Assembly: GCA_028866895.1 (NCBI GenBank)
Contig: JAGWHF010000003.1
Span: forward strand, 1-64,000
DNA from: Nitrososphaerota archaeon
GTDB lineage: Archaea > Thermoproteota > Nitrososphaeria > Nitrososphaerales > Nitrosopumilaceae
Reading direction: 5' to 3'
DNA length: 64,000 nt
In this document: positions 1 to 64,000 of the stretch, piece after piece
How the letters are laid out: every line of letters begins with the position of its first letter
How positions within the stretch are numbered: position 1 is the stretch's first letter
Program-made: the position numbers and the translations under genes
Notes under the pieces: generated by a model
What the model saw: the letters and a program-made list of their open reading frames with translations, nothing else
Databases searched by the model: none
Told to the model about the DNA's origin: nothing

Positions 1-192
1 ACCAACACCAAATCCGCATTGTGAAGTTCTATTACAACATTTATTGCATGTAGCCATATACCAATACAGTACAATGTACTATTTATGGATAATTATGATT
101 TTCATTTCCAGACATTAGAGAAGAGACATATTCATTTTCTAGAATTTTCTACCTATATCTTATTAGACGAATTGTATGTAATATGACACAGA

Positions 193-372
193 ATGCCAAG
201 AAAGGGTTACAGAGTCATGTCAATCAAAGAAGAATCTTTTTTAAGATTTCAAAAGGCGGCAGATGATGCAAGAAAAGTGTTTCCAAACATGGACAATAGC
301 AGGTTTCTTGACTTGCTTTTAGAAGTTAGAGAACAACAGACTCCTAGCAGAAAAAGAAAGAATATCAATTAA
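193..372 (+). CDS. small ribbon-helix-helix-like protein (59 aa)
   Basis: A short basic protein that begins MPRKGYRVMSIKEESFLRF. That opening resembles ribbon-helix-helix DNA-binding proteins, where a short beta strand is followed by two helices; the rest (residues about 15-45) looks helical and the tail is Lys/Arg-rich. An internal ATG at 217 would give 51 residues, but the upstream ATG keeps the MPRKGY strand also seen in the related small genes at 61165 and 61554. A TATA-like CTTATTAG lies about 30 bp upstream. By analogy it would bind DNA as a dimer; its target is unknown. It sits alone at the left edge in AT-rich sequence. The family call is inferred from pattern only. Confidence 0.5.
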   Translation: MPRKGYRVMSIKEESFLRFQKAADDARKVFPNMDNSRFLDLLLEVREQQTPSRKRKNIN

Positions 373-984
373 AAATCAATACTTGGTACGACATTGGTAC
401 TTTCTCTACTTTCATATTATAATTCCATTATTTTGAAACCCCTGCTAATTAACCCGTAGGGCTAGTGCGTCGCAAGAGGTGGAATTGCACTAAGGGTAAT
501 GAGAGGTAAATTTGTGAATGAGAGCCTAGTCTTCCCGCTGAATAGCATACAATCACGAGCGAAATGAGGATTGCAAGGTATGAACAAACGAGATACATGC
601 GGCATCAAGTATAGTGTCAAGAGTGATGCAAAACAGGTGACCAGTAGGGGTGTGTCTGTGGGTGTGAGAATTGGAATGGAGTGTATTAATCAAGCGTACA
701 GGCTAAACCCATATTAGAAGTGCATGCCATACCATAACTGACAACGAGGATAAGAGTCGAATCCACAAAACTAAATTGGTTATGAAGTTCTCTGCTTCAC
801 GGAATAACCTACTATATCCGGCCTAGCCACTTTTCATTATAATACCAAATCAGGATAAAAGGTTAGTAAAGCTAAAGATTTGAATCCGAAAGTTCTTAAA
901 CTCGGCAACCGCATGTAAATTCCGATAATTAATCGGCGGAACATCAAAAACCATCACGGGTTCGGAACGTCACATGCCAATTTT
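373..984. other. gene-poor stretch between the RHH-like gene and the histidine kinase
   Basis: About 610 bases without a convincing gene. One short open frame at 580-717 (+, 45 codons, ending ...INQAYRLNPY) has a weak TATA-like ATACAATC about 28 bp upstream. It has a plausible composition but no family I recognise, and it could be a transposase remnant. The right part (about 830-984) is the 3' flank of the histidine kinase. No tRNA, CRISPR or clean terminal inverted repeat was seen. Confidence 0.4.
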
Positions 985-2520
985 TCATTCCCTGTGTGGC
1001 ATTCTGATTATAAACGTGGAAGGTAGTTTTACTTCTATCGTCCACCCGTGTTGCTCTGCCAGATTTTTGCATGTTGGCAATCCAAGGCCGGTTCCAGACC
1101 TTTTTGTGGTAAACAATGGCTCAAAAATTTGCGGGAGGATATCATGCGGTATCCCCGGGCCTGAATCTGAGACCGCCACAGTGTCATAGCCAGCTTTGTT
1201 TTCAACCTTTATTGTTATCGTACCTTTGCTGGCATCTATGGCTTGGATTGCATTAGTGATCAGGTTTTCGAGGATTAGCTCAAGCTTTACCTTGTCACAG
1301 TACACCTGCAGATCATCCTCAGGCAGGATGACCGCTATATTGTCAGACATCCTTATTTTACCGAGACTTGAATGTATCACCTCCAACAGGGAGCATGACT
1401 CTTTTTTAATATCGGTGGACCTGACGAAATTCAGTATGTCGTCAACCTGGGACGATATCCTCGAGATGGCTCGGTCTATCATGTCAAATACAGGAATCTC
1501 GATTTCCCTATTTCCCTGATTCTTGATTTTTAGCAGCTCTGTTGCGTTATGGATTATGGCCAGCGGATTCCTGATATCGTGGGTGAACCTTGAGGTAATC
1601 TCCCCTATCGTCATGAGTCTCTTTGCCCTCTCAGTCTCAAGTTCTTCCTTGGCTTCATAGATCTCCGTCATGTCCTTTAAAGAGACTATCCTTCCAACCA
1701 TTCTTCCCTTGTCATCATATGCAGTGGTACCGCTAAGAAGCGCCGGAAATTCCCAGCCATCTTTTCTTTTCATCCATATTGTCTGGTTTGTAACCTCGCC
1801 TGTCTTTTTCCATTCCTCCAATCCACCTGCCAGTTTTTCGAGGCTCTTCTTCGAGGTATGGTCAAAGATGGATTTTCCAATCACCTCACCTTTTGTATAT
1901 CCGAGCATTTTTGCGTAATTGGTGCTGCAGTCGAGAATGGTGCCGTCGTCAGAGATGGAACGGACAAGATCTGGCAGACAATCGTAGAGATTTTGATATC
2001 TTTCCTCCATTTTAGAGAGGCGTTCATATGCGGTCTCAAGTTCCTTGTACTGGTCCTTTGTTCGAGAGACTGCTTGTTCTAGTTTCTCTATTAGTACCAG
2101 TTTTTCTTTGATCTGTCGCTCCTGCTGCAGTAACAACTTCTTATTTGATTCATAGATATCAGAAAGATCCTTTCCTGTTAGAAGATATCCTAAAATGTTG
2201 TTTTCTTCATCGCGCAACGTTGAGCCGCTCCAGATCGTGGGAAATACTGACCGGTCCTTTCTCTTCAGCAGGATTGGGACATTCAGGTTTATTTCGTTGG
2301 TTTTTACCCTCTCAAATTCTAGCATTGCCCTATCCCTGTCTTTCTCGTCAACCAGCTCTACCGGTCCTATGATCCCTATCAACTCGTTCCGTTCATAACC
2401 GGTATTTTGCAAAAGGTGGTGGTTGCATTCAAGAATTTTGCCCTCTTTGTCCAAGATGCCTGCCATCTCCGGCATCGTTTCGAGTATTTTTTTAACAATC
2501 TCACGATAGGGCAAATGCAA
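985..2520 (-). CDS. PAS-domain sensor histidine kinase
   Basis: A 511-residue soluble sensor kinase. Two PAS domains (about residues 10-120 and 175-290) are joined by a coiled-coil helix (about 125-175). They are followed by a HisKA dimerisation helix with the phospho-acceptor H314 (FTHDIRNPLAIIHN) and a HATPase domain with the N box (LENLITNAIQAI), G1 (DSGPGI) and G2 (GTGLGL). It has no membrane segment, so it should sense a cytoplasmic signal and autophosphorylate. No response regulator is adjacent, making it an orphan kinase. A TATA box (TTTTATAAG, 2531-2538) lies only about 15 bp upstream of the first ATG, so transcription may begin inside this frame and the true start could be Met16 (2475), just before PAS 1. 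Confidence 0.9.
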   Translation of the reverse strand: MHLPYREIVKKILETMPEMAGILDKEGKILECNHHLLQNTGYERNELIGIIGPVELVDEKDRDRAMLEFERVKTNEINLNVPILLKRKDRSVFPTIWSGSTLRDEENNILGYLLTGKDLSDIYESNKKLLLQQERQIKEKLVLIEKLEQAVSRTKDQYKELETAYERLSKMEERYQNLYDCLPDLVRSISDDGTILDCSTNYAKMLGYTKGEVIGKSIFDHTSKKSLEKLAGGLEEWKKTGEVTNQTIWMKRKDGWEFPALLSGTTAYDDKGRMVGRIVSLKDMTEIYEAKEELETERAKRLMTIGEITSRFTHDIRNPLAIIHNATELLKIKNQGNREIEIPVFDMIDRAISRISSQVDDILNFVRSTDIKKESCSLLEVIHSSLGKIRMSDNIAVILPEDDLQVYCDKVKLELILENLITNAIQAIDASKGTITIKVENKAGYDTVAVSDSGPGIPHDILPQIFEPLFTTKRSGTGLGLPTCKNLAEQHGWTIEVKLPSTFIIRMPHRE

Positions 2521-2602
2521 GATGGAATCTTATAAAAGACTAATAATCGTTCTGATGTACTATGCCTTCATCCAATATGGTTTTGATTCCAAGTTGATTT
2601 GC

Positions 2603-2782
2603 TCATGTTGAGGTCTTTCCCACGTCTGACCCACTGTTTGATCTCTTTACTACAAAATCAAGATGAATTGCAGCACTGTGATCCTTTGTAGAGGCTGGCC
2701 TTTACTGAATCTTGTAACAAATCTTGCTGTCCTTACCTTCTGCAACATCTCTCTTCATGTGATAGAGCGTCCTCTTGCTCAT
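2603..2782 (-). pseudogene. possible degraded small gene with an in-frame stop
   Basis: On the minus strand an ATG at 2782 is preceded by a purine-rich GGGGGAGGG and has a TATA-like element about 30 bp upstream. It opens a frame starting MSKRTLYHMKRDVAEGKDSK that hits TAA at 2702-2704 after 26 codons. The same frame then stays open for another 32 codons to TGA at 2603-2605. The second half is protein-like (AAIHLDFVVKRSNSG). This fits a 59-codon gene broken by a nonsense mutation, but a 26-residue peptide or chance cannot be excluded. No family is recognised. Confidence 0.25.
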
Positions 2783-2862
2783 CCCTCCCCCTTCCCTTCA
2801 AAAGGCTCGATTATTTTGTAATGAATTGCTTGTTTTACAACCTAGACAAGGTACCAAATCAT

Positions 2863-3669
2863 TCAATAGAGTTTGGTCCTTCCTTTTACCATCGGCTTTG
2901 CCTTCTCCGACAGGTAGTCAAAGTAATCGCGGCACCACCCGTAAAATTCCTGTTCTTTTCCAAAAAATAAGGTGCTCATGTCAATCTCACCCTTCTGGTT
3001 TGGGAATATTACTGCAGCCTTCCTGTCCGCAATGTATACCGCAATCTTCAGGCTGCCCTCCACCATTTTCTGCTCCAGAGTTCCCTTTGGAATAAAGCTG
3101 GTTATTTTCTTCTGCAGGTTTTCCGCAATCTCGTCAGGCATGACCGAATCAAAACCAAAGATAGTGGACACTTTTACCCCTTTTTTTAGCCTATCAAGCA
3201 GGGTCCTTCCCTCCTCCTCCCAAGCCTGAGATACGATAAGCTGTATCTTCTCCTCCGCTTCTGATTCCATCTTCTTGATTCTCTGCTGGACGTTTGTCAC
3301 CTTGGTGACGAGATCGCAATCTCGCAAGGCCCCAAGCCTCTGTTTGAACTTGGGCGGCAGATCGCAGACGTGATCATCGAAGAACTTTTTGTGTTTTAAC
3401 AAGAACTGGTAGTACGGGATTTGTTCTGCTGCAAGCCTGCCGTATTCTGTAAGTAGGAAAAATCCCTCGGGGTCTTTTCTTATGAGGCCTGCCTCTACAA
3501 GCCTTGCCGTATTTCTGTGGGTTTCCTGGACGGTAAGACCTAGATCCTTTGCAAGTTTGTTGGTACGCGTCGGCTTTTCCAAAAGCATGTGGAGAATCGA
3601 ACATCTTGTATCGCTTGCAAGCTCCGCGAATACCTCCGAAGGAAAGGGAGAGACTTCCGAGTTTCCCAT
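2863..3669 (-). CDS. winged-helix transcriptional regulator, FilR1/DUF1724-like
   Basis: A 268-residue predicted DNA-binding protein. Residues about 10-80 form a winged helix (ASDTRCSILHMLLEKPTRTN, then KLAKDLGLTVQETHRNTARL as the recognition region and LTEYGRLA in the wing). Residues about 120-260 resemble the ligand-sensing mid/C-terminal domain of FilR1-type archaeal regulators. Such proteins are numerous in methanogens and Thaumarchaeota, and their ligands are mostly unknown. The start is well placed: a TATA box (CTTTTATAG, 3693-3701) sits about 28 bp upstream of the ATG, so the mRNA should be leaderless. It is single-gene and divergent from the pirin operon, which it could regulate (inference only). 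Confidence 0.85.
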   Translation of the reverse strand: MGNSEVSPFPSEVFAELASDTRCSILHMLLEKPTRTNKLAKDLGLTVQETHRNTARLVEAGLIRKDPEGFFLLTEYGRLAAEQIPYYQFLLKHKKFFDDHVCDLPPKFKQRLGALRDCDLVTKVTNVQQRIKKMESEAEEKIQLIVSQAWEEEGRTLLDRLKKGVKVSTIFGFDSVMPDEIAENLQKKITSFIPKGTLEQKMVEGSLKIAVYIADRKAAVIFPNQKGEIDMSTLFFGKEQEFYGWCRDYFDYLSEKAKPMVKGRTKLY

Positions 3670-3934
3670 GCAAGATGGGAGAAAATAACATTCTATAAAA
3701 GGTATTTATGACAAATGAAGATCTTTCCGGTCTACCGGATTTCTTGAACCGAATTGAGGCCTCTGAAATCAAAGTTGCATTCAAACCGGATCAGAAGATT
3801 GGACTGCCTCCGAGACTCCCAGATAAGCAGGGTTCTCGATTGGCAAACAAGCCCTCATATTGTAAACAGTTTTGTTTAAAATTCATGCCCCTCAGTTAGG
3901 ACGTGTTAAGTATGCTGCCGACCAAACACTAGGC

Positions 3935-4684
3935 ATGATTCGAATAACAAAAGAACGCGAGCAATACAAGGGGGAGCATGGGTGGCTTACCACATACCAT
4001 CACTTTTCCTTTGCAGAATACTTTGACCCAAAGAGGGTCAACTTCGGGCCCTTACGGGTCTTCAATGACGACCTAATCAGGCCCGGGACAGGCTTTGACC
4101 TGCACCAGCACCAGGACATGGAGATTGTAACCTATGTTATAGATGGAACGCTGGAGCACAAGGACAACCTTGGCAACCGTGGCATAATCGAGGCAGGCGA
4201 GATACAGAGAATGTCTGCAGGCACCGGCGTGTTTCATTCCGAGTTCAACCACTCAAAGGAAAAGCCGCTGAGGCTGTTGCAGATGTGGATCTTCAGCGAT
4301 ACAAGGGGACGCAAACCCTCATGGGAGCAGAGGAGATACACGAAGGAGGAACGCAAAAACAGATTCTTGAACGTAATAGGACCAAAAATGCCCGGACAGA
4401 GAGGCAGCATTTCAATAGGCCAAGATGCGTTATTTTATGTCTCAAACCTGGACCATGGCACCGAGCTAAGTTATAACCTTCGAGACAGTAGACTGGCATA
4501 CTTGTTTGTCATCAAGGGAGAGATCGCCCTAAATGAAAAGGCCCTTTACTCAAGGGATGCCGCCCAAGTTGAATGCGAAGAAACCCTGAGGATAAAGGCC
4601 CGGGAGGAAACGGAGATCATCCTAATAGATCTGCCCGCCCGCTACATGAAGAATTCAGTCCTGCTCGAGGTGCCAAACAGATGA
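3935..4684 (+). CDS. pirin family bicupin protein
   Basis: A 249-residue member of the pirin (YhaK/YhhW) cupin family. The N-terminal cupin carries the metal-binding pattern (GFDLHQHQDMEIVTYVIDG, then LEHKD and GVFHSEFNHS); the C-terminal cupin is less conserved. Pirins bind iron, and some bacterial members have quercetinase activity or act as regulators; the substrate here is unknown. I placed the start at MIRITKEREQYKGEHGW because that is where family members begin; an in-frame upstream ATG at 3872 would add 21 unlike residues. The stop codon overlaps the next gene's ATG (ATGA), so the two are probably translationally coupled. Confidence 0.9.
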   Translation: MIRITKEREQYKGEHGWLTTYHHFSFAEYFDPKRVNFGPLRVFNDDLIRPGTGFDLHQHQDMEIVTYVIDGTLEHKDNLGNRGIIEAGEIQRMSAGTGVFHSEFNHSKEKPLRLLQMWIFSDTRGRKPSWEQRRYTKEERKNRFLNVIGPKMPGQRGSISIGQDALFYVSNLDHGTELSYNLRDSRLAYLFVIKGEIALNEKALYSRDAAQVECEETLRIKAREETEIILIDLPARYMKNSVLLEVPNR

Positions 4685-5337
4685 GCCGGGATAAAAAATT
4701 AAAGACATTGGTCGTCAGGTATACGCCGCGCAACGAGAGGTCAAACACTGGGAAGATACTGGACGCGTTTGTCAAGGAAGCCGGCAGTTCGGAGATAGAG
4801 GAGCTTGATCTTGCAAAGGAGGTTCCCGACCTGTTCCTTGAGGAAAGCCTGGGAGCATACATTCAGCGCAACTATCTGGGGCAGGAGCTGTCGGCGGAAC
4901 AAAAAGCCAGCCTCTCAAAAATGGACCGCATGACCCTGCAGGTAAAGTCGGCAGACATCGTTGTCGTCGCATACCCGATGAACAACTTTTCCATGCCTGC
5001 CCCCGTCAAGGCGTGGTTTGATTCGGTGATGCTAAAAGGCCAGACGTGGGATGCCAAGGACGGCAGATACTACGGCCTTATGGACGGGAGGAAGGCCCTT
5101 GCCATTGTCACAAGCGGAGGGTTGTATTCCGGTGAAATGTCAGCCTGGGAGCATGCCCTGTCGCTCGCAAGACTCGAGTTCCAGTTCATGGGCTACTCCG
5201 AGATTCAAGGAGTTCTCGGAGGCGGCATGAACATGGGGGAGGAGATAAAGTCTGGGGTCTTGAGAAGATCAATTGAGGATGTCAGGAAGATTGCCAGGAA
5301 GTGGTACGGTGAAATGGCAGAGTCTCAAACGGCATAG
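4681..5337 (+). CDS. flavodoxin-fold NAD(P)H:quinone/azo reductase
   Basis: A 218-residue flavodoxin-like reductase of the FMN-dependent NADH-azoreductase/NQO type. It opens with the beta strand and FMN-phosphate loop (LKTLVVRYTPRNERSNTGK) and has the characteristic YPMNNFSMPAPVKAWFD segment and a later TSGG loop. These enzymes use FMN to move two electrons from NAD(P)H to quinones or azo compounds, often for detoxification. The start is the ATG of the ATGA overlap with the pirin gene; longer in-frame readings would overlap pirin by over 100 bases. The pairing of pirin with a quinone/azo reductase suggests a shared redox or xenobiotic-stress role (inference). Confidence 0.87.
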   Translation: MSRDKKLKTLVVRYTPRNERSNTGKILDAFVKEAGSSEIEELDLAKEVPDLFLEESLGAYIQRNYLGQELSAEQKASLSKMDRMTLQVKSADIVVVAYPMNNFSMPAPVKAWFDSVMLKGQTWDAKDGRYYGLMDGRKALAIVTSGGLYSGEMSAWEHALSLARLEFQFMGYSEIQGVLGGGMNMGEEIKSGVLRRSIEDVRKIARKWYGEMAESQTA

Positions 5338-5507
5338 TATGAAAAAATATAGGATTCATCCCACAATTAAGCGCAAAAACACCTCTGGTGGATGTAATTC
5401 CCATCACGAATGCCGACCTAAATCTCGTGCCAAAAATCACCGCTCAAAACTTTCGGCCCATGCGACTTGCCATTAAATAAAACCACAAAATTAACCCTGC
5501 AGGGCCC

Positions 5508-8411
5508 CTAGTTGTAGTTGAGCACGTTCATGTTTCCGTAGAGGTCCATAAAGTAGATCTTTCCGTTCCACTCCTCCATGCATATCGGCCCGTAGGTCAG
5601 CCCGTACAGTACAGGCATCACTTGTCCCTTCAATGCCCCGCTTGCCGGGTCCACAACGGGCGCCGCACTGCCTGACGGCAGGAGTGCCGAGATGAATCCT
5701 ACCCCATAGTCCCCGAAGAAGTACGCTCCATCCATGCCTGGATATGCAGTCCCATGGTAGAAGGCCCCTGCCGAGAGCGCCTCAAGGCCAGCGGCAGGCC
5801 CCGTCTGCGGCTCTACGCCCTCATGTGGGTACCAATAAAGCGCGGACACATAGTTTGCCAAGCCGTCAGGGTTTCCGTAGGGCGGGCTCTCATAGTTGGG
5901 CCAACCGTCATTTGACCCCGCGGCCGTAGCATTGAGAATCGACTCCCATGTGTCATATCCCGTGTCCGAGACGTACGTCTTTCCCGAATTATAGTCCACA
6001 TCAAATGCAAACGGGTTTCTCTCCCCATACGCCCATATCTCCTTCTTGATATTCGGGTTGGTGCTTGATGCAAACGGGTTGGAAGGTGGAATGGAATACC
6101 ACTGCCCGTTTACCTGCGAGTACACAGGAGTAATCCTAAGTATCTTTCCCTGAAGCGAGGTCAGATCCTGGGCATCGGCAAATCCCCATCCGTCCCCGGT
6201 GGACACGTAGAGGTTTCCGTGGGAATCAAACTTGAGGGTGCCCCCGTTGTGCCCGTTCTCGAATGCAGGTACCTTCAGTATGAGCTGCTCCCCCACCGAC
6301 GGGTCAGCAATGATATTTCCGCCCGAGTCAGTTGTCGCATGATACCTTACAACCTCACCAAATATCTCCCACCCTGGGGCCGTCGAAACGGTCTCGTTCC
6401 TTGTAACATAGAGGTAGACCCACTTTTCGGTGTTTGTCAGGTTTGCCCAGTTCGGATCAATCGCTATCCCCATTAGGCCGTTTGTCTCGTATGCCACCTG
6501 CACGTTAGGCACTTGGACGAACGGTACTGCCTGCCTCACAAAAGTGCCGTTCTGGTTTGTAAAGACCACGACCTGGCCACTGTTCTTCTCGTTTACCATG
6601 AAGGCACCTGATCCGTCAACCCCCGGACCCTTGTCCGGTATGAAGGCAAACGAGTCCGGCACGTCAGTACATCCGCTCCAAGCCTGACATGCAGGTGCAA
6701 GGCCCGTTGCCACAACCTGCGAGCTAAACGAATGCGCGTTCGTATTTACATCAATTGTAGCCGAGTAGGTGTTCCCGCTGGCATCTGATACAGTGACTGT
6801 ATGGGTCCCGTTTGCCACACTGCTTGGGATGGTGAAACTCCCGCCAAACTCTCCCACGGAATCCGACACAATGGCGGAGGCGGGCAATATAGGCGTCCCG
6901 TCAAATTTTATTGTCATATCAGAATTCGGGGCAAACCCGTTGCCCTCGCTTGCCGGTATTAATATCGTCGCCCCCGGCTTTGCAGTAGTAGGGAAGAAGA
7001 ACACGTGAGGCGTCATAGTTATCTTCGAATCTACCTTGTCATTGAGGTCGTCCTGCACCGTGATGGTGTGGGTTCCCTCAGTGGACCTCAGAGGGGCAAG
7101 AATTGCAACAAAGTTTCCGCTTGCATCAGCCTTCAGGTACGTCTCGGAAGGACTTGTGTCATCGTTTGTCGAGTTCTCGATGTATGGTATCCCGTCATAG
7201 AGAATGTTAATTGGAGACCCCGGCTCAAAGTTTGATCCTGTAACCCTCACCGATGATCCTACGTTTGCCTCAGTACTGCTCAGCGTTACGCTTGCGGGGG
7301 GTGAGATTGTAAATTCCGCAAGATGCGTGTTGGTCCCGTCAGTTGCAGAGACTGTGTGACTGCCAGCTGAAGCCCCTGCAGGAACCTGGAATGTGGCACT
7401 AAATGATCCGGTCGAAGATGTCATTATCTTGACTGGAGATGTTGCAAGTACAGTTCCATCCCAGCTCAGCGTTACGGTGGCATTCGGTGCAAACGTGCCT
7501 ACGCCGTTGTCTGGCGAGACTCCCGTTGCGTTCACTGTCGTCCCCGCGGGAGCCCTTGCCGGCGAGAGTTGCAGTGCCGTATCCCTATAGACCGCGACCA
7601 CCCCCGTGTCTGATGATATTGATACCGGCCTTGGGTTTGCCTGCGAACCGGTGTCATTCCAGTGGTCAAAGACCCATCCTCCGTAGTTTCCAACTGCCAC
7701 ATAGTACTGCTGGCCGCTAGCAAGGACAAATGTGACGGGTGTAAACCCCGAGGAAACAAGCTGTCCGGTAGAATTGGTAAGCGTGGTGTAGAACCCACCG
7801 ATGGAACCCCCTGTCGTAAGCTGCGATGATACCACCAGTTTGTACGTTGATGCAAGTGTGGTTGCAGATGACGTGTTCGAGGGCTGACCTGTAGATATTC
7901 CCTCGTAGACTGCAGAAACGCGATAAGTATACGTCGTGCTTGGAGCAAGTCCGCTGTCCACATAGAACGTATATGGCTCGTCCTGCGCAATTGTAGTCCA
8001 CGTGGAACCCCCGTCGCTTGACCTTTCTACCATGTACCCCTTTACGACCAAGCTGGTAAGAGATGGGGCATTCCAAGACAGGCTAATCTGAGACGAAGAA
8101 ACAGCTCTTGCAACAAGGTTTGTGGGCGGTGGAAGCAAAGGTATCTCTTTTGACGCAGACTGTGTAAGGGAGGTCGCTGCGCCCGATGTAGTGTTTACAG
8201 CTCCATTTATGGTAGAGGTATCCTGTGTGGCATTACTTGTAGTGGTTGTCAGCGTATTGTTCAGCGCCCCCGTTACGGTGGACGTGGATGTTGGCAAGAG
8301 CTGCCCTGAAGCCGTTCCTCCCAACGGAAGGAGGGACAAAACAAGAATAAAACCAAAAAGGCCCGCCAAGACGGCCCTCGTTCCAATAAAAACAAAATTC
8401 CTACCTGCCAA
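5508..8411 (-). CDS. secreted Fn3/Ig-repeat protein with glucose/sorbosone dehydrogenase-like beta-propeller
   Basis: A 967-residue exported protein. It has a signal peptide (VLAGLFGFILVLSLLPLGG) and a Thr/Ser/Asn-rich linker to about residue 90. A fibronectin type III domain follows (about 95-190), then at least three Ig-like units with the pattern 'G.F...F.VP...A.GTHTV...D..GN'. The C-terminal domain (about 590-967) resembles soluble PQQ-dependent glucose/sorbosone dehydrogenases (NGLMGIAIDPNW, GHNGGTLKFDSHGNLYVSTG, LQGKILRITP, YGERNPFAFDVD). It is likely an extracellular aldose dehydrogenase or a propeller used for binding. No C-terminal anchor is visible. The start is TTG (8411), about 32 bp downstream of a TATA box (GTATATAG). 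Confidence 0.85.
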   Translation of the reverse strand: MAGRNFVFIGTRAVLAGLFGFILVLSLLPLGGTASGQLLPTSTSTVTGALNNTLTTTTSNATQDTSTINGAVNTTSGAATSLTQSASKEIPLLPPPTNLVARAVSSSQISLSWNAPSLTSLVVKGYMVERSSDGGSTWTTIAQDEPYTFYVDSGLAPSTTYTYRVSAVYEGISTGQPSNTSSATTLASTYKLVVSSQLTTGGSIGGFYTTLTNSTGQLVSSGFTPVTFVLASGQQYYVAVGNYGGWVFDHWNDTGSQANPRPVSISSDTGVVAVYRDTALQLSPARAPAGTTVNATGVSPDNGVGTFAPNATVTLSWDGTVLATSPVKIMTSSTGSFSATFQVPAGASAGSHTVSATDGTNTHLAEFTISPPASVTLSSTEANVGSSVRVTGSNFEPGSPINILYDGIPYIENSTNDDTSPSETYLKADASGNFVAILAPLRSTEGTHTITVQDDLNDKVDSKITMTPHVFFFPTTAKPGATILIPASEGNGFAPNSDMTIKFDGTPILPASAIVSDSVGEFGGSFTIPSSVANGTHTVTVSDASGNTYSATIDVNTNAHSFSSQVVATGLAPACQAWSGCTDVPDSFAFIPDKGPGVDGSGAFMVNEKNSGQVVVFTNQNGTFVRQAVPFVQVPNVQVAYETNGLMGIAIDPNWANLTNTEKWVYLYVTRNETVSTAPGWEIFGEVVRYHATTDSGGNIIADPSVGEQLILKVPAFENGHNGGTLKFDSHGNLYVSTGDGWGFADAQDLTSLQGKILRITPVYSQVNGQWYSIPPSNPFASSTNPNIKKEIWAYGERNPFAFDVDYNSGKTYVSDTGYDTWESILNATAAGSNDGWPNYESPPYGNPDGLANYVSALYWYPHEGVEPQTGPAAGLEALSAGAFYHGTAYPGMDGAYFFGDYGVGFISALLPSGSAAPVVDPASGALKGQVMPVLYGLTYGPICMEEWNGKIYFMDLYGNMNVLNYN

Positions 8412-8625
8412 TTTCGAATAATCACCTTTTCTAAACTATATACCGATATCTCAACTAAATTCTAGACAAATTTTCTATAATGCAGATCCATCCATTATGT
8501 GTACGTGGATATTCGTCTTTCCAGATCATTCCGTTATTTCGTCACCTGAACCTCAATCCTGCTGCCAGTGGTAACTTTCCCCCCAAGAAATGCAAATTAG
8601 GGATGCCTCCCAAGTAGATGCATGA

Positions 8626-9690
8626 ATGGTCAGGCAAGAACAGCTCTGCTCACATGCAGCTCCAAAAAGGCCAACTCATGGTGGAGGCAGGGTCGTGCAT
8701 AGCGCATACAAGAGGGTCGTAGTAAACCCCCGGTTCAGCTATGTCATGACAGCCGGCCATCATCTTCCCAGCATGGCAGAAGAGATAGGCCGCAGCCTTG
8801 CAGGGAGGATTCGTTTCATTCATCCCAAGTTCTTCTACGACGAGGCAGGATCCCTCCTGTTCGAGCAGATAACCACCCTTCCAGAATACTACCCTACACG
8901 ATCGGAAATGGAGATTCTCAGATCCATGCGCCCCGGGCTTGCCGGGTTTCTCCAAGGCGATTTTGCCCTAGTCGAGCTTGGAAGCGGCTCAGCCAAGAAG
9001 ACCCGTCTCCTGCTAGACCTTCTGGCACAGAGGCAGGAGACCGTGGAGTATTACCCCATAGACATCTCAAGCATCATAAAGGAGAGCTCCCTGCGGCTTC
9101 AGCGAGACTACAAGAACATAAAGATAACAGGGATACTGGGCCAGTACGAGAACGGCCTCTCCTTCGTAAAGGGCATTGCATGCAGGAAGGTCATAGCTTT
9201 TCTTGGCTCAAGCATCGGCAACTTCTCGCCTTCAGCAGCATCACGGCTCCTAAAAAACATCCGTCTTGCAATGGGCCCATCAGACCTCCTCCTGCTTGGC
9301 CTCGATCTTGCAAAACAAAGGGATGTCCTTGAGAGCGCCTACAACGACTTTGCTGGTATAACCGCAAAGTTCAACCTCAACGTCCTCAAAAGGATAAACA
9401 CGGAGCTTGGCGGCAACTTTGACCTGCAGAACTTCGAGCACCTCGCATTCTACAACCAGAGTCGCAGGAGGATCGAGATGCACCTCCGCTCAAGACAGCC
9501 CCAAGAAATAACAATTTCGTCGATAAACCTCTCGTTTAAGCTACGGCGGGGCGAGACCATACTTACCGAGCACTCCTACAAGTTCACTCATGGACAGATA
9601 GAAAGCATGGCACGCGGGGCAGGCCTGGGGGTAAAGGGAATCTGGCACGATAGCAGGAAGTTTTTTGCGGTGGCTCTTCTCTCCCCCTAG
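8626..9690 (+). CDS. egtD: L-histidine N-alpha-methyltransferase EgtD
   Basis: A SAM-dependent methyltransferase that trimethylates histidine to hercynine, the first step of ergothioneine synthesis. Family hallmarks are FYDEAGSLLFEQITTLPEYYPTRSE near the N terminus, the SAM loop VELGSGSAKKT (about residues 116-126), YYPIDIS, and the FLGSSIGNF motif. The 354-residue length is slightly longer than usual because of an N-terminal extension of about 40 residues; ATG 8746 (MTAGHHLP) is a possible alternative start. It converges on egtB with a 4-base overlap of the ends, so the two pathway genes are adjacent but transcribed from separate promoters. Confidence 0.93.
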   Translation: MVRQEQLCSHAAPKRPTHGGGRVVHSAYKRVVVNPRFSYVMTAGHHLPSMAEEIGRSLAGRIRFIHPKFFYDEAGSLLFEQITTLPEYYPTRSEMEILRSMRPGLAGFLQGDFALVELGSGSAKKTRLLLDLLAQRQETVEYYPIDISSIIKESSLRLQRDYKNIKITGILGQYENGLSFVKGIACRKVIAFLGSSIGNFSPSAASRLLKNIRLAMGPSDLLLLGLDLAKQRDVLESAYNDFAGITAKFNLNVLKRINTELGGNFDLQNFEHLAFYNQSRRRIEMHLRSRQPQEITISSINLSFKLRRGETILTEHSYKFTHGQIESMARGAGLGVKGIWHDSRKFFAVALLSP

Positions 9691-11000
9691 ACGTCACTTG
9701 CGCACCGGAATCCGGCAAACATCCACCTCTCCTCCGGCCGGAAGAAGTTCCTGTAGGTGTTCCTCACCGAGTTCCGCGGGGTTGCAAACGATGATCCTCG
9801 CAGGACCTTCTGATTGCAGAACCACTTGTCGTTGTATTCCACAAATTCCGACCTGAAACCTGGATAACCCACAAAGTCAGACGAGGTCCACTCCCACACG
9901 TCACCCATCATCTGGTGGCAGCCGTAATGACTTTTTCCCCGAGGGTACGATCCAATCTCGGAGGGGGCCCACAGGAATGACCCCAGCAGATTCGCATGTC
10001 CTTCGGATGGCACCTCATCCCCCCACGGATAGACAGTCTTCCTCTTTTTTATCTCGTCCCAAGACGCAGCCTTCTCCCACTCAGCCTCGGTTGGCAGCCT
10101 CTTTCCCGCCCACCTGCAGTAGGCATCAGCCTCATAGTAGCTCACGTTGCAGACTGGCTCCTCCGGGTTTATCCGCATCCTCCCCCGGGGGTCGCGCCTT
10201 ACCCACCCCTCCTCGCCGTCCTTTTCCCAGTACATCGGACAGGTCCACCCATTCCTCCTTACTGCCTCCCACCCGTCGGCAAGCCAGAATCTAAAGTCTT
10301 CATATCCTCCGTCCTCAATGAACTCTGCAAACTGGCCGTTTGTTACCGGAAAGGCGTCTATTAGGTAGTCGTTGAGGTAGACCTTGTGTTCCGGCCTCTC
10401 GATGTCATAACTGAATCCTTTCCCAGAATACCCCATCTCAAACAGCCCCCCGCCAATCCTCACAGACCGTTTCTGCACCGGCGGGTGTCCCGGCGGCTCC
10501 CTCCTCCTGACCGGGCTGTACGAGTCTGCAAGCAGGTGCTGTATGTCATAGACAAGCAGTTCCTGGTGCTGGTACTCGTGATTGAATGCGATATCAAAAT
10601 ACGATAGATCCCCGCCCCTGCCGGTACTGCCGAGAAACATCTCCACCCTTTCGTTTACTTTGGCATAGTAATCCATAGTCTCCTCCACCGTCGGCCTTGA
10701 GAGTATGCCCCTCCTTGCCTTGTCATGCGGCTGCCCCAGCGACTGGTAATATGAGTTGAAGATCTTCGAGTACTGTCCAGAGATGAACTCGTAGCTGCCG
10801 TCAAGTTTGCTCATCACCACCTCGTAAAACCAGCTTACATGGCCAAGATGCCACTTTGGCGGGCTCATGAAAGATGCCGTCTGGACTACATAATCCTCCC
10901 TCTCAAGAGGCAAGACAAGTTCCAGCGTCTGCGCCCTTGTTTGCCTGAACTGCTCGAGGTAATACCGGAGATCAATGTTCCCCGCCGGCATAGCAGTCAT
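9687..11000 (-). CDS. egtB: ergothioneine biosynthesis sulfoxide synthase EgtB
   Basis: A 437-residue non-heme iron enzyme that joins hercynine to a cysteine-containing thiol with O2 to form the sulfoxide precursor of ergothioneine. The N-terminal DinB-like helical domain supplies the three iron-binding histidines (H51 in PKWHLGHVSW, H141 and H145 in FNHEYQHQE). The C-terminal formylglycine-generating-enzyme-like domain (about 180-437) contains VTNGQFAEFIEDGGY, RLPTEAEWEKAA and VLRGSSFATP. A TATA-like AATATACG sits about 26 bp upstream of the ATG. No egtA, egtC or egtE is nearby, so the C-S lyase must be encoded elsewhere. The thiol donor (cysteine or gamma-glutamylcysteine) cannot be told from sequence here. 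Confidence 0.94.
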   Translation of the reverse strand: MTAMPAGNIDLRYYLEQFRQTRAQTLELVLPLEREDYVVQTASFMSPPKWHLGHVSWFYEVVMSKLDGSYEFISGQYSKIFNSYYQSLGQPHDKARRGILSRPTVEETMDYYAKVNERVEMFLGSTGRGGDLSYFDIAFNHEYQHQELLVYDIQHLLADSYSPVRRREPPGHPPVQKRSVRIGGGLFEMGYSGKGFSYDIERPEHKVYLNDYLIDAFPVTNGQFAEFIEDGGYEDFRFWLADGWEAVRRNGWTCPMYWEKDGEEGWVRRDPRGRMRINPEEPVCNVSYYEADAYCRWAGKRLPTEAEWEKAASWDEIKKRKTVYPWGDEVPSEGHANLLGSFLWAPSEIGSYPRGKSHYGCHQMMGDVWEWTSSDFVGYPGFRSEFVEYNDKWFCNQKVLRGSSFATPRNSVRNTYRNFFRPEERWMFAGFRCASDV

Positions 11001-11210
11001 AAATTAATTAATAAAAAATCGTATATTAATGATCTGCAAACTTTCTCACGCCTTGGCGCATGGGTTCCTGGGACACGCGTGACTCCAACCGCTCATGTAC
11101 CGTAAAGGTCTGCCGGAAGGCAGGGCCATCTGGCTCAACGTGCCGGCTTTACCATCATCCCTCCCGAGCATGCCTTGCCGTGGGGCAGACGGCAAAACAA
11201 AGGTTGGATT

Positions 11211-11471
11211 TTACGGCCCTGCCCGACGAAGCGGCCTTGTGTATACTGAACTTGACTGCTTCAGATCAATGGCCGGGCTGTGATTACACCCCTGCTGCCA
11301 GGGGTAGCAAAACGGCTGCCCATTGGGAAGAGTATACTGGCCATGCTGGGTGGGCGACACCGGACTCCAGTACTCCACCACCGCGTATCCCACGGCAACG
11401 CCAATTGCAACCACCATCACCGATATTACCGCCCATTTCAGCGGAATAGACGGCCCTTTCTGTCTTAGCAT
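11211..11471 (-). CDS. small single-pass membrane protein, unknown
   Basis: An 86-residue frame with one clear transmembrane helix (residues about 11-33, WAVISVMVVAIGVAVGYAVV) after a short basic N terminus. An outward-facing segment with two cysteines (FCYPWQQGCNHS) follows, which could form a disulfide. No family is recognised. It lies in a sparsely coding stretch and on the same strand as another small membrane frame just upstream (11560-11793), so the two may be one transcript. The real start could also be slightly different. Confidence 0.42.
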   Translation of the reverse strand: MLRQKGPSIPLKWAVISVMVVAIGVAVGYAVVEYWSPVSPTQHGQYTLPNGQPFCYPWQQGCNHSPAIDLKQSSSVYTRPLRRAGP

Positions 11472-11559
11472 GCCATTTCTTCGTCACTACAAGATATACA
11501 GCCCGTTCCCATTACCAATGCTGGTATTCACGCAACTAGTTTTTATCCGCTTAAGCATC

Positions 11560-11793
11560 CTAGCCCAGTACTGACTGCTGCGGCTTTGCCATCCACAAGA
11601 CTCCCCTTATTGCCAGCAGGATGGATATCAGGACTGCAATTGCCACGTACGTCTGGAACTCTTGCGAGTGCTGGATTGACGGATATGCCCACAGCAGCGG
11701 AACCGGCAACACCATGGCCAGCCAAACCGCCGCAAGCAGCGCGACTATTGCAAGCTTCCTGTTTCTCTGGTGTTCTATGTCCTTCTCACCAAT
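11560..11793 (-). CDS. small two-helix membrane protein with unclear start
   Basis: The minus strand has an open frame reading GEKDIEHQRNRKLAIVALLA and onward through two hydrophobic helices (LAIVALLAAVWLAMVLPVPL and TYVAIAVLISILLAIRGVLW), ending ...QSVLG before TAG at 11560. An in-frame TGA lies just upstream, and no ATG, GTG or TTG precedes the first helix. Either a rare ATT (11793) is used, or translation starts at the internal ATG at 11715 (51 residues), or there is a frameshift near 11790. The membrane-protein character is obvious. The function is unknown. Confidence 0.42.
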   Translation of the reverse strand: MGEKDIEHQRNRKLAIVALLAAVWLAMVLPVPLLWAYPSIQHSQEFQTYVAIAVLISILLAIRGVLWMAKPQQSVLG

Positions 11794-11884
11794 TTGCCGT
11801 CAAGCCTTTAATTAAAATGGCCAGTGATTATCAAGTCTGAGATTTTCAAGATTTTTTAAATAAAATCACAGCCTTCCTGAAGGC

Positions 11885-12235
11885 ATGTCACAAGATGTTG
11901 AATCGATATATGACGAATACATCTCAAAACTGAAACAAGCACTGCCCAACGTGGACCCAAACTTTTCACATCGAATGATGTATCTCGAAAGGAAGATCTC
12001 CCAGGAGGACATGACCGAGCCTGATGTCAGCGCAATCATAGAATACGCCAAGGGCTCAGACCTTGACAACAAGGTAGAAGGTCTCAGGTCCAAGTTCTCC
12101 GTCGAGGTAGAACATGCAGACAAAAAGGGGATCCATATAGTGGGCAGAATGAAGCTGGAGACGATACGAAAGATCTCCGCAGACAAGGACATTGTGAGAA
12201 TTTCAGGAAAAGTCGATCCCGGATACGGCGAATAG
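11885..12235 (+). CDS. conserved-looking hypothetical protein (116 aa)
   Basis: A soluble acidic protein with a helical N-terminal half (SIYDEYISKLKQALPNVDPN) and a C-terminal alpha/beta part (FSVEVEHADKKGIHIVGRMK, then KISADKDIVRISGKV). It has no cysteines or export signal. The start is supported by a TATA box (TTTTTTAAATA, about 11852-11862) roughly 28 bp upstream, giving a leaderless mRNA. The gene stands alone ahead of the stress-protein genes. I do not recognise a named family; the repeated 'I..I..DKDIVRISG' texture suggests a small ligand- or protein-binding fold. Confidence 0.78.
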   Translation: MSQDVESIYDEYISKLKQALPNVDPNFSHRMMYLERKISQEDMTEPDVSAIIEYAKGSDLDNKVEGLRSKFSVEVEHADKKGIHIVGRMKLETIRKISADKDIVRISGKVDPGYGE

Positions 12236-12359
12236 GCCACTGGCCGCGCCGCAACTCGCAGCCGCCCTCCAAAGGCAGCTGTCCGGTCCCTCTTTTATTC
12301 AAATTACCAGGCCTGAGATTCTGCCGCCAATTTAATATCAGATAATTCCATCACACAAC

Positions 12360-12803
12360 ATGCAATCAAAGCTCTCAAGAATACTGGTAGGCGTGGATGG
12401 ATCCCCCGCCTCCCTTGGCGCGGCAGAATTTGCCATCAGCCTTGCAAGAAAGGACGGCGCAGGGATTTACGCGGTTAACGTGATCCATATTCCCGCCCCC
12501 TCCATTGTCTTCTACGGAAGGGATGCCTTTGAAGACTATCTCAAAAAACGCAGGAAGGAGGCAGACGGCTGGCTTGCCAGGGCTGCGCAGGAGGCTTCAG
12601 CCCAGGGACTCGCCGTGAGCACAGAAGTGCTAGAAGGCTACCAATCCGTGCCTAAATCCATCATAGATTTTGCGGAGGAAAGAAAGGCGGATCTAATCGT
12701 GGTGGGTTCGAGGGGAATGACTGGTTTTCAGAGGCTGCTGCTTGGCAGCACCGCACTTGCACTTGTCACCTACTCCCCCCTTCCTGTAATGGTGACCAGG
12801 TAG
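12360..12803 (+). CDS. universal stress protein (UspA family)
   Basis: A 147-residue single-domain Usp. It begins with the typical strand and loop ILVGVDGSPASLGAAEFAIS and ends with the ATP-binding signature GSRGMTGFQRLLLGSTA (G-2x-G-9x-G-S/T), so it belongs to the nucleotide-binding branch. Usp proteins dimerise and modulate survival under stress; the partner here is unknown. A TATA box (TTTAATATC) is about 25 bp upstream of the ATG. It faces a second usp gene (12875-13327) tail to tail, and a third lies beyond the proton ATPase. Confidence 0.92.
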   Translation: MQSKLSRILVGVDGSPASLGAAEFAISLARKDGAGIYAVNVIHIPAPSIVFYGRDAFEDYLKKRRKEADGWLARAAQEASAQGLAVSTEVLEGYQSVPKSIIDFAEERKADLIVVGSRGMTGFQRLLLGSTALALVTYSPLPVMVTR

Positions 12804-12874
12804 TCCTCAGGCCTCACGAATTATGATCGTGGAGGCATTTGCATCAAGCCAAGGTCCGCCGTGCCCGAATTTTC

Positions 12875-13327
12875 TTATTTTATTACCACGACAGGGCATC
12901 CCGCATACGTAACAACACCAAGCGCCGTGCTGCCAAGCAGCAACTTCTTGAACCCCGTCCTGCCCCTTGTTCCAATCACTATAAGTTCTACGTTGTTATG
13001 ATCTGCAAATGTCACTATCGAGCCCACTACGCTGGGAGACGGGTCTATTATCTTCGCATCCACCTCTACCTTGTTTTCCCGCGCCCTCCTCCCAATCTCC
13101 TCAAACCACTTCTGGGTATCCTCACGCTCCTTCTTCCTTACATATTTTTCATAATCTCCTTCCTCAGTCATGTAAAGACCGCCGTAGGGCACGCTCAGCG
13201 CGGTCACGACGTAAAGCTTTGCCCCGTACCTTGCGGCCATCCCGATTGCGGCATCGGCAGCCCTCATCGAGACATCAGAACCGTCAACGGCTACAAGTAT
13301 CCTGGAAAATGTTTCCTTTCCATCCAT
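12875..13327 (-). CDS. universal stress protein (UspA family)
   Basis: A 150-residue Usp with FSRILVAVDGSDVSMRAADA at the N terminus and the ATP-binding motif GTRGRTGFKKLLLGSTALG near the C terminus. A longer in-frame reading to 13378 exists, but I prefer MDGKETF at 13327. A TATA element (TTTTTTAAATTT, about 13347-13358) lies about 26 bp upstream of that codon and would be inside the longer version. It is convergent with the Usp gene at 12360. The two share the motif but differ elsewhere, so they are old paralogues rather than a recent duplication. Confidence 0.92.
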   Translation of the reverse strand: MDGKETFSRILVAVDGSDVSMRAADAAIGMAARYGAKLYVVTALSVPYGGLYMTEEGDYEKYVRKKEREDTQKWFEEIGRRARENKVEVDAKIIDPSPSVVGSIVTFADHNNVELIVIGTRGRTGFKKLLLGSTALGVVTYAGCPVVVIK

Positions 13328-13495
13328 GATTGAGGTTGCGGCTGGAAATTTAAAAAACATCCAGTACAAAATCCACATTTGAGAATCGTGGGTTTCCTTA
13401 AATCAGGTGGAACGCAGATGCTATGACCAGCCCGCCATGCCACAGAACCCCCACCATTAACAATACATATTGCGTGCCGCATTCCCCATAAGATC

Positions 13496-13822
13496 ATGGC
13501 TGCGATAGACTGTGCAAACGATTCCGACCTTGCCTCCGAGCTCTCCGACCATATGAGGCGCCACGGCCTTGATGCAAGAGCGGAAGGTCCCATAGTGCTT
13601 GTCCCCGATAGCGACGTGGAGGAATCCGTAAGGTCATTCCTCAAGGACACGGAACGGCAAGGATACACGCTACGCCGTATAGACCCATCCACGCTCCTCC
13701 TTGCAAGGGAGGTGCCCATAGAGTACTTTGGATTCCTGCGGTGCGAGATGTGCGGCTACGTGACGTCAAACGAGGAGGATCTGCTGACCCACAGGCGGGC
13801 CCATGGCATAGAGCTCCTTTGA
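13496..13822 (+). CDS. C2H2 zinc-finger protein (108 aa)
   Basis: The N-terminal about 78 residues look like a small alpha/beta domain (DSDLASELSDHMRRHGLDAR, VLVPDSDVEESVRSFLKDTE). The C terminus carries a textbook C2H2 finger: C83 and C86, then H99 and H103 (C-x2-C-x12-H-x3-H) in RCEMCGYVTSNEEDLLTHRR. A single finger near a C terminus is common in thaumarchaeal proteins and may bind DNA, RNA or protein. The target is unknown. A TATA-like AATACATATT sits about 28 bp upstream. It is a monocistronic gene between a usp gene and a convergent small gene. Confidence 0.82.
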   Translation: MAAIDCANDSDLASELSDHMRRHGLDARAEGPIVLVPDSDVEESVRSFLKDTERQGYTLRRIDPSTLLLAREVPIEYFGFLRCEMCGYVTSNEEDLLTHRRAHGIELL

Positions 13823-13873
13823 AATCAAACATCGGAAACTGATCGGGTCTCCATCCTAAAAAAATTGGAGTGA

Positions 13874-14080
13874 TTAGAGTTTGTTGCCCTTGACCTCGGA
13901 GATAAGCAGGTCGCGCAGCAGGCCCGCGTGCCTTTCCTCATCCGTCCTTATCTGGATCCATGCCGCCTCCGCCTTTGAATCTCCGGCGGTCCTGGCATCC
14001 TCGATGTACTTGGCTACGTGGGAGAGGAACTCTAATTTTTTTGCAAGCTGCTTTGTAATGTTGTAGCAGTTGTCAGTCAA
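13874..14080 (-). CDS. small helical protein, unknown (68 aa)
   Basis: A short protein made almost entirely of amphipathic helix. The central part (AAWIQIRTDEERHAGLLRDL) contains a D-E-E-R-H-A pattern reminiscent of a ferritin-like or four-helix-bundle metal helix. At 68 residues it could form only a helical hairpin that would have to dimerise. Metal binding is therefore a guess. It is a stand-alone gene with a TATA-like CTTAAAG about 42 bp upstream. Confidence 0.62.
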   Translation of the reverse strand: MTDNCYNITKQLAKKLEFLSHVAKYIEDARTAGDSKAEAAWIQIRTDEERHAGLLRDLLISEVKGNKL

Positions 14081-14269
14081 GCATATCTTTTGCGTTACAC
14101 CCCTCAGGCATGCATCATACTTTAAGACACGTCTTGATTACCAGATATGATAATACCGTAGGTATTCATGTCCCGTACCTTTTGTGAGGGCATCTTTATC
14201 ACTGATCATGATTTTCAGGACTGGTATCCAAGTATTTCCCTTAAATCAATTCCCTGTCCTACAAGAACT

Positions 14270-14671
14270 GTGAGATCCCGTATCTACTATGCACTTGCAT
14301 CCGCAGTAGGAATCGCAGGCGCGCTACATCTCTACCTTGCATCGACCTTGCTTACGCACCAGTTCCTTCAGTTTGCCGAGTTCTTCCTCATTGCGGGAAC
14401 ATTGCAGGCAGTCTGGACGGTGCCCTTGCTCAAGGGACGCGGCAGGGTCTGGCTCTACGGCGGGCTGGGAGGAAACGTGGCGCTGTTTTTCCTCTGGCTT
14501 GTCACAAGATTCCCAAACCCGATCACAAGGATGGGCCTTCCAGTCAATTCTATCGGTATTGTCACCGAGGCACTACAGCTTGCCTTCATAGCCCTTGCAG
14601 TTGCAGCATTCTACACCCTGCATAAGCAGGCAGCGGCCGAGCAGAGTCCGGAGGGACATACCAGAGCCTAG
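14270..14671 (+). CDS. four-helix membrane protein, unknown
   Basis: About 133 residues with four predicted transmembrane helices (YYALASAVGIAGALHLYLAS, FAEFFLIAGTLQAVWTVPLL, VWLYGGLGGNVALFFLWLVT, TEALQLAFIALAVAAFYTLH) and a short polar tail. An upstream ATG at 14168 would add 34 residues of unlikely leader. I prefer GTG 14270 because a TATA box (CTTAAATC, about 14239-14247) lies 26 bp before it. The pattern of four helices with a His in the first is seen in small DoxX-like or unnamed archaeal membrane proteins. No function can be assigned. Confidence 0.6.
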   Translation: MRSRIYYALASAVGIAGALHLYLASTLLTHQFLQFAEFFLIAGTLQAVWTVPLLKGRGRVWLYGGLGGNVALFFLWLVTRFPNPITRMGLPVNSIGIVTEALQLAFIALAVAAFYTLHKQAAAEQSPEGHTRA

Positions 14672-14859
14672 CACCCTCCCCGTTGTCCCGCACAATTTCT
14701 GACGTTTTGCCGCAGACCATGGCATTCAACCTATTGATTCCCTGGTGTGTCCCAGAATATCCCCACGTCATCCCTCTTGCCACAATAAAAATCCGATCAG
14801 TTATCACTGCTGAGAATATGCGTCCGTTTTAAGAGCCCGCAAATGCAGTTGATACACAT

Positions 14860-15282
14860 ATGCAGAAAAAAGGCAAAGGCCACGGGCAGGAGGTATTGAG
14901 GTTATACCAGCAGCTTGAGGCCATGTGCGGTTCAATCCTGCAAGTCGATCCCATCATCCAGTCGGTAGCTGTGATAAACGTCAACGGCAGGATAGTGGAG
15001 AAAAATTCGCGACAGTTTTTTGCGCAAAAGTTTCCAGACCGCACATCGAACCTCTTTTGCATGCACCATGCGCTGCAGGGGTCAACAGGATGGGCATTCG
15101 ACGGGGGATGCGGTCCTGCAAGATTCCACATGCCAGAGAGACCTGGCATCACGACTCTTACATTCCCAGCAGGCAGCAACCTCGTGCTTGTCACCGCTGA
15201 AGGCAGCCATTCCTCCCTCGAGCTTGCAAGAAGGATAGGATACGTCATAGATGCCTACACAAGGCAGGACCCGATCAGGTAA
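14860..15282 (+). CDS. hypothetical protein with a roadblock/profilin-like pattern
   Basis: A 140-residue soluble protein. After a helical start (EVLRLYQQLEAMCGSILQVD) it shows the strand pattern typical of roadblock/LC7 domains (IQSVAVINVNGRIVEKNSR, later TTLTFPAGSNLVLVTAEGSH) and a final long helix (SLELARRIGYVIDAYTR). Such domains in archaea often act as dimeric platforms for small GTPases or sensors; no GTPase gene is adjacent. The fold call is my inference. A TATA-like GTTTTAAG sits about 30 bp upstream, giving a leaderless start. Confidence 0.7.
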   Translation: MQKKGKGHGQEVLRLYQQLEAMCGSILQVDPIIQSVAVINVNGRIVEKNSRQFFAQKFPDRTSNLFCMHHALQGSTGWAFDGGCGPARFHMPERPGITTLTFPAGSNLVLVTAEGSHSSLELARRIGYVIDAYTRQDPIR

Positions 15283-15326
15283 TCCGTCATGTCAACCCCC
15301 GGTTTTCTGCTTTTCCATCTCTCAGG

Positions 15327-17762
15327 CTAGAGCCTTGTCCGCCGGGTCAGGCGCGTCTTGATAAAATCGTTTACAGGCAGCGAGAAGACAGAACAATATC
15401 CCAGTACCGCCAGCACGTCCCAGGCCGGAATCGTGTGGAATCCCGGCATGCCCACAAGCGATATCACGACGCACGCTGCAAGATCACCCAGAATTGCCAC
15501 GAGAAGCGCCCTGCTGGGCCTCGACCTCCAGAACGGCCCCCTCTCCCTTGCGACAAGAATGGTGAAGATCCCCGAGATAAGCAATATGTCAAACGAGAAC
15601 GTGTGGAGCCTTGCCAGATCATGGGACAGCCCAAGGTAGTCCATGCCAACAAAGAGCAGTGCAAGGGACTCGATCACGGCGGCCACTCCAACCGTTGTTG
15701 CCACCTTCATCATGCCTCCCACGTTCCACGAGTTTGGGCATCTCGAACCCCTTACGTTGTCAGTCGATATTGAGAGCGTCACAAAGTCAATGAGAAATAT
15801 CAGGAGGACCATGTCAAACGTCCCCACGATCTCAATCCCGGTAAGCAGGAAGGCGGCAACAACGAATACGACAATCTGAAACGTCTTGATTATCTTGTTC
15901 AGGGTCCACGTCATTACCCTCTGGTAAATCACCCTTCCCGACTTGACTACCTCAAGTATGCTGCCCAGCCCATCCTCCGTCATCACAACGCTAGCAGCAC
16001 CCTTTGCAACGTCCGTCGCATTGCTTACGGCAATTCCCACCTCCGCCTGCTTCAGGGATGGTGCGTCATTGATGCCGTCCCCGGTCATGCCCACGACATT
16101 CCCTTGGGACTGCAAGCCCTTGACTATCCGGTACTTGTCCTCCGGGTATATCTCTGCAAACCCGTCACTCTTCCTCATCATCTCGGCGGCACCCGCGGGA
16201 TCGGACTTGACAAGGCAGTTGAGCGACGCCATGTCTGCGATAGAGCCCGAGAGCCCGACCTGCCGGGCAATCTCCGTCGCTATCGGCAGCGAATCTCCGG
16301 TGAGCATCTTGGTGGAGATGCCCAGTTCCTTTAGGCTTGAAACCAAGTCCCGTGCATCATCCCGGGGCTTGTCATAGAGGGCTGCGATCCCCACCAGCCG
16401 CATGCAGCCTCCTGCGGAATCCGCCCTTGCCACGGCTATTGTCCGGTATCCCCTCCCGGACATGTCGAGTACCTTTGCCCTGACCTGCTCTTCCCAGGCG
16501 CATCCCGGCCCGCAAAGCGACGCGATGACAGGCACTTGGCCCTTTGTTACTACAAATGGTCCCCCGCTGCCCTCCACCAGTGCCTCCGTCCTCCTCGTAG
16601 AGGGATTGAAAGGCGTGAAACTCCTCTGGTTGTAACCCGCAAGCATGCCGGCATCCCTTGCCGCACTGATAAAAGCCATGTCCAGAGGATCCTGGTTCGC
16701 ATCGTTTGACGACATGGCGCCGTACCGTATCACGTCGTTGCTTGAGAATCCCTCCACAGCATATACGTCTGCTATCGAGATCTTGTTTGTCGTGAGAGTA
16801 CCCGTCTTGTCCACGCAGAGGACTGACATTCTCGCCGCGTCGTCTGATGCGCTGAGCCTGGTCACCAGGACACCCTTCCTTGCCAGTTCAAGCGATCCCA
16901 ATGCCATTGTTATTGAGAACATTACGGGCAATGCCACAGGTATGGCTGAGACTAGGAGCGTGATGGACAGCGGCAATACGGATACAAAGCCGCCCCTCAG
17001 CGTAGAGAATACGACCAGCGCCCCTATAAGGACCCCCGCCATGGCAAGCAGTACCTTGACAATCCTTGACGTAAACTCCTCGGAATGCATCTTGGGTTTT
17101 GCTATCTGGACGAGGCGCACTGTCTTGCCAAAGTAGGTCCCAAGGCCTGTCGAGACTACCAGACAGCTCGACTCTCCCTTCCGTATCACGGAGCCCGAGT
17201 AGAGCATTCCCCCCTCCAAAACCTCCACCGGCAGCGACTCCCCCGTCAGTGCCGATTTGTCGACCTCGACGTTCCCGCCGATTATCTTTGCGTCAGCAGG
17301 CACAAAGTCACCGGACCTCATCCTCACGATGTCCCCCGGCACCAGATCCCTTGCCTGTACCACCTGCCACTTTCCATCCCGCAAGACCCTTGAGCTTATC
17401 TGCAGCTTCTTCCTCAGCGACTCCACCGCAGCACTTGCCTTTTCCTCCTGGGCAAAACCAAGAACGGCGTTGAATACCAGGAGTGCCGTTACAATGTAAA
17501 CGTTGAGGTACTTTTCAAGGTACCAGCTGAGCATGATTATCAGTTCAAGCATCCACGGGGTTATCCCCCAGAACTTTTTGAGGAATCTCAAAGAGGCCTT
17601 CTGCTTTTTCTCCTCTATCTCATTGTATCCGAATCTTGCAGCACGCTGCCGGACCTCTGCTGCCGAAAGCCCGCACGATTGATCGGTTCCGAGCTGCCGC
17701 AGAGCCTCTGCTACCGAAATTCCTTCAAACCTTTCGGTTCCGGCATCCGCATTTTCGCCCAT
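15327..17762 (-). CDS. P-type (P3A-like) proton-translocating ATPase
   Basis: An 811-residue membrane ATPase. The actuator domain has TGES (173-176), the phosphorylation site is D318 in DKTGTLTTNK, and the hinge is TGDGINDAPSLKQAEVGIAV. Helix 4 reads VSAIPVALPV and helix 6 FLIDFVTLSISTDN. The Asp in helix 6 corresponds to the proton-carrying Asp of plant and fungal plasma-membrane H+-ATPases, so I call it P3A. The autoinhibitory C-terminal extension of the plant enzymes is absent. It likely exports protons to maintain potential or cytoplasmic pH, which would suit an acid-exposed organism. It is monocistronic and flanked by universal stress genes. Confidence 0.93.
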   Translation of the reverse strand: MGENADAGTERFEGISVAEALRQLGTDQSCGLSAAEVRQRAARFGYNEIEEKKQKASLRFLKKFWGITPWMLELIIMLSWYLEKYLNVYIVTALLVFNAVLGFAQEEKASAAVESLRKKLQISSRVLRDGKWQVVQARDLVPGDIVRMRSGDFVPADAKIIGGNVEVDKSALTGESLPVEVLEGGMLYSGSVIRKGESSCLVVSTGLGTYFGKTVRLVQIAKPKMHSEEFTSRIVKVLLAMAGVLIGALVVFSTLRGGFVSVLPLSITLLVSAIPVALPVMFSITMALGSLELARKGVLVTRLSASDDAARMSVLCVDKTGTLTTNKISIADVYAVEGFSSNDVIRYGAMSSNDANQDPLDMAFISAARDAGMLAGYNQRSFTPFNPSTRRTEALVEGSGGPFVVTKGQVPVIASLCGPGCAWEEQVRAKVLDMSGRGYRTIAVARADSAGGCMRLVGIAALYDKPRDDARDLVSSLKELGISTKMLTGDSLPIATEIARQVGLSGSIADMASLNCLVKSDPAGAAEMMRKSDGFAEIYPEDKYRIVKGLQSQGNVVGMTGDGINDAPSLKQAEVGIAVSNATDVAKGAASVVMTEDGLGSILEVVKSGRVIYQRVMTWTLNKIIKTFQIVVFVVAAFLLTGIEIVGTFDMVLLIFLIDFVTLSISTDNVRGSRCPNSWNVGGMMKVATTVGVAAVIESLALLFVGMDYLGLSHDLARLHTFSFDILLISGIFTILVARERGPFWRSRPSRALLVAILGDLAACVVISLVGMPGFHTIPAWDVLAVLGYCSVFSLPVNDFIKTRLTRRTRL

Positions 17763-17831
17763 TTTTCACAACTTTAAGTACTAAATCTTGAAGGGATCAA
17801 TAAATACCAACAACGGGGAGATCTCCGCACG

Positions 17832-18278
17832 CTACTTTACCACTAGGACCGGACATCTGGAATACCTCACCACGTCCGAGGCCACGCTTCCAAGAAAGAA
17901 CCGCTTAAACCCGCTGAGCCCGCTGCCGCCCACTATGACAAGGTCCGCTCCCAACTCCTCCGATTTTTTTATGATTGCGCCCGGAACCGAATAGAGTTCC
18001 TCCATAGTCTCCGTCTTGACATCCAACCCAGCCCCTTCCGCCCTTTTCCTTATACCCTCAAACCACCCCTCCGCCCCCTTCCTGCTCTTTTCGATAGACT
18101 GGCTGAAGGCAGACTCCGTGGTATACATCAGTCCTGACGCTGGAAGGTGAATCACATGCAGTACGGCAAGTTTTGCCCCCTCCCTTTTTGCAAGTCCTAT
18201 TGCATATCTTGCCGCCCTTAACGAGACATCGGATCCATCAATTGCCACAAGTATGTTCGAGATCATGTCTTCAGCCAT
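17832..18278 (-). CDS. universal stress protein (UspA family)
   Basis: A 148-residue Usp. It has ISNILVAIDGSDVSLRAARY at the start and GGSGLSGFKRFFLGSVASDV near the end. The final Ser/Thr of the ATP signature is present (GS), but the loop is GGSG rather than GSRG, so nucleotide binding may be altered. A TATA-like TTTTTTAATGG lies about 31 bp upstream. It sits immediately upstream of the proton ATPase gene on the same strand, with 69 bases between the coding ends and a TATA-like GTATTTATTG in the gap, so the two may be separately transcribed. Confidence 0.92.
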   Translation of the reverse strand: MAEDMISNILVAIDGSDVSLRAARYAIGLAKREGAKLAVLHVIHLPASGLMYTTESAFSQSIEKSRKGAEGWFEGIRKRAEGAGLDVKTETMEELYSVPGAIIKKSEELGADLVIVGGSGLSGFKRFFLGSVASDVVRYSRCPVLVVK

Positions 18279-18472
18279 ACCAGACTAGGATAGCAAGCTT
18301 TCCATTAAAAAACCAGTTTGTGAAAACCAAGCTTGATAATCTCCATTGAGCCCTTCGCGCTAACCGTTTCCAAAATCTTGCAGTGCCAACCGGCCTTGCA
18401 GGCCTTTTCCTGAAAACCATTCTTGGAAATGTTCTTCCCAATTAAAATACAAAGGATTTCAAGCATCACCCA

Positions 18473-19501
18473 ATGCAAAGTAAGACAAGATACCTTGCAA
18501 TAATATCGGTTGCTTTTCTCGTTGCAGCCATCGCCGTCCCCGTCCGGCTTGCGATGGCCCAGGCTGGGTTTGACTATGATTACATAATGCCAGACTGGCT
18601 CCAGAATACCGCAAAATTCTGGCAAGACGGCAAGATAAGCGATTCATCATTTATCACTGCCTTCAGGTATGCCATCCAGCACGGCATGTTCCAGCTTAAG
18701 CCAAAGGAACAGCGGGGCTTTATACTCACCCTCAGCCCCGACTCCAAGATAATCCAGCAGGGCCAGCCGATCAAGTGCCACATCATGAATTTCCCCAAGG
18801 TTGACTGGTCGGGCTGCGACTTTTCCGGGGTGAGCCTCAGCAACTCCGACCTTCACGGGTCAAACCTGACGGGCACAATATTTGCCGGCGCCACAATAGA
18901 GAGTTCATTCCTGATAAACTCGGACCTTGAAAACTCCGACCTAAGATGGGCCGGATTGAAGAGCTCCGACCTCGAGTCCGCAAATCTTTCCCATGCCACG
19001 CTAGTAGGCATGCTCGGCCAGTACCTGAACATGAGGTTTGCCGACCTGACGGATGCAAATCTCAGCTACTCGCACATGCCAGACTCCTCCCTCAACTGGG
19101 CAAAGATGCCAGGAGCTGACTTTACCCATGCAGACCTTGGCCACTCCGAGTTTGTAAGCTCCGACATGTCCAATGTAACTGCCGCATGGGCGAACTTTCA
19201 GGACTCGTACCTGACAGGAGTTGACTTCACTGGGTCCTCCGCGCCCCACGCCAACTTCCAGAGCGCCGACATATCAAATGCAAACATGACCGGCGCTGAC
19301 CTTTCAGATGCAAACATGCAAAACTCCGGGCTTGGATTTGCAATACTTAGGAATGCCAACCTGACCGGGAGTGACCTGAGCCATGCTGACCTTGGCGGTG
19401 CGGATCTTACTGGGGCCGACCTTTACGGCGCCAACCTTGCGGGGGCTGATCTTGCAGGGGCAAACCTTCACTGCGTAAGAAATCCCGTCTGTACTGGCTA
19501 A
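18473..19501 (+). CDS. secreted pentapeptide-repeat protein
   Basis: A 342-residue exported protein with a signal peptide (residues about 1-30, LAIISVAFLVAAIAVPVRLA). A helical module (about 38-75, MPDWLQNTAKFWQDGKISDS, then FRYAIQHGMF) recurs in many thaumarchaeal surface proteins. About 40 pentapeptide repeats of the A(D/N)LxG type follow (about 108-335), predicting a right-handed quadrilateral beta helix. The last repeats are nearly perfect (GADLTGADLYGANLAGADL). No C-terminal anchor is seen, so it may be released or attached non-covalently. The start has a TATA-like AATTAAAATA about 31 bp upstream. Its end overlaps the convergent next gene by 4 bases. Confidence 0.88.
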   Translation: MQSKTRYLAIISVAFLVAAIAVPVRLAMAQAGFDYDYIMPDWLQNTAKFWQDGKISDSSFITAFRYAIQHGMFQLKPKEQRGFILTLSPDSKIIQQGQPIKCHIMNFPKVDWSGCDFSGVSLSNSDLHGSNLTGTIFAGATIESSFLINSDLENSDLRWAGLKSSDLESANLSHATLVGMLGQYLNMRFADLTDANLSYSHMPDSSLNWAKMPGADFTHADLGHSEFVSSDMSNVTAAWANFQDSYLTGVDFTGSSAPHANFQSADISNANMTGADLSDANMQNSGLGFAILRNANLTGSDLSHADLGGADLTGADLYGANLAGADLAGANLHCVRNPVCTG

Positions 19502-19977
19502 CTTCCGGACTGGAATGGGCCGCGAAATTTCATCCCGGACCCAAGAAGCACGGCTGTCATCACAGCAACAAACAGCACTATGGAAGCAACAGGCCCAAAT
19601 TCAGGGACCGCGCTTGTGTTCTGTAGTGGTTGCGAGACCGTGCTGTTGCCTGACAGATACCCCGGTCCAAGATCGGTAGAATTAACCCCCTGTATACCAA
19701 CGTCTCCAGGGCCCCCAAGGGAACTGTTGTCCCCAGGGGAACTGATTCCGCTGCCAGGTGCACCTACCTCCCCAGGGCTGCCGATTGATCCAATGTCTCC
19801 AGGGGAACTGATTCCGCTGCCAGGTGCACCTACCTCCCCAGGACCCCCTTGAGGGGGCAACTGACCATAGGCAAGCCCCATTTGAAGTGGAACCAGATCT
19901 TCATTACCTCCAATAACAAAACCTGCAAGCACAAACGCCAAAGAGAACACCATGATTGAGGGCTTCCAAGCAGACAT
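19498..19977 (-). CDS. PEFG-CTERM surface protein with Gly/Pro-rich repeats
   Basis: A 159-residue exported protein: an N-terminal signal sequence, then a low-complexity Gly/Pro/Ser region with two copies of a 22-residue unit (GEVGAPGSGISSPGD...). Asn-x-Ser/Thr sites follow (NSTD, NSTV, NTSA). The C terminus has the tripartite PEFG-CTERM signal: the motif VPEFG, a hydrophobic helix (VASIVLFVAVMTAVLLGSGM) and a basic end (KFRGPFQSGS). PEFG-CTERM proteins of ammonia-oxidising archaea are thought to be cleaved and anchored by an archaeosortase; none is in this window. A TATA-like TTCTTAAGTATC sits about 26 bp upstream. Confidence 0.85.
   Translation of the reverse strand: MSAWKPSIMVFSLAFVLAGFVIGGNEDLVPLQMGLAYGQLPPQGGPGEVGAPGSGISSPGDIGSIGSPGEVGAPGSGISSPGDNSSLGGPGDVGIQGVNSTDLGPGYLSGNSTVSQPLQNTSAVPEFGPVASIVLFVAVMTAVLLGSGMKFRGPFQSGS
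19735..19842. repeat. 42-bp direct repeat inside the PEFG-CTERM gene
   Basis: Positions 19735-19776 and 19801-19842 are identical over 42 bases with a period of 66 bases (22 codons). They encode the duplicated Gly/Pro-rich unit of the surface protein. Base-for-base identity in two copies suggests a recent slippage or unequal exchange and a locus prone to length variation. Confidence 0.9.
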
Positions 19978-20097
19978 AACGATGCACTGTAAGACGGATA
20001 CTTAAGAATTATCTACTAAAGTACTAGAGTGTCATGTTAGGGGCCAATCGGTAACTAAGCTGCGCAATTCTTTTTATTTGGAGGACCTCACCCGATC

Positions 20098-21180
20098 ATG
20101 ACAATTATGATGACACGAACATCCAAAACCGAAAAACAAGACAAGTTCGGCCAAGCATGGAAAGTGGCGACCTTCTCGGTCGTGGCTTTAATGTTTGCCT
20201 CGTTTGCATCAAGTTCCGTACTGCCTGCACTCGCAGACAACGGCAACAATGCAAACAACCCGCAGACAAACCTGCAAGACCTCAAGCAGAAACTTCAGCA
20301 GGATCAGAGCGCCTACAACCAGGCAAGGGAGCAGCTTCAGAACTCCACCAAGCAGGCAAGGCAGGTCCTCAGGCAGTCACTGCAGCAGGACTCCCAGTCA
20401 TACCGACAGGCGGTCCAGCAGGCTGACAATACCTACAGGCAGGCAGTCCAGCAGGCTAACACAGAACACCAACAGGCAGTCCAGAATTCAACTGGAGCGT
20501 ACGATCAAGCAGTCCAGCAGACGCAGCAGGCATACAAGTCTGCAATCTCCAATGCACACAACAACGCAAGCATGATAGGAAATGCCATGGCGGCAAGGGA
20601 CCAGTCAATTGCATCCGCCCAGACCACAAGGGTGAACTCGATTGTTTCGGCAGACGCAGCCCATGACAAGACGGTTTACTCTTCATGGTATGCGCACCAG
20701 ACGACAGTGTATACGGCCCTTGCAACGCGTGACGGTGCTGATGCCACGGCATGGTCTACGTTCTATACCGCGATTGGAAACTCTACACTTGCATCAAGGG
20801 AGCAGACCATAGGCAATGCCCGCATCTCAGCCGACAATGCAATACTTGGAGCAAGGCAGACTAGAATCAACACAGTAGGAAATGCGACCGTCACAAAGGA
20901 TCAGGCAGTAGGCAATGCAGAGATCACCTACATCACCGCGGAGAGCAGTGCAAGGCAGGCGCTTGACAAGGGATACACACATGATGCCAAGGCTTGGAAT
21001 ACGGCCCTTCAGAATTACTATGCCACTGTTGCACCCCTCATCCAGACCGAGGACGGCTCCATTGGACAGGCAAACTCGGCCCTTACTACGGCCACGGGCA
21101 GTGCCGCAGCAGCAAGGGACCTTGCCATAGACCAAGCCTACGCTACAATGTACGGTGCCATTGCAGCTGTATACTCCTAG
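20098..21180 (+). CDS. secreted Gln/Ala-rich coiled-coil protein
   Basis: A 360-residue exported protein with a signal sequence (about 20-46, WKVATFSVVALMFASFASSS) cut near ALADNG. The mature part (about 55-190) is almost uninterrupted heptad-like helix built from QAVQQA(D/N)xxYRQ units with an 11-residue tendency. Looser Ala/Thr-rich repeats follow (GNA.I..DNAI, ARDQSIASAQ) to the end. No cysteines, membrane anchor or enzyme motif is visible. It probably forms an extracellular fibrous or S-layer-associated element. A TATA-like TTTTTATT lies about 24 bp upstream and a GGAGG precedes the ATG by about 13 bases. I do not recognise a named family. Confidence 0.8.
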   Translation: MTIMMTRTSKTEKQDKFGQAWKVATFSVVALMFASFASSSVLPALADNGNNANNPQTNLQDLKQKLQQDQSAYNQAREQLQNSTKQARQVLRQSLQQDSQSYRQAVQQADNTYRQAVQQANTEHQQAVQNSTGAYDQAVQQTQQAYKSAISNAHNNASMIGNAMAARDQSIASAQTTRVNSIVSADAAHDKTVYSSWYAHQTTVYTALATRDGADATAWSTFYTAIGNSTLASREQTIGNARISADNAILGARQTRINTVGNATVTKDQAVGNAEITYITAESSARQALDKGYTHDAKAWNTALQNYYATVAPLIQTEDGSIGQANSALTTATGSAAAARDLAIDQAYATMYGAIAAVYS

Positions 21181-21226
21181 CACTCTCCCCTTCTTTTTTA
21201 TTCCAACTCAGCACGACGCCAGGGTT

Positions 21227-21763
21227 CTACAGGAGACCCATCATTACGCCGTGATGCCACCTAGTGATTATGTGCAATGCTACAAGCGTTACAAGCATAG
21301 CGGCAATTACAACCTGTCCGTGAACCATCCTGTTTACGATCTTCATGTTCCTTCCGTTGACGAACCTAAGCAACATGCCACTTACCATCGAGACAGTCAT
21401 AACTATGGCAAGGGACAGGGAAATATAGTCCAGTCCCCGGACGAGCGCAAACCCGTGCAGCAGACCGGCAAAGAACCCCACCGAGTTTAGCATCACATGA
21501 AAGTCCATCACAGGCCTGTACATCGGAGCCAGTCCCTGAATTCCCCTCCCCCCAACCAGCCTCATTACGGGGGTCTTCATCACCACCTTGAAACCGACAA
21601 GTGAGAGGTTGGCGGCAATACCGCAGCCGACTGCAAGCCACCCTAGGTCTTCTGCCGTTGAGATTGTTCCGCCATCACGGTCTGCATAGGCGGCAGCAGG
21701 CACGAAAACAAGCGCCGCAATTACCATGATTCCAGCCCATTGCTGCCTGACAAAGGCGCCCAT
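21227..21763 (-). CDS. membrane protein with paired intramembrane histidines (possible b-type cytochrome)
   Basis: 178 residues with a cleavable-looking signal (VIAALVFVPAAAYADRDG) and four further hydrophobic helices. Two helices each hold two histidines a helix-width apart: FHVMLNSVGFFAGLLHG (H-x13-H) and VHGQVVIAAMLVTLVALHII (H-x15-H), followed by WHHG. Such pairs ligate haems in cytochrome b561 and ferric-reductase-like proteins. Haem binding is therefore a reasonable inference, unproven. The gene follows a small signal-peptide membrane gene with only two bases between them, so they form an operon. Confidence 0.7.
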   Translation of the reverse strand: MGAFVRQQWAGIMVIAALVFVPAAAYADRDGGTISTAEDLGWLAVGCGIAANLSLVGFKVVMKTPVMRLVGGRGIQGLAPMYRPVMDFHVMLNSVGFFAGLLHGFALVRGLDYISLSLAIVMTVSMVSGMLLRFVNGRNMKIVNRMVHGQVVIAAMLVTLVALHIITRWHHGVMMGLL

Positions 21764-21765
21764 TC

Positions 21766-21987
21766 TCAGGCTTTCCTCCTTACGGCCCTAATCCTGTATG
21801 CCTTCCACATGGAATATCCTACCACCCCTGCTATTGCAAACACTACAACGTAAAGTGTCAAGCCGAAGATCCTCCCTCCGGCACCTCCCCCGTCGTCGTG
21901 CTCCCTTTCGATCTCAGCAAGCGCAACCGTGGGCGAGCTTGTTGCAATCACCACAAGGACTGCCAAGATAAGCGAAGAAGTTTTCAT
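21766..21987 (-). CDS. small exported single-pass membrane protein
   Basis: 73 residues: a signal peptide (MKTSSLILAVLVVIATSSPT), an acidic Gly-rich stretch (EREHDDGGGAGG) and one transmembrane helix (LYVVVFAIAGVVGYSMW) with a basic cytoplasmic tail (RIRAVRRKA). I chose the ATG at 21987 because it begins the signal peptide and a TATA box (GGTTTTATTGG) lies about 25 bp upstream; a longer frame upstream would bury that promoter. It is the first gene of a two-gene operon with the His-rich membrane protein and may be its small accessory subunit (inference). Confidence 0.7.
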   Translation of the reverse strand: MKTSSLILAVLVVIATSSPTVALAEIEREHDDGGGAGGRIFGLTLYVVVFAIAGVVGYSMWKAYRIRAVRRKA

Positions 21988-22334
21988 TGATAGACTGTAT
22001 CCAAGTTCCAATAAAACCGGTTCTACCATTTTTACCGTTGGGAATGGGCTTGCCCTGCAGCATCCGGCAACCTCAAGAAAATGACACAGGCTGTATAAAG
22101 TTTGAGTGAGCGGCCTACAAGTCAACCAATAGGCACATGTTAACAGGCAGTAGACCGCCTGCACTACCTATCCATCATCTTTCCAAAAGTATTTCCCATG
22201 GTTTTTTCATATGGTATGTAGTCCTACGGGAATTTTGTTGGCCGCGGGCCGGTTGTTAATGCTGGCATGACGACTGTCCAATCTGCTCCATTTCCTTGAA
22301 AGGGGTTTTATAGAACGGCAGACTATTAGAGTTG

Positions 22335-22706
22335 TTGGACGAAGCCAGCACGGTTCATAGGTACGACAGGACAACTGCGGTTACCGTAGTGGCCGCCTCT
22401 GTGGTTGCAGTTGCCATGCTTTTGTGGGCCCATACAATACCTGCCATTGTGGCATTTCCACTCTTTCTAATTCCAGTCTCAGCATATGTCACGGTACTCG
22501 GAGTAAGGGCAAGGCATGTGAAACGCGGGGAGACCAGCCACACCTATCATTTCATATGGGCAGCAGTGATGATGGTGGTGGGAGCCGGATGGATTGTACT
22601 GTACGAGGGCGCTGGCCCGATAATAGGCGCTGTGGTCATGATCTGCATTGCTCTAGGCTACCTCTATCTTGACAAGGCCAAGTCATCCTTGGCAGTATCA
22701 CATTAA
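22335..22706 (+). CDS. four-helix membrane protein, unknown
   Basis: About 123 residues with four hydrophobic helices (VTVVAASVVAVAMLLWAHTI, IVAFPLFLIPVSAYVTVLGV, IWAAVMMVVGAGWIVLYEGA, IIGAVVMICIALGYLYLDKA) and a basic loop in the middle (RARHVKRGETSH). The start is TTG. Two TTG codons are in tandem (22332 and 22335), and the TATA box TTTTATAG (22306-22313) places the transcript start at about 22335, so a leaderless TTG start is likely. The next gene begins 9 bases after its stop. The function is unknown. Confidence 0.65.
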   Translation: MDEASTVHRYDRTTAVTVVAASVVAVAMLLWAHTIPAIVAFPLFLIPVSAYVTVLGVRARHVKRGETSHTYHFIWAAVMMVVGAGWIVLYEGAGPIIGAVVMICIALGYLYLDKAKSSLAVSH

Positions 22707-22715
22707 CGGGACATC

Positions 22716-22979
22716 GTGAAAAAATCCACAATCTTCAATAAACACGGGAGGCGAGAGATATACATGCCAAGCGGGGCAATCAAGGCCAAGCCGGATCCCG
22801 GAGAGGCCGCGGGGAAACCGGCTTCACGGGGCGCCAGAGACTCGGATGGATCCACGAATCACATACATACCACAGGTGCAGGAAAGGAGGTTACCAGCAC
22901 GCCATCCAGGAAAGCAGGCCTCCGGTTTGAGAGCGAGGAGGAGGCTATCGAATACCTCCACAGCAAGAGTCTCATTTGA
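22716..22979 (+). CDS. small polar hypothetical protein (87 aa)
   Basis: Starts with GTG 9 bases after the preceding membrane gene, so probably cotranscribed. The first about 65 residues are disordered and rich in Gly, Ala, Ser, Lys and Pro. The end (KAGLRFESEEEAIEYLHSKS) looks like a short folded alpha/beta element similar in texture to the 'F.(S/T).EEAI.(Y/F)' tail of some complex I accessory proteins. That likeness is too short to trust. No membrane segment or cysteine. Confidence 0.5.
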   Translation: MKKSTIFNKHGRREIYMPSGAIKAKPDPGEAAGKPASRGARDSDGSTNHIHTTGAGKEVTSTPSRKAGLRFESEEEAIEYLHSKSLI

Positions 22980-23043
22980 GTGCTTGTGGCTGTCAAGACG
23001 GGAAAGCGCCTGACATTCTTCAAAAAGGTATGGAATTTGGCGC

Positions 23044-23337
23044 CTAGGCTTTGAAGAGCCTCTCAAGCTGCTTGTAGGCCTCGATGTATTGCATTCCCCT
23101 TTCCGTGGTCTTGAAGACCGGCCTCTTCTCATGCGAGCCTCGTTGAGTCGCCACCAGACCCCTTGACTTGAGAAAATCAAGGTACTGGGCAATCTGTTTT
23201 GAGTTGAGGTTAGACATGTACATTATGTGTGTCTTCAGGGATCCCTTCTGGCAGATCTCAAGTATCATCTCCACTATCTCCACCCATCCTCTGACGCCCC
23301 ATCCCATGAGGCTCTTTACGTTGCCTACATAGGTCAT
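23044..23337 (-). CDS. winged-helix DNA-binding protein
   Basis: 97 residues forming one winged helix: a first helix (EIVEMILEICQKGSLKTHIM), a recognition unit (MSNLNSKQIAQYLDFLKSRG) and a wing (KRPVFKTTERGMQYIEAYKQ). The pattern matches the HTH_45-type regulators common in Thaumarchaeota. It has no extra sensor domain, so it may simply repress or activate nearby genes. The first ATG (23337) adds about 15 residues before the domain; Met11 (23307) is an alternative start. Confidence 0.75.
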   Translation of the reverse strand: MTYVGNVKSLMGWGVRGWVEIVEMILEICQKGSLKTHIMYMSNLNSKQIAQYLDFLKSRGLVATQRGSHEKRPVFKTTERGMQYIEAYKQLERLFKA

Positions 23338-23609
23338 TCTGTAATCCCCCGCACTGTACTGCCCGAAAGGCCTCCATGGACATTAAGGTTACCGTTCATC
23401 AACAGAGATCGTACCGTTCAATGGGTAAAAAAGCATATGGGTCGTTTTTCTTGCACCGCAAACCCTCCTGTACGCGATTGAAGAGCCGATACGCATGAAC
23501 ATGAATGGCACATGATCCTCTGGCATGCCATACCCTAAAGGCATGCGTCAAACGGTAATCCTTACATGCGTCCCGCACCGGAAACTTTTGTCCCAGGCAA
23601 GCCAACCGG

Positions 23610-24032
23610 TCATCTTCCCAGACCTTTCTTTATTGTCTCAAGGGCGTTTTCCGTCCGTTCCCGCTTTGGCATCTGGATCATAAAGACATTCGTGCTCCCG
23701 TAGCTTGAATGCGGTGAGGACAGAGCCATCAGGGAGGTCTCCTTCAACGCCTCAAAGAAATCATAGTGCTCGTTTGCGTACAGGAGGACTGTCTCCTCCA
23801 TCTGGACCTGCGAGAATGCCATCGTTATCCTAACAAAGACATGGCCAAGCCCGTCCTGCAGTATGTTGAGGTTGGTTTCCACCGAGACAGGCCTTCCCCC
23901 CACCGTTCTGATTATCTCATCGAACCTTGCCTCGTCAAGTATGATGCACGGTACAGTCCTCCCCTCATACTCAAACATGGTGACATCCTTGTGCCGCTGC
24001 GAAAGAAGCCTTTCAAGTTCTCTCTCTCCCAT
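23610..24032 (-). CDS. hypothetical protein (140 aa)
   Basis: A soluble alpha/beta protein. It alternates short strands (TMFEYEGRTVPCIILDEARF, VSVETNLNILQDGLGHVFVR, ETVLLYANEHYDFFEALKET) with helices. No catalytic motif is obvious. A TATA box (CTTTTTAAAATC, about 24053-24063) lies 26 bp upstream of the ATG, so the start is solid and the mRNA leaderless. It lies just downstream of the P-loop ATPase gene on the same strand but with its own promoter. I do not recognise the family. Confidence 0.7.
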   Translation of the reverse strand: MGERELERLLSQRHKDVTMFEYEGRTVPCIILDEARFDEIIRTVGGRPVSVETNLNILQDGLGHVFVRITMAFSQVQMEETVLLYANEHYDFFEALKETSLMALSSPHSSYGSTNVFMIQMPKRERTENALETIKKGLGR

Positions 24033-24071
24033 GCCCTAGATGAGGGACGGCTGATTTTAAAAAGATAGGCA

Positions 24072-25679
24072 CTAGATTAAGCAGAGAGTCCTTGCGAGCA
24101 TCTCAGCTCGCTCGTTGTCAGACTGCCCGATCTTCTTGCTGGTATATTTGCTGTTAAAGTAGAGCAGGTCTATCGCCTTAGATCTATCCACATTTACCAC
24201 CTTCGCATTGTAAGGACTTGGAATTCTCCTGTTTGTAAGCACGACCAGCCTGTCAACCGCGGCGGACCTGGATATGTTTGAAAGCCTGTCCAGATCCTCC
24301 ACGCCGTCCCTTGCAGTGACAACTGCCACTCCCACCTTTGCCCCAAACGGATCCTTGTAGACTACATCAAGAGGCAGGCCCTTTTCCTCCAGCTTGCAGA
24401 TTGCGCCCATCTCGTGCGCAAGATTGGCGAGGTTCCCGATTGCCTGCCGGAGGCCCTCCTCCGAGGACGGCTTGCCGCAGTCCTTCCCTATAGCAATGAA
24501 ATCCGATATTGGAACATCCATGATGCTTCCCCTCACCTTCAGGCCCGGATATGTCTCCCTTACTGCCTCGTCTATCACGCCCTCGCTGATACTGTCCAAG
24601 CCAAGCCTCGCAGATCTCTCCATTGCATGATATAGAATGTTTATCACGGACCTGACGCTCCTAAACTCCGGAAACTCATCGTACAGCGCTCCTATCTTTT
24701 CCGCAAGGCCATTTTCTTGCTGCGGCCCGAACTTGCCGCGCTTTTCGCTGTGCCTCACGTACTCGGCCGCGATCTCTGCGAGTTCCTCGCCCGAGTTGGA
24801 CCCTGCAAGATCCACCTTGTAGTTTGCCTTCTCAAGCCTGTCAAATACGGAAGGGTTGGAGTTCTGGACCTCGGCATATCCTGACGGTGTAGATATGAGC
24901 AGCATCACGCAAGCTGGAATGTGGGAGTTAATCATCCCCTTGACGAATTCGATAGAATCCCTGTTGCCGTCAAACTCGTCAACCTCAAGCAGCGTTATCT
25001 TACCCAGAAACCGGTGGGCAAGTTTTGAGATTGCCGAGATCAAGCCAATCATTTCCTCCAGGTTGACAACGGGATCAAACGAGTTAGTTATCACGTTACG
25101 GATAAGCTGGGCCTCATGATAGCTGAACCTCTGGACAAGAAACTGCCGCAGCCACTCCACGGAGACCTGCTGCCTTCCCAAGATCACGTCGTCCGCTCTT
25201 TCCTTTATCGTTGTTCCTGACAGCCTGTTCATTAGCGTATAATTCAGCGCCTTTCTTGCAAAGACGTCTCCCTGTTCCGCCCTCTCCCGGACAAACGTAA
25301 GAAAGCTATTTCGCAGTTGCACAAAAAATTCGTTGTCAAACCCCTTGATTATAGCATTGTATATCGCCCCCATTGATTTTGGGGAGATTGTAGAAAGATC
25401 CACGAAAGAGCATACGGCGTTGTACCTGCCCTTGAGATTCTTCACATGCAGCGCCAAGTGGGTCTTTCCCGACCCGACGTCCTGTACCACGGTGACAAGC
25501 CTGAAATCGTTGTTTGCGCAGTCCCTTCCCTGCACCTTGTCGTTCAGCTCCTTCATGCATTCCACTATTGCCTCCTTTGCCTGCCTGTGCCTTTTGCCGC
25601 CAAGTACCCTTGCGTCCCTTTCTGTGGGTGTAGGACTACCGGGAAATGGGTTTTCTTCTAGGCCGTATGCATACATCAT
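24072..25679 (-). CDS. AAA/ORC-like P-loop ATPase
   Basis: A 535-residue ATPase opening with YGLEENPFPGSPTPTE, a lead-in also seen in ExeA/ORC-like AAA proteins. The P loop is QDVGSGKTHLAL (about 66-77), where the first glycine of GxxxxGKT is replaced by Gln66. Walker B is ITLLEVDEFD, and a sensor-like STPSGY follows. A helical lid (about 320-410) and a C-terminal alpha/beta domain (about 440-535, VGVAVVTARDGVEDLDRLSN, LVVLTNRRIPSP) that resembles a nuclease- or NERD-like core complete it. The start overlaps the upstream gene's stop as ATGA, so it is coupled to the winged-helix partner. The role is unknown; DNA-related ATPase function is inferred. Confidence 0.72.
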   Translation of the reverse strand: MMYAYGLEENPFPGSPTPTERDARVLGGKRHRQAKEAIVECMKELNDKVQGRDCANNDFRLVTVVQDVGSGKTHLALHVKNLKGRYNAVCSFVDLSTISPKSMGAIYNAIIKGFDNEFFVQLRNSFLTFVRERAEQGDVFARKALNYTLMNRLSGTTIKERADDVILGRQQVSVEWLRQFLVQRFSYHEAQLIRNVITNSFDPVVNLEEMIGLISAISKLAHRFLGKITLLEVDEFDGNRDSIEFVKGMINSHIPACVMLLISTPSGYAEVQNSNPSVFDRLEKANYKVDLAGSNSGEELAEIAAEYVRHSEKRGKFGPQQENGLAEKIGALYDEFPEFRSVRSVINILYHAMERSARLGLDSISEGVIDEAVRETYPGLKVRGSIMDVPISDFIAIGKDCGKPSSEEGLRQAIGNLANLAHEMGAICKLEEKGLPLDVVYKDPFGAKVGVAVVTARDGVEDLDRLSNISRSAAVDRLVVLTNRRIPSPYNAKVVNVDRSKAIDLLYFNSKYTSKKIGQSDNERAEMLARTLCLI

Positions 25680-26248
25680 ACGTTCCTCACAAAGCCGTGA
25701 ACCATGCCGCGCACGACAATTCCTTCCTGCCCGCCCGAGGATATCTCGTACTTGCCGTGATTCCTCTCCACAAGGTCGCCTGCCAGAAGGTAGAACTTCT
25801 CCTTTGTGATGTCGCTTGCCTGGCAGATCCTCTCCCTTATCTTCGAGAAAGGAGTCCACCCTATCGATGTTCCTGCCTCCCTTAGACACCTGTCAAATAC
25901 CTTCTCAAACTCAGAGTCCCAATCGTGGCTTTCCTGCACGGACAGCCTCTCAATCTCCTCCCGGATGTTCTGGGTTTGCTCCTTTATCCTTGCCACCGAA
26001 TGGCCCAATCCTACCACCATGTTGAGCATAAGCTTGAATTTCGGGTCCCTTTCCGATATGTACGCGATATAGTTCTCCCTGCTCCAGACAAAGTAGGGAA
26101 CCCCCTTTTTCTCAATGAAAATCCTTTCCTCCCTTGCTAGCTCCTCGAGGATGCCTTCACATTCCTTGCCAAACTCCTTCTTGAGTTCAGTCTTTCTGAC
26201 ACCCTCAATTCCCGCAGATTCTATCCTTCGAACAATCTCATCTAGCAT
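25676..26248 (-). CDS. winged-helix/coiled-coil partner of the P-loop ATPase
   Basis: About 190 residues: an N-terminal winged-helix-like domain (EIVRRIESAGIEGVRKTELK, then EELAREERIFIEKKGVPYFV), a central helix with coiled-coil character (SVARIKEQTQNIREEIERLS) and a C-terminal second helical/winged unit (RERICQASDITKEKFYLLAG, DLVERNHGKYEI). A TATA box (TTTTAAAT, 26271-26278) is 27 bp before the ATG at 26248, favouring that codon over the ATG two codons upstream. Its stop overlaps the ATPase start. Two linked wing domains plus an ATPase suggest a DNA-binding loader or segregation-type pair. Confidence 0.68.
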   Translation of the reverse strand: MLDEIVRRIESAGIEGVRKTELKKEFGKECEGILEELAREERIFIEKKGVPYFVWSRENYIAYISERDPKFKLMLNMVVGLGHSVARIKEQTQNIREEIERLSVQESHDWDSEFEKVFDRCLREAGTSIGWTPFSKIRERICQASDITKEKFYLLAGDLVERNHGKYEISSGGQEGIVVRGMVHGFVRNV

Positions 26249-26532
26249 GGGCATGACTTTCAGAAATTTTATTTAAAACCGAGAGTGGTCAGGGCGAACA
26301 ATTTGGTAAAAATTTCTTGCCTTTGGACCCCTACAGTGGATACAGGCGTTCCGGCGACCGGTCATATTATAAGGCGCGTTCAGGTAGTCCCGTTTGCAGA
26401 ATGATGATCGGGTTTGCTGATTATGATGAATTATACCTGGGGTATCTGACTGCTCCCTTGGAAAAGGCTGCTTGTGGCGGCCGCAGGGGAGGCTAAAAAG
26501 TTAATATCCCAAAAAAATATCCATTACCACAA

Positions 26533-26907
26533 ATGTCCGATGACGATTGGAGAAAGTCGCTTACGCCAGAACAGTACGAAATATGCAGGATGAAAGGAAC
26601 CGAGCCTCCCTTCACGGGAGCCTATTATGCTTGCAAGGACTTGGGAATTTACCGCTGCGTATGCTGCGGTGCCGAGCTTTTCAGCTCCGAGACAAAGTAT
26701 GATTCCCGTACGGGATGGCCCAGCTTCTGGGAGCCAATTGCAGGCAGCATAAAGAGCGAGACAGACTCCAGCTACGGAATGCTAAGGACCGAGGTGATGT
26801 GCAAAAAATGCGGTTCACATCTGGGCCATGTCTTTGACGACGGCCCCAAGCCCACCGGCCTGCGATACTGCATCAATTCGGCATCCCTCAGGCTAGAGAA
26901 GAGATAG
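26533..26907 (+). CDS. msrB: peptide-methionine (R)-S-oxide reductase MsrB
   Basis: A 124-residue methionine sulfoxide reductase that repairs the R epimer of methionine sulfoxide in proteins. Zinc-binding cysteines are C42/C45 ([10 protein letters not shown]) and C90/C93 ([14 protein letters not shown]). The catalytic cysteine is C113 in [12 protein letters not shown]. The signatures [15 protein letters not shown] and [10 protein letters not shown] are intact, and the length is normal for a single-domain MsrB. No msrA is nearby. It is monocistronic and fits the other oxidative-defence genes in the window (ergothioneine synthesis, flavin reductase). Confidence 0.95.
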
Positions 26908-26947
26908 GCGCCTCTCGGTTATACCAAAATGACCTTGTTCTTAATAG

Positions 26948-26964
26948 TACCGTATGGTACGGTA
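26948..26964. promoter_or_regulatory. perfect palindrome between TATA box and start of the mini zinc-finger gene
   Basis: TACCGTA-TGG-TACGGTA, seven-base arms with a three-base spacer. It lies just downstream of a TATA-like TTCTTAATAG (about 26937-26946) and four bases before the ATG at 26969. That covers the expected transcription start, the classic place for a repressor operator. The same arm (TACCGTA) occurs in another palindrome at 14152-14166. Confidence 0.5.
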
Positions 26965-26968
26965 TATC

Positions 26969-27076
26969 ATGCTAAATTGCGAATTCTGCCCAAGGCAGTT
27001 CCTTGAGACTGCAAACGGGCTTGTAGAGAAGACATTCCACGAGGTTCTACACGACCCAGAGATGGTAAACAACTAG
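26969..27076 (+). CDS. mini zinc-finger protein (35 aa)
   Basis: A very short gene, MLNCEFCPRQFLETANGLVE then KTFHEVLHDPEMVNN. C4 and C7 form a CxxC knuckle and two histidines (HEVLH) follow after 17 residues (C-x2-C-x17-H-x3-H), a stretched C2H2 arrangement. A TATA-like TTCTTAATAG stands about 26 bp upstream of the ATG, and a perfect palindrome fills the space between. Short single-finger proteins of this kind are frequent in Thaumarchaeota. It may be autoregulated through the palindrome (inference). Confidence 0.55.
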   Translation: MLNCEFCPRQFLETANGLVEKTFHEVLHDPEMVNN

Positions 27077-27240
27077 CTCTGAATATTTTGTGCCGGGATC
27101 CCTCCGGAACGCGGTGCCGCACTGGATGCACCCCTCCACCCCAGAAAATCAGACCTCCCCAGTCAAGGACACCTGCGAGCACTGGCAGCCTCCCGAGCAA
27201 ACCCTAACTTTTTTATCCGCTATGTTTGTTGTAATTTAAA

Positions 27241-28644
27241 GTGAAGCAGACAAAACAGCGCGAGGCCAAGCGTCCAGCCAAAGACCCTGCCGCCGATGCG
27301 CTCAAGAAGATGAGCATGATTTCCGACGCCACAAAAAGTCTCGCCTCCGAGGTCAAGACTATGTCGAAAATTTTTGCCGAGAACCAGAAAATACTGATAT
27401 CACTTAAAACCATGATTGACGCCGTAAACTCCTCGCTTGACCAGATTCAGAAGAACTCCAGGCAGATGAGCGTCCTAGAGGAGGACACACAGAGGCTCTT
27501 CCACGGGATGAACCAGGTAAAGGCACACTCCAGTCTCATTGAGAAGATCAACGAGCAGATAAACCACCTCCAAGGACAGGTCACCAAGATTCACGAGAGG
27601 CAGGAGGAGATACCCGACGTAGGAAAGGTAATGCAGAGCATGGCTGACAACCTAGAATCCATCAGGAACAATACAAAGATGATAATGACCATCTCGGAGA
27701 AGACCGAGAAGATCCGGGAGGACATAAAGAACGTCTCCGAGAAGGCCGAGGCCCTTTCCGCGATTGCCCCACAGATAGACGAGGTGAAGAAGAGCACTGC
27801 CGAACTTTCAAGCAAGACGGATGCACTTCCAGGACTCCGCATGGAGATAGAAGAGGTGAAGAAGAGCACCAAGGCCATATCCGAACGGGCCGACAACATG
27901 CCCACTCTTGAGCAAAACATCGCAAGCCTGAGATCCGAGATAGGGAAGGTGGTCGCAAAGACGGAGCCGCTTGCTGGCCTTGACTCCCAGATAAGGGATG
28001 TAGGAAAGGAGATTGACTCGCTGCTAAAGAAGACCGAATCCCTTGAAACCCTTGGAAGCGACATCAGGAACATTAACGTTGAATTCGGAACCTTCCGCGA
28101 GAACGTCCTTGGCAAGACGGGAGAGATGGAGGAAAAGATGGCCGACTTTGCAGAGATGCTCAACAGAAACTCGGCCTCAATCTCCGAGTTCAACAAGACG
28201 ACTTATGAGATTTCCCAGCAGTTAAATGAGATCAAGGGCATCACCAACAAGACTTCGCAGGGCACGTCACGTGAGGTAATGGGACTGCTCCGCCTCTCAG
28301 AATTCCAGTCCAACATACGCATGAGGTCGGAGTCAAAGTACGGGACCCTCGAGGACATCTCAAAGATGGCAGACCAGACAGTCGACATGATAAACCTCTT
28401 CGACAGGTTGTCCGTCGAGACCGGGACGAAGATACACCTGCCGCAGGAGGTAAGGCAGTGGGCTATCTCCAAGATCCTAGACTGCGCAGACAGGTGGGAG
28501 ATAAGATTCACCGATGCCTTCAAAATCCTCACATCCGAGCTTGGCGCCGAGATCGTAAAGGAGTCTCTCAGGATGGAGCAGGTACGAGACCTGTTCGGCA
28601 TAAGGGCTGTCGACGAAGTTAGGCACGACCTTAACATCACCTAG
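27241..28644 (+). CDS. long coiled-coil protein with C-terminal helical domain
   Basis: 467 residues. From about residue 20 to 330 the sequence is repeated coiled coil, with a recurring unit of about 30-35 residues (EVKKSTAELSSKTDALPGLR, EVKKSTKAISERADNMPTLE, similar later). The last about 130 residues (GLLRLSEFQSNIRMRSESKY ... LPQEVRQWAISKILDCADRW) form a compact helical domain. It has no membrane helix, so it is cytoplasmic and rod-like. The start is GTG, 28 bp after a TATA box (TTTTTTAT, 27209-27216). I do not recognise a family; the architecture resembles cytoskeletal or chemoreceptor-like stalks. Confidence 0.75.
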   Translation: MKQTKQREAKRPAKDPAADALKKMSMISDATKSLASEVKTMSKIFAENQKILISLKTMIDAVNSSLDQIQKNSRQMSVLEEDTQRLFHGMNQVKAHSSLIEKINEQINHLQGQVTKIHERQEEIPDVGKVMQSMADNLESIRNNTKMIMTISEKTEKIREDIKNVSEKAEALSAIAPQIDEVKKSTAELSSKTDALPGLRMEIEEVKKSTKAISERADNMPTLEQNIASLRSEIGKVVAKTEPLAGLDSQIRDVGKEIDSLLKKTESLETLGSDIRNINVEFGTFRENVLGKTGEMEEKMADFAEMLNRNSASISEFNKTTYEISQQLNEIKGITNKTSQGTSREVMGLLRLSEFQSNIRMRSESKYGTLEDISKMADQTVDMINLFDRLSVETGTKIHLPQEVRQWAISKILDCADRWEIRFTDAFKILTSELGAEIVKESLRMEQVRDLFGIRAVDEVRHDLNIT

Positions 28645-28737
28645 AATCCCGGCTGCCCGAAATCCACATCCGGGTGCGATATCATTTCTCCTTGCCGCCT
28701 CAATAAAACACGCTATGGCAGTCACATGCAATGCAAG

Positions 28738-30765
28738 CTAGTTGTCTTCAACATCGTATGCGCGCAACCGCTCCCTCTTCCTCTTGAGGACCGCAAATAT
28801 CCCAATTATCACAGCCACCCAGATGCATCCAAAGAGCATGTTTGATATGCTCACGTACATGTACGGCGTGGCATCAAGCAGGTTGAACACCAAGGCCGTG
28901 GCCTCACCATGAACGTTGAGCATTCCAGCATGGAATGCCGCGCTGTCCCCTGAAGTAGTCGAGATCTTATCTACTGTCCCAAGCATGTACGACAGGTCGC
29001 GCTGCATCTTGCCAAAATCGGTCTCTTCCGTCGGGAATATCCAGACGGGGTTTCCCGACGCAGGAAGCAGCGTCTTGACAGCCTCAATCTCGTTGTGGAT
29101 CGACTGTGGATCGGAGGTTGCCTGAATGCGGCTTAGAAGGCCCCTTGCCTGATCAAGCGGGTAGATCGTCGTGCTGTACTCCTCAAACGCCATCACGACT
29201 CCCAACACTATGAGGCCCATTATCCCTCCCATTGCAAACTTGTAGTAGTTGTTTGCCATCCTCTGCGTACCCGACGGGACGGCCATATTTCTTGATTTGC
29301 CTTTCCTTGAGGCCGAATGCGATATGCTCAGGTATGCAATGTAGAAGAATCCCGTAGTCTGTATCCCAATTATCGGGGCAAAGAGAGGATTCTCCGAAAA
29401 TATCGCTATGAAAATGCCTACCACGCCGTAGACCCCAAAGAAGATCTCAAGAAGCGTGGTCTTTGTGAAGGGCAGCGCGTATGCCTTGTCCCTCCAGTCG
29501 TCCGTCTTGTTCACTATCCCAAACTTCGGGGTGCGCAGGAACTCGTTCTTCTTTCCAAAAAGCGCGTCAAATACCGCCACCGTATTGTTTACCGCCATTC
29601 CTGCGGAATAAAACACCATGTAAAAGTACGACAGCACCTTGGACCTCCAGCTGGCATGGTAGAGGTCCCGGATAATCATGATGTAAACAAATGGCCCCAT
29701 CGCAAGGTAGGCAAGCACTGTGATCGCCGGCAGGCCGCTAACTATGTAAAGGTTGATCTTAGATGCAAGCAGGACCGGCAGTATGAGGAACTGCATGAGC
29801 ATGAGTGGGAATGCGATGTGCCTAGTAAGCTGCACAAACGCCTGAATCTTTGTCTCTATCGGTATCCTCTTTATGGCCACATCCCCGAGAAGCTTTATCG
29901 CACACTGGATGGACCCCTTGGCCCACCTGAACTGCTGCCTTTTTGCTGCATTCATCTGCACCGGCAGCTCGGCATCCACCACTATGTCCGGTATGAACAC
30001 GCACTTCCATCCCTTCATCTGGGCCCTATAGCTCAAGTCCAGGTCCTCTACGAGAGTGGCCGTATGCCATCCCCCCGAGTCCTCGATGCACTCCCTCCGC
30101 CACACCCCCGCCGTACCATTGAAGTTCATGAAGAGATGCGAGTTGCTCTTTGCCTTCTGCTCAATAAGAAAGTGGAAATCCAAGCTCAGGGCCTGGGCCA
30201 TCGTCAGGGCCGAATATCTCTCGTTGACGTGCCCCCACCTACACTGCACCAGCCCTATCTCGGGCTTGCAAAAGTATGAGAGCGCCTTCCTCATGAACCA
30301 GGCAGGAGGTATGAAATCAGCGTCAAATATTGCCACAAACTCCCCCTTGGCAAACCTCATGGCGTTCCTCAGCGCCCCCGCCTTGTACCCCTTCCTGTCC
30401 GTTCGCGTAACGTGCATTATGTCAAAGCCCTTCTTCTTGTAGTCGTTTACAAGGCCCTCAAGGATCTCATAGGTATCGTCGTCCGAGTCGTCCAGTACCT
30501 GTATACACATCTTCTCCTTCGGGTAGTCCTGCGCACAGACCGCATTTACCAGCCGCGCCGCCACATACTTTTCATTATAGATTGGAAGCTGGATTGTAAC
30601 AGTCGGCACCTCCTTGAGTTCGACCGATTTTGTCTTCTTTTTCTGGCGCGCCAGAAAGACAAGGTAGTAGAAATTACAAGTGTAGAGAGTAATGACAAGC
30701 GCCGTACCGATGAAAAGATTCCACAAAAACTCCGTCAGCGGGGTCGGCACTGTGTGCGTCAGCAT
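28738..30765 (-). CDS. membrane family-2 glycosyltransferase, cellulose-synthase-like
   Basis: A 675-residue processive-type GT2. It has an N-terminal helix (about 10-35), then the catalytic domain with TIQLPIYNEKYVAARLV, DDSDDD, the DAD motif (FVAIFDADFIPP), EDLDLSYR and the acceptor motif QQFRW. At least six transmembrane helices follow (from about residue 310). It lacks a PilZ domain, so c-di-GMP control is unlikely. The C-terminal extension (about 545-640, a periplasmic-like loop between two helices) is unusual for the family. It probably polymerises a surface or exopolysaccharide; the sugar is unknown. A TATA element (GGCTATAAGG) sits about 28 bp upstream. It is monocistronic. Confidence 0.88.
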   Translation of the reverse strand: MLTHTVPTPLTEFLWNLFIGTALVITLYTCNFYYLVFLARQKKKTKSVELKEVPTVTIQLPIYNEKYVAARLVNAVCAQDYPKEKMCIQVLDDSDDDTYEILEGLVNDYKKKGFDIMHVTRTDRKGYKAGALRNAMRFAKGEFVAIFDADFIPPAWFMRKALSYFCKPEIGLVQCRWGHVNERYSALTMAQALSLDFHFLIEQKAKSNSHLFMNFNGTAGVWRRECIEDSGGWHTATLVEDLDLSYRAQMKGWKCVFIPDIVVDAELPVQMNAAKRQQFRWAKGSIQCAIKLLGDVAIKRIPIETKIQAFVQLTRHIAFPLMLMQFLILPVLLASKINLYIVSGLPAITVLAYLAMGPFVYIMIIRDLYHASWRSKVLSYFYMVFYSAGMAVNNTVAVFDALFGKKNEFLRTPKFGIVNKTDDWRDKAYALPFTKTTLLEIFFGVYGVVGIFIAIFSENPLFAPIIGIQTTGFFYIAYLSISHSASRKGKSRNMAVPSGTQRMANNYYKFAMGGIMGLIVLGVVMAFEEYSTTIYPLDQARGLLSRIQATSDPQSIHNEIEAVKTLLPASGNPVWIFPTEETDFGKMQRDLSYMLGTVDKISTTSGDSAAFHAGMLNVHGEATALVFNLLDATPYMYVSISNMLFGCIWVAVIIGIFAVLKRKRERLRAYDVEDN

Positions 30766-30814
30766 CGGAGTCTTTCAACTCACGATTCCTTATAGCCCTA
30801 CCGCTGGTGCGCCT

Positions 30815-31771
30815 CTAGCCTCTCTTTGAGATCTTTATGGCTTGGACGGGGCAGACATTCTCGCAGGACAGGCAGAATATGCAGTCCACCTCCCTTGCCA
30901 TCAGCGGCTTCTTCTCAGAGGACGGGTTCCCCTGAAACTCCATCCACTCGTAAACCTTTACCGGGCAGGCATCAATACAGGCACCGTCGCCGACGCATAT
31001 GTCGAAATCAACAGAAACGAACTCGCCCCATATTCCGAGCACCTCGTTTCCCTTGCGCGGGCCAAATACCTTAATTTTGCCTCCGCTTGACGGCGCGGTG
31101 AACGTCTCGGTAACCTTTAGCTTCTTCTTGAACTCGACGTCTATAGGACCAGGTTTTGCTCCCGTGGGCGTCTCCACTTCAGCAGGCGCCGCAGCCTCCT
31201 GTCCCGGCGGCGGAGCAACCGGCTTTGGCTTTGGCTTTGCGTTTGGAACTATCTGGGCAAGCGGCGTCATCTCCTCAAGCTCCTTGAGAGCCACCTCCGG
31301 AGCCAACTGCTTGGCTTTGACAATGTGTTCAACCATCCTGTCCGCAAGGACGCTGTTTCTCATGATGGTATCAATTATCATCTTGGCGTTGGCATCTGCC
31401 TTCTTCCGGTAGTCCTTCACCCAGAGACCATCCCCATATTTTTCTACCGGATAAATCTGATAAATCATATCAACCACCTCTCCCGTCACTATCTCGACCT
31501 GGACCTCAAGTTCTATCTGCCGGTAACCCCTGTCGTCAGGGTCCGGAGTAGTCTCCTCTTTCCACCTGTACGTGGCATATATCCTGTCTGCGAACTGGTC
31601 CATGACAAACACCTTCTTGAACCCGCTCACTATGGAATCAATCTCATACTTGTCCTCCAGTTTTACAGGCAGGCGGTAAAGGCCCAGCTTGTAACTGTGC
31701 AATGGATAGATGCCCCTCTTCGTAGTCCCCGACTGGACCGTGTAGACCTTGTCCTTAAGAAGGAGAGACAT
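30815..31771 (-). CDS. ferredoxin fused to a large N-terminal domain
   Basis: 318 residues. Residues about 1-175 form an uncharacterised alpha/beta domain. A Pro/Ala/Lys linker (about 176-210) leads to a C-terminal dicluster ferredoxin of the Sulfolobus/Thermoplasma type. Cluster II has C297, C300, C303, C307 (CIFCLSCENVCP). Cluster I reads CVGDGACIDACP, with C259, C265, C269 and Asp262 in place of the second cysteine, as in ferredoxins that hold a 3Fe-4S cluster there. It should carry electrons, perhaps for the 2-oxoacid oxidoreductase. The N-terminal domain may dock a partner. A TATA (GTTTTTAAAC) lies about 26 bp upstream. Confidence 0.85.
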   Translation of the reverse strand: MSLLLKDKVYTVQSGTTKRGIYPLHSYKLGLYRLPVKLEDKYEIDSIVSGFKKVFVMDQFADRIYATYRWKEETTPDPDDRGYRQIELEVQVEIVTGEVVDMIYQIYPVEKYGDGLWVKDYRKKADANAKMIIDTIMRNSVLADRMVEHIVKAKQLAPEVALKELEEMTPLAQIVPNAKPKPKPVAPPPGQEAAAPAEVETPTGAKPGPIDVEFKKKLKVTETFTAPSSGGKIKVFGPRKGNEVLGIWGEFVSVDFDICVGDGACIDACPVKVYEWMEFQGNPSSEKKPLMAREVDCIFCLSCENVCPVQAIKISKRG

Positions 31772-31807
31772 GCTGTAAGTAGGTCGAAAAGTGTTTAAAA
31801 ACCCTTC

Positions 31808-32140
31808 CTAATAATCGGGGCACGTTTCCTGCCGGATCTTCCTGTATCTCTCCTCCATCTCCGTCGCGTATGCCAGAACGGCCTCAAACGGGTACTTGCC
31901 CTTTGGAAAGAACCACCTGATCCCAACCCGGTGGCCTATCCCATCCATGTCGTAAATCATGCCGCGCTCCGATCTCACGTGATACTTCTCATCAACAGAT
32001 GTCTCCTGCACGGTGAGACCGCGCTTTGTGCTGTCTTCCATGATGAGATCTGTCCCGCCGTCCCTAATTGAGTAAAATATTCCCTTCTTGAGAACCGGAA
32101 GTTCCTGCCCTTCTCCGTTATTTCTCGATTGGGTTTCCAA
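31808..32140 (-). CDS. hypothetical protein (110 aa), coupled to the rhodanese gene
   Basis: A soluble, mostly beta protein (LPVLKKGIFYSIRDGGTDLI, KYHVRSERGMIYDMDGIGHR, IRWFFPKGKYPFEAVLAYAT) with a charged helical C terminus. Its start lies 23 bases inside the 3' end of the upstream rhodanese gene, so the two are transcribed together. A regulatory or partner role for the sulfurtransferase is possible. I do not recognise the family; the single Cys near the end (ETCPDY) is not in a known motif. Confidence 0.65.
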   Translation of the reverse strand: METQSRNNGEGQELPVLKKGIFYSIRDGGTDLIMEDSTKRGLTVQETSVDEKYHVRSERGMIYDMDGIGHRVGIRWFFPKGKYPFEAVLAYATEMEERYRKIRQETCPDY

Positions 32141-32963
32141 TCATATTACCCCATTCAGTCCAAGACCCGTCATAGTTCCTCACCTGAGGATATCCGAGCA
32201 GGTACTTTAGGACAAACCAGCTGTGTGATGATCTCTCGCCAATCCTGCAGTAGCAAATTACGTCCTTGTCCGGCGTTACACCCTTGCCCTCATAGTTTTT
32301 CCGCAATTCCTCGACTGCCTTGAAGGTACCGTCAGAATCATTCACTGCCGTGGCCCAAGGAATGTTTTTGGCACCCGGAATATGGCCTCCACGCTGCGCA
32401 TGTTCCATGGGGTACTCTGGAGGGGCAGTAATCTCACCCGAGAATTCTTTCTGGGATCGCACGTCAACCAAGACCGTGTCTTTTTTGTCAAGCGCCCTCC
32501 TCACGTCAAACAGGTAGGCCCTCATGCCCTCGTTTGGAGGTTTTGAGGCATAATTCGTCCTCGGAACCTGTGGTTCATCTTTTGAGTATGGCCTTTTCTC
32601 CATCTCCCATTTCTTCCTGCCGCCGTTCATTATCCTGACCTTCTCGTGGCCGTAGTACTTGAATATCCAGAAGACAAAAGCAGCAAACCAGTTGTTAAAA
32701 TCACCGTAAAGAACTACCTCGGACTCGGGAGCGATCCCGTTCCGAGACATCAGTTCCTCAAACTGCGTCTTGCTCACAATGTCCCGCGTTAAGGGATCGT
32801 TAATGTCCCGCTTCCACCAGATGAGTGTGGCGTTCTGTATGTGCCCCTCTCTGTAGGCATTTTCCGGGTCATAATCCACCTCTACAATCTTCTGGGAGTT
32901 GCTTCCGAGATGTTTTGCAACGGTCTCTGTATCAATCAGGACCTCTGGATGTGCATAGGTCAT
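32118..32963 (-). CDS. thiosulfate sulfurtransferase (rhodanese, two-domain)
   Basis: A 281-residue tandem rhodanese. The N-terminal inactive domain (EVLIDTETVAKHLGSNSQKI, DPENAYREGHIQNATLIWW) is followed by a catalytic one (VLVDVRSQKEFSGE, HIPGAKNIPW) whose active-site loop is ICYCRIGERSSHSW, with the persulfide-carrying Cys in CRIGERS. Such enzymes transfer sulfur from thiosulfate to cyanide or thiol acceptors. The start is MTYAHPEV at 32963, about 30 bp from a TATA-like AATATTAAG; a longer frame to 33008 would place the promoter inside the gene. Confidence 0.92.
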   Translation of the reverse strand: MTYAHPEVLIDTETVAKHLGSNSQKIVEVDYDPENAYREGHIQNATLIWWKRDINDPLTRDIVSKTQFEELMSRNGIAPESEVVLYGDFNNWFAAFVFWIFKYYGHEKVRIMNGGRKKWEMEKRPYSKDEPQVPRTNYASKPPNEGMRAYLFDVRRALDKKDTVLVDVRSQKEFSGEITAPPEYPMEHAQRGGHIPGAKNIPWATAVNDSDGTFKAVEELRKNYEGKGVTPDKDVICYCRIGERSSHSWFVLKYLLGYPQVRNYDGSWTEWGNMIGNPIEK

Positions 32964-33048
32964 TTCCGCAATATGGATAATCCCTGCGGTTCTTAATATT
33001 TTTTGCACATCATATCCTTTTTAAGCGAATTTGGATTAGCAACCTTGT

Positions 33049-33873
33049 TTGCAACTAAACAGCGTGGCAGTAGTAAGCAAGGTCGGCTCAAGGGAGGCCG
33101 AGGAGGCAGCAAGGAAGGTGGCAAGAAAGCTGCTTGCTAAGAAGGCCATGGTCTACACCGTATCGCCGGTGGAGGTTGAGGGGGCAAGAAAGGTATTGGA
33201 CCTTGAGGAGCTCGAGGCCGAGAATCTTGACCTCACCATTACTCTCGGGGGAGACGGCACCACACTTCGCACCTTCCGCTACCTTCAGAACGAGACGCCC
33301 AACCTTGCAATCAACGTTGGCGGAAACAGGGGCATCCTCTCCGAGATAACCCTCCCCGAGATAGACACCGCGATAGAACAGATACTCTCCGACAACATCT
33401 TCCTTGACAAGAGGACCCGTGTGATCGCATCATGCGGAGGTCAGGAGTTCCCTCCCGCGCTAAACGAGATTTACGTCAACAGGCAGAACCTCACCAAGAC
33501 CTCGCTCTTTGAGATCAGGTTCCAGAATGATACCGTGACCCAGAGGATGGACGGGGTAATCATTGCCACGCCCAGCGGCTCGACAGGCCACTCTTATTCT
33601 CTTGGCGGCCCCATCCTCCATGAGAGTCTTGACGTACTGATCATCACCCCCGTTGCCCCCGTCAACAAGCTCCCGTCCATAGTGGTGCCTGATGAGAAGA
33701 TCGAGGTGATAAGCAACCACGACTCGAACATAATCATGGATGCCCAGGTCATCAAGACTGCGAGTGTTGACGAGGTGATAACTATAAGGAAATACAAAAG
33801 ACAGGCCGTATTTGTGAGGTTGAAAAAACGCGGCTTAAGACAGATGAGCAAGCTTGGCTTCCAAGGTCCTTGA
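33049..33873 (+). CDS. nadK: NAD kinase
   Basis: A 274-residue ATP (or polyphosphate)-NAD kinase that makes NADP. The diagnostic GGDGT is at residues 67-71 (ITLGGDGTTLRTFRYL). It is followed by NVGGNRGILSEI, the substrate loop NEIYV and the glycine-rich TPSGSTGHSYSLGGP with the conserved Pro/Ser. The start is TTG 33049. A TATA box (CCTTTTTAAG, about 33017-33026) lies 28 bp upstream, which makes this a leaderless TTG start. The stop overlaps the next gene (nob1) by 20 bases. Confidence 0.93.
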   Translation: MQLNSVAVVSKVGSREAEEAARKVARKLLAKKAMVYTVSPVEVEGARKVLDLEELEAENLDLTITLGGDGTTLRTFRYLQNETPNLAINVGGNRGILSEITLPEIDTAIEQILSDNIFLDKRTRVIASCGGQEFPPALNEIYVNRQNLTKTSLFEIRFQNDTVTQRMDGVIIATPSGSTGHSYSLGGPILHESLDVLIITPVAPVNKLPSIVVPDEKIEVISNHDSNIIMDAQVIKTASVDEVITIRKYKRQAVFVRLKKRGLRQMSKLGFQGP

Positions 33874-34330
33874 TGCAACCTCGTTTTATGCAGGCATCCC
33901 CTTCTCCTCACAGGAGATCGGGTACACCACACCGCTGGTACTCGACGAGGTCATGCACATAAAGAGATCCCAGGGGGCCGTAGACATGCTTGTCGAGTCG
34001 GGAAGGCTGAAGGTCATAGAGCCGGAGCAGTCATTTACCGATTCCGTCCTCAAGATGGCCGGGAAGACCGGCGACCTCCAGCAGCTCTCAAGGGAGGATG
34101 TATCCATAATTGCGTTGTGCCTCCAGCTTGGCGGCGAGCTTGTTACAGATGATTTTGCGATATCGAATGTGGCAAAGCACCTACACCTCAAGGTCCTCCC
34201 GGTAATGACGGGGGGGGCTGCAAGAGTTCGATGGGTGCATTTTTGCCCCGGCTGCGGCAAGAGATTCTCAAAGATATCACTTTGCCCGATCTGCGGAAGC
34301 AAGCTATTTCGAAAACGGCTCAGGGCATAA
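33854..34330 (+). CDS. nob1: PIN-domain rRNA maturation endonuclease Nob1
   Basis: 158 residues: an N-terminal PIN domain (VLDATSFYAGIPFSSQ, EDVSIIALCLQLGGELVTDD with the catalytic acidic residues) and a C-terminal zinc ribbon (HFCPGCGKRF ... SLCPICGSKLFRK, four cysteines). Nob1 cleaves pre-16S rRNA at the 3' end of the mature small-subunit rRNA. It begins with TTG inside the nadK 3' end, so the two are translationally coupled. Confidence 0.9.
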   Translation: MASKVLDATSFYAGIPFSSQEIGYTTPLVLDEVMHIKRSQGAVDMLVESGRLKVIEPEQSFTDSVLKMAGKTGDLQQLSREDVSIIALCLQLGGELVTDDFAISNVAKHLHLKVLPVMTGGAARVRWVHFCPGCGKRFSKISLCPICGSKLFRKRLRA

Positions 34331-34351
34331 GCTCCCGCCTACCCCTGCGTT

Positions 34352-35038
34352 TCAAATATCATGCAGTGTTTTCTGGCCTGCAACTTTGGAATTCTTCCCC
34401 TCGGCGTCCAGCAGATTCCTTATCTTCTGGGCCCGCGACTCCCCCATCCCCTCAATCTTTGATAGCTCCACGGCCGACGCGTTTAGAGAGTTTCCTGTCG
34501 AACCAAATTTTTCAAGCATTCTTGTAGCAAGCTTCTCTCCCACACCTGGAAGGCTGCAGAGCACCGAGAGCTGCTGCCTTCGCAGGTCTCCCGACTTTCT
34601 TATCTTCTTGAGGAAGGGTCCCTTTGTCTTTCCCTGCCTTGCACACATCGCCACAAGCATTTTTGCCGTGTTTGATGCGTTCGGGGTGGGAACCACCGGT
34701 ATCTTAAAGTCCAGCACTACAGATGAAACAGCCCCATAAAAGACGAGCGGGTTTTCGGTTATCCTTGCTATCTCGTCAATGTTACCTTCGATAATTATTG
34801 CGGGGTGTTCAAAGTGCTCCCGTAGCCTGTTGCACTGGTCAAAAAGGCGCCCGTCAAAGACCGACGAGATAAAGTCGTGAACGCTCTTTCTTTCCACCAC
34901 CGTCTCCGATGCCACTATATAGTCTCCCACCGGAAGATTGGTCATCTCTACCTTCACGCCGACCTCCCTCAATAGATCCGGTATCCCGCTCTTTCTCTCG
35001 CGCTCGTCGATTACCATCCTCAAGTCCTCTATCTTCAT
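34352..35038 (-). CDS. XPF/ERCC4-type nuclease with HhH domain (Hef/XPF-like)
   Basis: 228 residues with the ERCC4 nuclease core, GDYIVASETVVERKSVHDF (the V/I-ERK-x3-D active site, after the DER of MVIDERERKSG). A C-terminal double helix-hairpin-helix follows (SLPGVGEKLATRMLEKFGST, IEGMGESRAQKIRNLLDAEG). It lacks the N-terminal helicase of Hef, as in other short archaeal XPF proteins that work with PCNA on branched or flap DNA. A TATA (GGATAAATTAG) lies about 27 bp upstream of the ATG. It is convergent with nob1. Confidence 0.92.
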   Translation of the reverse strand: MKIEDLRMVIDERERKSGIPDLLREVGVKVEMTNLPVGDYIVASETVVERKSVHDFISSVFDGRLFDQCNRLREHFEHPAIIIEGNIDEIARITENPLVFYGAVSSVVLDFKIPVVPTPNASNTAKMLVAMCARQGKTKGPFLKKIRKSGDLRRQQLSVLCSLPGVGEKLATRMLEKFGSTGNSLNASAVELSKIEGMGESRAQKIRNLLDAEGKNSKVAGQKTLHDI

Positions 35039-35105
35039 AGAACGAATGATGTCCTATCACTAATTTATCCTCATCTCGGAACGTAAAATCAGAGGTTCCG
35101 CCCAG

Positions 35106-35492
35106 TTACTTGGTGTCAGGCTTCTGTCCTGAAGGAGCCGGAGGACCGCGTAACATCTCGCGTATCTTCGTCTCGGCCTCCTTGAGATTTTCCTTGAGTC
35201 TTGCCTCCTGCTTTGCCAACACCGTAAGTCGTGTGTTTGCAAGCTCCTTCCTCTCCTCAAGTTCCGCGATTAGCGCCCCCTTGTCTGATTTCACCAGTAT
35301 GGATCCTGCAGCCTTGTATACCGCGTCACCATCTCCTGCCTTCTTAAGCGCCTCAAGGGCCCTGTCCGTCTCCAGTTGTTCCGTCTCAAGATGTTGTTTT
35401 TGGACCATGATTGACTGGAGGTTCTGCTGGAGTTGCTGCATCCTGCCCACCTGCTCCTGCAACCATGGAGGAATCTGTTCCCCAGACGACAT
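35106..35492 (-). CDS. pfdB: prefoldin beta subunit
   Basis: A 128-residue prefoldin beta: two long coiled-coil helices (IPPWLQEQVGRMQQLQQNLQ and LIAELEERKELANTRLTVLA) flanking a beta hairpin (VYKAAGSILVKSD). The first and last segments are normal for the family; the C-terminal tail (PPAPSGQKPDTK) is extra. It would assemble with prefoldin alpha, encoded elsewhere, into the hexameric chaperone that hands proteins to the thermosome. It is the last gene of the exosome superoperon here, a well-known archaeal order. Confidence 0.94.
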   Translation of the reverse strand: MSSGEQIPPWLQEQVGRMQQLQQNLQSIMVQKQHLETEQLETDRALEALKKAGDGDAVYKAAGSILVKSDKGALIAELEERKELANTRLTVLAKQEARLKENLKEAETKIREMLRGPPAPSGQKPDTK

Positions 35493-35515
35493 GCCTGTTC
35501 GGGCTGTTGTTTTGC

Positions 35516-35761
35516 TTATATCTCTAACGATTCGATGCTGTCATTGCTTGCCTGTATGAGGCGCAATGTTGAGTTCAGGTTTGCCCTAAGATGCGAAATC
35601 TCCTCTGCCTCTACGCTTATCAATATGTCCCTGCCAAGCGAGATGCTCGTCCTCGTCGGATTCTCGTCATAAAACCTATTGTCCACGTCGATTGACTTGA
35701 AAATAGCATCGTTCTTCTTGCCGGCCGAGATGGTTATCCGTGCGCTAAAGTTTGATGTCAT
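35516..35761 (-). CDS. pcc1: KEOPS complex subunit Pcc1
   Basis: An 81-residue Pcc1-like protein (LGRDILISVEAEEISHLRAN, NSTLRLIQASNDSIESLEI) which in archaea dimerises and binds Kae1 in the KEOPS complex that makes tRNA t6A. The start is the ATG at 35761, 16 bases before the end of rpl37ae, giving the short normal length. The longer frame upstream would overlap the ribosomal gene. Position between L37Ae and prefoldin beta is typical of archaea and supports the call. Confidence 0.85.
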   Translation of the reverse strand: MTSNFSARITISAGKKNDAIFKSIDVDNRFYDENPTRTSISLGRDILISVEAEEISHLRANLNSTLRLIQASNDSIESLEI

Positions 35762-35960
35762 AGGCCATGCCAGCCACCTTGTAACCGCACTTGTCGCATG
35801 TCCATATCCCGACCGCCAGTCTTCCAAAGCGCATAGAACCGCATTCCGGACACCTTCTCTTTGTCTTGAGCAGCCTGTGCACGGCAGTGAATTTTTTCCT
35901 AGGCTTGAGGCCGTATTTCTGCCCCAGTCCCTTAAGCGACGCGCCCCTACTTTTTGCCAT
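35745..35960 (-). CDS. rpl37ae: 50S ribosomal protein L37Ae
   Basis: 71 residues with the zinc-ribbon pair RRCPECGSMRFGRLAVGIWT and CDKCGYKVAGMAYD. It is the archaeal/eukaryal L37Ae, shorter at the N terminus than some but with MAKSRGASLKGLGQKYGLKP intact. Directly abuts rrp42 (0 bases between stop and start) and overlaps pcc1 by 17 bases, so all are one transcript. Confidence 0.93.
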   Translation of the reverse strand: MAKSRGASLKGLGQKYGLKPRKKFTAVHRLLKTKRRCPECGSMRFGRLAVGIWTCDKCGYKVAGMAYDIKL

Positions 35961-36764
35961 CTACATCAACTGCTCAAAGCGCTTCCTTATTTTTGTTCCC
36001 ACAGAGAGCGCAATTTCCGAACACCTCGTGAGCTGGTCCACCGTGAAACCGTTCTCTCCACCCTTCTGAAGTGCGCATATATTTCCGTCAGAGTTTGTAG
36101 TAATCGTAATCCTGGCATCCATGCAGGCCTCCTCCTCCTTGCTCGGATCCACAACTATCTGGTCCCCAATCCTTGCCATGGTTACCGAAACCGGTAGCGT
36201 CTTTACCGGCGGCTTGGATGTCACTCCTTCCACGAGCACGGGCGCCTCGTCTTTTATCTCGTATTTAGGAATCGTCGACGAGAGAACGGCCGCGACTGAT
36301 GCGTACGAGCATGCGTCGAAGAGGTTCCCTGCCGAATCCACCACGCTGCTGTCGATAAATATTCCGACGACCGACTTGTTTTCAAGCAAAACAAGCTGGT
36401 GCAGGTCAATCATTTCCGTCTCGCGTATTCCCCTGTCCACTACCCTTGCAAGCTCAATAACCTCTTCTGTCGGAGGCCCCGGCTCTACCAGCGGGTCTGC
36501 AAGAGGCAGGATCTCAGCCGTGCAAATCAGTATTCCCTTGTCACCAAGGTCTGGAAACGGCTTGTCCGGTTGCACCTTGACGCCAGTAATCACCTCGGTA
36601 TTACCCAGTCTCACGCGAGCTGATCCATTTGCCTTTGGAATCACTCCAGTCTCTATCGTAAGCTCCCTCTGCTCGTCAAGCGCCCTCCCGTCAAGCCTCC
36701 TTCCCTGCTTGAGAAGGTCGGACATCTTTTCAAGCTTCAGTTGATCAAGAATTGCTGAACCCAT
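35961..36764 (-). CDS. rrp42: exosome complex subunit Rrp42
   Basis: A 267-residue RNase PH-fold protein, the catalytically inactive partner in the archaeal exosome ring. It has RRLDGRALDEQRELTIETGV, NGSARVRLGNTEVITGVKVQ and VDSAGNLFDACSYASVAAVL. It lacks the phosphate-binding and acidic catalytic residues of Rrp41, as expected. It would trimerise with Rrp41 into a hexameric 3'-to-5' RNA phosphorolysis ring. The stop abuts the next gene. Confidence 0.95.
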   Translation of the reverse strand: MGSAILDQLKLEKMSDLLKQGRRLDGRALDEQRELTIETGVIPKANGSARVRLGNTEVITGVKVQPDKPFPDLGDKGILICTAEILPLADPLVEPGPPTEEVIELARVVDRGIRETEMIDLHQLVLLENKSVVGIFIDSSVVDSAGNLFDACSYASVAAVLSSTIPKYEIKDEAPVLVEGVTSKPPVKTLPVSVTMARIGDQIVVDPSKEEEACMDARITITTNSDGNICALQKGGENGFTVDQLTRCSEIALSVGTKIRKRFEQLM

Positions 36765-36766
36765 AC

Positions 36767-37492
36767 CTAATGCGCCCCACCCTCAAAATATTTCTCGACA
36801 AGAGCCTTCCGCTGTATTTCATAGACGCTCCTGCACCCGCCAATTGCAGTCTGGAGGCAGGTCTTGTATTCGTCTGGAGTCAGTATGCCGTCAAGCTGCA
36901 TGAGTGTCACCTTCCCAATGTTTGGCATGATGGCCACAGGCATGTCTGCCTGCCCCTCTTGGTCCTCCTCGTTGTTAATGTCAAGGACAATCCTGTCCTC
37001 TACCTTGCCTGCAGCGCAGGCCGAGACTAGGTCGCGCATTGGTATCCCAGCATCTGCAAGGGCCACGGCCGCAGCATCCAGTGCCGCGCATCTTGATCCT
37101 CCGTCTGCCTGCAGCACCTCCACAAATACATCCACTACGGTCCTTGGAAAGTCCTTCAGTATGAGTGCTGGTTGGAGAGCTTCCTTTAGAACTTTGGAAA
37201 TTTCAATCTCCCTCCTAGACGGGGCAGGATTCTTCCTCTCAGTAACGGAAAACGGAGACATGTGATACCTGCATCTAAGTATCCCGGTGTCCTGATTTGC
37301 CATGTGTTTTGGGTGCACGTCTCTTGGACCAAAGACTCCGGCCAAAATCTTGTTCTTTCCAAATTCTATGTAGGCCGAGCCATCGGCATTCTTTAGGACT
37401 CCAGCCTTTATCGTAATATTCCTTAGCTGGTCTACTCGTCTACCATCGCATCTAATTCCATCATCAGTCATTAGTTGTGTCATTATTATCAC
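36767..37492 (-). CDS. rrp41: exosome complex subunit Rrp41 (catalytic)
   Basis: A 241-residue RNase PH-fold phosphorolytic exoribonuclease. Hallmarks are DGIRCDGRRVDQLRNITIKA, GSAYIEFGKNKILAGVFGPR, PSRREIEISKVLKEAL and LQADGGSRCAALDAAAVALA. The later acidic DMPVAIMPNIGKVTLMQLDG supplies catalytic residues. Several Met codons lie at the N terminus (37492, 37483, 37471); I keep the first, but Met8, just past the rrp4 stop overlap, may be the real start. It is coupled with rrp4 upstream and rrp42 downstream. Confidence 0.96.
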   Translation of the reverse strand: MIIMTQLMTDDGIRCDGRRVDQLRNITIKAGVLKNADGSAYIEFGKNKILAGVFGPRDVHPKHMANQDTGILRCRYHMSPFSVTERKNPAPSRREIEISKVLKEALQPALILKDFPRTVVDVFVEVLQADGGSRCAALDAAAVALADAGIPMRDLVSACAAGKVEDRIVLDINNEEDQEGQADMPVAIMPNIGKVTLMQLDGILTPDEYKTCLQTAIGGCRSVYEIQRKALVEKYFEGGAH

Positions 37493-38168
37493 CTTCTGGT
37501 ACTCCTAGCATGGATTTGACTCTTTCAGTCAAGTTAGGCGTATGCGCTAGGGCATCCACCATCTTTACAGCCTCGACGGCCTTTAATAATCCCTCTGAAT
37601 CCTCGCATGAAACCACGACCCACCCGTTCTGCCCTATCGTGATCATGGCTCTTGTAGCCATCTCGATGGTCTGAATCATGGAACCCCTCTTTCCTATCAG
37701 TCTTGGCACCTTGCTTGGGGCAATCTCGATGAGCTCGCCCGAATCAATCCTTCCCAGATCTCTGTCTTGTACGGTAAGTAGAGGATCGCGCGACCGGTCA
37801 AAGTTTGCCACCCTTGCAGCTACCAAGTCCCCTATGTTGAGCCTCTGCCTTAGCTCGTCCTTTGTTGGAGAGTAGTCCCTCCCGAAAACATCCTGGGCGG
37901 GGAGAAACCCTATGAAACAAGAATTAATGTCAAACTCCCATGAGAGCGGGGAGGTTCCAATCACCTTTCCGATTACCAGATCGTTTGTCTTTGGCACATA
38001 AACCCCAGTCAATGGAATCACTCTGACCGCGTTCTCAAAGACCTCTGAGATGCCCACACAGGTTGAAATCATCCGGTCTCCATCCTGATACACATTCTGT
38101 TCAGGCCGCATCTGGCCTGTTGCTATGACATCGCCCGGTATGACATACCGTCTTTTCAAATCCATCAT
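37464..38168 (-). CDS. rrp4: exosome RNA-binding cap protein Rrp4
   Basis: A 234-residue cap protein of the exosome. The N-terminal domain (RRYVIPGDVIATGQMRPEQN) precedes an S1 domain (VIGKVIGTSPLSWEFDINSC ... RLNIGDLVAARVANFD). A KH domain follows with the GxxG loop in VPRLIGKRGSMIQTIEMAT. It binds RNA at the entrance to the Rrp41/42 ring. The ATG overlaps the SBDS stop by 4 bases and its end overlaps the Rrp41 start. Confidence 0.95.
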   Translation of the reverse strand: MMDLKRRYVIPGDVIATGQMRPEQNVYQDGDRMISTCVGISEVFENAVRVIPLTGVYVPKTNDLVIGKVIGTSPLSWEFDINSCFIGFLPAQDVFGRDYSPTKDELRQRLNIGDLVAARVANFDRSRDPLLTVQDRDLGRIDSGELIEIAPSKVPRLIGKRGSMIQTIEMATRAMITIGQNGWVVVSCEDSEGLLKAVEAVKMVDALAHTPNLTERVKSMLGVPEGDNNDTTND

Positions 38169-38851
38169 TTTGCGACCTCTACAAGAGCAGTGCCCTTCGT
38201 TACAGATCCTAACCTATCAATCACATTTGCCCTTGCCGCAGCCGGTATATCTAGTATTACTTTAAGTGATCCGTTTGATTGCCACTCCTCCTTCTTCAAT
38301 GTTCCAAATGACTTTAACACTGAATATGATTGCGCCGCAAACTGGGCCGGCACAGCTATCTCAAGCAACATGTTTTCCGACTTTAGCGGTATGATCGGCC
38401 TTAGTTGTTCCACAATTTCCTTTGTCTGCTCTTCCACATTTCGGAAGGGGTCTATCGAAACCCTTGCATCATCCATCGCCTGCTCAATCCTCAATGGCGG
38501 GTGCGGCAGATGCGACCTTGGATCTACAAAACTCTTGGCAATAAAATCCACGACCTGTTTTCTCTTCTCTGCCACCATCTTTCTCCTCTGATCAGTGGTA
38601 AGGTTCAGCTCCCCCTTTTGCAGTATGAAGGATGCAATAGAGGCCGCGTCAGTTGTCTTGAAGGCCTTTGTCATCTTCTCAGCAGACGCCCTTGTCCCCT
38701 TGTTCGAATCCGAGTAGATTTCGTCCGACACAAGCACGCCGGAAATCTCCTTCTTCTTTCCAAGCTTGAACTCAAGGGCTGGATCAGGCTTTACCAATAT
38801 CTCGAACTTCTCCCCCTCCACCGTAAGCCTGACCACCGTGACTTTATCCAT
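38165..38851 (-). CDS. ribosome maturation factor SBDS (Sdo1)
   Basis: A 228-residue SBDS orthologue. The N-terminal FYSH domain has KFEILVKPDPALEFKLGKKK and SDSNKGTRASAEKMTKAFKT. A helical domain follows (LTTDQRRKMVAEKRKQVVDF, HPPLRIEQAMDDARV), and a ferredoxin-like C-terminal domain completes it. SBDS releases aIF6 from large ribosomal subunits. I choose ATG 38851 (MDKVTVVRL). The TATA element GATAAATACT (38871-38880) lies about 25 bp from it but only 9 bp from the upstream ATG (38869). It heads the superoperon SBDS-rrp4-rrp41-rrp42-L37Ae-pcc1-pfdB. Confidence 0.94.
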   Translation of the reverse strand: MDKVTVVRLTVEGEKFEILVKPDPALEFKLGKKKEISGVLVSDEIYSDSNKGTRASAEKMTKAFKTTDAASIASFILQKGELNLTTDQRRKMVAEKRKQVVDFIAKSFVDPRSHLPHPPLRIEQAMDDARVSIDPFRNVEEQTKEIVEQLRPIIPLKSENMLLEIAVPAQFAAQSYSVLKSFGTLKKEEWQSNGSLKVILDIPAAARANVIDRLGSVTKGTALVEVAK

Positions 38852-39074
38852 GACAGAGATAGCCGGCATCAGTATTTATCTATACAGAGGAACACCGCTT
38901 TGTCGATTAACTTGTTCTGACTAAACTTTGGTACGGATATGAAAGTCTTGTTAGATGCAAAGGAATGAAAATCGATTAAAATCGGGTTGAAAAATAACGG
39001 TTTTCCCAGTTAGTCAAGAAAGCAGAGTAACACGCTAGATTTTTATTTGGAATTTCAACCTTTTACCGTAAGGT

Positions 39075-39710
39075 TTGACTTCTCTTGAGATAGTTGAGCA
39101 AAGTGATAACAGAATTGTTGTTAAGCTTCGCGGCATTCCCCTCCAGTATGCAAACGCCCTAAGGAGGATATGCCTTTCAGGCATCCCCACGTTTGCAATA
39201 GACGATGTAGTGATTATCGAAAACTCATCCGTCCTTGCTGATGAGGGCGTCGCTCACAGGCTTGCAATGTTGCCGCTCAGAACTGACCTTTCAAGGTTTG
39301 TAGAGCCCTCTGCCTGTGACTGCCACAGTGAGCTTGGGTGCAGCCGCTGCAGGGTCCTCCTCATGCTCGATTCCGGCAGCTCCGACACTACAAGGACAGT
39401 CACATCACAAGACCTCAGTTCAGAGGACGAGGTGGTAAAGCCCGTAAACCCGAACGTCCCAATAGTAGCGCTAGCTCCCGGCCAGAAACTCAAGGTGGAG
39501 GCATATGCGCGCCTCGGCCGCGGCAGTGAGCATGCAAAATGGAATTCTGCAACGATCGCCGTCCTGACAGAGGGAAGCAGTCCAGACGAGCATGTCCTGA
39601 CCGTCGAGACGGTAGGGAGCCTTACGGCCTCCGAGGTGGTCAAGACGGCAGTCGAAGAGCTCGAGAAGAGGCTTGGCGAGTTCCAGCAGACAATCGCGGC
39701 ACTCTCCTGA
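39075..39710 (+). CDS. rpo3: DNA-directed RNA polymerase subunit Rpo3 (D)
   Basis: 211 residues homologous to bacterial alpha and eukaryal Rpb3: IPLQYANALRRICLSGIPTF, IENSSVLADEGVAHRLAMLP. A metal-binding loop C81-D-C83-x5-C89-x2-C92 (CDCHSELGCSRC) resembles the zinc loop of Rpb3. It dimerises with Rpo11 to nucleate the polymerase. The start is TTG 39075, about 30 bp after a TATA box (TTTTTATTTGG); the first in-frame ATG is too far in. It heads the plus-strand ribosomal cluster. Confidence 0.94.
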   Translation: MTSLEIVEQSDNRIVVKLRGIPLQYANALRRICLSGIPTFAIDDVVIIENSSVLADEGVAHRLAMLPLRTDLSRFVEPSACDCHSELGCSRCRVLLMLDSGSSDTTRTVTSQDLSSEDEVVKPVNPNVPIVALAPGQKLKVEAYARLGRGSEHAKWNSATIAVLTEGSSPDEHVLTVETVGSLTASEVVKTAVEELEKRLGEFQQTIAALS

Positions 39711-39749
39711 GCATATATTATATTTGGGTAAAATTTGGCATAAGTACAC

Positions 39750-40097
39750 ATGACCAACCAGGTTGTCATAAAGATGGCAAATGAGCTTCGCGCAGCATCA
39801 AAGAATAACAAGGCCCCCATCTGGTCAAATCTTGCAGAGATGGCACTCAAGCCGTCAAGGGCAAGGCGCGTCCTCAACCTGGCCCAGATCGACAGGTTTG
39901 TCAAGGACAACGACATCGTTGTCGTTCCAGGCAAGGTGCTCGGAACTGGGAGCATCTCGCACAAGATTACACTATGCTCATTTTCAATTTCCACAACGGG
40001 TGCAAAGAAGGTAGCACAGTCAGGCGGAAAGATTGTAGGGTTTTCGCAACTGATAAAGAACAACCCGACAGGCAAGGGAGTGAAGATAGTTGGCTAA
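39750..40097 (+). CDS. rpl18e: 50S ribosomal protein L18e
   Basis: 115 residues, the archaeal L18e (eL18): LRAASKNNKAPIWSNLAEMA, VVPGKVLGTGSISHKITLCS, GAKKVAQSGGKIVGFSQL. The first ATG at 39750 is about 30 bp after a TATA-like ATATTATATTTG, so it likely has its own promoter in addition to read-through from rpo3. The stop overlaps the L13 start by 8 bases. Confidence 0.94.
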   Translation: MTNQVVIKMANELRAASKNNKAPIWSNLAEMALKPSRARRVLNLAQIDRFVKDNDIVVVPGKVLGTGSISHKITLCSFSISTTGAKKVAQSGGKIVGFSQLIKNNPTGKGVKIVG

Positions 40098-40560
40098 GCA
40101 GGAGCAGGTCAGCGCCGGACAGGCCCAAGAACGGGACGTAGTAGTTGACGGTACGAACCAGATTGCTGGAAGGCTCTGCTCGCACGTTGCAAAACTCCTC
40201 ATAAACGGATCCCGCGTATCAATAGTAAACTCCGAAAATATCATGCTAAGCGGGAGCAGGGACTTGGTCATACGCGAATACAGGGAGTTTCTAGAGATAG
40301 CAAGCATCACAAACCCCAAGTTCGGTCCCTTCCACCCGCGAAGGCCAGACACCATGATAACAAAGATGGTCCGAGGCATGCTGCCAAAGAACAAACCTTC
40401 TGGGCAGACATCCCTAAAGAGGCTCAGAACATACCTTGGCGTCCCAAACGAGCTGAGATCAAAAAAGAAGATCCAGTTTGATGATGCCAAGATTCGAAAG
40501 CCCGCACCATATTACGTCACGCTTGGAGACCTAGGGAGAACAGTAGGGTGGCACGAATAA
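40090..40560 (+). CDS. rpl13: 50S ribosomal protein L13
   Basis: 156 residues, uL13 family: VVVDGTNQIAGRLCSHVAKL, VSIVNSENIMLSGSRDLVIR, FHPRRPDTMITKMVRGMLPK. It starts with TTG (40090) inside the L18e 3' end, and has a short extra N terminus (MAKQEQVSAGQAQERD). The stop (TAA) overlaps the S9 ATG (TAATG), so it is translationally coupled to rps9. Confidence 0.93.
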   Translation: MAKQEQVSAGQAQERDVVVDGTNQIAGRLCSHVAKLLINGSRVSIVNSENIMLSGSRDLVIREYREFLEIASITNPKFGPFHPRRPDTMITKMVRGMLPKNKPSGQTSLKRLRTYLGVPNELRSKKKIQFDDAKIRKPAPYYVTLGDLGRTVGWHE

Positions 40561-41003
40561 TGGCAAAGATTGAGAGTTATTACGCATCAAGGAAGACCGC
40601 ACGCGCGCATGCATTCATCTCAAAGGGCGCAGGTCGCGTCAGGATAAACAATGTTCCAGTCGAGATGATCCCCCAAGAAGTGGCAAGAGAGGTAATATTG
40701 GCCCCGCTGGAAATCACAGGGGACCTCAGAAACAAGGTGGACCTGGCCGTAAAAGTGTCCGGCGGTGGCTTCATGGGACAGTCGTACGCGAGCGCCGTGG
40801 CCATATCAAGGGCCCTCACAGGCTGGACAAAGACGCGGAAGGAGCCAAAGGACCACCCGTTCACCAAGTCCGTCCGCGAGGATCTCAAGAAGAAAATATC
40901 AGAGTACGACAAGCATCTGCTCAGCGGAGATGACAGGCGCAAGGAGCCAAAGAAGTTCGGCGGCCCCGGAGCCAGACGAAGAAAACAGAAGTCCTACAGG
41001 TAG
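40560..41003 (+). CDS. rps9: 30S ribosomal protein S9
   Basis: 147 residues of uS9: YYASRKTARAHAFISKGAGR, VKVSGGGFMGQSYASAVAIS, HLLSGDDRRKEPKKFG and the conserved C-terminal RRRKQKSYR that reaches the P site. I use the ATG of the TAATG overlap; an in-frame GTG four codons earlier is possible. The archaeal neighbours rpoN and rpoK, usual after S9, are not found next. Confidence 0.94.
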   Translation: MAKIESYYASRKTARAHAFISKGAGRVRINNVPVEMIPQEVAREVILAPLEITGDLRNKVDLAVKVSGGGFMGQSYASAVAISRALTGWTKTRKEPKDHPFTKSVREDLKKKISEYDKHLLSGDDRRKEPKKFGGPGARRRKQKSYR

Positions 41004-41005
41004 CT

Positions 41006-41731
41006 TTGAAAGCTGTAGTTCTGGCAGGAGGGCGCGGAACGCGTGGAAGACCATTCACAGATTACATCCCAAAGGCCATGATTCCCGTACACGGAAAGCC
41101 ACTGATTGCACACGTAGTTGGGCACCTAGCCTCATTTGCGCTCATAGACGAGATAATCATCCTTGCAGATTTCAAGGGCCTGGGCAGACAGATTGAGAGG
41201 TATTTCGAGAACCACAAGGGCTTGAAAAAACCCCTGAGGTGCATTCAGGACTCGCAGCGGGGAACTGGGGGCGATCTCTTGCATATCAAGGATGCAGTCG
41301 CAGGGGACCGCGAGTTCCTTCTCTGGTTTATAGACAACCTCACTCCCCTTGACGTAGAGAAGATGTACAGGTTTCACAGGAAAAAAAATACCCTTGCTAC
41401 CATAGCGACAAGAAGGTTCAGGAGGGAGGAGACAGGATACGCCGTGGTGGATGGCGGAATCGTGAAGAGGTTTTTGGAAAAACCAACGATAAAACTTGAC
41501 ATGGCAGAATGCCTCGGAATTTACATCCTTGACTTGGAGGTACTTAAGATAATAAGGTCTAGGAATGGGAGGAAGGAGATAAACCTCTCCTATGACATCT
41601 TCCAAAATCTTTCACAGAAAGGCAAGATAAGCTCCTATGACATAGGAAGACAGCCCTGGATCGACATTGACTCCCCAAGCAGGGTCGAGAGGGAGAAGGA
41701 TCTTGTAGATTCCATCCTCAGGATGCTCTAG
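41006..41731 (+). CDS. sugar-phosphate nucleotidyltransferase
   Basis: A 241-residue NTP transferase. The N terminus, KAVVLAGGRGTRGRPFTDYI then PKAMIPVHGKPLIAHVV, matches glucose-1-phosphate or mannose-1-phosphate nucleotidyltransferases, although the usual L of GTRLRPLT is G here. The catalytic Asp region reads LLWFIDNLTPLD, in which the usual 'GD' is 'ID'. It would activate a sugar for glycosylation; the sugar and NTP cannot be told. The start is TTG, two bases after the rps9 stop. Confidence 0.85.
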   Translation: MKAVVLAGGRGTRGRPFTDYIPKAMIPVHGKPLIAHVVGHLASFALIDEIIILADFKGLGRQIERYFENHKGLKKPLRCIQDSQRGTGGDLLHIKDAVAGDREFLLWFIDNLTPLDVEKMYRFHRKKNTLATIATRRFRREETGYAVVDGGIVKRFLEKPTIKLDMAECLGIYILDLEVLKIIRSRNGRKEINLSYDIFQNLSQKGKISSYDIGRQPWIDIDSPSRVEREKDLVDSILRML

Positions 41732-42308
41732 GGTCACAGTCCTTGTGCAGGTTCTCGTAACGCGAGATCTCCTCCCCATGCCTGAGGGTTGCCGCAATGT
41801 CGTCAAGCCCCTCAAGCAGCACTTTCTTCCAGTGTGACTCTATCTCAAAATGAGCCGAGATTTCACCACTGGTGACGGTCTGGGCCTCAAGGTCGATTTC
41901 CACCTCCGACCTGTTCTCAAAAAGCATCCGGAGCGTCTTCTCATCCACCCGTACGGGGAGGATTCCGTTTTTGAAGCAGTTGTTGTAGAAAATGTCGGCA
42001 AACGATGTGGAGATGACGGCCCTGAACCCAAAGTCAAGAAGCGCCCAGACCGCGTGCTCTCTGCTTGAACCGCAGCCAAAGTTGTTTCCCGCAAGCAGTA
42101 TCTTTGAGCCCCTGAAGGCTGGGTCGTTTAGCACAAAGTCTTTCCTCGGGGCGCCGTCAGTACCGTACCTCCAGTCATAAAATAAGTACTGGCCAAATCC
42201 CGTCTTCTGGACTAGTTTCAGGAACTGCTTGGGAACAATTTGGTCAGTGTCAACATTCACCTTGTCAAGCGGGGTGGCCACACTGCGAATTTTACTGAAC
42301 GGTTCCAT
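41718..42308 (-). CDS. leuD: 3-isopropylmalate dehydratase small subunit (bacterial type)
   Basis: 196 residues, the swivel-domain subunit: IRSVATPLDKVNVDTDQIVP, LAGNNFGCGSSREHAVWALL, RAVISTSFADIFYNNCFKNG. The length and sequence match bacterial LeuD, about 200 residues. With LeuC it isomerises 2- to 3-isopropylmalate in leucine synthesis. It begins directly after the leuC stop (no gap) and converges with the nucleotidyltransferase, overlapping its end by 14 bases. Confidence 0.93.
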   Translation of the reverse strand: MEPFSKIRSVATPLDKVNVDTDQIVPKQFLKLVQKTGFGQYLFYDWRYGTDGAPRKDFVLNDPAFRGSKILLAGNNFGCGSSREHAVWALLDFGFRAVISTSFADIFYNNCFKNGILPVRVDEKTLRMLFENRSEVEIDLEAQTVTSGEISAHFEIESHWKKVLLEGLDDIAATLRHGEEISRYENLHKDCDPRAS

Positions 42309-43724
42309 CTAGGTCAGGCCCATCTCCCTTACGTCCACAAAATGTCCCGCTATTGCGGCGGCTGCCGCCATGACTGGGCTTACCAGATGTGTCCTGCCCC
42401 CCGTCCCCTGCCTGCCTTCAAAATTCCTGTTGGAGGTGCTGGCACACCTCTCGCCCGACGCCAATATGTCAGGATTCATGCCGAGACACATGCTGCATCC
42501 CGATTCGCGCCATTCAAAGCCCGCATCCTTGAACACACGGTCAAGTCCCAGATCTTCGGCCTGCCTTTTCACATGTTGCGAGCCCGGTACCACCATCGCG
42601 CGCACCCCCTGCGACACCTTCCTGCCCCGGACAACCTTCGCGGCTTCCACAAGGTCCTCAAGTCGCGAATTGGTGCATGACCCTATGAATACCCTGTCCA
42701 CATGAATCTCCGTAATAGGGGTGCCAGGCTTGAGTCCCATGTACTGAAGAGCCTTTTCTGCCGCCTTCTCCTCCCCTGGAAACCCACCGGCGTACTCACT
42801 TGGGAACGGCACCCTGCCCGTTACGTCCACCGTCATTGCAGGATTGGTTCCCCAGCTTACCTGGGGTGCGATGTCGTCAACATGAATAGTAAAACATCTG
42901 TCAAAGGCAGCGTTTCCGTCCGTCTTTAGGTTCTCCCTCCAGTACTCCACCATATCGTCAAATTTTTCCGGCAGATACCTCCGCCCTCGCAGGTAATCAA
43001 ACGTCTTCTCGTCAGGTGCAACAAGGCCAGCTCTTGCGCCTCCCTCAATCGACATGTTGCATATTGTCATTCGCTGTTCCATGCTAAGCTCAGAGATAGC
43101 ATCTCCCCGGTATTCAAACGTGGTCCCCGTGCCACCTCCAGTGCCTATCCTCCGGATTATCGAGAGCATGATGTCTTTTGCTGTGACCGCATGGGGATTC
43201 CGCCTCCTTCCCTCGACGCGTATCTCGAACGTCTCTGGCTTGTCCATCCATATGCACTGGGTCGCAAGGACGTGTTCCACATCGCTTGTTCCAATACCGA
43301 AAGCAAGCGCTCCAAAAGCACCGTGAGTGGATGTGTGGCTGTCCCCGCAAACTATGGTGGAGCCTGGAATGGTTATCCCAAGTTCAGGCCCTATTACATG
43401 CACTATTCCCTGATCAGGGCTGTCCATTCCGAAGAGCCTTACGCCAAACTCACTGCAGTTCCTTTCAAGCGCCCTTATCTGCATGCCGGATGTCTGGTCA
43501 ACTATGGGAAGTGACCTGTTGTCTGTCGGCACGTTGTGGTCCATAGTTGCAAACGTCAGATCGGGCCTCCTGACACGCCTGTGGTTCATCCGCAGGCCAT
43601 CAAATGCCTGCGGGGATGTCACCTCATGCACAAGGTGCCTATCCACATAAAGGAGGGAGCGTCCGTTTCCCTCATCCAAAACAACATGTGATTCCCAGAT
43701 TTTTTCAAACAGTGTCTTTGCCAA
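42309..43724 (-). CDS. leuC: 3-isopropylmalate dehydratase large subunit (bacterial type)
   Basis: 471 residues with the aconitase-superfamily 4Fe-4S cysteines ([25 protein letters not shown]), [20 protein letters not shown] and [20 protein letters not shown]. The length and sequence match bacterial LeuC (about 465-475). It forms the catalytic half with the leuD that follows immediately. A TATA-like ATTATATC is about 29 bp upstream of the ATG. The archaeal-type pair lies directly upstream, with separate promoters. Confidence 0.94.
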
Positions 43725-43783
43725 CAGATATTCACCTTCAAATCCGGGATATAATGCTTAAATCCAAGGCCGCGCGGCCGGCG

Positions 43784-44266
43784 TCATGGCCTGTAATTGA
43801 AAAGCCCGCCCGCCTCGATAATCTTCCCAATCAGATCAGGGAATGGTTTCATCCTATAGGTCTTGTTTTTCGTCAGGTTCCTTATCTCATTTTTAGCCGT
43901 CTCTAACTCGAGCTCGTCCCCGTCGGAAATATCCCTGTAAGTCTCTTCCTCCACCTCTATCGGCAGCAGAAATGCGCCGTCCACCGCGTTCCTGTAGAAT
44001 ATCCGTGCGAACGAGACTGCCACCACCGCCTTTATTCCCGAGTAGGAAAGAGCAATCGGCGCATGTTCTCTAGACGAGCCGCATCCAAAGTTCCTCCCTG
44101 CAACTATAAAGTCCCCAGGTTTTACCTTCTTGTGAAAGTCCCTATCTAACCCCTCCATCGCATGTTTTGCAAGTTCGTTGTAGTCATGGATCTTCAGGTA
44201 AGGCCCCGGCAGGATGACATCGGTGTCGATGTTGTCCTTCTCATACTTGATTGCGGAGCCCTTCAT
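43784..44266 (-). CDS. 3-isopropylmalate/homoaconitate-type dehydratase small subunit (archaeal type)
   Basis: 160 residues, the shorter archaeal LeuD/LysU-type swivel subunit: KYEKDNIDTDVILPGPYLKI, FIVAGRNFGCGSSREHAPIA, AVSFARIFYRNAVDG. The substrate-recognition loop after PGP reads YLKI. In this family that short loop helps separate isopropylmalate from homoaconitate enzymes, but YLKI does not let me decide. Its ATG overlaps the stop of the large-subunit gene (ATGA). Confidence 0.9.
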   Translation of the reverse strand: MKGSAIKYEKDNIDTDVILPGPYLKIHDYNELAKHAMEGLDRDFHKKVKPGDFIVAGRNFGCGSSREHAPIALSYSGIKAVVAVSFARIFYRNAVDGAFLLPIEVEEETYRDISDGDELELETAKNEIRNLTKNKTYRMKPFPDLIGKIIEAGGLFNYRP

Positions 44267-45537
44267 TTTATGTCCCTCGGGTCTGTGATCTTGCCTGTTA
44301 CCGCGGATGCCGCTGCGACTAGCGGCGATGCAAGATAGGTCTTCGAGTCCACATGGCCCATCCTCCCTGGAAAGTTCCTGTTAGTTGTACTGATGCAGAC
44401 CTCGTCTTTTGCTAGTACTCCCATGTGGGCCCCGCAGCATGCACCGCATGTCGGAGGACCTACCATCGCACCAGCATCCATGAAAATCTTGATCAATCCC
44501 TCCTCCATTGCCTTCCTGTAGATAGATATGGCGGCAGGAAGCACCTCCGTCCTGATCTTGACCTTCCTGCCTCTCAGGATTCCCGCAGCTGCCCTTAGGT
44601 CCTCAAGCTTTGCTCCAGTGCACGAGCCGATGTATGCCTTGTCAAGTGGCACCGACGACAGCTCCCTTGCCGGTGCCACGTTCTCAGGAGAGAAGGGTTT
44701 TGCCACCGTAGGCTCCAACTCCGATGCGTCATATTCGAAAATTTTGGCGTACTGCGCGTCCGTGTCGCCGTGTACCTCGCGGTATGTGGCAGCTCCCCTC
44801 TGCGCCAAATAGTCCCGGATCTTTTGGTCTGGCTCTATTATCCCGCTCTTGGCTCCAGCCTCAGTCGTCATGTTGGTAAGTGTCAGCCTTTCCTCAACGG
44901 ACATCCCAGAGATTCCTGTTCCCCCAAACTCCATCGTCTTGTATGCGGCGCCGTCAGTCCCTATTTCCCCTATGATTCTCAGGATGAGGTCCTTTGCCAT
45001 CACATATCCCGGCAGCTTCCCATCCAGCCTAAAGTATAGCGTTTCCGGCACCTTGAACCAAATCTTCCCATTGAGAAGAACGTATGCTACGTCGGTGTGC
45101 CCCAAGCCAGCAGCAAACGCTCCTAGTGCGCCCGTTGTGTTCGTATGTGAATCGCCGCCGACATAAACCTCTCCAGGAAGCACCATCGCCTCCTCGTGTG
45201 ACAGAGTGTGGCATATACCGTACTGTCCCATCCCATACTTGAAGTGCCTGGTGATCCCAAAGTCTCTTGCAAACTGCGTCAGGAGCACTATGTTCTGCGC
45301 CGAGATCTTGTCGGCAGCTGGAACAAAATGATCTTCCGCAACCCAGACTTTTTGGGGATCGTGGAGCTTATCGATTTTCATCCCGCCCTTTCGTAGTTTT
45401 TCAAATACCGCAATTACTCCAGGTCCTGAAACATCATGCACCATGACCTTGTCAACATTGGCAAATACAACATCATCGGGGGCGACCCTCTCCCTGCCAG
45501 ACGCCCTAGACAGAATCTTCTCAGTAATATTCAACAA
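44263..45537 (-). CDS. 3-isopropylmalate/homoaconitate-type dehydratase large subunit (archaeal type)
   Basis: 424 residues with cluster cysteines in AYIGSCTGAKLEDLR and PTCGACCGAHMGVLA. It also has VGGDSHTNTTGALGAFAAGL and AMVGPPTCGACC. This is the about 420-residue archaeal branch (isopropylmalate or homoaconitate hydro-lyase), clearly different from the bacterial-type LeuC next door. The start is TTG (45537), 26 bp after a TATA-like GTTTTAATTTC, so it is probably leaderless. One pair may serve leucine and the other lysine (alpha-aminoadipate) synthesis (inference). Confidence 0.92.
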   Translation of the reverse strand: MLNITEKILSRASGRERVAPDDVVFANVDKVMVHDVSGPGVIAVFEKLRKGGMKIDKLHDPQKVWVAEDHFVPAADKISAQNIVLLTQFARDFGITRHFKYGMGQYGICHTLSHEEAMVLPGEVYVGGDSHTNTTGALGAFAAGLGHTDVAYVLLNGKIWFKVPETLYFRLDGKLPGYVMAKDLILRIIGEIGTDGAAYKTMEFGGTGISGMSVEERLTLTNMTTEAGAKSGIIEPDQKIRDYLAQRGAATYREVHGDTDAQYAKIFEYDASELEPTVAKPFSPENVAPARELSSVPLDKAYIGSCTGAKLEDLRAAAGILRGRKVKIRTEVLPAAISIYRKAMEEGLIKIFMDAGAMVGPPTCGACCGAHMGVLAKDEVCISTTNRNFPGRMGHVDSKTYLASPLVAAASAVTGKITDPRDIK

Positions 45538-45622
45538 TAAAAATGAGGTTTTTAGAAATTAAAACGTTTGCCGGCTCGCAACCCCAAACCTTTACATTCT
45601 ATCTGACTCTTCTGAAAACCAA

Positions 45623-46249
45623 TTGGCCTCAAGACTCGCAAAAATTTCAATCCTAATCCTTTTTGTGGCGTCACTGCAGTGGACCGCTTTTGCACAGGAT
45701 TACTCCGTACCGCAGACACGGCTTTCAAGCAAAGGGCTCGCATATGTCGACCTTTCCACATACCCTGCAAATCCCGTCACGGGCCACCCTACAATCCTGC
45801 TGCTCAAGTTTGTCGATCCGCAGACACAGGCTCCAAGGGCAGACATATACTACAAGCTCATCATAAGGAATGGGACCGCCCCAGTCTTCGTTCTTCCCGG
45901 AGGTTCCACTATAGACGGCAAGGTGGGCATACCCTACCAGTTTGAAAAGCCTGGAAGCTACCAAGTGGAGGTCGACCTCAATGACACGGACATAACACAG
46001 GCCACCACGTATTCGCTTGACAAAGTGACCTTCCCCCTCTATGTAGCCAAGGGCGAGATCCAGACCACCAACATGACGCTTGCCACAAATGAACCGCATC
46101 CGATTCCGGCGGTAAACACGGCGGCCCTGCCAAAGTTCAACAATCACCTCTGGGTTGACGGGGTCCTGATAGCTGCAGCTGTTGGTATTGGAATACTATT
46201 CTTCAAAAGGAGGGCTGTTTCCAGAAAGAAGGGCGGCATTGAAAGATAG
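45623..46249 (+). CDS. exported membrane-anchored Ig-like protein
   Basis: 208 residues: a signal peptide (ISILILFVASLQWTAFA), a beta-rich extracellular domain (about 35-150, HPTILLLKFVDPQTQAPRAD, YQFEKPGSYQVEVDLNDTDI) resembling a cupredoxin- or Ig-like fold, and a C-terminal transmembrane helix (GVLIAAAVGIGILFF) with a basic end (KRRAVSRKKGGIER). There are three N-x-T/S sites. The start is TTG, with a TATA-like TTTACATT about 29 bp upstream. The function is unknown; it is a surface-exposed, membrane-tethered protein. Confidence 0.75.
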   Translation: MASRLAKISILILFVASLQWTAFAQDYSVPQTRLSSKGLAYVDLSTYPANPVTGHPTILLLKFVDPQTQAPRADIYYKLIIRNGTAPVFVLPGGSTIDGKVGIPYQFEKPGSYQVEVDLNDTDITQATTYSLDKVTFPLYVAKGEIQTTNMTLATNEPHPIPAVNTAALPKFNNHLWVDGVLIAAAVGIGILFFKRRAVSRKKGGIER

Positions 46250-46293
46250 CGGCTCGCAGAACGCTAAATAATGAACCGTGTCATAGGGCTGCA

Positions 46294-47076
46294 TTGGTCC
46301 TCTCAGTGTTTCCAATCCCGTCCACTCTCAAGACTTGCAGGTTTGATCTATTCCAGAGTCTTGGATCAGATCTTGCAAGGAGCGGCCTTGTTCCCAAGAC
46401 CGGCGATGTCGTGGTAGTTTCAAGCAAGTATGTCTCAAATGCCCAGGGACGGACGGTGGACCTGCACGGGGTGCAACCATCCGCAAAGGCAGGCGAGATG
46501 GCTTCAAGGTTCAAGATGAGCCCCACCATTGCAGAGGTGGTACTCCGGGAATCAGACGCCATATTTGGCGGAATACCGGGGTTTGTGATAACCTCGTCGG
46601 ATTATATCATGGCCCCAAATGCTGGAATCGACAAGTCAAACGCAAAAAAGGGGACCGTGATCCTCTACCCGTCCGATCCGTACGAGGTTGCCGAGCAGAT
46701 CAGGCGCAAATTCCTTCTTTCATGTCATGTCCGCCTTGGCATCATCATTGCAGACAGCAGGCTGATGCCCGCAAGGGCAGGTACCGTCGGCGTTGCAATA
46801 GCATGTGCGGGAATCGAACCGGTCTCCGACTTGAGGGGGAACAATGACCTGTATGGAAACCCGCTCAAGGTCACAATGCAGGCAGTTGCCGACGATCTGG
46901 CTTCAATTGCCAACCTCAAGATGGGCGAGGGGGCGGAGGCGGTTCCAGCTGCACTGATTCGCGATTCTGGGGCCAAGCTTACCCACAGGAGGATCTCGGA
47001 AAGAGAAATGGCAATCCCGCATGACCAGTGCGTATACGTGCGTGGTCTGGGCACCATGAGACGAATAGGGTTTTAA
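46294..47076 (+). CDS. cofE: coenzyme F420:L-glutamate ligase (CofE)
   Basis: A 260-residue GTP-dependent ligase that adds gamma-linked glutamates to F420-0. Family motifs are present (GDVVVVSSKYVSNAQGR, VLRESDAIFGGIPGFVITSS, PNAGIDKSNAKKGTVILYP, GIIIADSRLMPARAGTVGVA). Many Thaumarchaeota make F420. The start is TTG 46294, 28 bp from a TATA box (CTAAATAATG), so it is leaderless. No other cof gene is nearby. Confidence 0.92.
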   Translation: MVLSVFPIPSTLKTCRFDLFQSLGSDLARSGLVPKTGDVVVVSSKYVSNAQGRTVDLHGVQPSAKAGEMASRFKMSPTIAEVVLRESDAIFGGIPGFVITSSDYIMAPNAGIDKSNAKKGTVILYPSDPYEVAEQIRRKFLLSCHVRLGIIIADSRLMPARAGTVGVAIACAGIEPVSDLRGNNDLYGNPLKVTMQAVADDLASIANLKMGEGAEAVPAALIRDSGAKLTHRRISEREMAIPHDQCVYVRGLGTMRRIGF

Positions 47077-47101
47077 TATCGGGAATTTTGACGCAGGATT
47101 A

Positions 47102-47653
47102 ATGGTCGAATTCCTCACACGCTATCCAAAGACAGTCTCTTTGCTTGACGGAATGAAGGAAATGGTTCGGGTTGACAAGGATGGCGTCGAGCAGCTTACC
47201 ATAGTGGTAAGAAAGAGCGTTGACGAGATGCTGAAATTGTTTGCAAAGGAGGGTTTCACCCATGTCAAGTTTGAACACAAGCAGACCACCCAGATAGGCC
47301 ATGGTCTCTCGCTGAAACTAAGGAAGCCGTGGGAGATGCATGTCAGGCTTCTCGAGATGAAAAAGGGGCTTGTTGCTATACAGGCCGAGGTTGAGGTCTC
47401 CCGGGACTACCTCCAGCACCTATTCTGCCAGAGGACCCCCGTCCTATACGAGGTTGAGAGCCTCCTCAAAAAACACCAGATAGAGTACAACATATGGAAT
47501 CAAAGGATAAGAAAGTACGTAAAGACCGTAGTTGACAACTACCGCGTCCAGCTAAAGACGCCAAGCTTTCCAGTTCTGGCCTGGAAACCCATGGTCTTCT
47601 TCATTGGCGCAACCGGCGTTCTGTACCTCTTCAAATACCTTCTAACGGTATAA
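47102..47653 (+). CDS. hypothetical protein with a C-terminal membrane anchor
   Basis: 183 residues. A soluble, basic alpha/beta N-terminal part (EQLTIVVRKSVDEMLKLFAK, HVRLLEMKKGLVAIQAEVEV, LKKHQIEYNIWNQRIRKYVK) ends in a single hydrophobic helix (PMVFFIGATGVLYLFKYLLT), so it is a tail-anchored protein. A TATA (TTTTAATATC) lies about 26 bp upstream of the ATG and just after the cofE stop. No family recognised. Confidence 0.7.
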   Translation: MVEFLTRYPKTVSLLDGMKEMVRVDKDGVEQLTIVVRKSVDEMLKLFAKEGFTHVKFEHKQTTQIGHGLSLKLRKPWEMHVRLLEMKKGLVAIQAEVEVSRDYLQHLFCQRTPVLYEVESLLKKHQIEYNIWNQRIRKYVKTVVDNYRVQLKTPSFPVLAWKPMVFFIGATGVLYLFKYLLTV

Positions 47654-47705
47654 CCCGCCCGGTCCCAGATTCAATTCTTAAATCATTGCATCGCATATAC
47701 ATACC

Positions 47706-48134
47706 ATGGCAGCGCCCCCACATGGCAGCGCCCATACGATTGGGAAAAACGAGCGCGAGTACCTCGGAAAGGTAGACTGGCTATGGAACCGCCTGTCACC
47801 CCAACAAAGAACAAGGATACGCATGTCCATGATCAGCAACACGCTGAGGCAGGAGAACAGCAAGCTTTGCTTCATAGGCCAGGCATCAAGCACCATGACA
47901 GCCATCCCGGCGGATCATGAAAACGTCCTGTCCCAGATTGCGAGAGGGTTTGCAAGCACCATATTTTATGACGGGCCCAACTATCTCCCGCTGCTTGGAA
48001 GAAAGGCAACACCACATGAGAAGAGAATTCTGGACGACATCTACTATGCAAAGATCGGAGGGAGGGAGCACAGGTACAAGGAGGCCACGGAACTCATCAG
48101 GCGCTATTTCTCATGGCATATTGTTTCAGCATAG
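47706..48134 (+). CDS. hypothetical protein (142 aa)
   Basis: A soluble, helical, basic protein (WLWNRLSPQQRTRIRMSMIS, HEKRILDDIYYAKIGGREHR, ATELIRRYFSWHIVS). It has one cysteine and no motif I know. A TATA box (TTCTTAAATC) is about 27 bp upstream of the ATG, so the start is good and the mRNA leaderless. It is one of four consecutive unknown genes between cofE and the oxidoreductase, the others being 47102-47653, 48201-48707 and, on the other strand, 48718-49152. Confidence 0.7.
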   Translation: MAAPPHGSAHTIGKNEREYLGKVDWLWNRLSPQQRTRIRMSMISNTLRQENSKLCFIGQASSTMTAIPADHENVLSQIARGFASTIFYDGPNYLPLLGRKATPHEKRILDDIYYAKIGGREHRYKEATELIRRYFSWHIVSA

Positions 48135-48200
48135 TAAATGGCAAAAAAAGATCCCCAACTACGGATTCTAACCTTTAATTAGAAATTTTCACCATGATAC

Positions 48201-48707
48201 ATGGTGAGCTCACAAAAGCCGGCCCTTTACCTGAAGTTCTACGGAGTCTCCCCGTGGGAGTTGGAGGTACTATACAGCCTCCTTCACAACCTTTTCCAAG
48301 TAACTGAAGACAAGCAGGAACAACCGGAGGATGATTTTACAACCATGGTTGATATCGTTTTTCCACTTGCTTTCAACGATGCATTTTTCAAGTGGTTCGG
48401 AAGACCCAGATGGGACAAGGCCAAGGCGATCTTCAAGGAGCTCAAGAGGAGGCGCGGGAGCGGGAAAGCTTTCCGGCTGTCAATCAGTTTTTCTGGCAGT
48501 CCAAGCGTTAGGTTCATGCTTGACATTCCTGAGCGGAGCCTCTTTGATTCTGCCATAGACAAGATAGACTTTGTGCTGGAGCTTCTTCCCTACCACCTCG
48601 ACCCGCAGAAGATCCCAAGCGGCACCGCCGAGGTTGTGTATTACTTTGATGAACGTAAGGAGAGATGGAACGTGAATTACGGGGCACAGGAAGGCGAATC
48701 CCAGTGA
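48201..48707 (+). CDS. hypothetical protein (168 aa)
   Basis: A soluble alpha/beta protein (PALYLKFYGVSPWELEVLYS, TTMVDIVFPLAFNDAFFKWF, SIDKIDFVLELLPYHLD-like end). A TATA-like TTTTAATTAG lies about 25 bp upstream of the ATG. The 3' end is tail to tail with the minus-strand gene at 48718-49152 (10 bases apart). I do not recognise a family or catalytic residues. Confidence 0.7.
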   Translation: MVSSQKPALYLKFYGVSPWELEVLYSLLHNLFQVTEDKQEQPEDDFTTMVDIVFPLAFNDAFFKWFGRPRWDKAKAIFKELKRRRGSGKAFRLSISFSGSPSVRFMLDIPERSLFDSAIDKIDFVLELLPYHLDPQKIPSGTAEVVYYFDERKERWNVNYGAQEGESQ

Positions 48708-48717
48708 CGCCCGGGCT

Positions 48718-49152
48718 TTACTTTATCTCTTTTTCCAGCGGTTCAAGCATCGAGTTCAGCTCTCGGTATTTTTTTTCTATAAAATCCAGCGACTCTTCAA
48801 GTTTTTTTGACTTGCCATACTTGTACCTGATAAGCTCCCTGTGCCTCCAGAAGGTCTTGCCCTCCCCTACCGACATAGTGCTGAAGTAATCCGGCCCCTT
48901 TAGGTTGTCTGGAAGTTTGATATTGTACGGAAAGAGAAATTCCGCCATGAACCATTCGTCACCGTCTGGATAGTCGGATCCCGTCTCTATGTCAAAGAAG
49001 AGGTGCAGCATGCCTGTCTGCATCAGGCCGTCATCTCTGATAGATGGATGTTTGAGGTTTGATTTTTTGAAGTCCAGGTTGAGAAGGCTGGGCTCGAAGT
49101 ATCCCTTGATAATTGATTTGCGGAAGACCTTGTTGACTTCGTCTAAATTCAA
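48718..49152 (-). CDS. hypothetical protein (144 aa)
   Basis: A soluble, acidic-to-neutral protein (FRKSIIKGYFEPSLLNLDFK, GMLHLFFDIETGSDYPDGDE, EESLDFIEKKYRELNSMLEP) with a coiled-coil C terminus. No cysteine or obvious motif. It is on the minus strand, next to but separated from the oxidoreductase operon by about 100 bases. Its TATA-like GTTAATAG lies about 30 bp upstream. The function is unknown. Confidence 0.68.
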   Translation of the reverse strand: MNLDEVNKVFRKSIIKGYFEPSLLNLDFKKSNLKHPSIRDDGLMQTGMLHLFFDIETGSDYPDGDEWFMAEFLFPYNIKLPDNLKGPDYFSTMSVGEGKTFWRHRELIRYKYGKSKKLEESLDFIEKKYRELNSMLEPLEKEIK

Positions 49153-49250
49153 TGTAGAACTATTCTCTGTGCAACATGCTATTAACTTATATCATTTCTG
49201 TTGCGCTAATTTACAGGCGGTCCAAGTACTTCCCCCCTCCTCTTCCCAAG

Positions 49251-51275
49251 CTAAACGTCTAGCTTATCAAGAATTTTAGAGATGTCAGTAATCGGTCTTC
49301 CATGAGACTCTATTTCCTGGCAGGCCGGAGGATTCTCAAGATAGTTTGGAATCCTGTCCGCAATTCTCTCGTCGTACGGCGCTATTATCTCGTTCTTGTA
49401 GAAAATCCCCGTGGGAATCTTGTCATCCCACTCGTTTGACTTTATGAGGGCCTGCGTGAGCTTGGCATTCTCCTCTTCCGGCGAGTCGATATGTACCACC
49501 GGGTCATACCCCGTGTCCTCCAGCTTGTATATCCTAGGCCTTGGTTTCTTCGTCGTCTCGTCAATGTTGTCCATGCCTGCAAACCAATCCCTCGTGTTTA
49601 TGTCGTTGTATGTCGGACATGGCTGCAAGACATCTATGAAGGAAAGCCCCCTATGCCTCACTGCAGCTATTATCAGATCCTTAAGATGCCTGACATCGTA
49701 TGCGTACCCCCTTGCCACAAAAGTATATCCGCTGGCAATAGCTAGCGCGATTGGATTTACGGACTGGTTGACGTTGGGTTCGGGGAGAGATTTTGTCTTC
49801 AGGCCCAGCTTGAGCGTAGGTGAGGCTTGCCCCTTTGTCAAGCCGTATACCGCATTGTTGAAAACTAGGTAGGTCATGTCCACGTTCCGCCTTCCTGCAG
49901 CAACAAAGTGTCCGGCCCCTATCCCAAGGCCGTCGCCGTCCCCGCCAGTAGCAACAACGGTCAATTCTGGATTTGCGAGCTTCGCCCCCTGGGCAAACGG
50001 AAGGAGTCTCCCATGCAGTGTATGAATGCCGTAGACGTTTACATAGTGTGATGTCTTTCCGGAGCACCCGACGCCCGAAAATATGGCTGCCTTGTGTCTT
50101 GGGATCTCCATCTCTGCAAGTGCCATCTGTATGGCATTTACGATCCCAAAGTCACCGCAGTTGTGAAGAATGGCATTTTCCGATACGTACGAGTTTACAT
50201 CATCCACCTCGAGATTGTAGACCGGCCCGTCATAGTCAAAGTTTTCAATATACTTTATTGGTACCAGAAAGTAATCAGGAAGGGAAGACATGGATGGTTC
50301 TCCTTGATGCCTCTCCTCCAGTCCGTTCCCCAAGTCCTTGCACGGTACGGCAACCCCCTCTACAACCCCTATCGAGTATGTGGCTCCACCATTGCCGTCC
50401 CCCTTCTCAACTGAAATTTCAGGAACCATGCCTTGCCTGAGAAGCAGTGTCTTTACCTGTTCACCAAGGGTCCTAGACCGGGTGGTTAACCTTTCCCGTC
50501 CCTGAACTCCTCCCCTCCAACCATTCCCCATCCAGAGGCCCGTCAACAAACTCTGCTGCTTTTCCAATGGCAGTAACATTGCAAAGTGAGGAATCTTTTC
50601 GTATGAAGGGCCAAACCAGTCAAGAAAGACAGTTGCAAGCATCTCAGAACGGAACATGGTCACACAATTCCCCGTCTCCCTAAAACCAGACAACCCGAAT
50701 GTCCGGTTCATGATTTCTTCGACGTCGTCAAGAAACCAGTTCTCACCAGGTTTACAAGCAAACCTTATTTCGTCATCCCACACCCCCCCGGCCACAAGCA
50801 TGTATCCGATAAGCCTGACGGTCTCCGCGTTGATTGGAACGGCATAGGGCAACTCCCCTCCCGGTCCTCTGCCTTCTGTATGGCATCCCACTTCTAAAGA
50901 TACCAAGTCGGCCTCCTCCTTCTGTACGGGGTATACGAGATAGTCCTCCAGTCTTATCCCGTCCGCCCTTGTCCATACGGCATCGAACTTGCGTTTGCCA
51001 TCCCTCTCGTCCCTCCTTCTTGCCACTAGCACGGGGTGCTCGTCCGTCAGATAGGTTTCCCCAAAGCAATAACCTACAATCTTGAAGACCCTCCCCCTGT
51101 GAATGTGAGATATGGTCTCGCTGACCTTGTGGTATCTCCCGTCCCTGCCAAGGACCCTCTCACCCGCCTTTACCTGTTGGATCTGCTTTACGGATGGATT
51201 GCAGTGGAGCAACGTGTCAGGAAGGACGCATCCTGGGCACCAGTCGTTGTGCACCTCAGTCTTATAGTCTGACAT
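49251..51275 (-). CDS. 2-oxoacid:ferredoxin oxidoreductase beta subunit, intein-containing precursor
   Basis: A 674-residue precursor. After splicing the 357-residue intein, the 317-residue protein reads [16 protein letters not shown] at the junction, the N-terminal signature of archaeal pyruvate/2-oxoglutarate:ferredoxin oxidoreductase beta subunits. The thiamine-diphosphate motif is [13 protein letters not shown] ... [15 protein letters not shown], and the C-terminal half is normal. It takes part in reversible CoA-dependent 2-oxoacid decarboxylation, passing electrons to ferredoxin. I use ATG 51275 (MSDYKTEV), one base after the alpha-subunit stop; upstream Met codons would overlap that gene. 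Confidence 0.92.
50160..51230 (-). other. intein with degenerate LAGLIDADG homing-endonuclease domain
   Basis: A 357-residue in-frame insertion interrupting the CPG|CGDFG motif of the beta subunit. Splicing residues look complete: Cys1 ([14 protein letters not shown], block A), block [14 protein letters not shown], block [20 protein letters not shown] and the terminal His-Asn before an extein Cys+1. The middle region carries two LAGLIDADG-like helices. Each has lost its catalytic Asp: [11 protein letters not shown] (usual ADG is AGG) and [11 protein letters not shown] (usual GDG is GNG). Splicing should therefore still work but homing should not. Confidence 0.93.
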
Positions 51276-51276
51276 A

Positions 51277-53190
51277 CTAGACACCATATGACAACACCTG
51301 CCTCTTCTCGGCCTTTCCGTCAATTATCTTCTTTATTGAATCACATATCTCAGAGCAAGTCATCGCTCTCCCCGTGTACTTGAGTACATAATAATCAACT
51401 TTCCTGTCCAGATACTGGTTTAGTATCTGCCCAAGCTGCGCGGAATGGTTTGCCTCAACATCTATTACGGTTCTTACATTCTGGAGCATTGCCTTGAGGT
51501 GTTTTGTGGGAAACGGGTTCAACAATTTTACCTGTATGAATCCAACTTCGTACTTCTCCCTCCTTAGCATCTCGATTGCATCAATAATAGGTCCCTTCGT
51601 GGATCCCCAGCTAATTATGCAGAAGTCGGAGACTCCATGGCTTACAACCTGTTCCTCGGCAGGTATCTTCTCCAGCGCAACATCGACCTTCCTTGCCCTC
51701 TTGTCCATCTTGTAAATCCTGTTTTCCGGATCCTCAGAAATGTGCCCTTCAATGTCGCTCTCATCCCCGGTGTTCCAGAAGATGCCATTTTCCAACCCAA
51801 GTCTTGACCTTGGTGAGATGCCGTCAGGCGAGGGTACAAACCTCTTGTAACCTAAACCTTCAATCTTCTCGAGCAGTTTGCCTCTTTCTATCGTGATCTT
51901 TTGTGGGTCAAACCTCTTCACGGTGGCAACCGTGCTTGCAATAAACTTGTCCATCATGTGAATGACTGGCATTTGGAAAATCTCCGCGTAATTGAAGCAC
52001 CGTGCAGTATCGTAAAACCCCTCCTCAATGTCCCCCGAGGCATACACAATCCTTGGAAAATCTCCGTGTCCGGCATGAATTGCAAAAAGCAGATCGTCCT
52101 GTCCATGCCGTGTAGGAAGCCCCGTTGAAGGACCGCTTCTTTGGTAGAGCGTTACTACGATTGGAACCTCGTTTATTCCGGCCCATCCCAGTGCCTCCGC
52201 CATGAGCGAGAACCCCGGTCCCGATGTGCTTGTGGCGGCCCTTGTTCCTGTCAGTGCAGCCCCTATCAACATACCTATTGCAGAGATCTCATCCTCCGTC
52301 TGCACAATCATGGTCGAGCCTGGCCTGTTGTTCTCTACGTCGAAGGTCTCGTTTGATTCCAAAAAGACACTCTCATCAGATGCGGGGGTGATTGGATAGT
52401 AGGATTGGAACCTGCAGCCTGCAGCCATCTTTCCAAGACCCGTGGATTGGAATCCTTGCACAAGTATTGTATCTGCCTCCTTTTGAATCCGGGACAGCTG
52501 ATACCCGTACTTTGGGAACTTGGCAGAAGCGAAATTGTAGGCATAGTTTGCCGCATTTCTGTTCATCTCCGCAATCTTTGGTTTGCTCGAAAAGACAGCC
52601 TCGACAGATCGGAGGAGCGTGTCAGGTGGCAGCCCCAAAAGACCGATTGACACAGATACCGCCAGCACGTTCAGCATCCTGAACATGCCCCTGATGACAG
52701 GATTTTGCATCTCCTCCGCAAGCGTGGCAAGGATCCCCTTGAATGAAACCGGATAAAGCATTACCCCCCTTTCCTTTGCAACCTCCAAAATCCCCCTTAT
52801 GGTAAACGGCTTCCCTTTGGATGTCAAAAATTTCTCAAGCCTTTCCTTGAATGGCCTGTCAAGCGTAGGAACTTCTTCTGCCCTGACATTTTCCAAGTCT
52901 GACTCGTATACAATCGCACCGTCATTATAGACGTCGTCAGCATGCCTGAAGACCGTTTCCGCATCAAAAGCGGCAAGCATGTTTATCCCATTTACGTTGG
53001 AATGTATTTCCCTGTCAGAGACCCTTACCCCAAAATAGCTGTGTTCTCCCTTGATATTGGAATAGTACTCCCTTTTTCCAAAAACCTTCAGGCCGCATCC
53101 GGCACACGCACCCGCAAAAATGTTGGCTGCTGACTCGACTCCACCACCCTGAGGGCCACCGATAACCCAAGTCAAATCCATAGAAGCCAC
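51277..53190 (-). CDS. 2-oxoacid:ferredoxin oxidoreductase alpha subunit (gamma-alpha fusion)
   Basis: 637 residues. The N-terminal gamma domain (about 1-190: [40 protein letters not shown]) is fused to the alpha domain. That domain has the [10 protein letters not shown] motif (about 270), [19 protein letters not shown] and [18 protein letters not shown]. This is the two-subunit archaeal type, best known from Sulfolobus, with broad 2-oxoacid use. The start is GTG 53190, about 25 bp from a TATA (TTATTAATATC); Met4 (53181) is an alternative. The beta gene begins one base after its stop. Confidence 0.95.
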
Positions 53191-53244
53191 GCTGAACCTA
53201 TAATTTCATCAGATATTAATAATGCTATGAATCCCGATTTGCAC

Positions 53245-53379
53245 CTATCCGCCCGTAGCAGCATCAAACAAGGCACATTCGCACTTGTCCCTTTCTCCAC
53301 AGAATGGACAGACGCAGACGCATTTCTCAATGGGGTTGCCGCATTGAACACAAACTGCAAATTCTTCCTTGTGTTTCAA
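53245..53379 (-). CDS. small cysteine-rich zinc-ribbon protein (44 aa)
   Basis: A short gene reading MKHKEEFAVCVQCGNPIEKC, then VCVCPFCGERDKCECALFDA and ATGG. It has nine cysteines arranged as CxxC, C-x-C-x-C-x-x-C and C-x-C, enough for two zinc sites. The start is TTG (53379). A TATA box (TTTATAATA, 53401-53410) lies 26 bp upstream, and the frame closes with TAG at 53245. It sits just upstream of the oxidoreductase operon with a separate promoter. Its length and cysteine spacing, not homology, support it. Confidence 0.7.
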   Translation of the reverse strand: MKHKEEFAVCVQCGNPIEKCVCVCPFCGERDKCECALFDAATGG

Positions 53380-53511
53380 TTGAATATTACTATACACAGT
53401 TATTATAAATCATTTCTGATTAACTCTCATGGTTGTCGTCTTGAGGCATAGCATCCTAGAAATCAATTCGCTACATCAGTCCGTAGCGGCGGCTTTGGAG
53501 GCCTTCCTGCC

Positions 53512-54477
53512 ATGAGGATCCTGCTTACCCGCCCATTACATGAATTTGCGGTGAGAGAGATGAGAAAAAGACATCTCGTAGAGGTACATGCTGGGAGGAG
53601 CCCGATGTCAAAAAAGCTCCTGATCTCGAGAATCGCGGACAAGGAAGGCCTACTTTGCTACCCATACGACCGGATCGACAAGGAGGTTATCGAGGCAGGT
53701 GCAAATCTCAAGGCGATCTCCACATACAGCGTAGGCTATGACCACATAGACATCAAAGCTGCCTCCCGCAGGGGAATTGTGATTAGTTACACCCCAGAGG
53801 TCCTCACGGACGCAACTGCAGATCACACAATGGCCCTCATGCTGGACCTCTTTCGTCGTGTAAGCGATGGGGACAAGATGATCCGCAGGGGACGCTGGAC
53901 TACAATACTTGGTCCCTACGACTTTCTTGGCACTGACCTCCATGGAAAAACCCTAGGCATATTTGGAATGGGAAGGATAGGCATGGCAGTGGCAAAGAGG
54001 GCCCGCGGGTTTGAGATGAGAATCATTTATCACAACAGAAAGAGGGTGCCTTCCACTCTTGAAAGACGGCTGGATGCAAGATATGTCTCATTGGATGAAC
54101 TTTTTAGGAAAAGCGACGTTGTAAGCATCCATGCCCCGCATTCTGCAGGAACAAATGATATGGTAGGCATGTCGCTCCTCAAAAAAATGAAAAAGGCCTC
54201 CTTTCTAGTCAACACTGCAAGGGGAAGGATTATCAATGAAAATGATCTGGCATCCGCCCTGAAAAGCGGGACAATTGCAGGTGCTGCGCTTGACGTCTTT
54301 CGCGAGGAACCCCTTTCAATCCATAGCCCGCTTATCAAGCTTGAAAACGTCATCCTGACGCCGCACATCGGAAGCGCTACCTCGGAGACTAGAAGAGAAA
54401 TGGCGGAGATCGCCGTGAAAAATTTGTTGCTGTCCCTCTCCGGAAAAAAGCCAATCTATCAGGTCAGAGCTGGATGA
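53512..54477 (+). CDS. D-2-hydroxyacid dehydrogenase (glyoxylate reductase-like)
   Basis: 321 residues of the D-isomer-specific 2-hydroxyacid dehydrogenase family. It has STYSVGYDHIDIKAASRRGI, ATADHTMALMLDLFRRV, the NAD(P)-binding GKTLGIFGMGRIGMAVAKRA, NTARGRIINENDLASALKSG and the catalytic TPHIGSATSETR (His) with an ALDVFREEP Glu. It most resembles archaeal glyoxylate or hydroxypyruvate reductases; phosphoglycerate dehydrogenase is less likely because no ACT domain is present. The end overlaps the convergent small gene by 14 bases. Confidence 0.92.
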   Translation: MRILLTRPLHEFAVREMRKRHLVEVHAGRSPMSKKLLISRIADKEGLLCYPYDRIDKEVIEAGANLKAISTYSVGYDHIDIKAASRRGIVISYTPEVLTDATADHTMALMLDLFRRVSDGDKMIRRGRWTTILGPYDFLGTDLHGKTLGIFGMGRIGMAVAKRARGFEMRIIYHNRKRVPSTLERRLDARYVSLDELFRKSDVVSIHAPHSAGTNDMVGMSLLKKMKKASFLVNTARGRIINENDLASALKSGTIAGAALDVFREEPLSIHSPLIKLENVILTPHIGSATSETRREMAEIAVKNLLLSLSGKKPIYQVRAG

Positions 54478-54730
54478 GGTCGTCAGGATCAGACTTTATG
54501 CAGCTAGTGCCAACAGGCTTGAGCTGTTCAAAGTGGATCGATCCCTGGGGGACACTCCCTTCCCTCTGAAGCAGGCCCAGCCTCTCTCCGAACAGCTTTT
54601 TGTGGCCATCGCATGTGACTCCGACCATGTATTCGCCGTCACTTGATTTTACTGAGATGACAAACTCTGGAGGCAAAATGCAATCGCGGCCATTCTGCCT
54701 TACAGAACATCTTTCCGGAAGCACGATCAT
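54464..54730 (-). CDS. small conserved-looking hypothetical protein (88 aa)
   Basis: Mostly beta: CSVRQNGRDCILPPEFVISV, SSDGEYMVGVTCDGHKKLFG, VPQGSIHFEQLKPVGTSCIK. Four cysteines (two near the N terminus spaced by eight, one in VTC, one at TSC) and a His could bind metal. A TATA-like GCTTAATATG sits about 23 bp upstream of the ATG. It is convergent with the dehydrogenase gene (14-base overlap of ends). No family recognised. Confidence 0.7.
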   Translation of the reverse strand: MIVLPERCSVRQNGRDCILPPEFVISVKSSDGEYMVGVTCDGHKKLFGERLGLLQREGSVPQGSIHFEQLKPVGTSCIKSDPDDLIQL

Positions 54731-54804
54731 TCTCGTGAATCCTAAACATATTAAGCTTGATTCCTAGTGACAGGCTTTTGCTGAAAATTATGTTGCAGTC
54801 AAGC

Positions 54805-55992
54805 CTATACCTTCCAGTCTGTCAGCCTCAAATTCCGCAGTATGACTACCCTGACAAGGCCATAGGCAAACATTAGAAGTGTCATAGGCGAGTACGCAAA
54901 ATAGTAGACGGCAAACTCCCAAATATTGAACCTCCTGCCAGTATAGCGGCAGGCTGCATAGGTCAAGAGGAGTGAGACAGCAAATCCAACCCCGTAAGAT
55001 AAAAAGTCCCTCACAATAGACATGATAGAGAACAGGAGGAATACCGCGGGACCGCTCTGTGGTGCCTTGAATGGAAGCAGTAACAGCATTAGGACGGTAA
55101 CCTTTTCAGCAATCGAGCCTGGAAGGATAAGGTTTATGATACCGAGAACTGCCGTGGGGAAGAGGATGAGGAATGACGGTATGGTAATTGACATCATGTT
55201 CTTCAATGTTCCCGTTACAATCGACCTGTAGTTCCTTGAAAACCACTCTGCGCCGCCCGTAGACCACCGCTTTCTCTGGGAAATCCATGACCTGAGGTCC
55301 GTCGGCACCGCCGTATAGATCTTGACCCCATCCAGGTGGCTGTATGACTTTCTTTTCTCAAACGCCCTCCAGCCAAGATCTAGATCCTCCGTGATGAAAT
55401 TCCGAAAGCCCCCTATCTCAAAGAAAGCCTCCCTCCTGATGGCAAATGCGGCCCCGCCTATGATCGGTTTTCGTGCGGAATACCGCGAGTAAAGCATGTT
55501 GGTCAGATTGGCATTTGCAAACTCGATTCCCACAAGCTTGGCTATGAAGGAATTTCCCAGGGCGTCTAGCTGGAACTCCACGATGTCCCTTCCCCTCATC
55601 CCAGCAACCACCTGCATGAGCACAGAATTTGACGTTATGACATTGTCAGAGTCCAGGAAGAGCAGAATTTGGCCCGACGAGATGTGAACTGTCGAGTTCA
55701 ACGCGCCAACCTTCCCCTTCCTCTTCATGTTTATGATAAAATTCACATCCTTTTCAAACCGCTTGACAAGTTTCATTGTATATTCAGTGGGTTCGTCCAC
55801 CACTACCAGTATCTCCTTCGTCGCATAACTGTCACGGATTAGATGGCTGAGAAGCCCCTCAAGGCATGCCGACTCCCTAAAGACAGGCATTATTATGCTG
55901 ATCTTCTCCGAGTCTGCCAATGCCTGCCCATTTTTCTGCTGGCGCTCTGAGGTACCTATCAAGCAACCTCGCCCCCCTGGTTGCCCCGCCAT
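54805..55992 (-). CDS. membrane family-2 glycosyltransferase
   Basis: About 395 residues. A GT2 domain (SIIMPVFRESACLEGLLSHL, LLFLDSDNVITSN as the DxD region, FITEDLDLGWRAFE, and QRKRWSTGGAEWF as the acceptor-binding QxxRW) is followed by about five transmembrane helices. It is a processive-type synthase but lacks the first transmembrane helix common in the larger gene at 28738. The first about 25 residues (MAGQPGGRGCLIGTSERQQK) look weak; the true start may be later (around SEKISIIMP). It probably makes a cell-surface polysaccharide or glycolipid. Confidence 0.85.
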   Translation of the reverse strand: MAGQPGGRGCLIGTSERQQKNGQALADSEKISIIMPVFRESACLEGLLSHLIRDSYATKEILVVVDEPTEYTMKLVKRFEKDVNFIINMKRKGKVGALNSTVHISSGQILLFLDSDNVITSNSVLMQVVAGMRGRDIVEFQLDALGNSFIAKLVGIEFANANLTNMLYSRYSARKPIIGGAAFAIRREAFFEIGGFRNFITEDLDLGWRAFEKRKSYSHLDGVKIYTAVPTDLRSWISQRKRWSTGGAEWFSRNYRSIVTGTLKNMMSITIPSFLILFPTAVLGIINLILPGSIAEKVTVLMLLLLPFKAPQSGPAVFLLFSIMSIVRDFLSYGVGFAVSLLLTYAACRYTGRRFNIWEFAVYYFAYSPMTLLMFAYGLVRVVILRNLRLTDWKV

Positions 55993-56063
55993 CCTTCCTT
56001 CCCTTCCATAACGCCGAACCGTCCATTCTCTTCGCCTTTAGGGATCCCCTTCATCACTGTATG

Positions 56064-56303
56064 TTATTCAGAATCACGTATTTGTGTTTTGTAGAAAAAA
56101 GATTTTTGAATCCTTTGTTTAAAAAATGATGCCGGCGGGGACCATTTCAAGCTCCCGCATGTACCTTCCTGCACTAGTATTAGGCAGTCCCGTATTTTGA
56201 GCACTCGATCTGAAATCAAGTCGTCCAGCTTAAGGCCTCGGATTTCGGCAACAACAGGGTGCCGGCGTTCAGGCATTGCCCTCAAACTGCTAGAATGTGT
56301 CAC
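56064..56303 (-). CDS. possible small protein (79 aa), uncertain
   Basis: A GTG-initiated frame with a protein-like centre (VAEIRGLKLDDLISDRVLKI, RDCLILVQEGTCGSLKWSPP) and a TATA-like GTTTACTC about 28 bp upstream. The C-terminal 20 residues (KQRIQKSFFYKTQIRDSE) are low quality. It sits on the border between the GC-rich core and the AT-rich right end. It could be a real small gene or chance. Confidence 0.3.
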   Translation of the reverse strand: MTHSSSLRAMPERRHPVVAEIRGLKLDDLISDRVLKIRDCLILVQEGTCGSLKWSPPASFFKQRIQKSFFYKTQIRDSE

Positions 56304-57004
56304 CTGCAGTACAAAGAAATTTTCGAGTAAACTTTTAGGCTCTAACAGTATTTCAGTACTTGGTCAAGGAATCCCATGTTTCCCGGCTTTCAGCTACCAG
56401 CCGGTAACAATCTAATTTAAGTTTCAACAGGCAGGCTTGGCTAGGGATCCAAATTCCTACCCTATAACGCTCCTTAGATCAAATCGAGTCCCTGATGTAC
56501 GTTAGGCTCTGCCATCTCGGAGAAATTTCTGATAAATCTGCTAGTATTTCAGACCTTTGAGCCCATACCAGTCGGTTCTGACTTGATTGGGATTAGTTAC
56601 TTATCTTCCTCGTGGTTGCCGTCATTGTTACCATGGACCCTCAAACCCACCATGATCATGGGATGAGGGGTTAGGTGAAAGTTACAGAGTCGAGATTTTT
56701 ATCATAGGCGCCGGGAGGGCGTATAAGCATTTTGGTAACGCACTATGAACAAAATTTACTCTTTATCAAGGGTTACTGTTCGCTAAAAAAGTCTTGTCGC
56801 CATATGCTGGTAACTAGTCATATGGTGTAGACATGCAAAGCGTGTCAGGTCACAGTGAAAAACATGATTGTAAGCTTATTGGAGTAGCTGAAAACTCCTT
56901 TAATTTTTTTATTTTTGTAATTTCAAGTTTGAGTCCCTTGATGGGTTTTGTGTAATTGGTTTAATTCCCTTTTATTTTGGTTCGAACGGAAAGATAGTCC
57001 CCGA
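56304..57004. other. gene-free transition between core and AT-rich right end
   Basis: About 700 bases with no convincing gene on either strand. Base composition falls from GC-rich to AT-rich across about 56.3-57 kb. A GGTTCGAAC at about 56981 looks like a tRNA T loop, but no clover leaf can be built around it. Several short palindromes (for example CATGATCATG near 56650) are present. It may be a boundary of inserted DNA, but no direct repeats, integrase or attachment site was recognised. Confidence 0.4.
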
Positions 57005-57538
57005 CTAGGACGCATTTTTCGGTTCCACCTGCACTTTAACCAGATAAATTGCTGACCCATAAGGGCAAATATTTGAGTTACAAGCCGCTACGGCAGTGGT
57101 ATAGTTCTCATCGAACCAATGTATTGCATAACGAAGTGAGGGACTAGTTCCCAAAGAATTATTCAGATATTTTGCTGGTACATACCATTGTGACGGGGGC
57201 CAGCATAATTTTGCATTTATGATCTGGCCATTTTTTAAAATAACTTGAAAATCTTTTAATTCGGTTTGATTTTGATACGGAAGACTTTGACATTCATCAA
57301 CTCCGCTACTATTACCTTCATACATAAATGTAACACCATCAAAACTTGTTCTTTTACTAATATTAGGTTGAAAATTTGCGACATCATATTGTTGTTCCCC
57401 CCTTGAGAAAAAGGAGAAATTGAGTGAAGAGGAAACTGGCGTTTCATTTATCTGAATTTCGTTCTCTACTAAAAAAAACAGAATAATAACTATCAGCGAA
57501 GTTGTAGACAAACTTACATAAATTAACTTTTTCTTCAT
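57005..57538 (-). CDS. small membrane-anchored extracellular protein (cassette partner 1)
   Basis: 177 residues: one N-terminal transmembrane helix (LIYVSLSTTSLIVIILFFLV) and then a beta-rich extracellular part with many N-x-S/T sites (NFSF, NISK, NSSG, NQTE, NNSL, NYTT) and four cysteines that could form disulfides (VDECQS, KLCWPP, AACNSNICP). AT-rich like its neighbours. It follows a larger secreted protein gene, 48 bases away with a hairpin between. The same arrangement (large secreted protein, then small anchored one) is repeated at 58803-60394. No family recognised. Confidence 0.68.
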   Translation of the reverse strand: MKKKLIYVSLSTTSLIVIILFFLVENEIQINETPVSSSLNFSFFSRGEQQYDVANFQPNISKRTSFDGVTFMYEGNSSGVDECQSLPYQNQTELKDFQVILKNGQIINAKLCWPPSQWYVPAKYLNNSLGTSPSLRYAIHWFDENYTTAVAACNSNICPYGSAIYLVKVQVEPKNAS

Positions 57539-57560
57539 CAGTCTAATAATAAAAAAGAAA

Positions 57561-57588
57561 TAGAAAAAGTTTGATTTTATTCAAACTT
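57561..57588 (-). terminator. hairpin plus T-run after the secreted-protein gene
   Basis: On the minus strand, perfect 8-base arms AAGTTTGA and TCAAACTT around a six-base loop (57567-57588) are followed by TTTTTC. The hairpin starts at the stop codon of the upstream gene (57587). This looks like a partial terminator or an mRNA-end stabiliser between the two genes of the cassette. Confidence 0.45.
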
Positions 57589-58639
57589 AGTATTTCATTC
57601 CATCTTGACAGGGATTTGTACTGGAGCTTAGGGTTACTACACTGTGAGCTTGGTCAGGATCAAAGACCCAACCATTACACGTTGTAATAAGATTGCTGTT
57701 AGAAGTTGCTTGGAATTTCATTGTGTAGGTTGAAGTTGTACCCCATTGCCACTTTGTTGTACCTGTTGATGTTTCTTCCATCATGGTACCGGTATCATAG
57801 GCAGCGCTTAGACCGGTTGTTCCTAACGCAAAATTGTTTCCGCTATTTGAGACAGTATAACAACCTCCTGTGGAGGGAGTCTGGCTAACATCTGTCACGC
57901 ATAGTTGGTAATTTCCGCTACCGTTTGCATATCCATCTTCATATATTACATCACCGGCAGCAGATGTAAAACTGGTTGATTGTGGATACCCCGTGATATG
58001 GCTACCGTTACTAGTATCAAGCTGGTCAATATTGTAATACCAAGCAGCGCCAGTTCCAGTGCAAGTTCCACTGTTATCATACAAGTCACTAATTTGCATC
58101 CATCTACTCTTGCCGGCATTTAGTCCATTGAGTGTTTGTAATAAATCAAGATTAGAAGGGGTTGCTTGTATAGAAGTAAATTTTTGTTGTAAATGATATG
58201 CTGTTGTATACGTGGTACCGCTGTCAGTAAAACTTGTTGGTTCACCTTGCTGTTGTAGGATTGCGTTGCAGCTAACTTGTAGTGGACCCATATTGGTTCT
58301 TGTAGGAGCTGTTATTCCAGCCATCCTAGGATTGTAATAAGGACTTTTTGTTGGATCCCCTACATACAAGATATCGACTTTATCGCCATTGTACTTGACA
58401 ATTCCTATCCAACCAGGATGATTCTGAAGTTGTGTATCAATCTGTTGTGATGCGGTACTTAGACTTGCCGCTGTAGCAGATGATAGCCCCTCAGGTACAT
58501 GGCTGAATGGTTGAGAGGTAGCTTGTGCACCTATAGGTAACAAAGTCATTGGTGATAACATTATCAGTCCAATTATTAATCCTCCTATGACTGTTGTTGT
58601 GGCTTTTGTCTTTTTAATTTTGTCATTACTATTTGTCAT
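57587..58639 (-). CDS. large secreted protein of the palindrome-controlled cassette (copy 1)
   Basis: 350 residues with an N-terminal signal sequence (TTTVIGGLIIGLIMLSPMTL then GAQA), a Ser/Thr/Asn/Gly-rich mature part and several cysteines (SCNAIL, GTCTGTG, YQLCV, GGCYTV, TTCNGW, NPCQDG). The N-terminal sequence (MTNSNDKIKKTKATTT) and overall character match the product at 59255-60394 (MTNANDKNGMTKKTTA), so the two are paralogues. Composition is consistent with a beta-rich extracellular domain. I do not recognise the family. It is controlled by the 59-bp palindromic promoter (58665-58723). Confidence 0.75.
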   Translation of the reverse strand: MTNSNDKIKKTKATTTVIGGLIIGLIMLSPMTLLPIGAQATSQPFSHVPEGLSSATAASLSTASQQIDTQLQNHPGWIGIVKYNGDKVDILYVGDPTKSPYYNPRMAGITAPTRTNMGPLQVSCNAILQQQGEPTSFTDSGTTYTTAYHLQQKFTSIQATPSNLDLLQTLNGLNAGKSRWMQISDLYDNSGTCTGTGAAWYYNIDQLDTSNGSHITGYPQSTSFTSAAGDVIYEDGYANGSGNYQLCVTDVSQTPSTGGCYTVSNSGNNFALGTTGLSAAYDTGTMMEETSTGTTKWQWGTTSTYTMKFQATSNSNLITTCNGWVFDPDQAHSVVTLSSSTNPCQDGMKY

Positions 58640-58664
58640 TGCTAATCACAATTCAGTTTTACGT

Positions 58665-58726
58665 AATAAGCAAGAAGGACATTTTTGTCCTAAAAAAGGA
58701 CAAATCTGTCCACAAAGTATAAAACT
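58665..58726 (-). promoter_or_regulatory. dual-palindrome promoter (copy 1)
   Basis: Read on the minus strand: a TATA element (TTTATACT, 58717-58724), then GGACAAATCTGTCC (58698-58711, five-base arms), then AGGACATTTTTGTCCT (58676-58691, six-base arms), then the ATG at 58639. The second palindrome straddles or follows the predicted start of transcription, the first lies between it and the TATA box. Positions 58665-58723 differ at only two of 59 bases from 60421-60479. The placement suggests a double operator; alternatively the second palindrome folds as an mRNA hairpin. Confidence 0.75.
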
Positions 58727-58802
58727 ACATCATGCTGAAACTAGAGAATTTGTAAACCCGACCTCATAATGCTTATGTTTTAAATCAATGACCATATTGT
58801 TA

Positions 58803-59222
58803 CTAATTGCTGAGGGTAGCTGTTTCTGTCGGTTTTTCGCATCCAAATGAAACCTTATAATGTTCTGTAACATCACTAACACGAAAATTAGATAAAAATT
58901 TTGGATTCACTGTATCATAATGAGCTAGAACAACATTCTTGTTTGTAGAATTATAAATTATCGTACAATTATTGAAAATAGTATTACCTACATTTCCCAC
59001 AACTATATGCAATGTACTATTTTCTCCCATTATCGAATAAATTCCCAAGTTATGTCCCTGCTTTACATGAGATTCAAGAAATGGCATGTCCATGCTAGAC
59101 TCACCTGGAGGTAAGCGTGTATTTATTACTACGACTTTATTGTTTTGCATTTGAAAATAGAGAACAACAAATATACTGATCGATACCGCAATTACTAGAA
59201 CTATAACAATTAAAATATTCAT
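58803..59222 (-). CDS. small membrane-anchored extracellular protein (cassette partner 2)
   Basis: 139 residues: an N-terminal transmembrane helix (ILIVIVLVIAVSISIFVVLY) and a beta-rich outer domain with N-x-S/T sites (NSTLHI, NCTI, NSTNK) and two cysteines. It follows the large secreted gene at 59255-60394 by 32 bases and is cotranscribed with it. It occupies the same position as the 57005-57538 gene in the other cassette, although little sequence identity is visible. Confidence 0.68.
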   Translation of the reverse strand: MNILIVIVLVIAVSISIFVVLYFQMQNNKVVVINTRLPPGESSMDMPFLESHVKQGHNLGIYSIMGENSTLHIVVGNVGNTIFNNCTIIYNSTNKNVVLAHYDTVNPKFLSNFRVSDVTEHYKVSFGCEKPTETATLSN

Positions 59223-59254
59223 ATTTTTTTGAAATAATCAAAAAAATAAAAAGG

Positions 59255-60394
59255 TTAGCAGTGATAGTTTGCCATATTTTGCAAGTCCCATACTGCAGTA
59301 TTGCCACTTGACAGGTCAGTGCCGCTCTCTATCACTTGCCCAGTGTATGGGTATGTGTACGGATTGCCAGAACAGTCAATATCTTCTTGTGTGTCAGCAC
59401 CCCAGTTGTACCAGTTACCACTCGAGTGATCACGGTAGAGGGCAGTTGCATTTACACTGGATTGAAACTGACTATACCAACTAGTATTAGTATTCTGGTT
59501 TTCAAAAAATATCGATGTATTTACATCATCTGTTTTCATTGTAGTATACGTTGGACTAACACCACTGGTATGCGTGAATTTTTGGTTATTGGAAATGTCG
59601 TCTCCATAGATTACCCAATAGCCGCTTGTGTTTACATATATCTCAAATTTCCAAGTATCCGTGCTACCATAAGTCACATTAGGTACCTGAGCAACACAAC
59701 TCTGGTCAGTATCGGTCCATGTCGGTCCATCAGTTGTTTGAGCAAAGGCGAATCCTGTTTGTGCAAAGTAGCTGCTGGTATCATACGCGGGACTGCACCC
59801 ATTACTATCCACCGCATTTGCTTCTAAGGCATTCACAAGAAAGAAGGTAACAGAATTCGTTCCTGAACTTGAAAATGATGGCATGATTGAATCCATGAAC
59901 ATGCCATCAATGGTTGCAGTTCCAGAATAATAGTCAGTTGCAAATGATGATCCAGCCCCCACATTATCTAATTTTACAGGGGTTTTAAAGATTGGATATT
60001 TTTGTACTTTCGTAACTGAGTTATTTGCGAGATCTGCAGTTACTGTAATCTGTGTTTTGTTGTTCACATTGATGTGAATTTCAGGATACCATGTGTTTCC
60101 TATCCCTACGAAATCTTGAGACATGAACTTATACTTGCCTCCATTAATGATTTTTTGTACGCCGATATTATGTATGGCAAGATTCTCAAGTTTTTGTAGA
60201 TTTGTTTTTGATAAGTTACTTGGAAGATCTGTTGGTACTTCTGGTTGTGAAGAAGAAATACTTTTGATTTCGGATTGTGCGTTTACGTCCGGTACTAGCG
60301 TAATCATCGGAAGCAGCATCATTCCAACTATTAATGCCGCAGATATTGCTGTTGTTTTTTTGGTCATACCGTTTTTGTCGTTAGCATTTGTCAT
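59255..60394 (-). CDS. large secreted protein of the palindrome-controlled cassette (copy 2)
   Basis: 379 residues: a signal peptide (ISAALIVGMMLLPMITLVPD then VNAQ), a segment (about 60-145: LSKTNLQKLENLAIHNIGVQ, YPEIHINVNNKTQITVTADL) that looks like a small PepSY-type fold, and a Cys/Ser/Thr-rich beta domain (about 150-379, SFSSSGTNSVTFFLVNAL, SNGCSPAYDTSSYFAQ). It is paralogous to the product at 57587-58639 and to the partial gene at 63155. Extracellular, unknown function. Controlled by the second copy of the dual-palindrome promoter. Confidence 0.78.
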   Translation of the reverse strand: MTNANDKNGMTKKTTAISAALIVGMMLLPMITLVPDVNAQSEIKSISSSQPEVPTDLPSNLSKTNLQKLENLAIHNIGVQKIINGGKYKFMSQDFVGIGNTWYPEIHINVNNKTQITVTADLANNSVTKVQKYPIFKTPVKLDNVGAGSSFATDYYSGTATIDGMFMDSIMPSFSSSGTNSVTFFLVNALEANAVDSNGCSPAYDTSSYFAQTGFAFAQTTDGPTWTDTDQSCVAQVPNVTYGSTDTWKFEIYVNTSGYWVIYGDDISNNQKFTHTSGVSPTYTTMKTDDVNTSIFFENQNTNTSWYSQFQSSVNATALYRDHSSGNWYNWGADTQEDIDCSGNPYTYPYTGQVIESGTDLSSGNTAVWDLQNMANYHC

Positions 60395-60420
60395 TATTTT
60401 TTCAGATTCAATTTTTCACT

Positions 60421-60480
60421 AATAAACAAGAAGGACATTTTTGTCCTAAAAAAGGACAGATCTGTCCACAAAGTATAAAT
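60421..60480 (-). promoter_or_regulatory. dual-palindrome promoter (copy 2)
   Basis: The second copy of the block at 58665. Minus-strand order is TATA (TTTATACT, 60473-60480), then GGACAGATCTGTCC (60454-60467, a perfect 14-base palindrome), then AGGACATTTTTGTCCT (60432-60447), then 38 bases to the ATG at 60394. The upstream membrane-tethered regulator gene ends at 60481, right next to the TATA box, so the promoter is separate from that gene. Confidence 0.78.
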
Positions 60481-61020
60481 TCATACAGATAACGAAACTA
60501 GAGGTTTTGCAAACTCTCTACCCGCTTCAGTCAGCATCACATTGATTTTGTTATCCATGACAACATACTCAACAAGTCCCTTTTGTTCTAACCAGTCCAG
60601 ATGCATTGAGAGTCTAACATGATTTAGATTTGCTTTTCGTAATAATATTGTCTTTATGACAGCATTATTTTCTATTAAGACATTCAAAATGCGTGACAGA
60701 ATCTTCATGCTAGGATCAAAGACAGTTGCTATTTTTGTTTTCAGAACTTTTTCTCTTTCATTTAGGATGCGGTTGCTACCCATAAAGACAAAAGAATCCA
60801 AATTTGGAAAGAGATGTTCTGTTGCAAAATCGTGATAGGTTAATCTCTGTCTTGCGTGATAAATACCAAACTGGATATTAGCTGGAATATGATACACTAC
60901 AGGTATTGCAGCAAGTGATAAAATGATGATCACTATCTTCATCAAGTTTGATATATCGTTCATAGTTTTGTTTGGCATCGATGTACCGTTCATCCGTGTT
61001 GCTTGCAATTGATTGCTCAT
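60481..61020 (-). CDS. membrane-tethered winged-helix regulator
   Basis: 179 residues: an N-terminal transmembrane helix (about 26-45, LMKIVIIILSLAAIPVVYHI), a short linker and a C-terminal winged helix (about 105-175: ILSRILNVLIENNAVIKTIL, HVRLSMHLDWLEQKGLVEYV, DNKINVMLTEAGREFAKPL). This layout suggests a one-component regulator that reads an outside or membrane signal. It lies directly upstream of the palindrome-controlled cassette and is the prime candidate to bind those palindromes (inference). No family name is offered beyond HTH. Confidence 0.7.
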   Translation of the reverse strand: MSNQLQATRMNGTSMPNKTMNDISNLMKIVIIILSLAAIPVVYHIPANIQFGIYHARQRLTYHDFATEHLFPNLDSFVFMGSNRILNEREKVLKTKIATVFDPSMKILSRILNVLIENNAVIKTILLRKANLNHVRLSMHLDWLEQKGLVEYVVMDNKINVMLTEAGREFAKPLVSLSV

Positions 61021-61057
61021 GATACCAAATCATCCTATGACATTGCAGTATTCACCA

Positions 61058-61068
61058 GTAACAGTTAC
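61058..61068. promoter_or_regulatory. small palindrome upstream of two divergent regulator genes
   Basis: GTAACAGTTAC (five-base arms, one-base spacer) in the gap between the membrane-tethered regulator and the RHH gene. A related half-site (TACTGTTAC) recurs at about 61098-61106. It may be an operator for one of the neighbouring regulators; this is a pattern only. Confidence 0.3.
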
Positions 61069-61164
61069 TCGAATAAAAGAATTGCGTAGATTTGCAACTA
61101 CTGTTACTTTTTTCCAGCTTGATGCTAGCAACAATTTATCAGCATCGCATCATAGAAAAAGATT

Positions 61165-61509
61165 GTGCCGCAACAGGGCTTCAAGACTTTAACCATACAT
61201 CAAGACGTTGCAAACAAGCTCCTCAAGATTGCAAAGGAGTACAAGAATATCGATTATTCCATAGGAATATCAGAGTGCGTCCAGCTGCTGCTTGACCTGC
61301 GTGACAGGGCACTGGAGCATGGAATCAGGTTTCAGCCTCTTACATATAACAACGATCATGTCATAATAATGGATTACAAGCTGAAAAAACCTGTAAAGAT
61401 ATACTATAAGAAAGGTAAGGTAGAATGTTCGCTTCACAAAAACGATGAATGTTCACATGTAGGATTTGCATATTCGTTGAAAACAGTACAAGGAATCATT
61501 GCACTTTAA
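61165..61509 (+). CDS. ribbon-helix-helix protein with a C-terminal Cys/His knuckle
   Basis: 114 residues. The N-terminal RHH (MPQQGFKTLTIHQDVANKLL, then YSIGISECVQLLLDLRDRAL) is followed by a domain ending KVECSLHKNDECSHVGFAYS, a C-x2-H-x4-C-x-H group that could bind zinc. The start is GTG (61165), 29 bp after a TATA-like CAATTTATCAG, giving a leaderless mRNA. The N-terminal strand (MPQQGFKTLT) resembles the smaller RHH-like proteins at 193 and 61554. It may regulate the local genes. Confidence 0.7.
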   Translation: MPQQGFKTLTIHQDVANKLLKIAKEYKNIDYSIGISECVQLLLDLRDRALEHGIRFQPLTYNNDHVIIMDYKLKKPVKIYYKKGKVECSLHKNDECSHVGFAYSLKTVQGIIAL

Positions 61510-61553
61510 ATTTATACATATTAATCGATAGAGTGAAATTCTAACTATTTTAT

Positions 61554-61718
61554 ATGAAATCATTGCCAAGTGGAGAATATAGCACACTTACGATACGAAA
61601 CGAAACCTATGATAGAATAATTGTGGCAATACACAAGGCAAAGAAGAAGAACCGTAGGATGTATACAAGCGAGTTTGTAGAGATGCTGCTTGACCTGTAC
61701 GAAAAGAGATCAGGCTAG
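61554..61718 (+). CDS. small ribbon-helix-helix-like protein (54 aa)
   Basis: A short protein starting MKSLPSGEYSTLTIRNETYD, then RIIVAIHKAKKKNRRMYTSE and FVEMLLDLYEKRSG, matching the strand-helix-helix of RHH DNA-binding proteins. The start is ATG 61554, with a TATA (CATATTAATCG) about 27 bp upstream. It is an independent gene between the larger RHH gene and TBP. Function: a likely DNA-binding dimer; target unknown. Confidence 0.65.
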   Translation: MKSLPSGEYSTLTIRNETYDRIIVAIHKAKKKNRRMYTSEFVEMLLDLYEKRSG

Positions 61719-61870
61719 GATAATTTTTTACAAAATTAAATTTAGTTGTATGTAACAAAATATCATTACACATATTTTATTCTAGAAATATCACATAGAA
61801 AATTTTTCCGTATCATGGTATCAAAAATTGCTGCAACTATATATTATGGAGATATCAAACCGTACAGGAC

Positions 61871-62431
61871 ATGCTACGCTCCAAGCCTGTTGTAAGTATA
61901 GAAAATGTAGTATCTACCGCATCAGTCAACCAGAAGATTGATCTTGTCTTCATATCAAGAAATTTTGCTGATACTGAATACAGGCCGGAACGCTTTCCGG
62001 GTCTAGTGTTTAGGCTAAAATCTCCAAAAACCTCGATTCTTGTATTTGGTTCTGGTAACATGGTCTGTACCGGCGCCAAGTCAGAAGACCAGTCTGTCCT
62101 GGGAATAAAGACTCTAGTTGAGATCCTAAAAAAAGGTGGAATTAAGATAAGAAACGAGCCTGATATAACAATCCAGAATGTGGTAGCATCTGTAAACCTA
62201 GGAGGGAGGGTACGTCTTGAGCAGGCAGCACGCACGCTTCCACGCTCCATGTACGAGCCTGAACAATTTCCTGGATTGATACACAGGATGGTTGACCCAA
62301 CTACCGTGATACTCATATTTGCCTCAGGAAAGCTTGTCTGTGCAGGTGCAAAAAAAACCTCTGATATATACAGGTCTGTCGGAAACCTACAGCTCACGTT
62401 GGAAGAGAAGAGACTGATGCACTATGAATAG
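61871..62431 (+). CDS. tbp: TATA-box-binding protein (TBP)
   Basis: 186 residues forming the two direct repeats of the saddle: repeat 1 (about 5-90: VSIENVVSTASVNQKIDLVF, PGLVFRLKSPKTSILVFGSG, MVCTGAKSEDQ) and repeat 2 (about 95-182: ITIQNVVASVNLGGRVRLEQ, YEPEQFPGLIHRMVDPTTVI, KLVCAGAKKTSD). It is the general initiation factor that recruits TFB and RNA polymerase. A TATA box (ACTATATATTAT, about 61838-61849) sits 28 bp upstream of the ATG. It lies in an accessory-looking block, so it may be an additional copy specialised for local genes, or simply the only one. Confidence 0.95.
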   Translation: MLRSKPVVSIENVVSTASVNQKIDLVFISRNFADTEYRPERFPGLVFRLKSPKTSILVFGSGNMVCTGAKSEDQSVLGIKTLVEILKKGGIKIRNEPDITIQNVVASVNLGGRVRLEQAARTLPRSMYEPEQFPGLIHRMVDPTTVILIFASGKLVCAGAKKTSDIYRSVGNLQLTLEEKRLMHYE

Positions 62432-62436
62432 ATTTT

Positions 62437-63069
62437 CTAGGGAAAACGGTCATCAGAAACAGAATTAGCTGAAATAGGAGATACTTTCCGGTATTCTACT
62501 AATAATCTGTCAAGGATCAATCCAGATATCACTATTATCAGTGAAATGATTACTGGCCATAAATTAGTCGCATTAGCATTTACTCCCACAGGCAATCTTT
62601 CTCCTGCACTAGAGGGTGCTCCAATCTGTAAGTATTGCGACACAATCCAAGAAAATGCGGCGGTTATTCCAATTGCTGCAAATCTCTGTATTCGTCTTAA
62701 TGAATTAAGCAAGGATTTACTCCTCTTTGCCTTTTCAGAAATATCTGGAAATAATATTATCATAGCAAATTTTGCAACAACATAGTACTTTACATCGTGC
62801 TCTCTACTGTTTTTTTCTACTTTATTTACTCGAACGATGTCAACCTCTTGCATTTTTTTCAGGTGGTGTAGAATTAAAGATAAACTTGATTCTGTTTTTT
62901 GAGCAATCTCGGTAGCAGCCATTTCGTTGCCGTATAATAATTTTAGAATTTTTCTACTGGTATCGTTGCTCAATAAATCGCCCAATATTTTGAGCTTCTC
63001 GTCCTCTATTGACAAAGTTATTATTTCAGAGGAATCTGCAGGTTTAGCCAATCTATCATTAGATTTCAT
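62437..63069 (-). CDS. membrane-tethered ArsR-type winged-helix regulator
   Basis: 210 residues. An N-terminal winged helix (about 30-100: ILGDLLSNDTSRKILKLLYG, AATEIAQKTESSLSLILHHL, HDVKYYVVAKFAMIILFPD) is followed by two transmembrane helices (about 130-150, FAAIGITAAFSWIVSQYL; about 170-190, PVIISLIIVISGLILDRLLV). That order (HTH first, membrane after) is the reverse of the regulator at 60481. It converges with the TBP gene and lies 85 bases upstream of the divergent secreted-protein gene at 63155, which it may control (inference). Confidence 0.75.
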   Translation of the reverse strand: MKSNDRLAKPADSSEIITLSIEDEKLKILGDLLSNDTSRKILKLLYGNEMAATEIAQKTESSLSLILHHLKKMQEVDIVRVNKVEKNSREHDVKYYVVAKFAMIILFPDISEKAKRSKSLLNSLRRIQRFAAIGITAAFSWIVSQYLQIGAPSSAGERLPVGVNANATNLWPVIISLIIVISGLILDRLLVEYRKVSPISANSVSDDRFP

Positions 63070-63154
63070 GATACCACCATAAAATAGTATTTATCATTTT
63101 GGTTAAATCTGGATTGAATCAAATCCTATTAACCCTTTTGCGTAGTACTGTACA

Positions 63155-64000
63155 ATGACATTGACACCAATCTCAAAACAACGAATCTACATGACAGTCG
63201 TATCGGTGATTCTTAGTACAATGATAACATCACCAATGTTTACGGTAACAGCAAATGCAGCTACGACGGGATCTGGAACAGTCCCATATTTTCCGCCTAC
63301 CCCAAAACTATCAAAGACGCAGCTAAACACGCTTATTGGACTAGCAATGAGTGTGCCCGGCATTCAGAAGTGGTCTTCTAGTGGTTGGCAGTATGCATAC
63401 ACCGATTTCTCAGGACCTACAAATCCTGCTGAATGGACAACAGCAATAGTTCATCTACATCTTCCTTTAGGAAAAGGAAATCCACCAATACAATGCACGG
63501 CTTCTAACGGATCGTGGGCATCAGTAGTGATTAATTTGAAAACACTTGCCATCCAAAAAGCCGAGTTTCCTGTTGTCGGGATGCATTACTCATGCACAAA
63601 CCCACATAATGCCCCAGTTAGCCTAGGAGCTCCGGTAAGCGCATCTGGAAATCCAAACACCCTTGCTTCGGTAAATCCTCTTACTGCAATTTCGAAACCA
63701 TCGTATGTGATAGCAGAAGAGAATGATGTCACAAGTAATACCGTAATAGGAAGTTGGGCAAATATCTATACGCCGTCCTTCACTAGCCCAGGAGTTTACA
63801 GCAACATGGACAATAGCATAAGTCTTCTGATTAATCAAAAATGGACTACAGGAGATTTAACTCAATTGGGCTGGACAATAACAACTGCATCGGGATGTTC
63901 TGGCACCGGTATAAACTCAGACAGTGCTGATCTGGGATATGTTGATACCTCTACAAATTCGAATTATTGTATCTACAACATTTCAACATATACTTACACT
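63155..64000 (+). CDS. secreted protein related to the cassette proteins (partial, runs off the end)
   Basis: The frame is open from ATG 63155 to the last base (282 codons), so the gene continues beyond the window. It has a signal peptide (VSVILSTMITSPMFTVTANA) and then LSKTQLNTLIGLAMSVPGIQ, which lines up with LSKTNLQKLENLAIHNIGVQ of the copy-2 cassette protein. Further on, PSFTSPGVYSNMDNSISLLI and ASGCSGTGINSDSADLG parallel PSFSSSGTNSVTFFLV and SNGCSPAYDTSS. It is therefore a third member of the same extracellular family, on the opposite strand and without an obvious dual-palindrome promoter. A TATA-like CTATTAACC lies about 29 bp upstream. Confidence 0.78.
   Translation, partial: MTLTPISKQRIYMTVVSVILSTMITSPMFTVTANAATTGSGTVPYFPPTPKLSKTQLNTLIGLAMSVPGIQKWSSSGWQYAYTDFSGPTNPAEWTTAIVHLHLPLGKGNPPIQCTASNGSWASVVINLKTLAIQKAEFPVVGMHYSCTNPHNAPVSLGAPVSASGNPNTLASVNPLTAISKPSYVIAEENDVTSNTVIGSWANIYTPSFTSPGVYSNMDNSISLLINQKWTTGDLTQLGWTITTASGCSGTGINSDSADLGYVDTSTNSNYCIYNISTYTYT

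Follow-up and report, generated by a model that had tools for sequence, protein, structure and literature searches.

The gene for the beta subunit of a KorB/PorB-type 2-oxoacid:ferredoxin oxidoreductase in the window (the whole 64,000-nucleotide stretch of DNA analysed here) is interrupted by an insert that is well supported as an intein, predicted from its residues to be self-splicing and to have lost homing. We consider it very likely that this is an allelic KorB intein at the CPG|CGDFG site that has been inherited with its host gene, keeping its splicing function while its homing function decayed. The source organism is placed in Nitrososphaeria and is of the ammonia-oxidiser type, with Thaumarchaeota/Nitrosopumilales MAGs, Nitrosotenuis chungbukensis, Nitrososphaera and Nitrosocaldus as named relatives. 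The gene and its surroundings are laid out as follows.

51277..53190, minus strand: adjoining upstream gene for the alpha subunit of a 2-oxoacid:acceptor oxidoreductase (open reading frame; identity read from sequence)
51231..51275, minus strand: N-extein of the KorB/PorB-type beta subunit, 15 aa, ending NDWCPG (translation; uninterrupted in 30 same-genus genomes)
50160..51230, minus strand: predicted intein, 357 aa, from C1 to H356 N357 and followed by Cys+1 (translation, alignment, Pfam domains, fold match to the TliVMA and PhoVMA inteins)
50910..51230, minus strand: N-terminal part of the predicted Hint splicing domain, with block A Cys1 and block B T62-x-x-H65 (alignment, from which the limits were chosen)
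50160..50285, minus strand: C-terminal part of the predicted Hint domain, with blocks F/G, ending HN (alignment)
49251..50159, minus strand: C-extein starting CGDFG (Cys+1), plus the stop codon (NF041171, TIGR02177; 5b48/5b46 beta subunits)

In the open reading frame list and its translation the minus-strand frame is open without a break from 51323 to 49251, and it encodes a precursor of 674 aa made up of 15 (N-extein), 357 (intein) and 302 (C-extein) residues. A sequence-only reading of this DNA had placed a 357-residue intein at CPG|CGDFG, and translation and alignment confirm its coordinates, length and splicing residues: the insert is exactly 357 codons, starts with CVLPDT and ends with NAILHN. 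The same reading had named the host a 2-oxoacid:ferredoxin oxidoreductase beta subunit, which agrees with the family model NF041171 (433 bits, cutoff 423), with TIGR02177, with the CXGC motif and with a match to 5b48_B (E 3.5e-114); the beta subunits of 5b48 and 5b46 match the C-extein. In 30 intein-free relatives of the same genus NDWCPG and CGDFG are adjacent, and joining the two flanks gives a protein 86-94% identical to the uninterrupted same-genus orthologues, so the insert is a true insertion and not a chance feature of the frame.

All of the splicing residues are retained in the window intein: C1, T62xxH65 (in TDEHP), H356 N357 and C+1. The positions usually held by the block F Asp and His read Asn throughout its clade. 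The two intein subclades differ here, as one has a penultimate His with Asn at the block F His position and the other has the block F His with Gly or Ser ahead of the terminal Asn. Pfam Intein_splicing and LAGLIDADG_3 were found in 25/25 members of this alignment (A3); the window intein itself matches Intein_splicing at E 9e-7, below the curated cutoff. Its AF2 model keeps the fold (pLDDT 80, pTM 0.81) and matches intein structures in Foldseek at E 4e-18, with TliVMA and PhoVMA among the best PDB matches, and the modelled structure thus points to a Hint fold.

Inteins with Cys1 and Cys+1 splice through a branched intermediate that is resolved by Asn cyclisation. The 674-aa precursor would accordingly be translated whole, and Cys1, Cys+1, the block B Thr and His and the terminal His-Asn would excise the 357-aa intein. 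Ligation would then give a beta subunit of 317 aa in which the CPGC [4Fe-4S]-ligating motif is rebuilt and the +1 nucleophile becomes a cluster ligand; in unspliced precursor, normal cluster formation is not expected. The beta-subunit gene was found in a single copy in the 2.26-Mb genome assembly, and splicing is probably still required because this is the one such gene found.

The homing endonuclease presents a very different picture from the splicing domain, and the following features carry the argument.

50286..50909, minus strand: degenerate LAGLIDADG homing-endonuclease domain, residues 108-315 (alignment, Pfam, AF2 model, invariant-column counts)
50790..50792, minus strand: first LAGLIDADG catalytic position, Ala147 (GCC) where relatives have Glu, in VAGG (alignment)
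50523..50525, minus strand: second LAGLIDADG catalytic position, Asn236 (AAT) where relatives have Asp, in MGNG (alignment)

VAGG and MGNG align to YIAEG and WRGDG of the allelic inteins, and the earlier claim that both LAGLIDADG acids are gone stands as E147A and D236N; in this alignment neither position of the window intein holds a catalytic acid. We compared 27 same-site inteins, 26 from the alignment plus L133. At the first acid, Ala in the window intein and Lys in two from Nitrosocaldus are the only departures from Glu; at the second, every intein has Asp apart from the window intein (Asn) and one from a micrarchaeon (Glu). Only the window intein has lost both, with 26/26 others keeping at least one and nearly all keeping both. 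The two Nitrosocaldus alleles (L062, L065) read YIAKG and keep the second acid, and their nucleases are possibly impaired. The charge of the domain has changed as well: its pI is 4.9 and its net charge -9, against a pI of 8.4-10.1 in the other aligned members except one from a micrarchaeon (6.6), and 7/8 clade-invariant Lys residues are gone. At columns invariant in 13 other clade members, the window intein is changed in 36/83 in the nuclease domain versus 7/75 in the splicing domain (P 1e-6), and any other clade member shows 0-8 changes at the invariant nuclease columns. Losses fall mainly on polar or charged positions (24/41, versus 12/42 for hydrophobic, Gly or Pro; P 0.008). Judged at the level of sequence, the window domain thus lacks both the acid at each helix end and the basic DNA-binding domain of an active LAGLIDADG enzyme.

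The dead state of the nuclease appears peculiar to the window lineage, as the motifs of other same-site copies are mostly kept. The window genome has more inteins (L141 at G000:C22:80500-87500, L139 and L140), with two in one SNF2-type helicase gene and one in RtcB; L139 is in a nucleotide-sugar dehydrogenase-like gene and its nuclease motifs are intact. A genome-wide loss of nuclease function was ruled out, since L139 keeps YVAEG and RGDG. In the KorB intein the LAGLIDADG domain presumably no longer cuts the empty site, and we infer that homing is lost because both metal-binding acids and the basic residues are gone; the element would then pass vertically. LAGLIDADG enzymes commonly decay after invasion (PMC13405050).

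The intein is patchily distributed. Sampling one MAG per species, we found it at the same residue in 5 of 37 same-genus genomes (the window genome and four others), an uninterrupted gene in 30 and no match in two, so relatives lacking the insertion, which the sequence-only reading had proposed looking for, do exist. The same-residue intein also occurs in 11/250 genomes of the family, in 23/400 sampled from the order, in a genome from a different family of the phylum (L133) and in two Micrarchaeota (L059, L060). Two genes of 685 aa from other families were ruled out as inteins, being fusions of alpha and beta subunits. CPG|CGDFG is therefore a recurrent intein site in Nitrososphaeria and not unique to the window genome. 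The earlier reading knew of no intein described at this site, and our search of the literature on inteins in KorB/PorB-type enzymes, Thaumarchaeota or Nitrososphaeria, with partial journal coverage, likewise found none described; the host site seems not to have been described before, yet is widespread in this archaeal group. On the extein tree, intein state must have changed about 10 times, with at least five of the changes forced by well supported branches. The micrarchaeal inteins group with those of Nitrososphaeria while their exteins are very far apart, which indicates an apparent transfer between phyla. No viral donor emerged from a search of viral contigs, where the inteins were distant ones (25% identity or short matches). 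Such a patchy, transferring distribution is the behaviour of a homing intein.

Within this distribution, the window extein is sister to that of an intein-bearing genome, L004 (support 100/89), and the intein tree puts the window intein weakly inside its genus (65/67). That weak placement leaves some room for horizontal arrival from a divergent unsampled lineage, in which much of the divergence would have accumulated there rather than by decay in place. Estimates of synonymous change per branch come out higher in the intein than in the extein, as such an origin would have it, but most pairs are saturated at synonymous sites and these estimates are unreliable. A dead nuclease could not home by itself, and at synonymous sites the Hint domain differs least from that of L004, the extein’s own sister (0.42 versus 0.52-0.67). 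We regard horizontal arrival as unlikely, and return to decay within the window lineage.

In Tajima tests of the window against its sister L004, with L048 as outgroup, lineage-specific changes number 73 versus 7 in the nuclease domain (chi2 54) and 18 versus 6 in the splicing domain, while the host protein is without acceleration in the window lineage (10 against 7). Likewise, the end branch of the window intein is 1.21 long, versus 0.06-0.11 in same-genus alleles, and the extein branches are near equal (window 0.038, sister 0.037). That the Hint domain has changed slightly more than in the sister is what might be expected if the whole element were dead, splicing included, and the gene a pseudogene. 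This is extremely improbable, given an open frame, a full set of splicing residues, an extein under strong constraint (omega about 0.02) and a genome in which this is the only beta-subunit gene found. Because saturation makes unconstrained branch dN/dS unreliable, we used a model in which dS is shared between extein and intein. Nuclease-domain omega in this model is 0.06-0.20 on the window branch versus 0.02-0.07 in the background, values that saturation makes rough, and the shift on the window branch has a 2dlnL of 2.2-8.6 (P<0.05 in 3/4 comparisons). An omega of 1 on that branch is rejected (2dlnL 11-40), so the nuclease domain has not been drifting freely over the whole branch. The omega values are compatible both with decay that set in recently, after the nuclease had long been active, and with a lasting need for a folded scaffold, perhaps one that aids splicing.

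In the CXGC motif that ligates the [4Fe-4S] cluster, the second Cys is the Cys+1 of the window intein, and the closest non-allelic relatives of this intein also lie at sites with a +1 Cys, namely GNPV|CGDLMW in an IscU-like protein, YGR|CVFCGLC and CGL|CVDACPF in NuoI and LETAC|CSVE in NuoB; some NuoI genes hold both inteins. Further related inteins are in radical SAM (CxxxCxxC) and Mrp/ApbC (CxxC) proteins, with host names read from sequence. We take the +1 cysteines in the IscU, NuoI, NuoB, radical SAM and Mrp/ApbC hosts to be Fe-S ligands, and these Fe-S-site relatives are L134, L135, L126-L132, L136-L138, L158, L163, L167 and L172. Other related inteins are at non-Fe-S sites, in hosts that read from their sequences as a Hel308-like helicase, a nucleotide-sugar dehydrogenase, a GHMP-kinase-like and a DNA-polymerase-like protein. 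In the Sulfolobus tokodaii enzyme StOFOR2 the CXGC loop ligates the [4Fe-4S] cluster through Cys12-Cys15 (PMC5020499).

This setting invites the idea that the intein is domesticated and regulates the enzyme through conditional splicing, dependent on redox, O2 or iron, at the Fe-S ligand cysteine. The company of related inteins at Fe-S ligand cysteines of other proteins is in keeping with it, as are the conserved splicing domain and the retention of the nuclease’s hydrophobic core while polar and basic residues were lost. However, a conserved nucleophilic Cys is simply a favourable intein site, close relatives live without the patchily present intein, and neutral retention is enough, all of which makes domestication quite improbable. 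Slightly less credible still is a broader version, in which the KorB intein is a branch of an archaeal lineage that moves between Fe-S ligand cysteines of unrelated proteins, with the splicing nucleophile itself a cluster ligand, and in the window, freed of homing, gates enzyme maturation by redox or iron state; much of the Fe-S site pattern would follow if these inteins favour conserved nucleophilic cysteines.

The sequence-only reading had paired lost homing with a continuing need for splicing, which our analysis favours, and had called the element domesticated, a term for which we find no support: a sole, apparently needed host gene and the need for precise excision explain its retention. 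The intein would persist because it is seldom excised exactly, and any imprecise loss would ruin the one beta-subunit gene found. A selfish element, fossilised and hard to lose, suffices to explain everything, and the intein is better called an immobilised or fossil homing intein. It neatly exemplifies an already known stage in the life cycle of inteins, that in which homing has decayed, and its host is an enzyme of central carbon metabolism in archaea of the ammonia-oxidiser type. A dead allele and several that seem to be live, all at the same site in one genus and with empty sites alongside, make a natural test set for the homing cycle, and the Fe-S ligand at the splice junction makes redox- or iron-dependent splicing directly testable.

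The nearest comparison is with the allelic KorB inteins (L004, L048, L058 from Nitrosotenuis chungbukensis, L053-L055 from Nitrososphaera, and others), which share the host and residue and are 51-60% identical within the clade, but which keep YIAEG, RGDG and a basic nuclease domain and presumably still home. The Mycobacterium SufB intein (PMC8891592) is likewise in an Fe-S related protein, one of Fe-S assembly, although the host and family are different. The direct precedent for a folded, acid-less and acidic LAGLIDADG domain is the PhoVMA intein of Pyrococcus horikoshii (PDB 7qst), which has lost the catalytic Asp residues and retains a folded LAGLIDADG domain, has a pI of 5.45 versus 10.23 in the active TliVMA, and in experiment neither bound nor cut its empty site (PMC8966425). 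PhoVMA is in a V-ATPase subunit, at the VMA-b site, and shares about 15% identity with the window intein, yet it is among the best fold matches to it, and the decay established there by experiment is the one we infer here.
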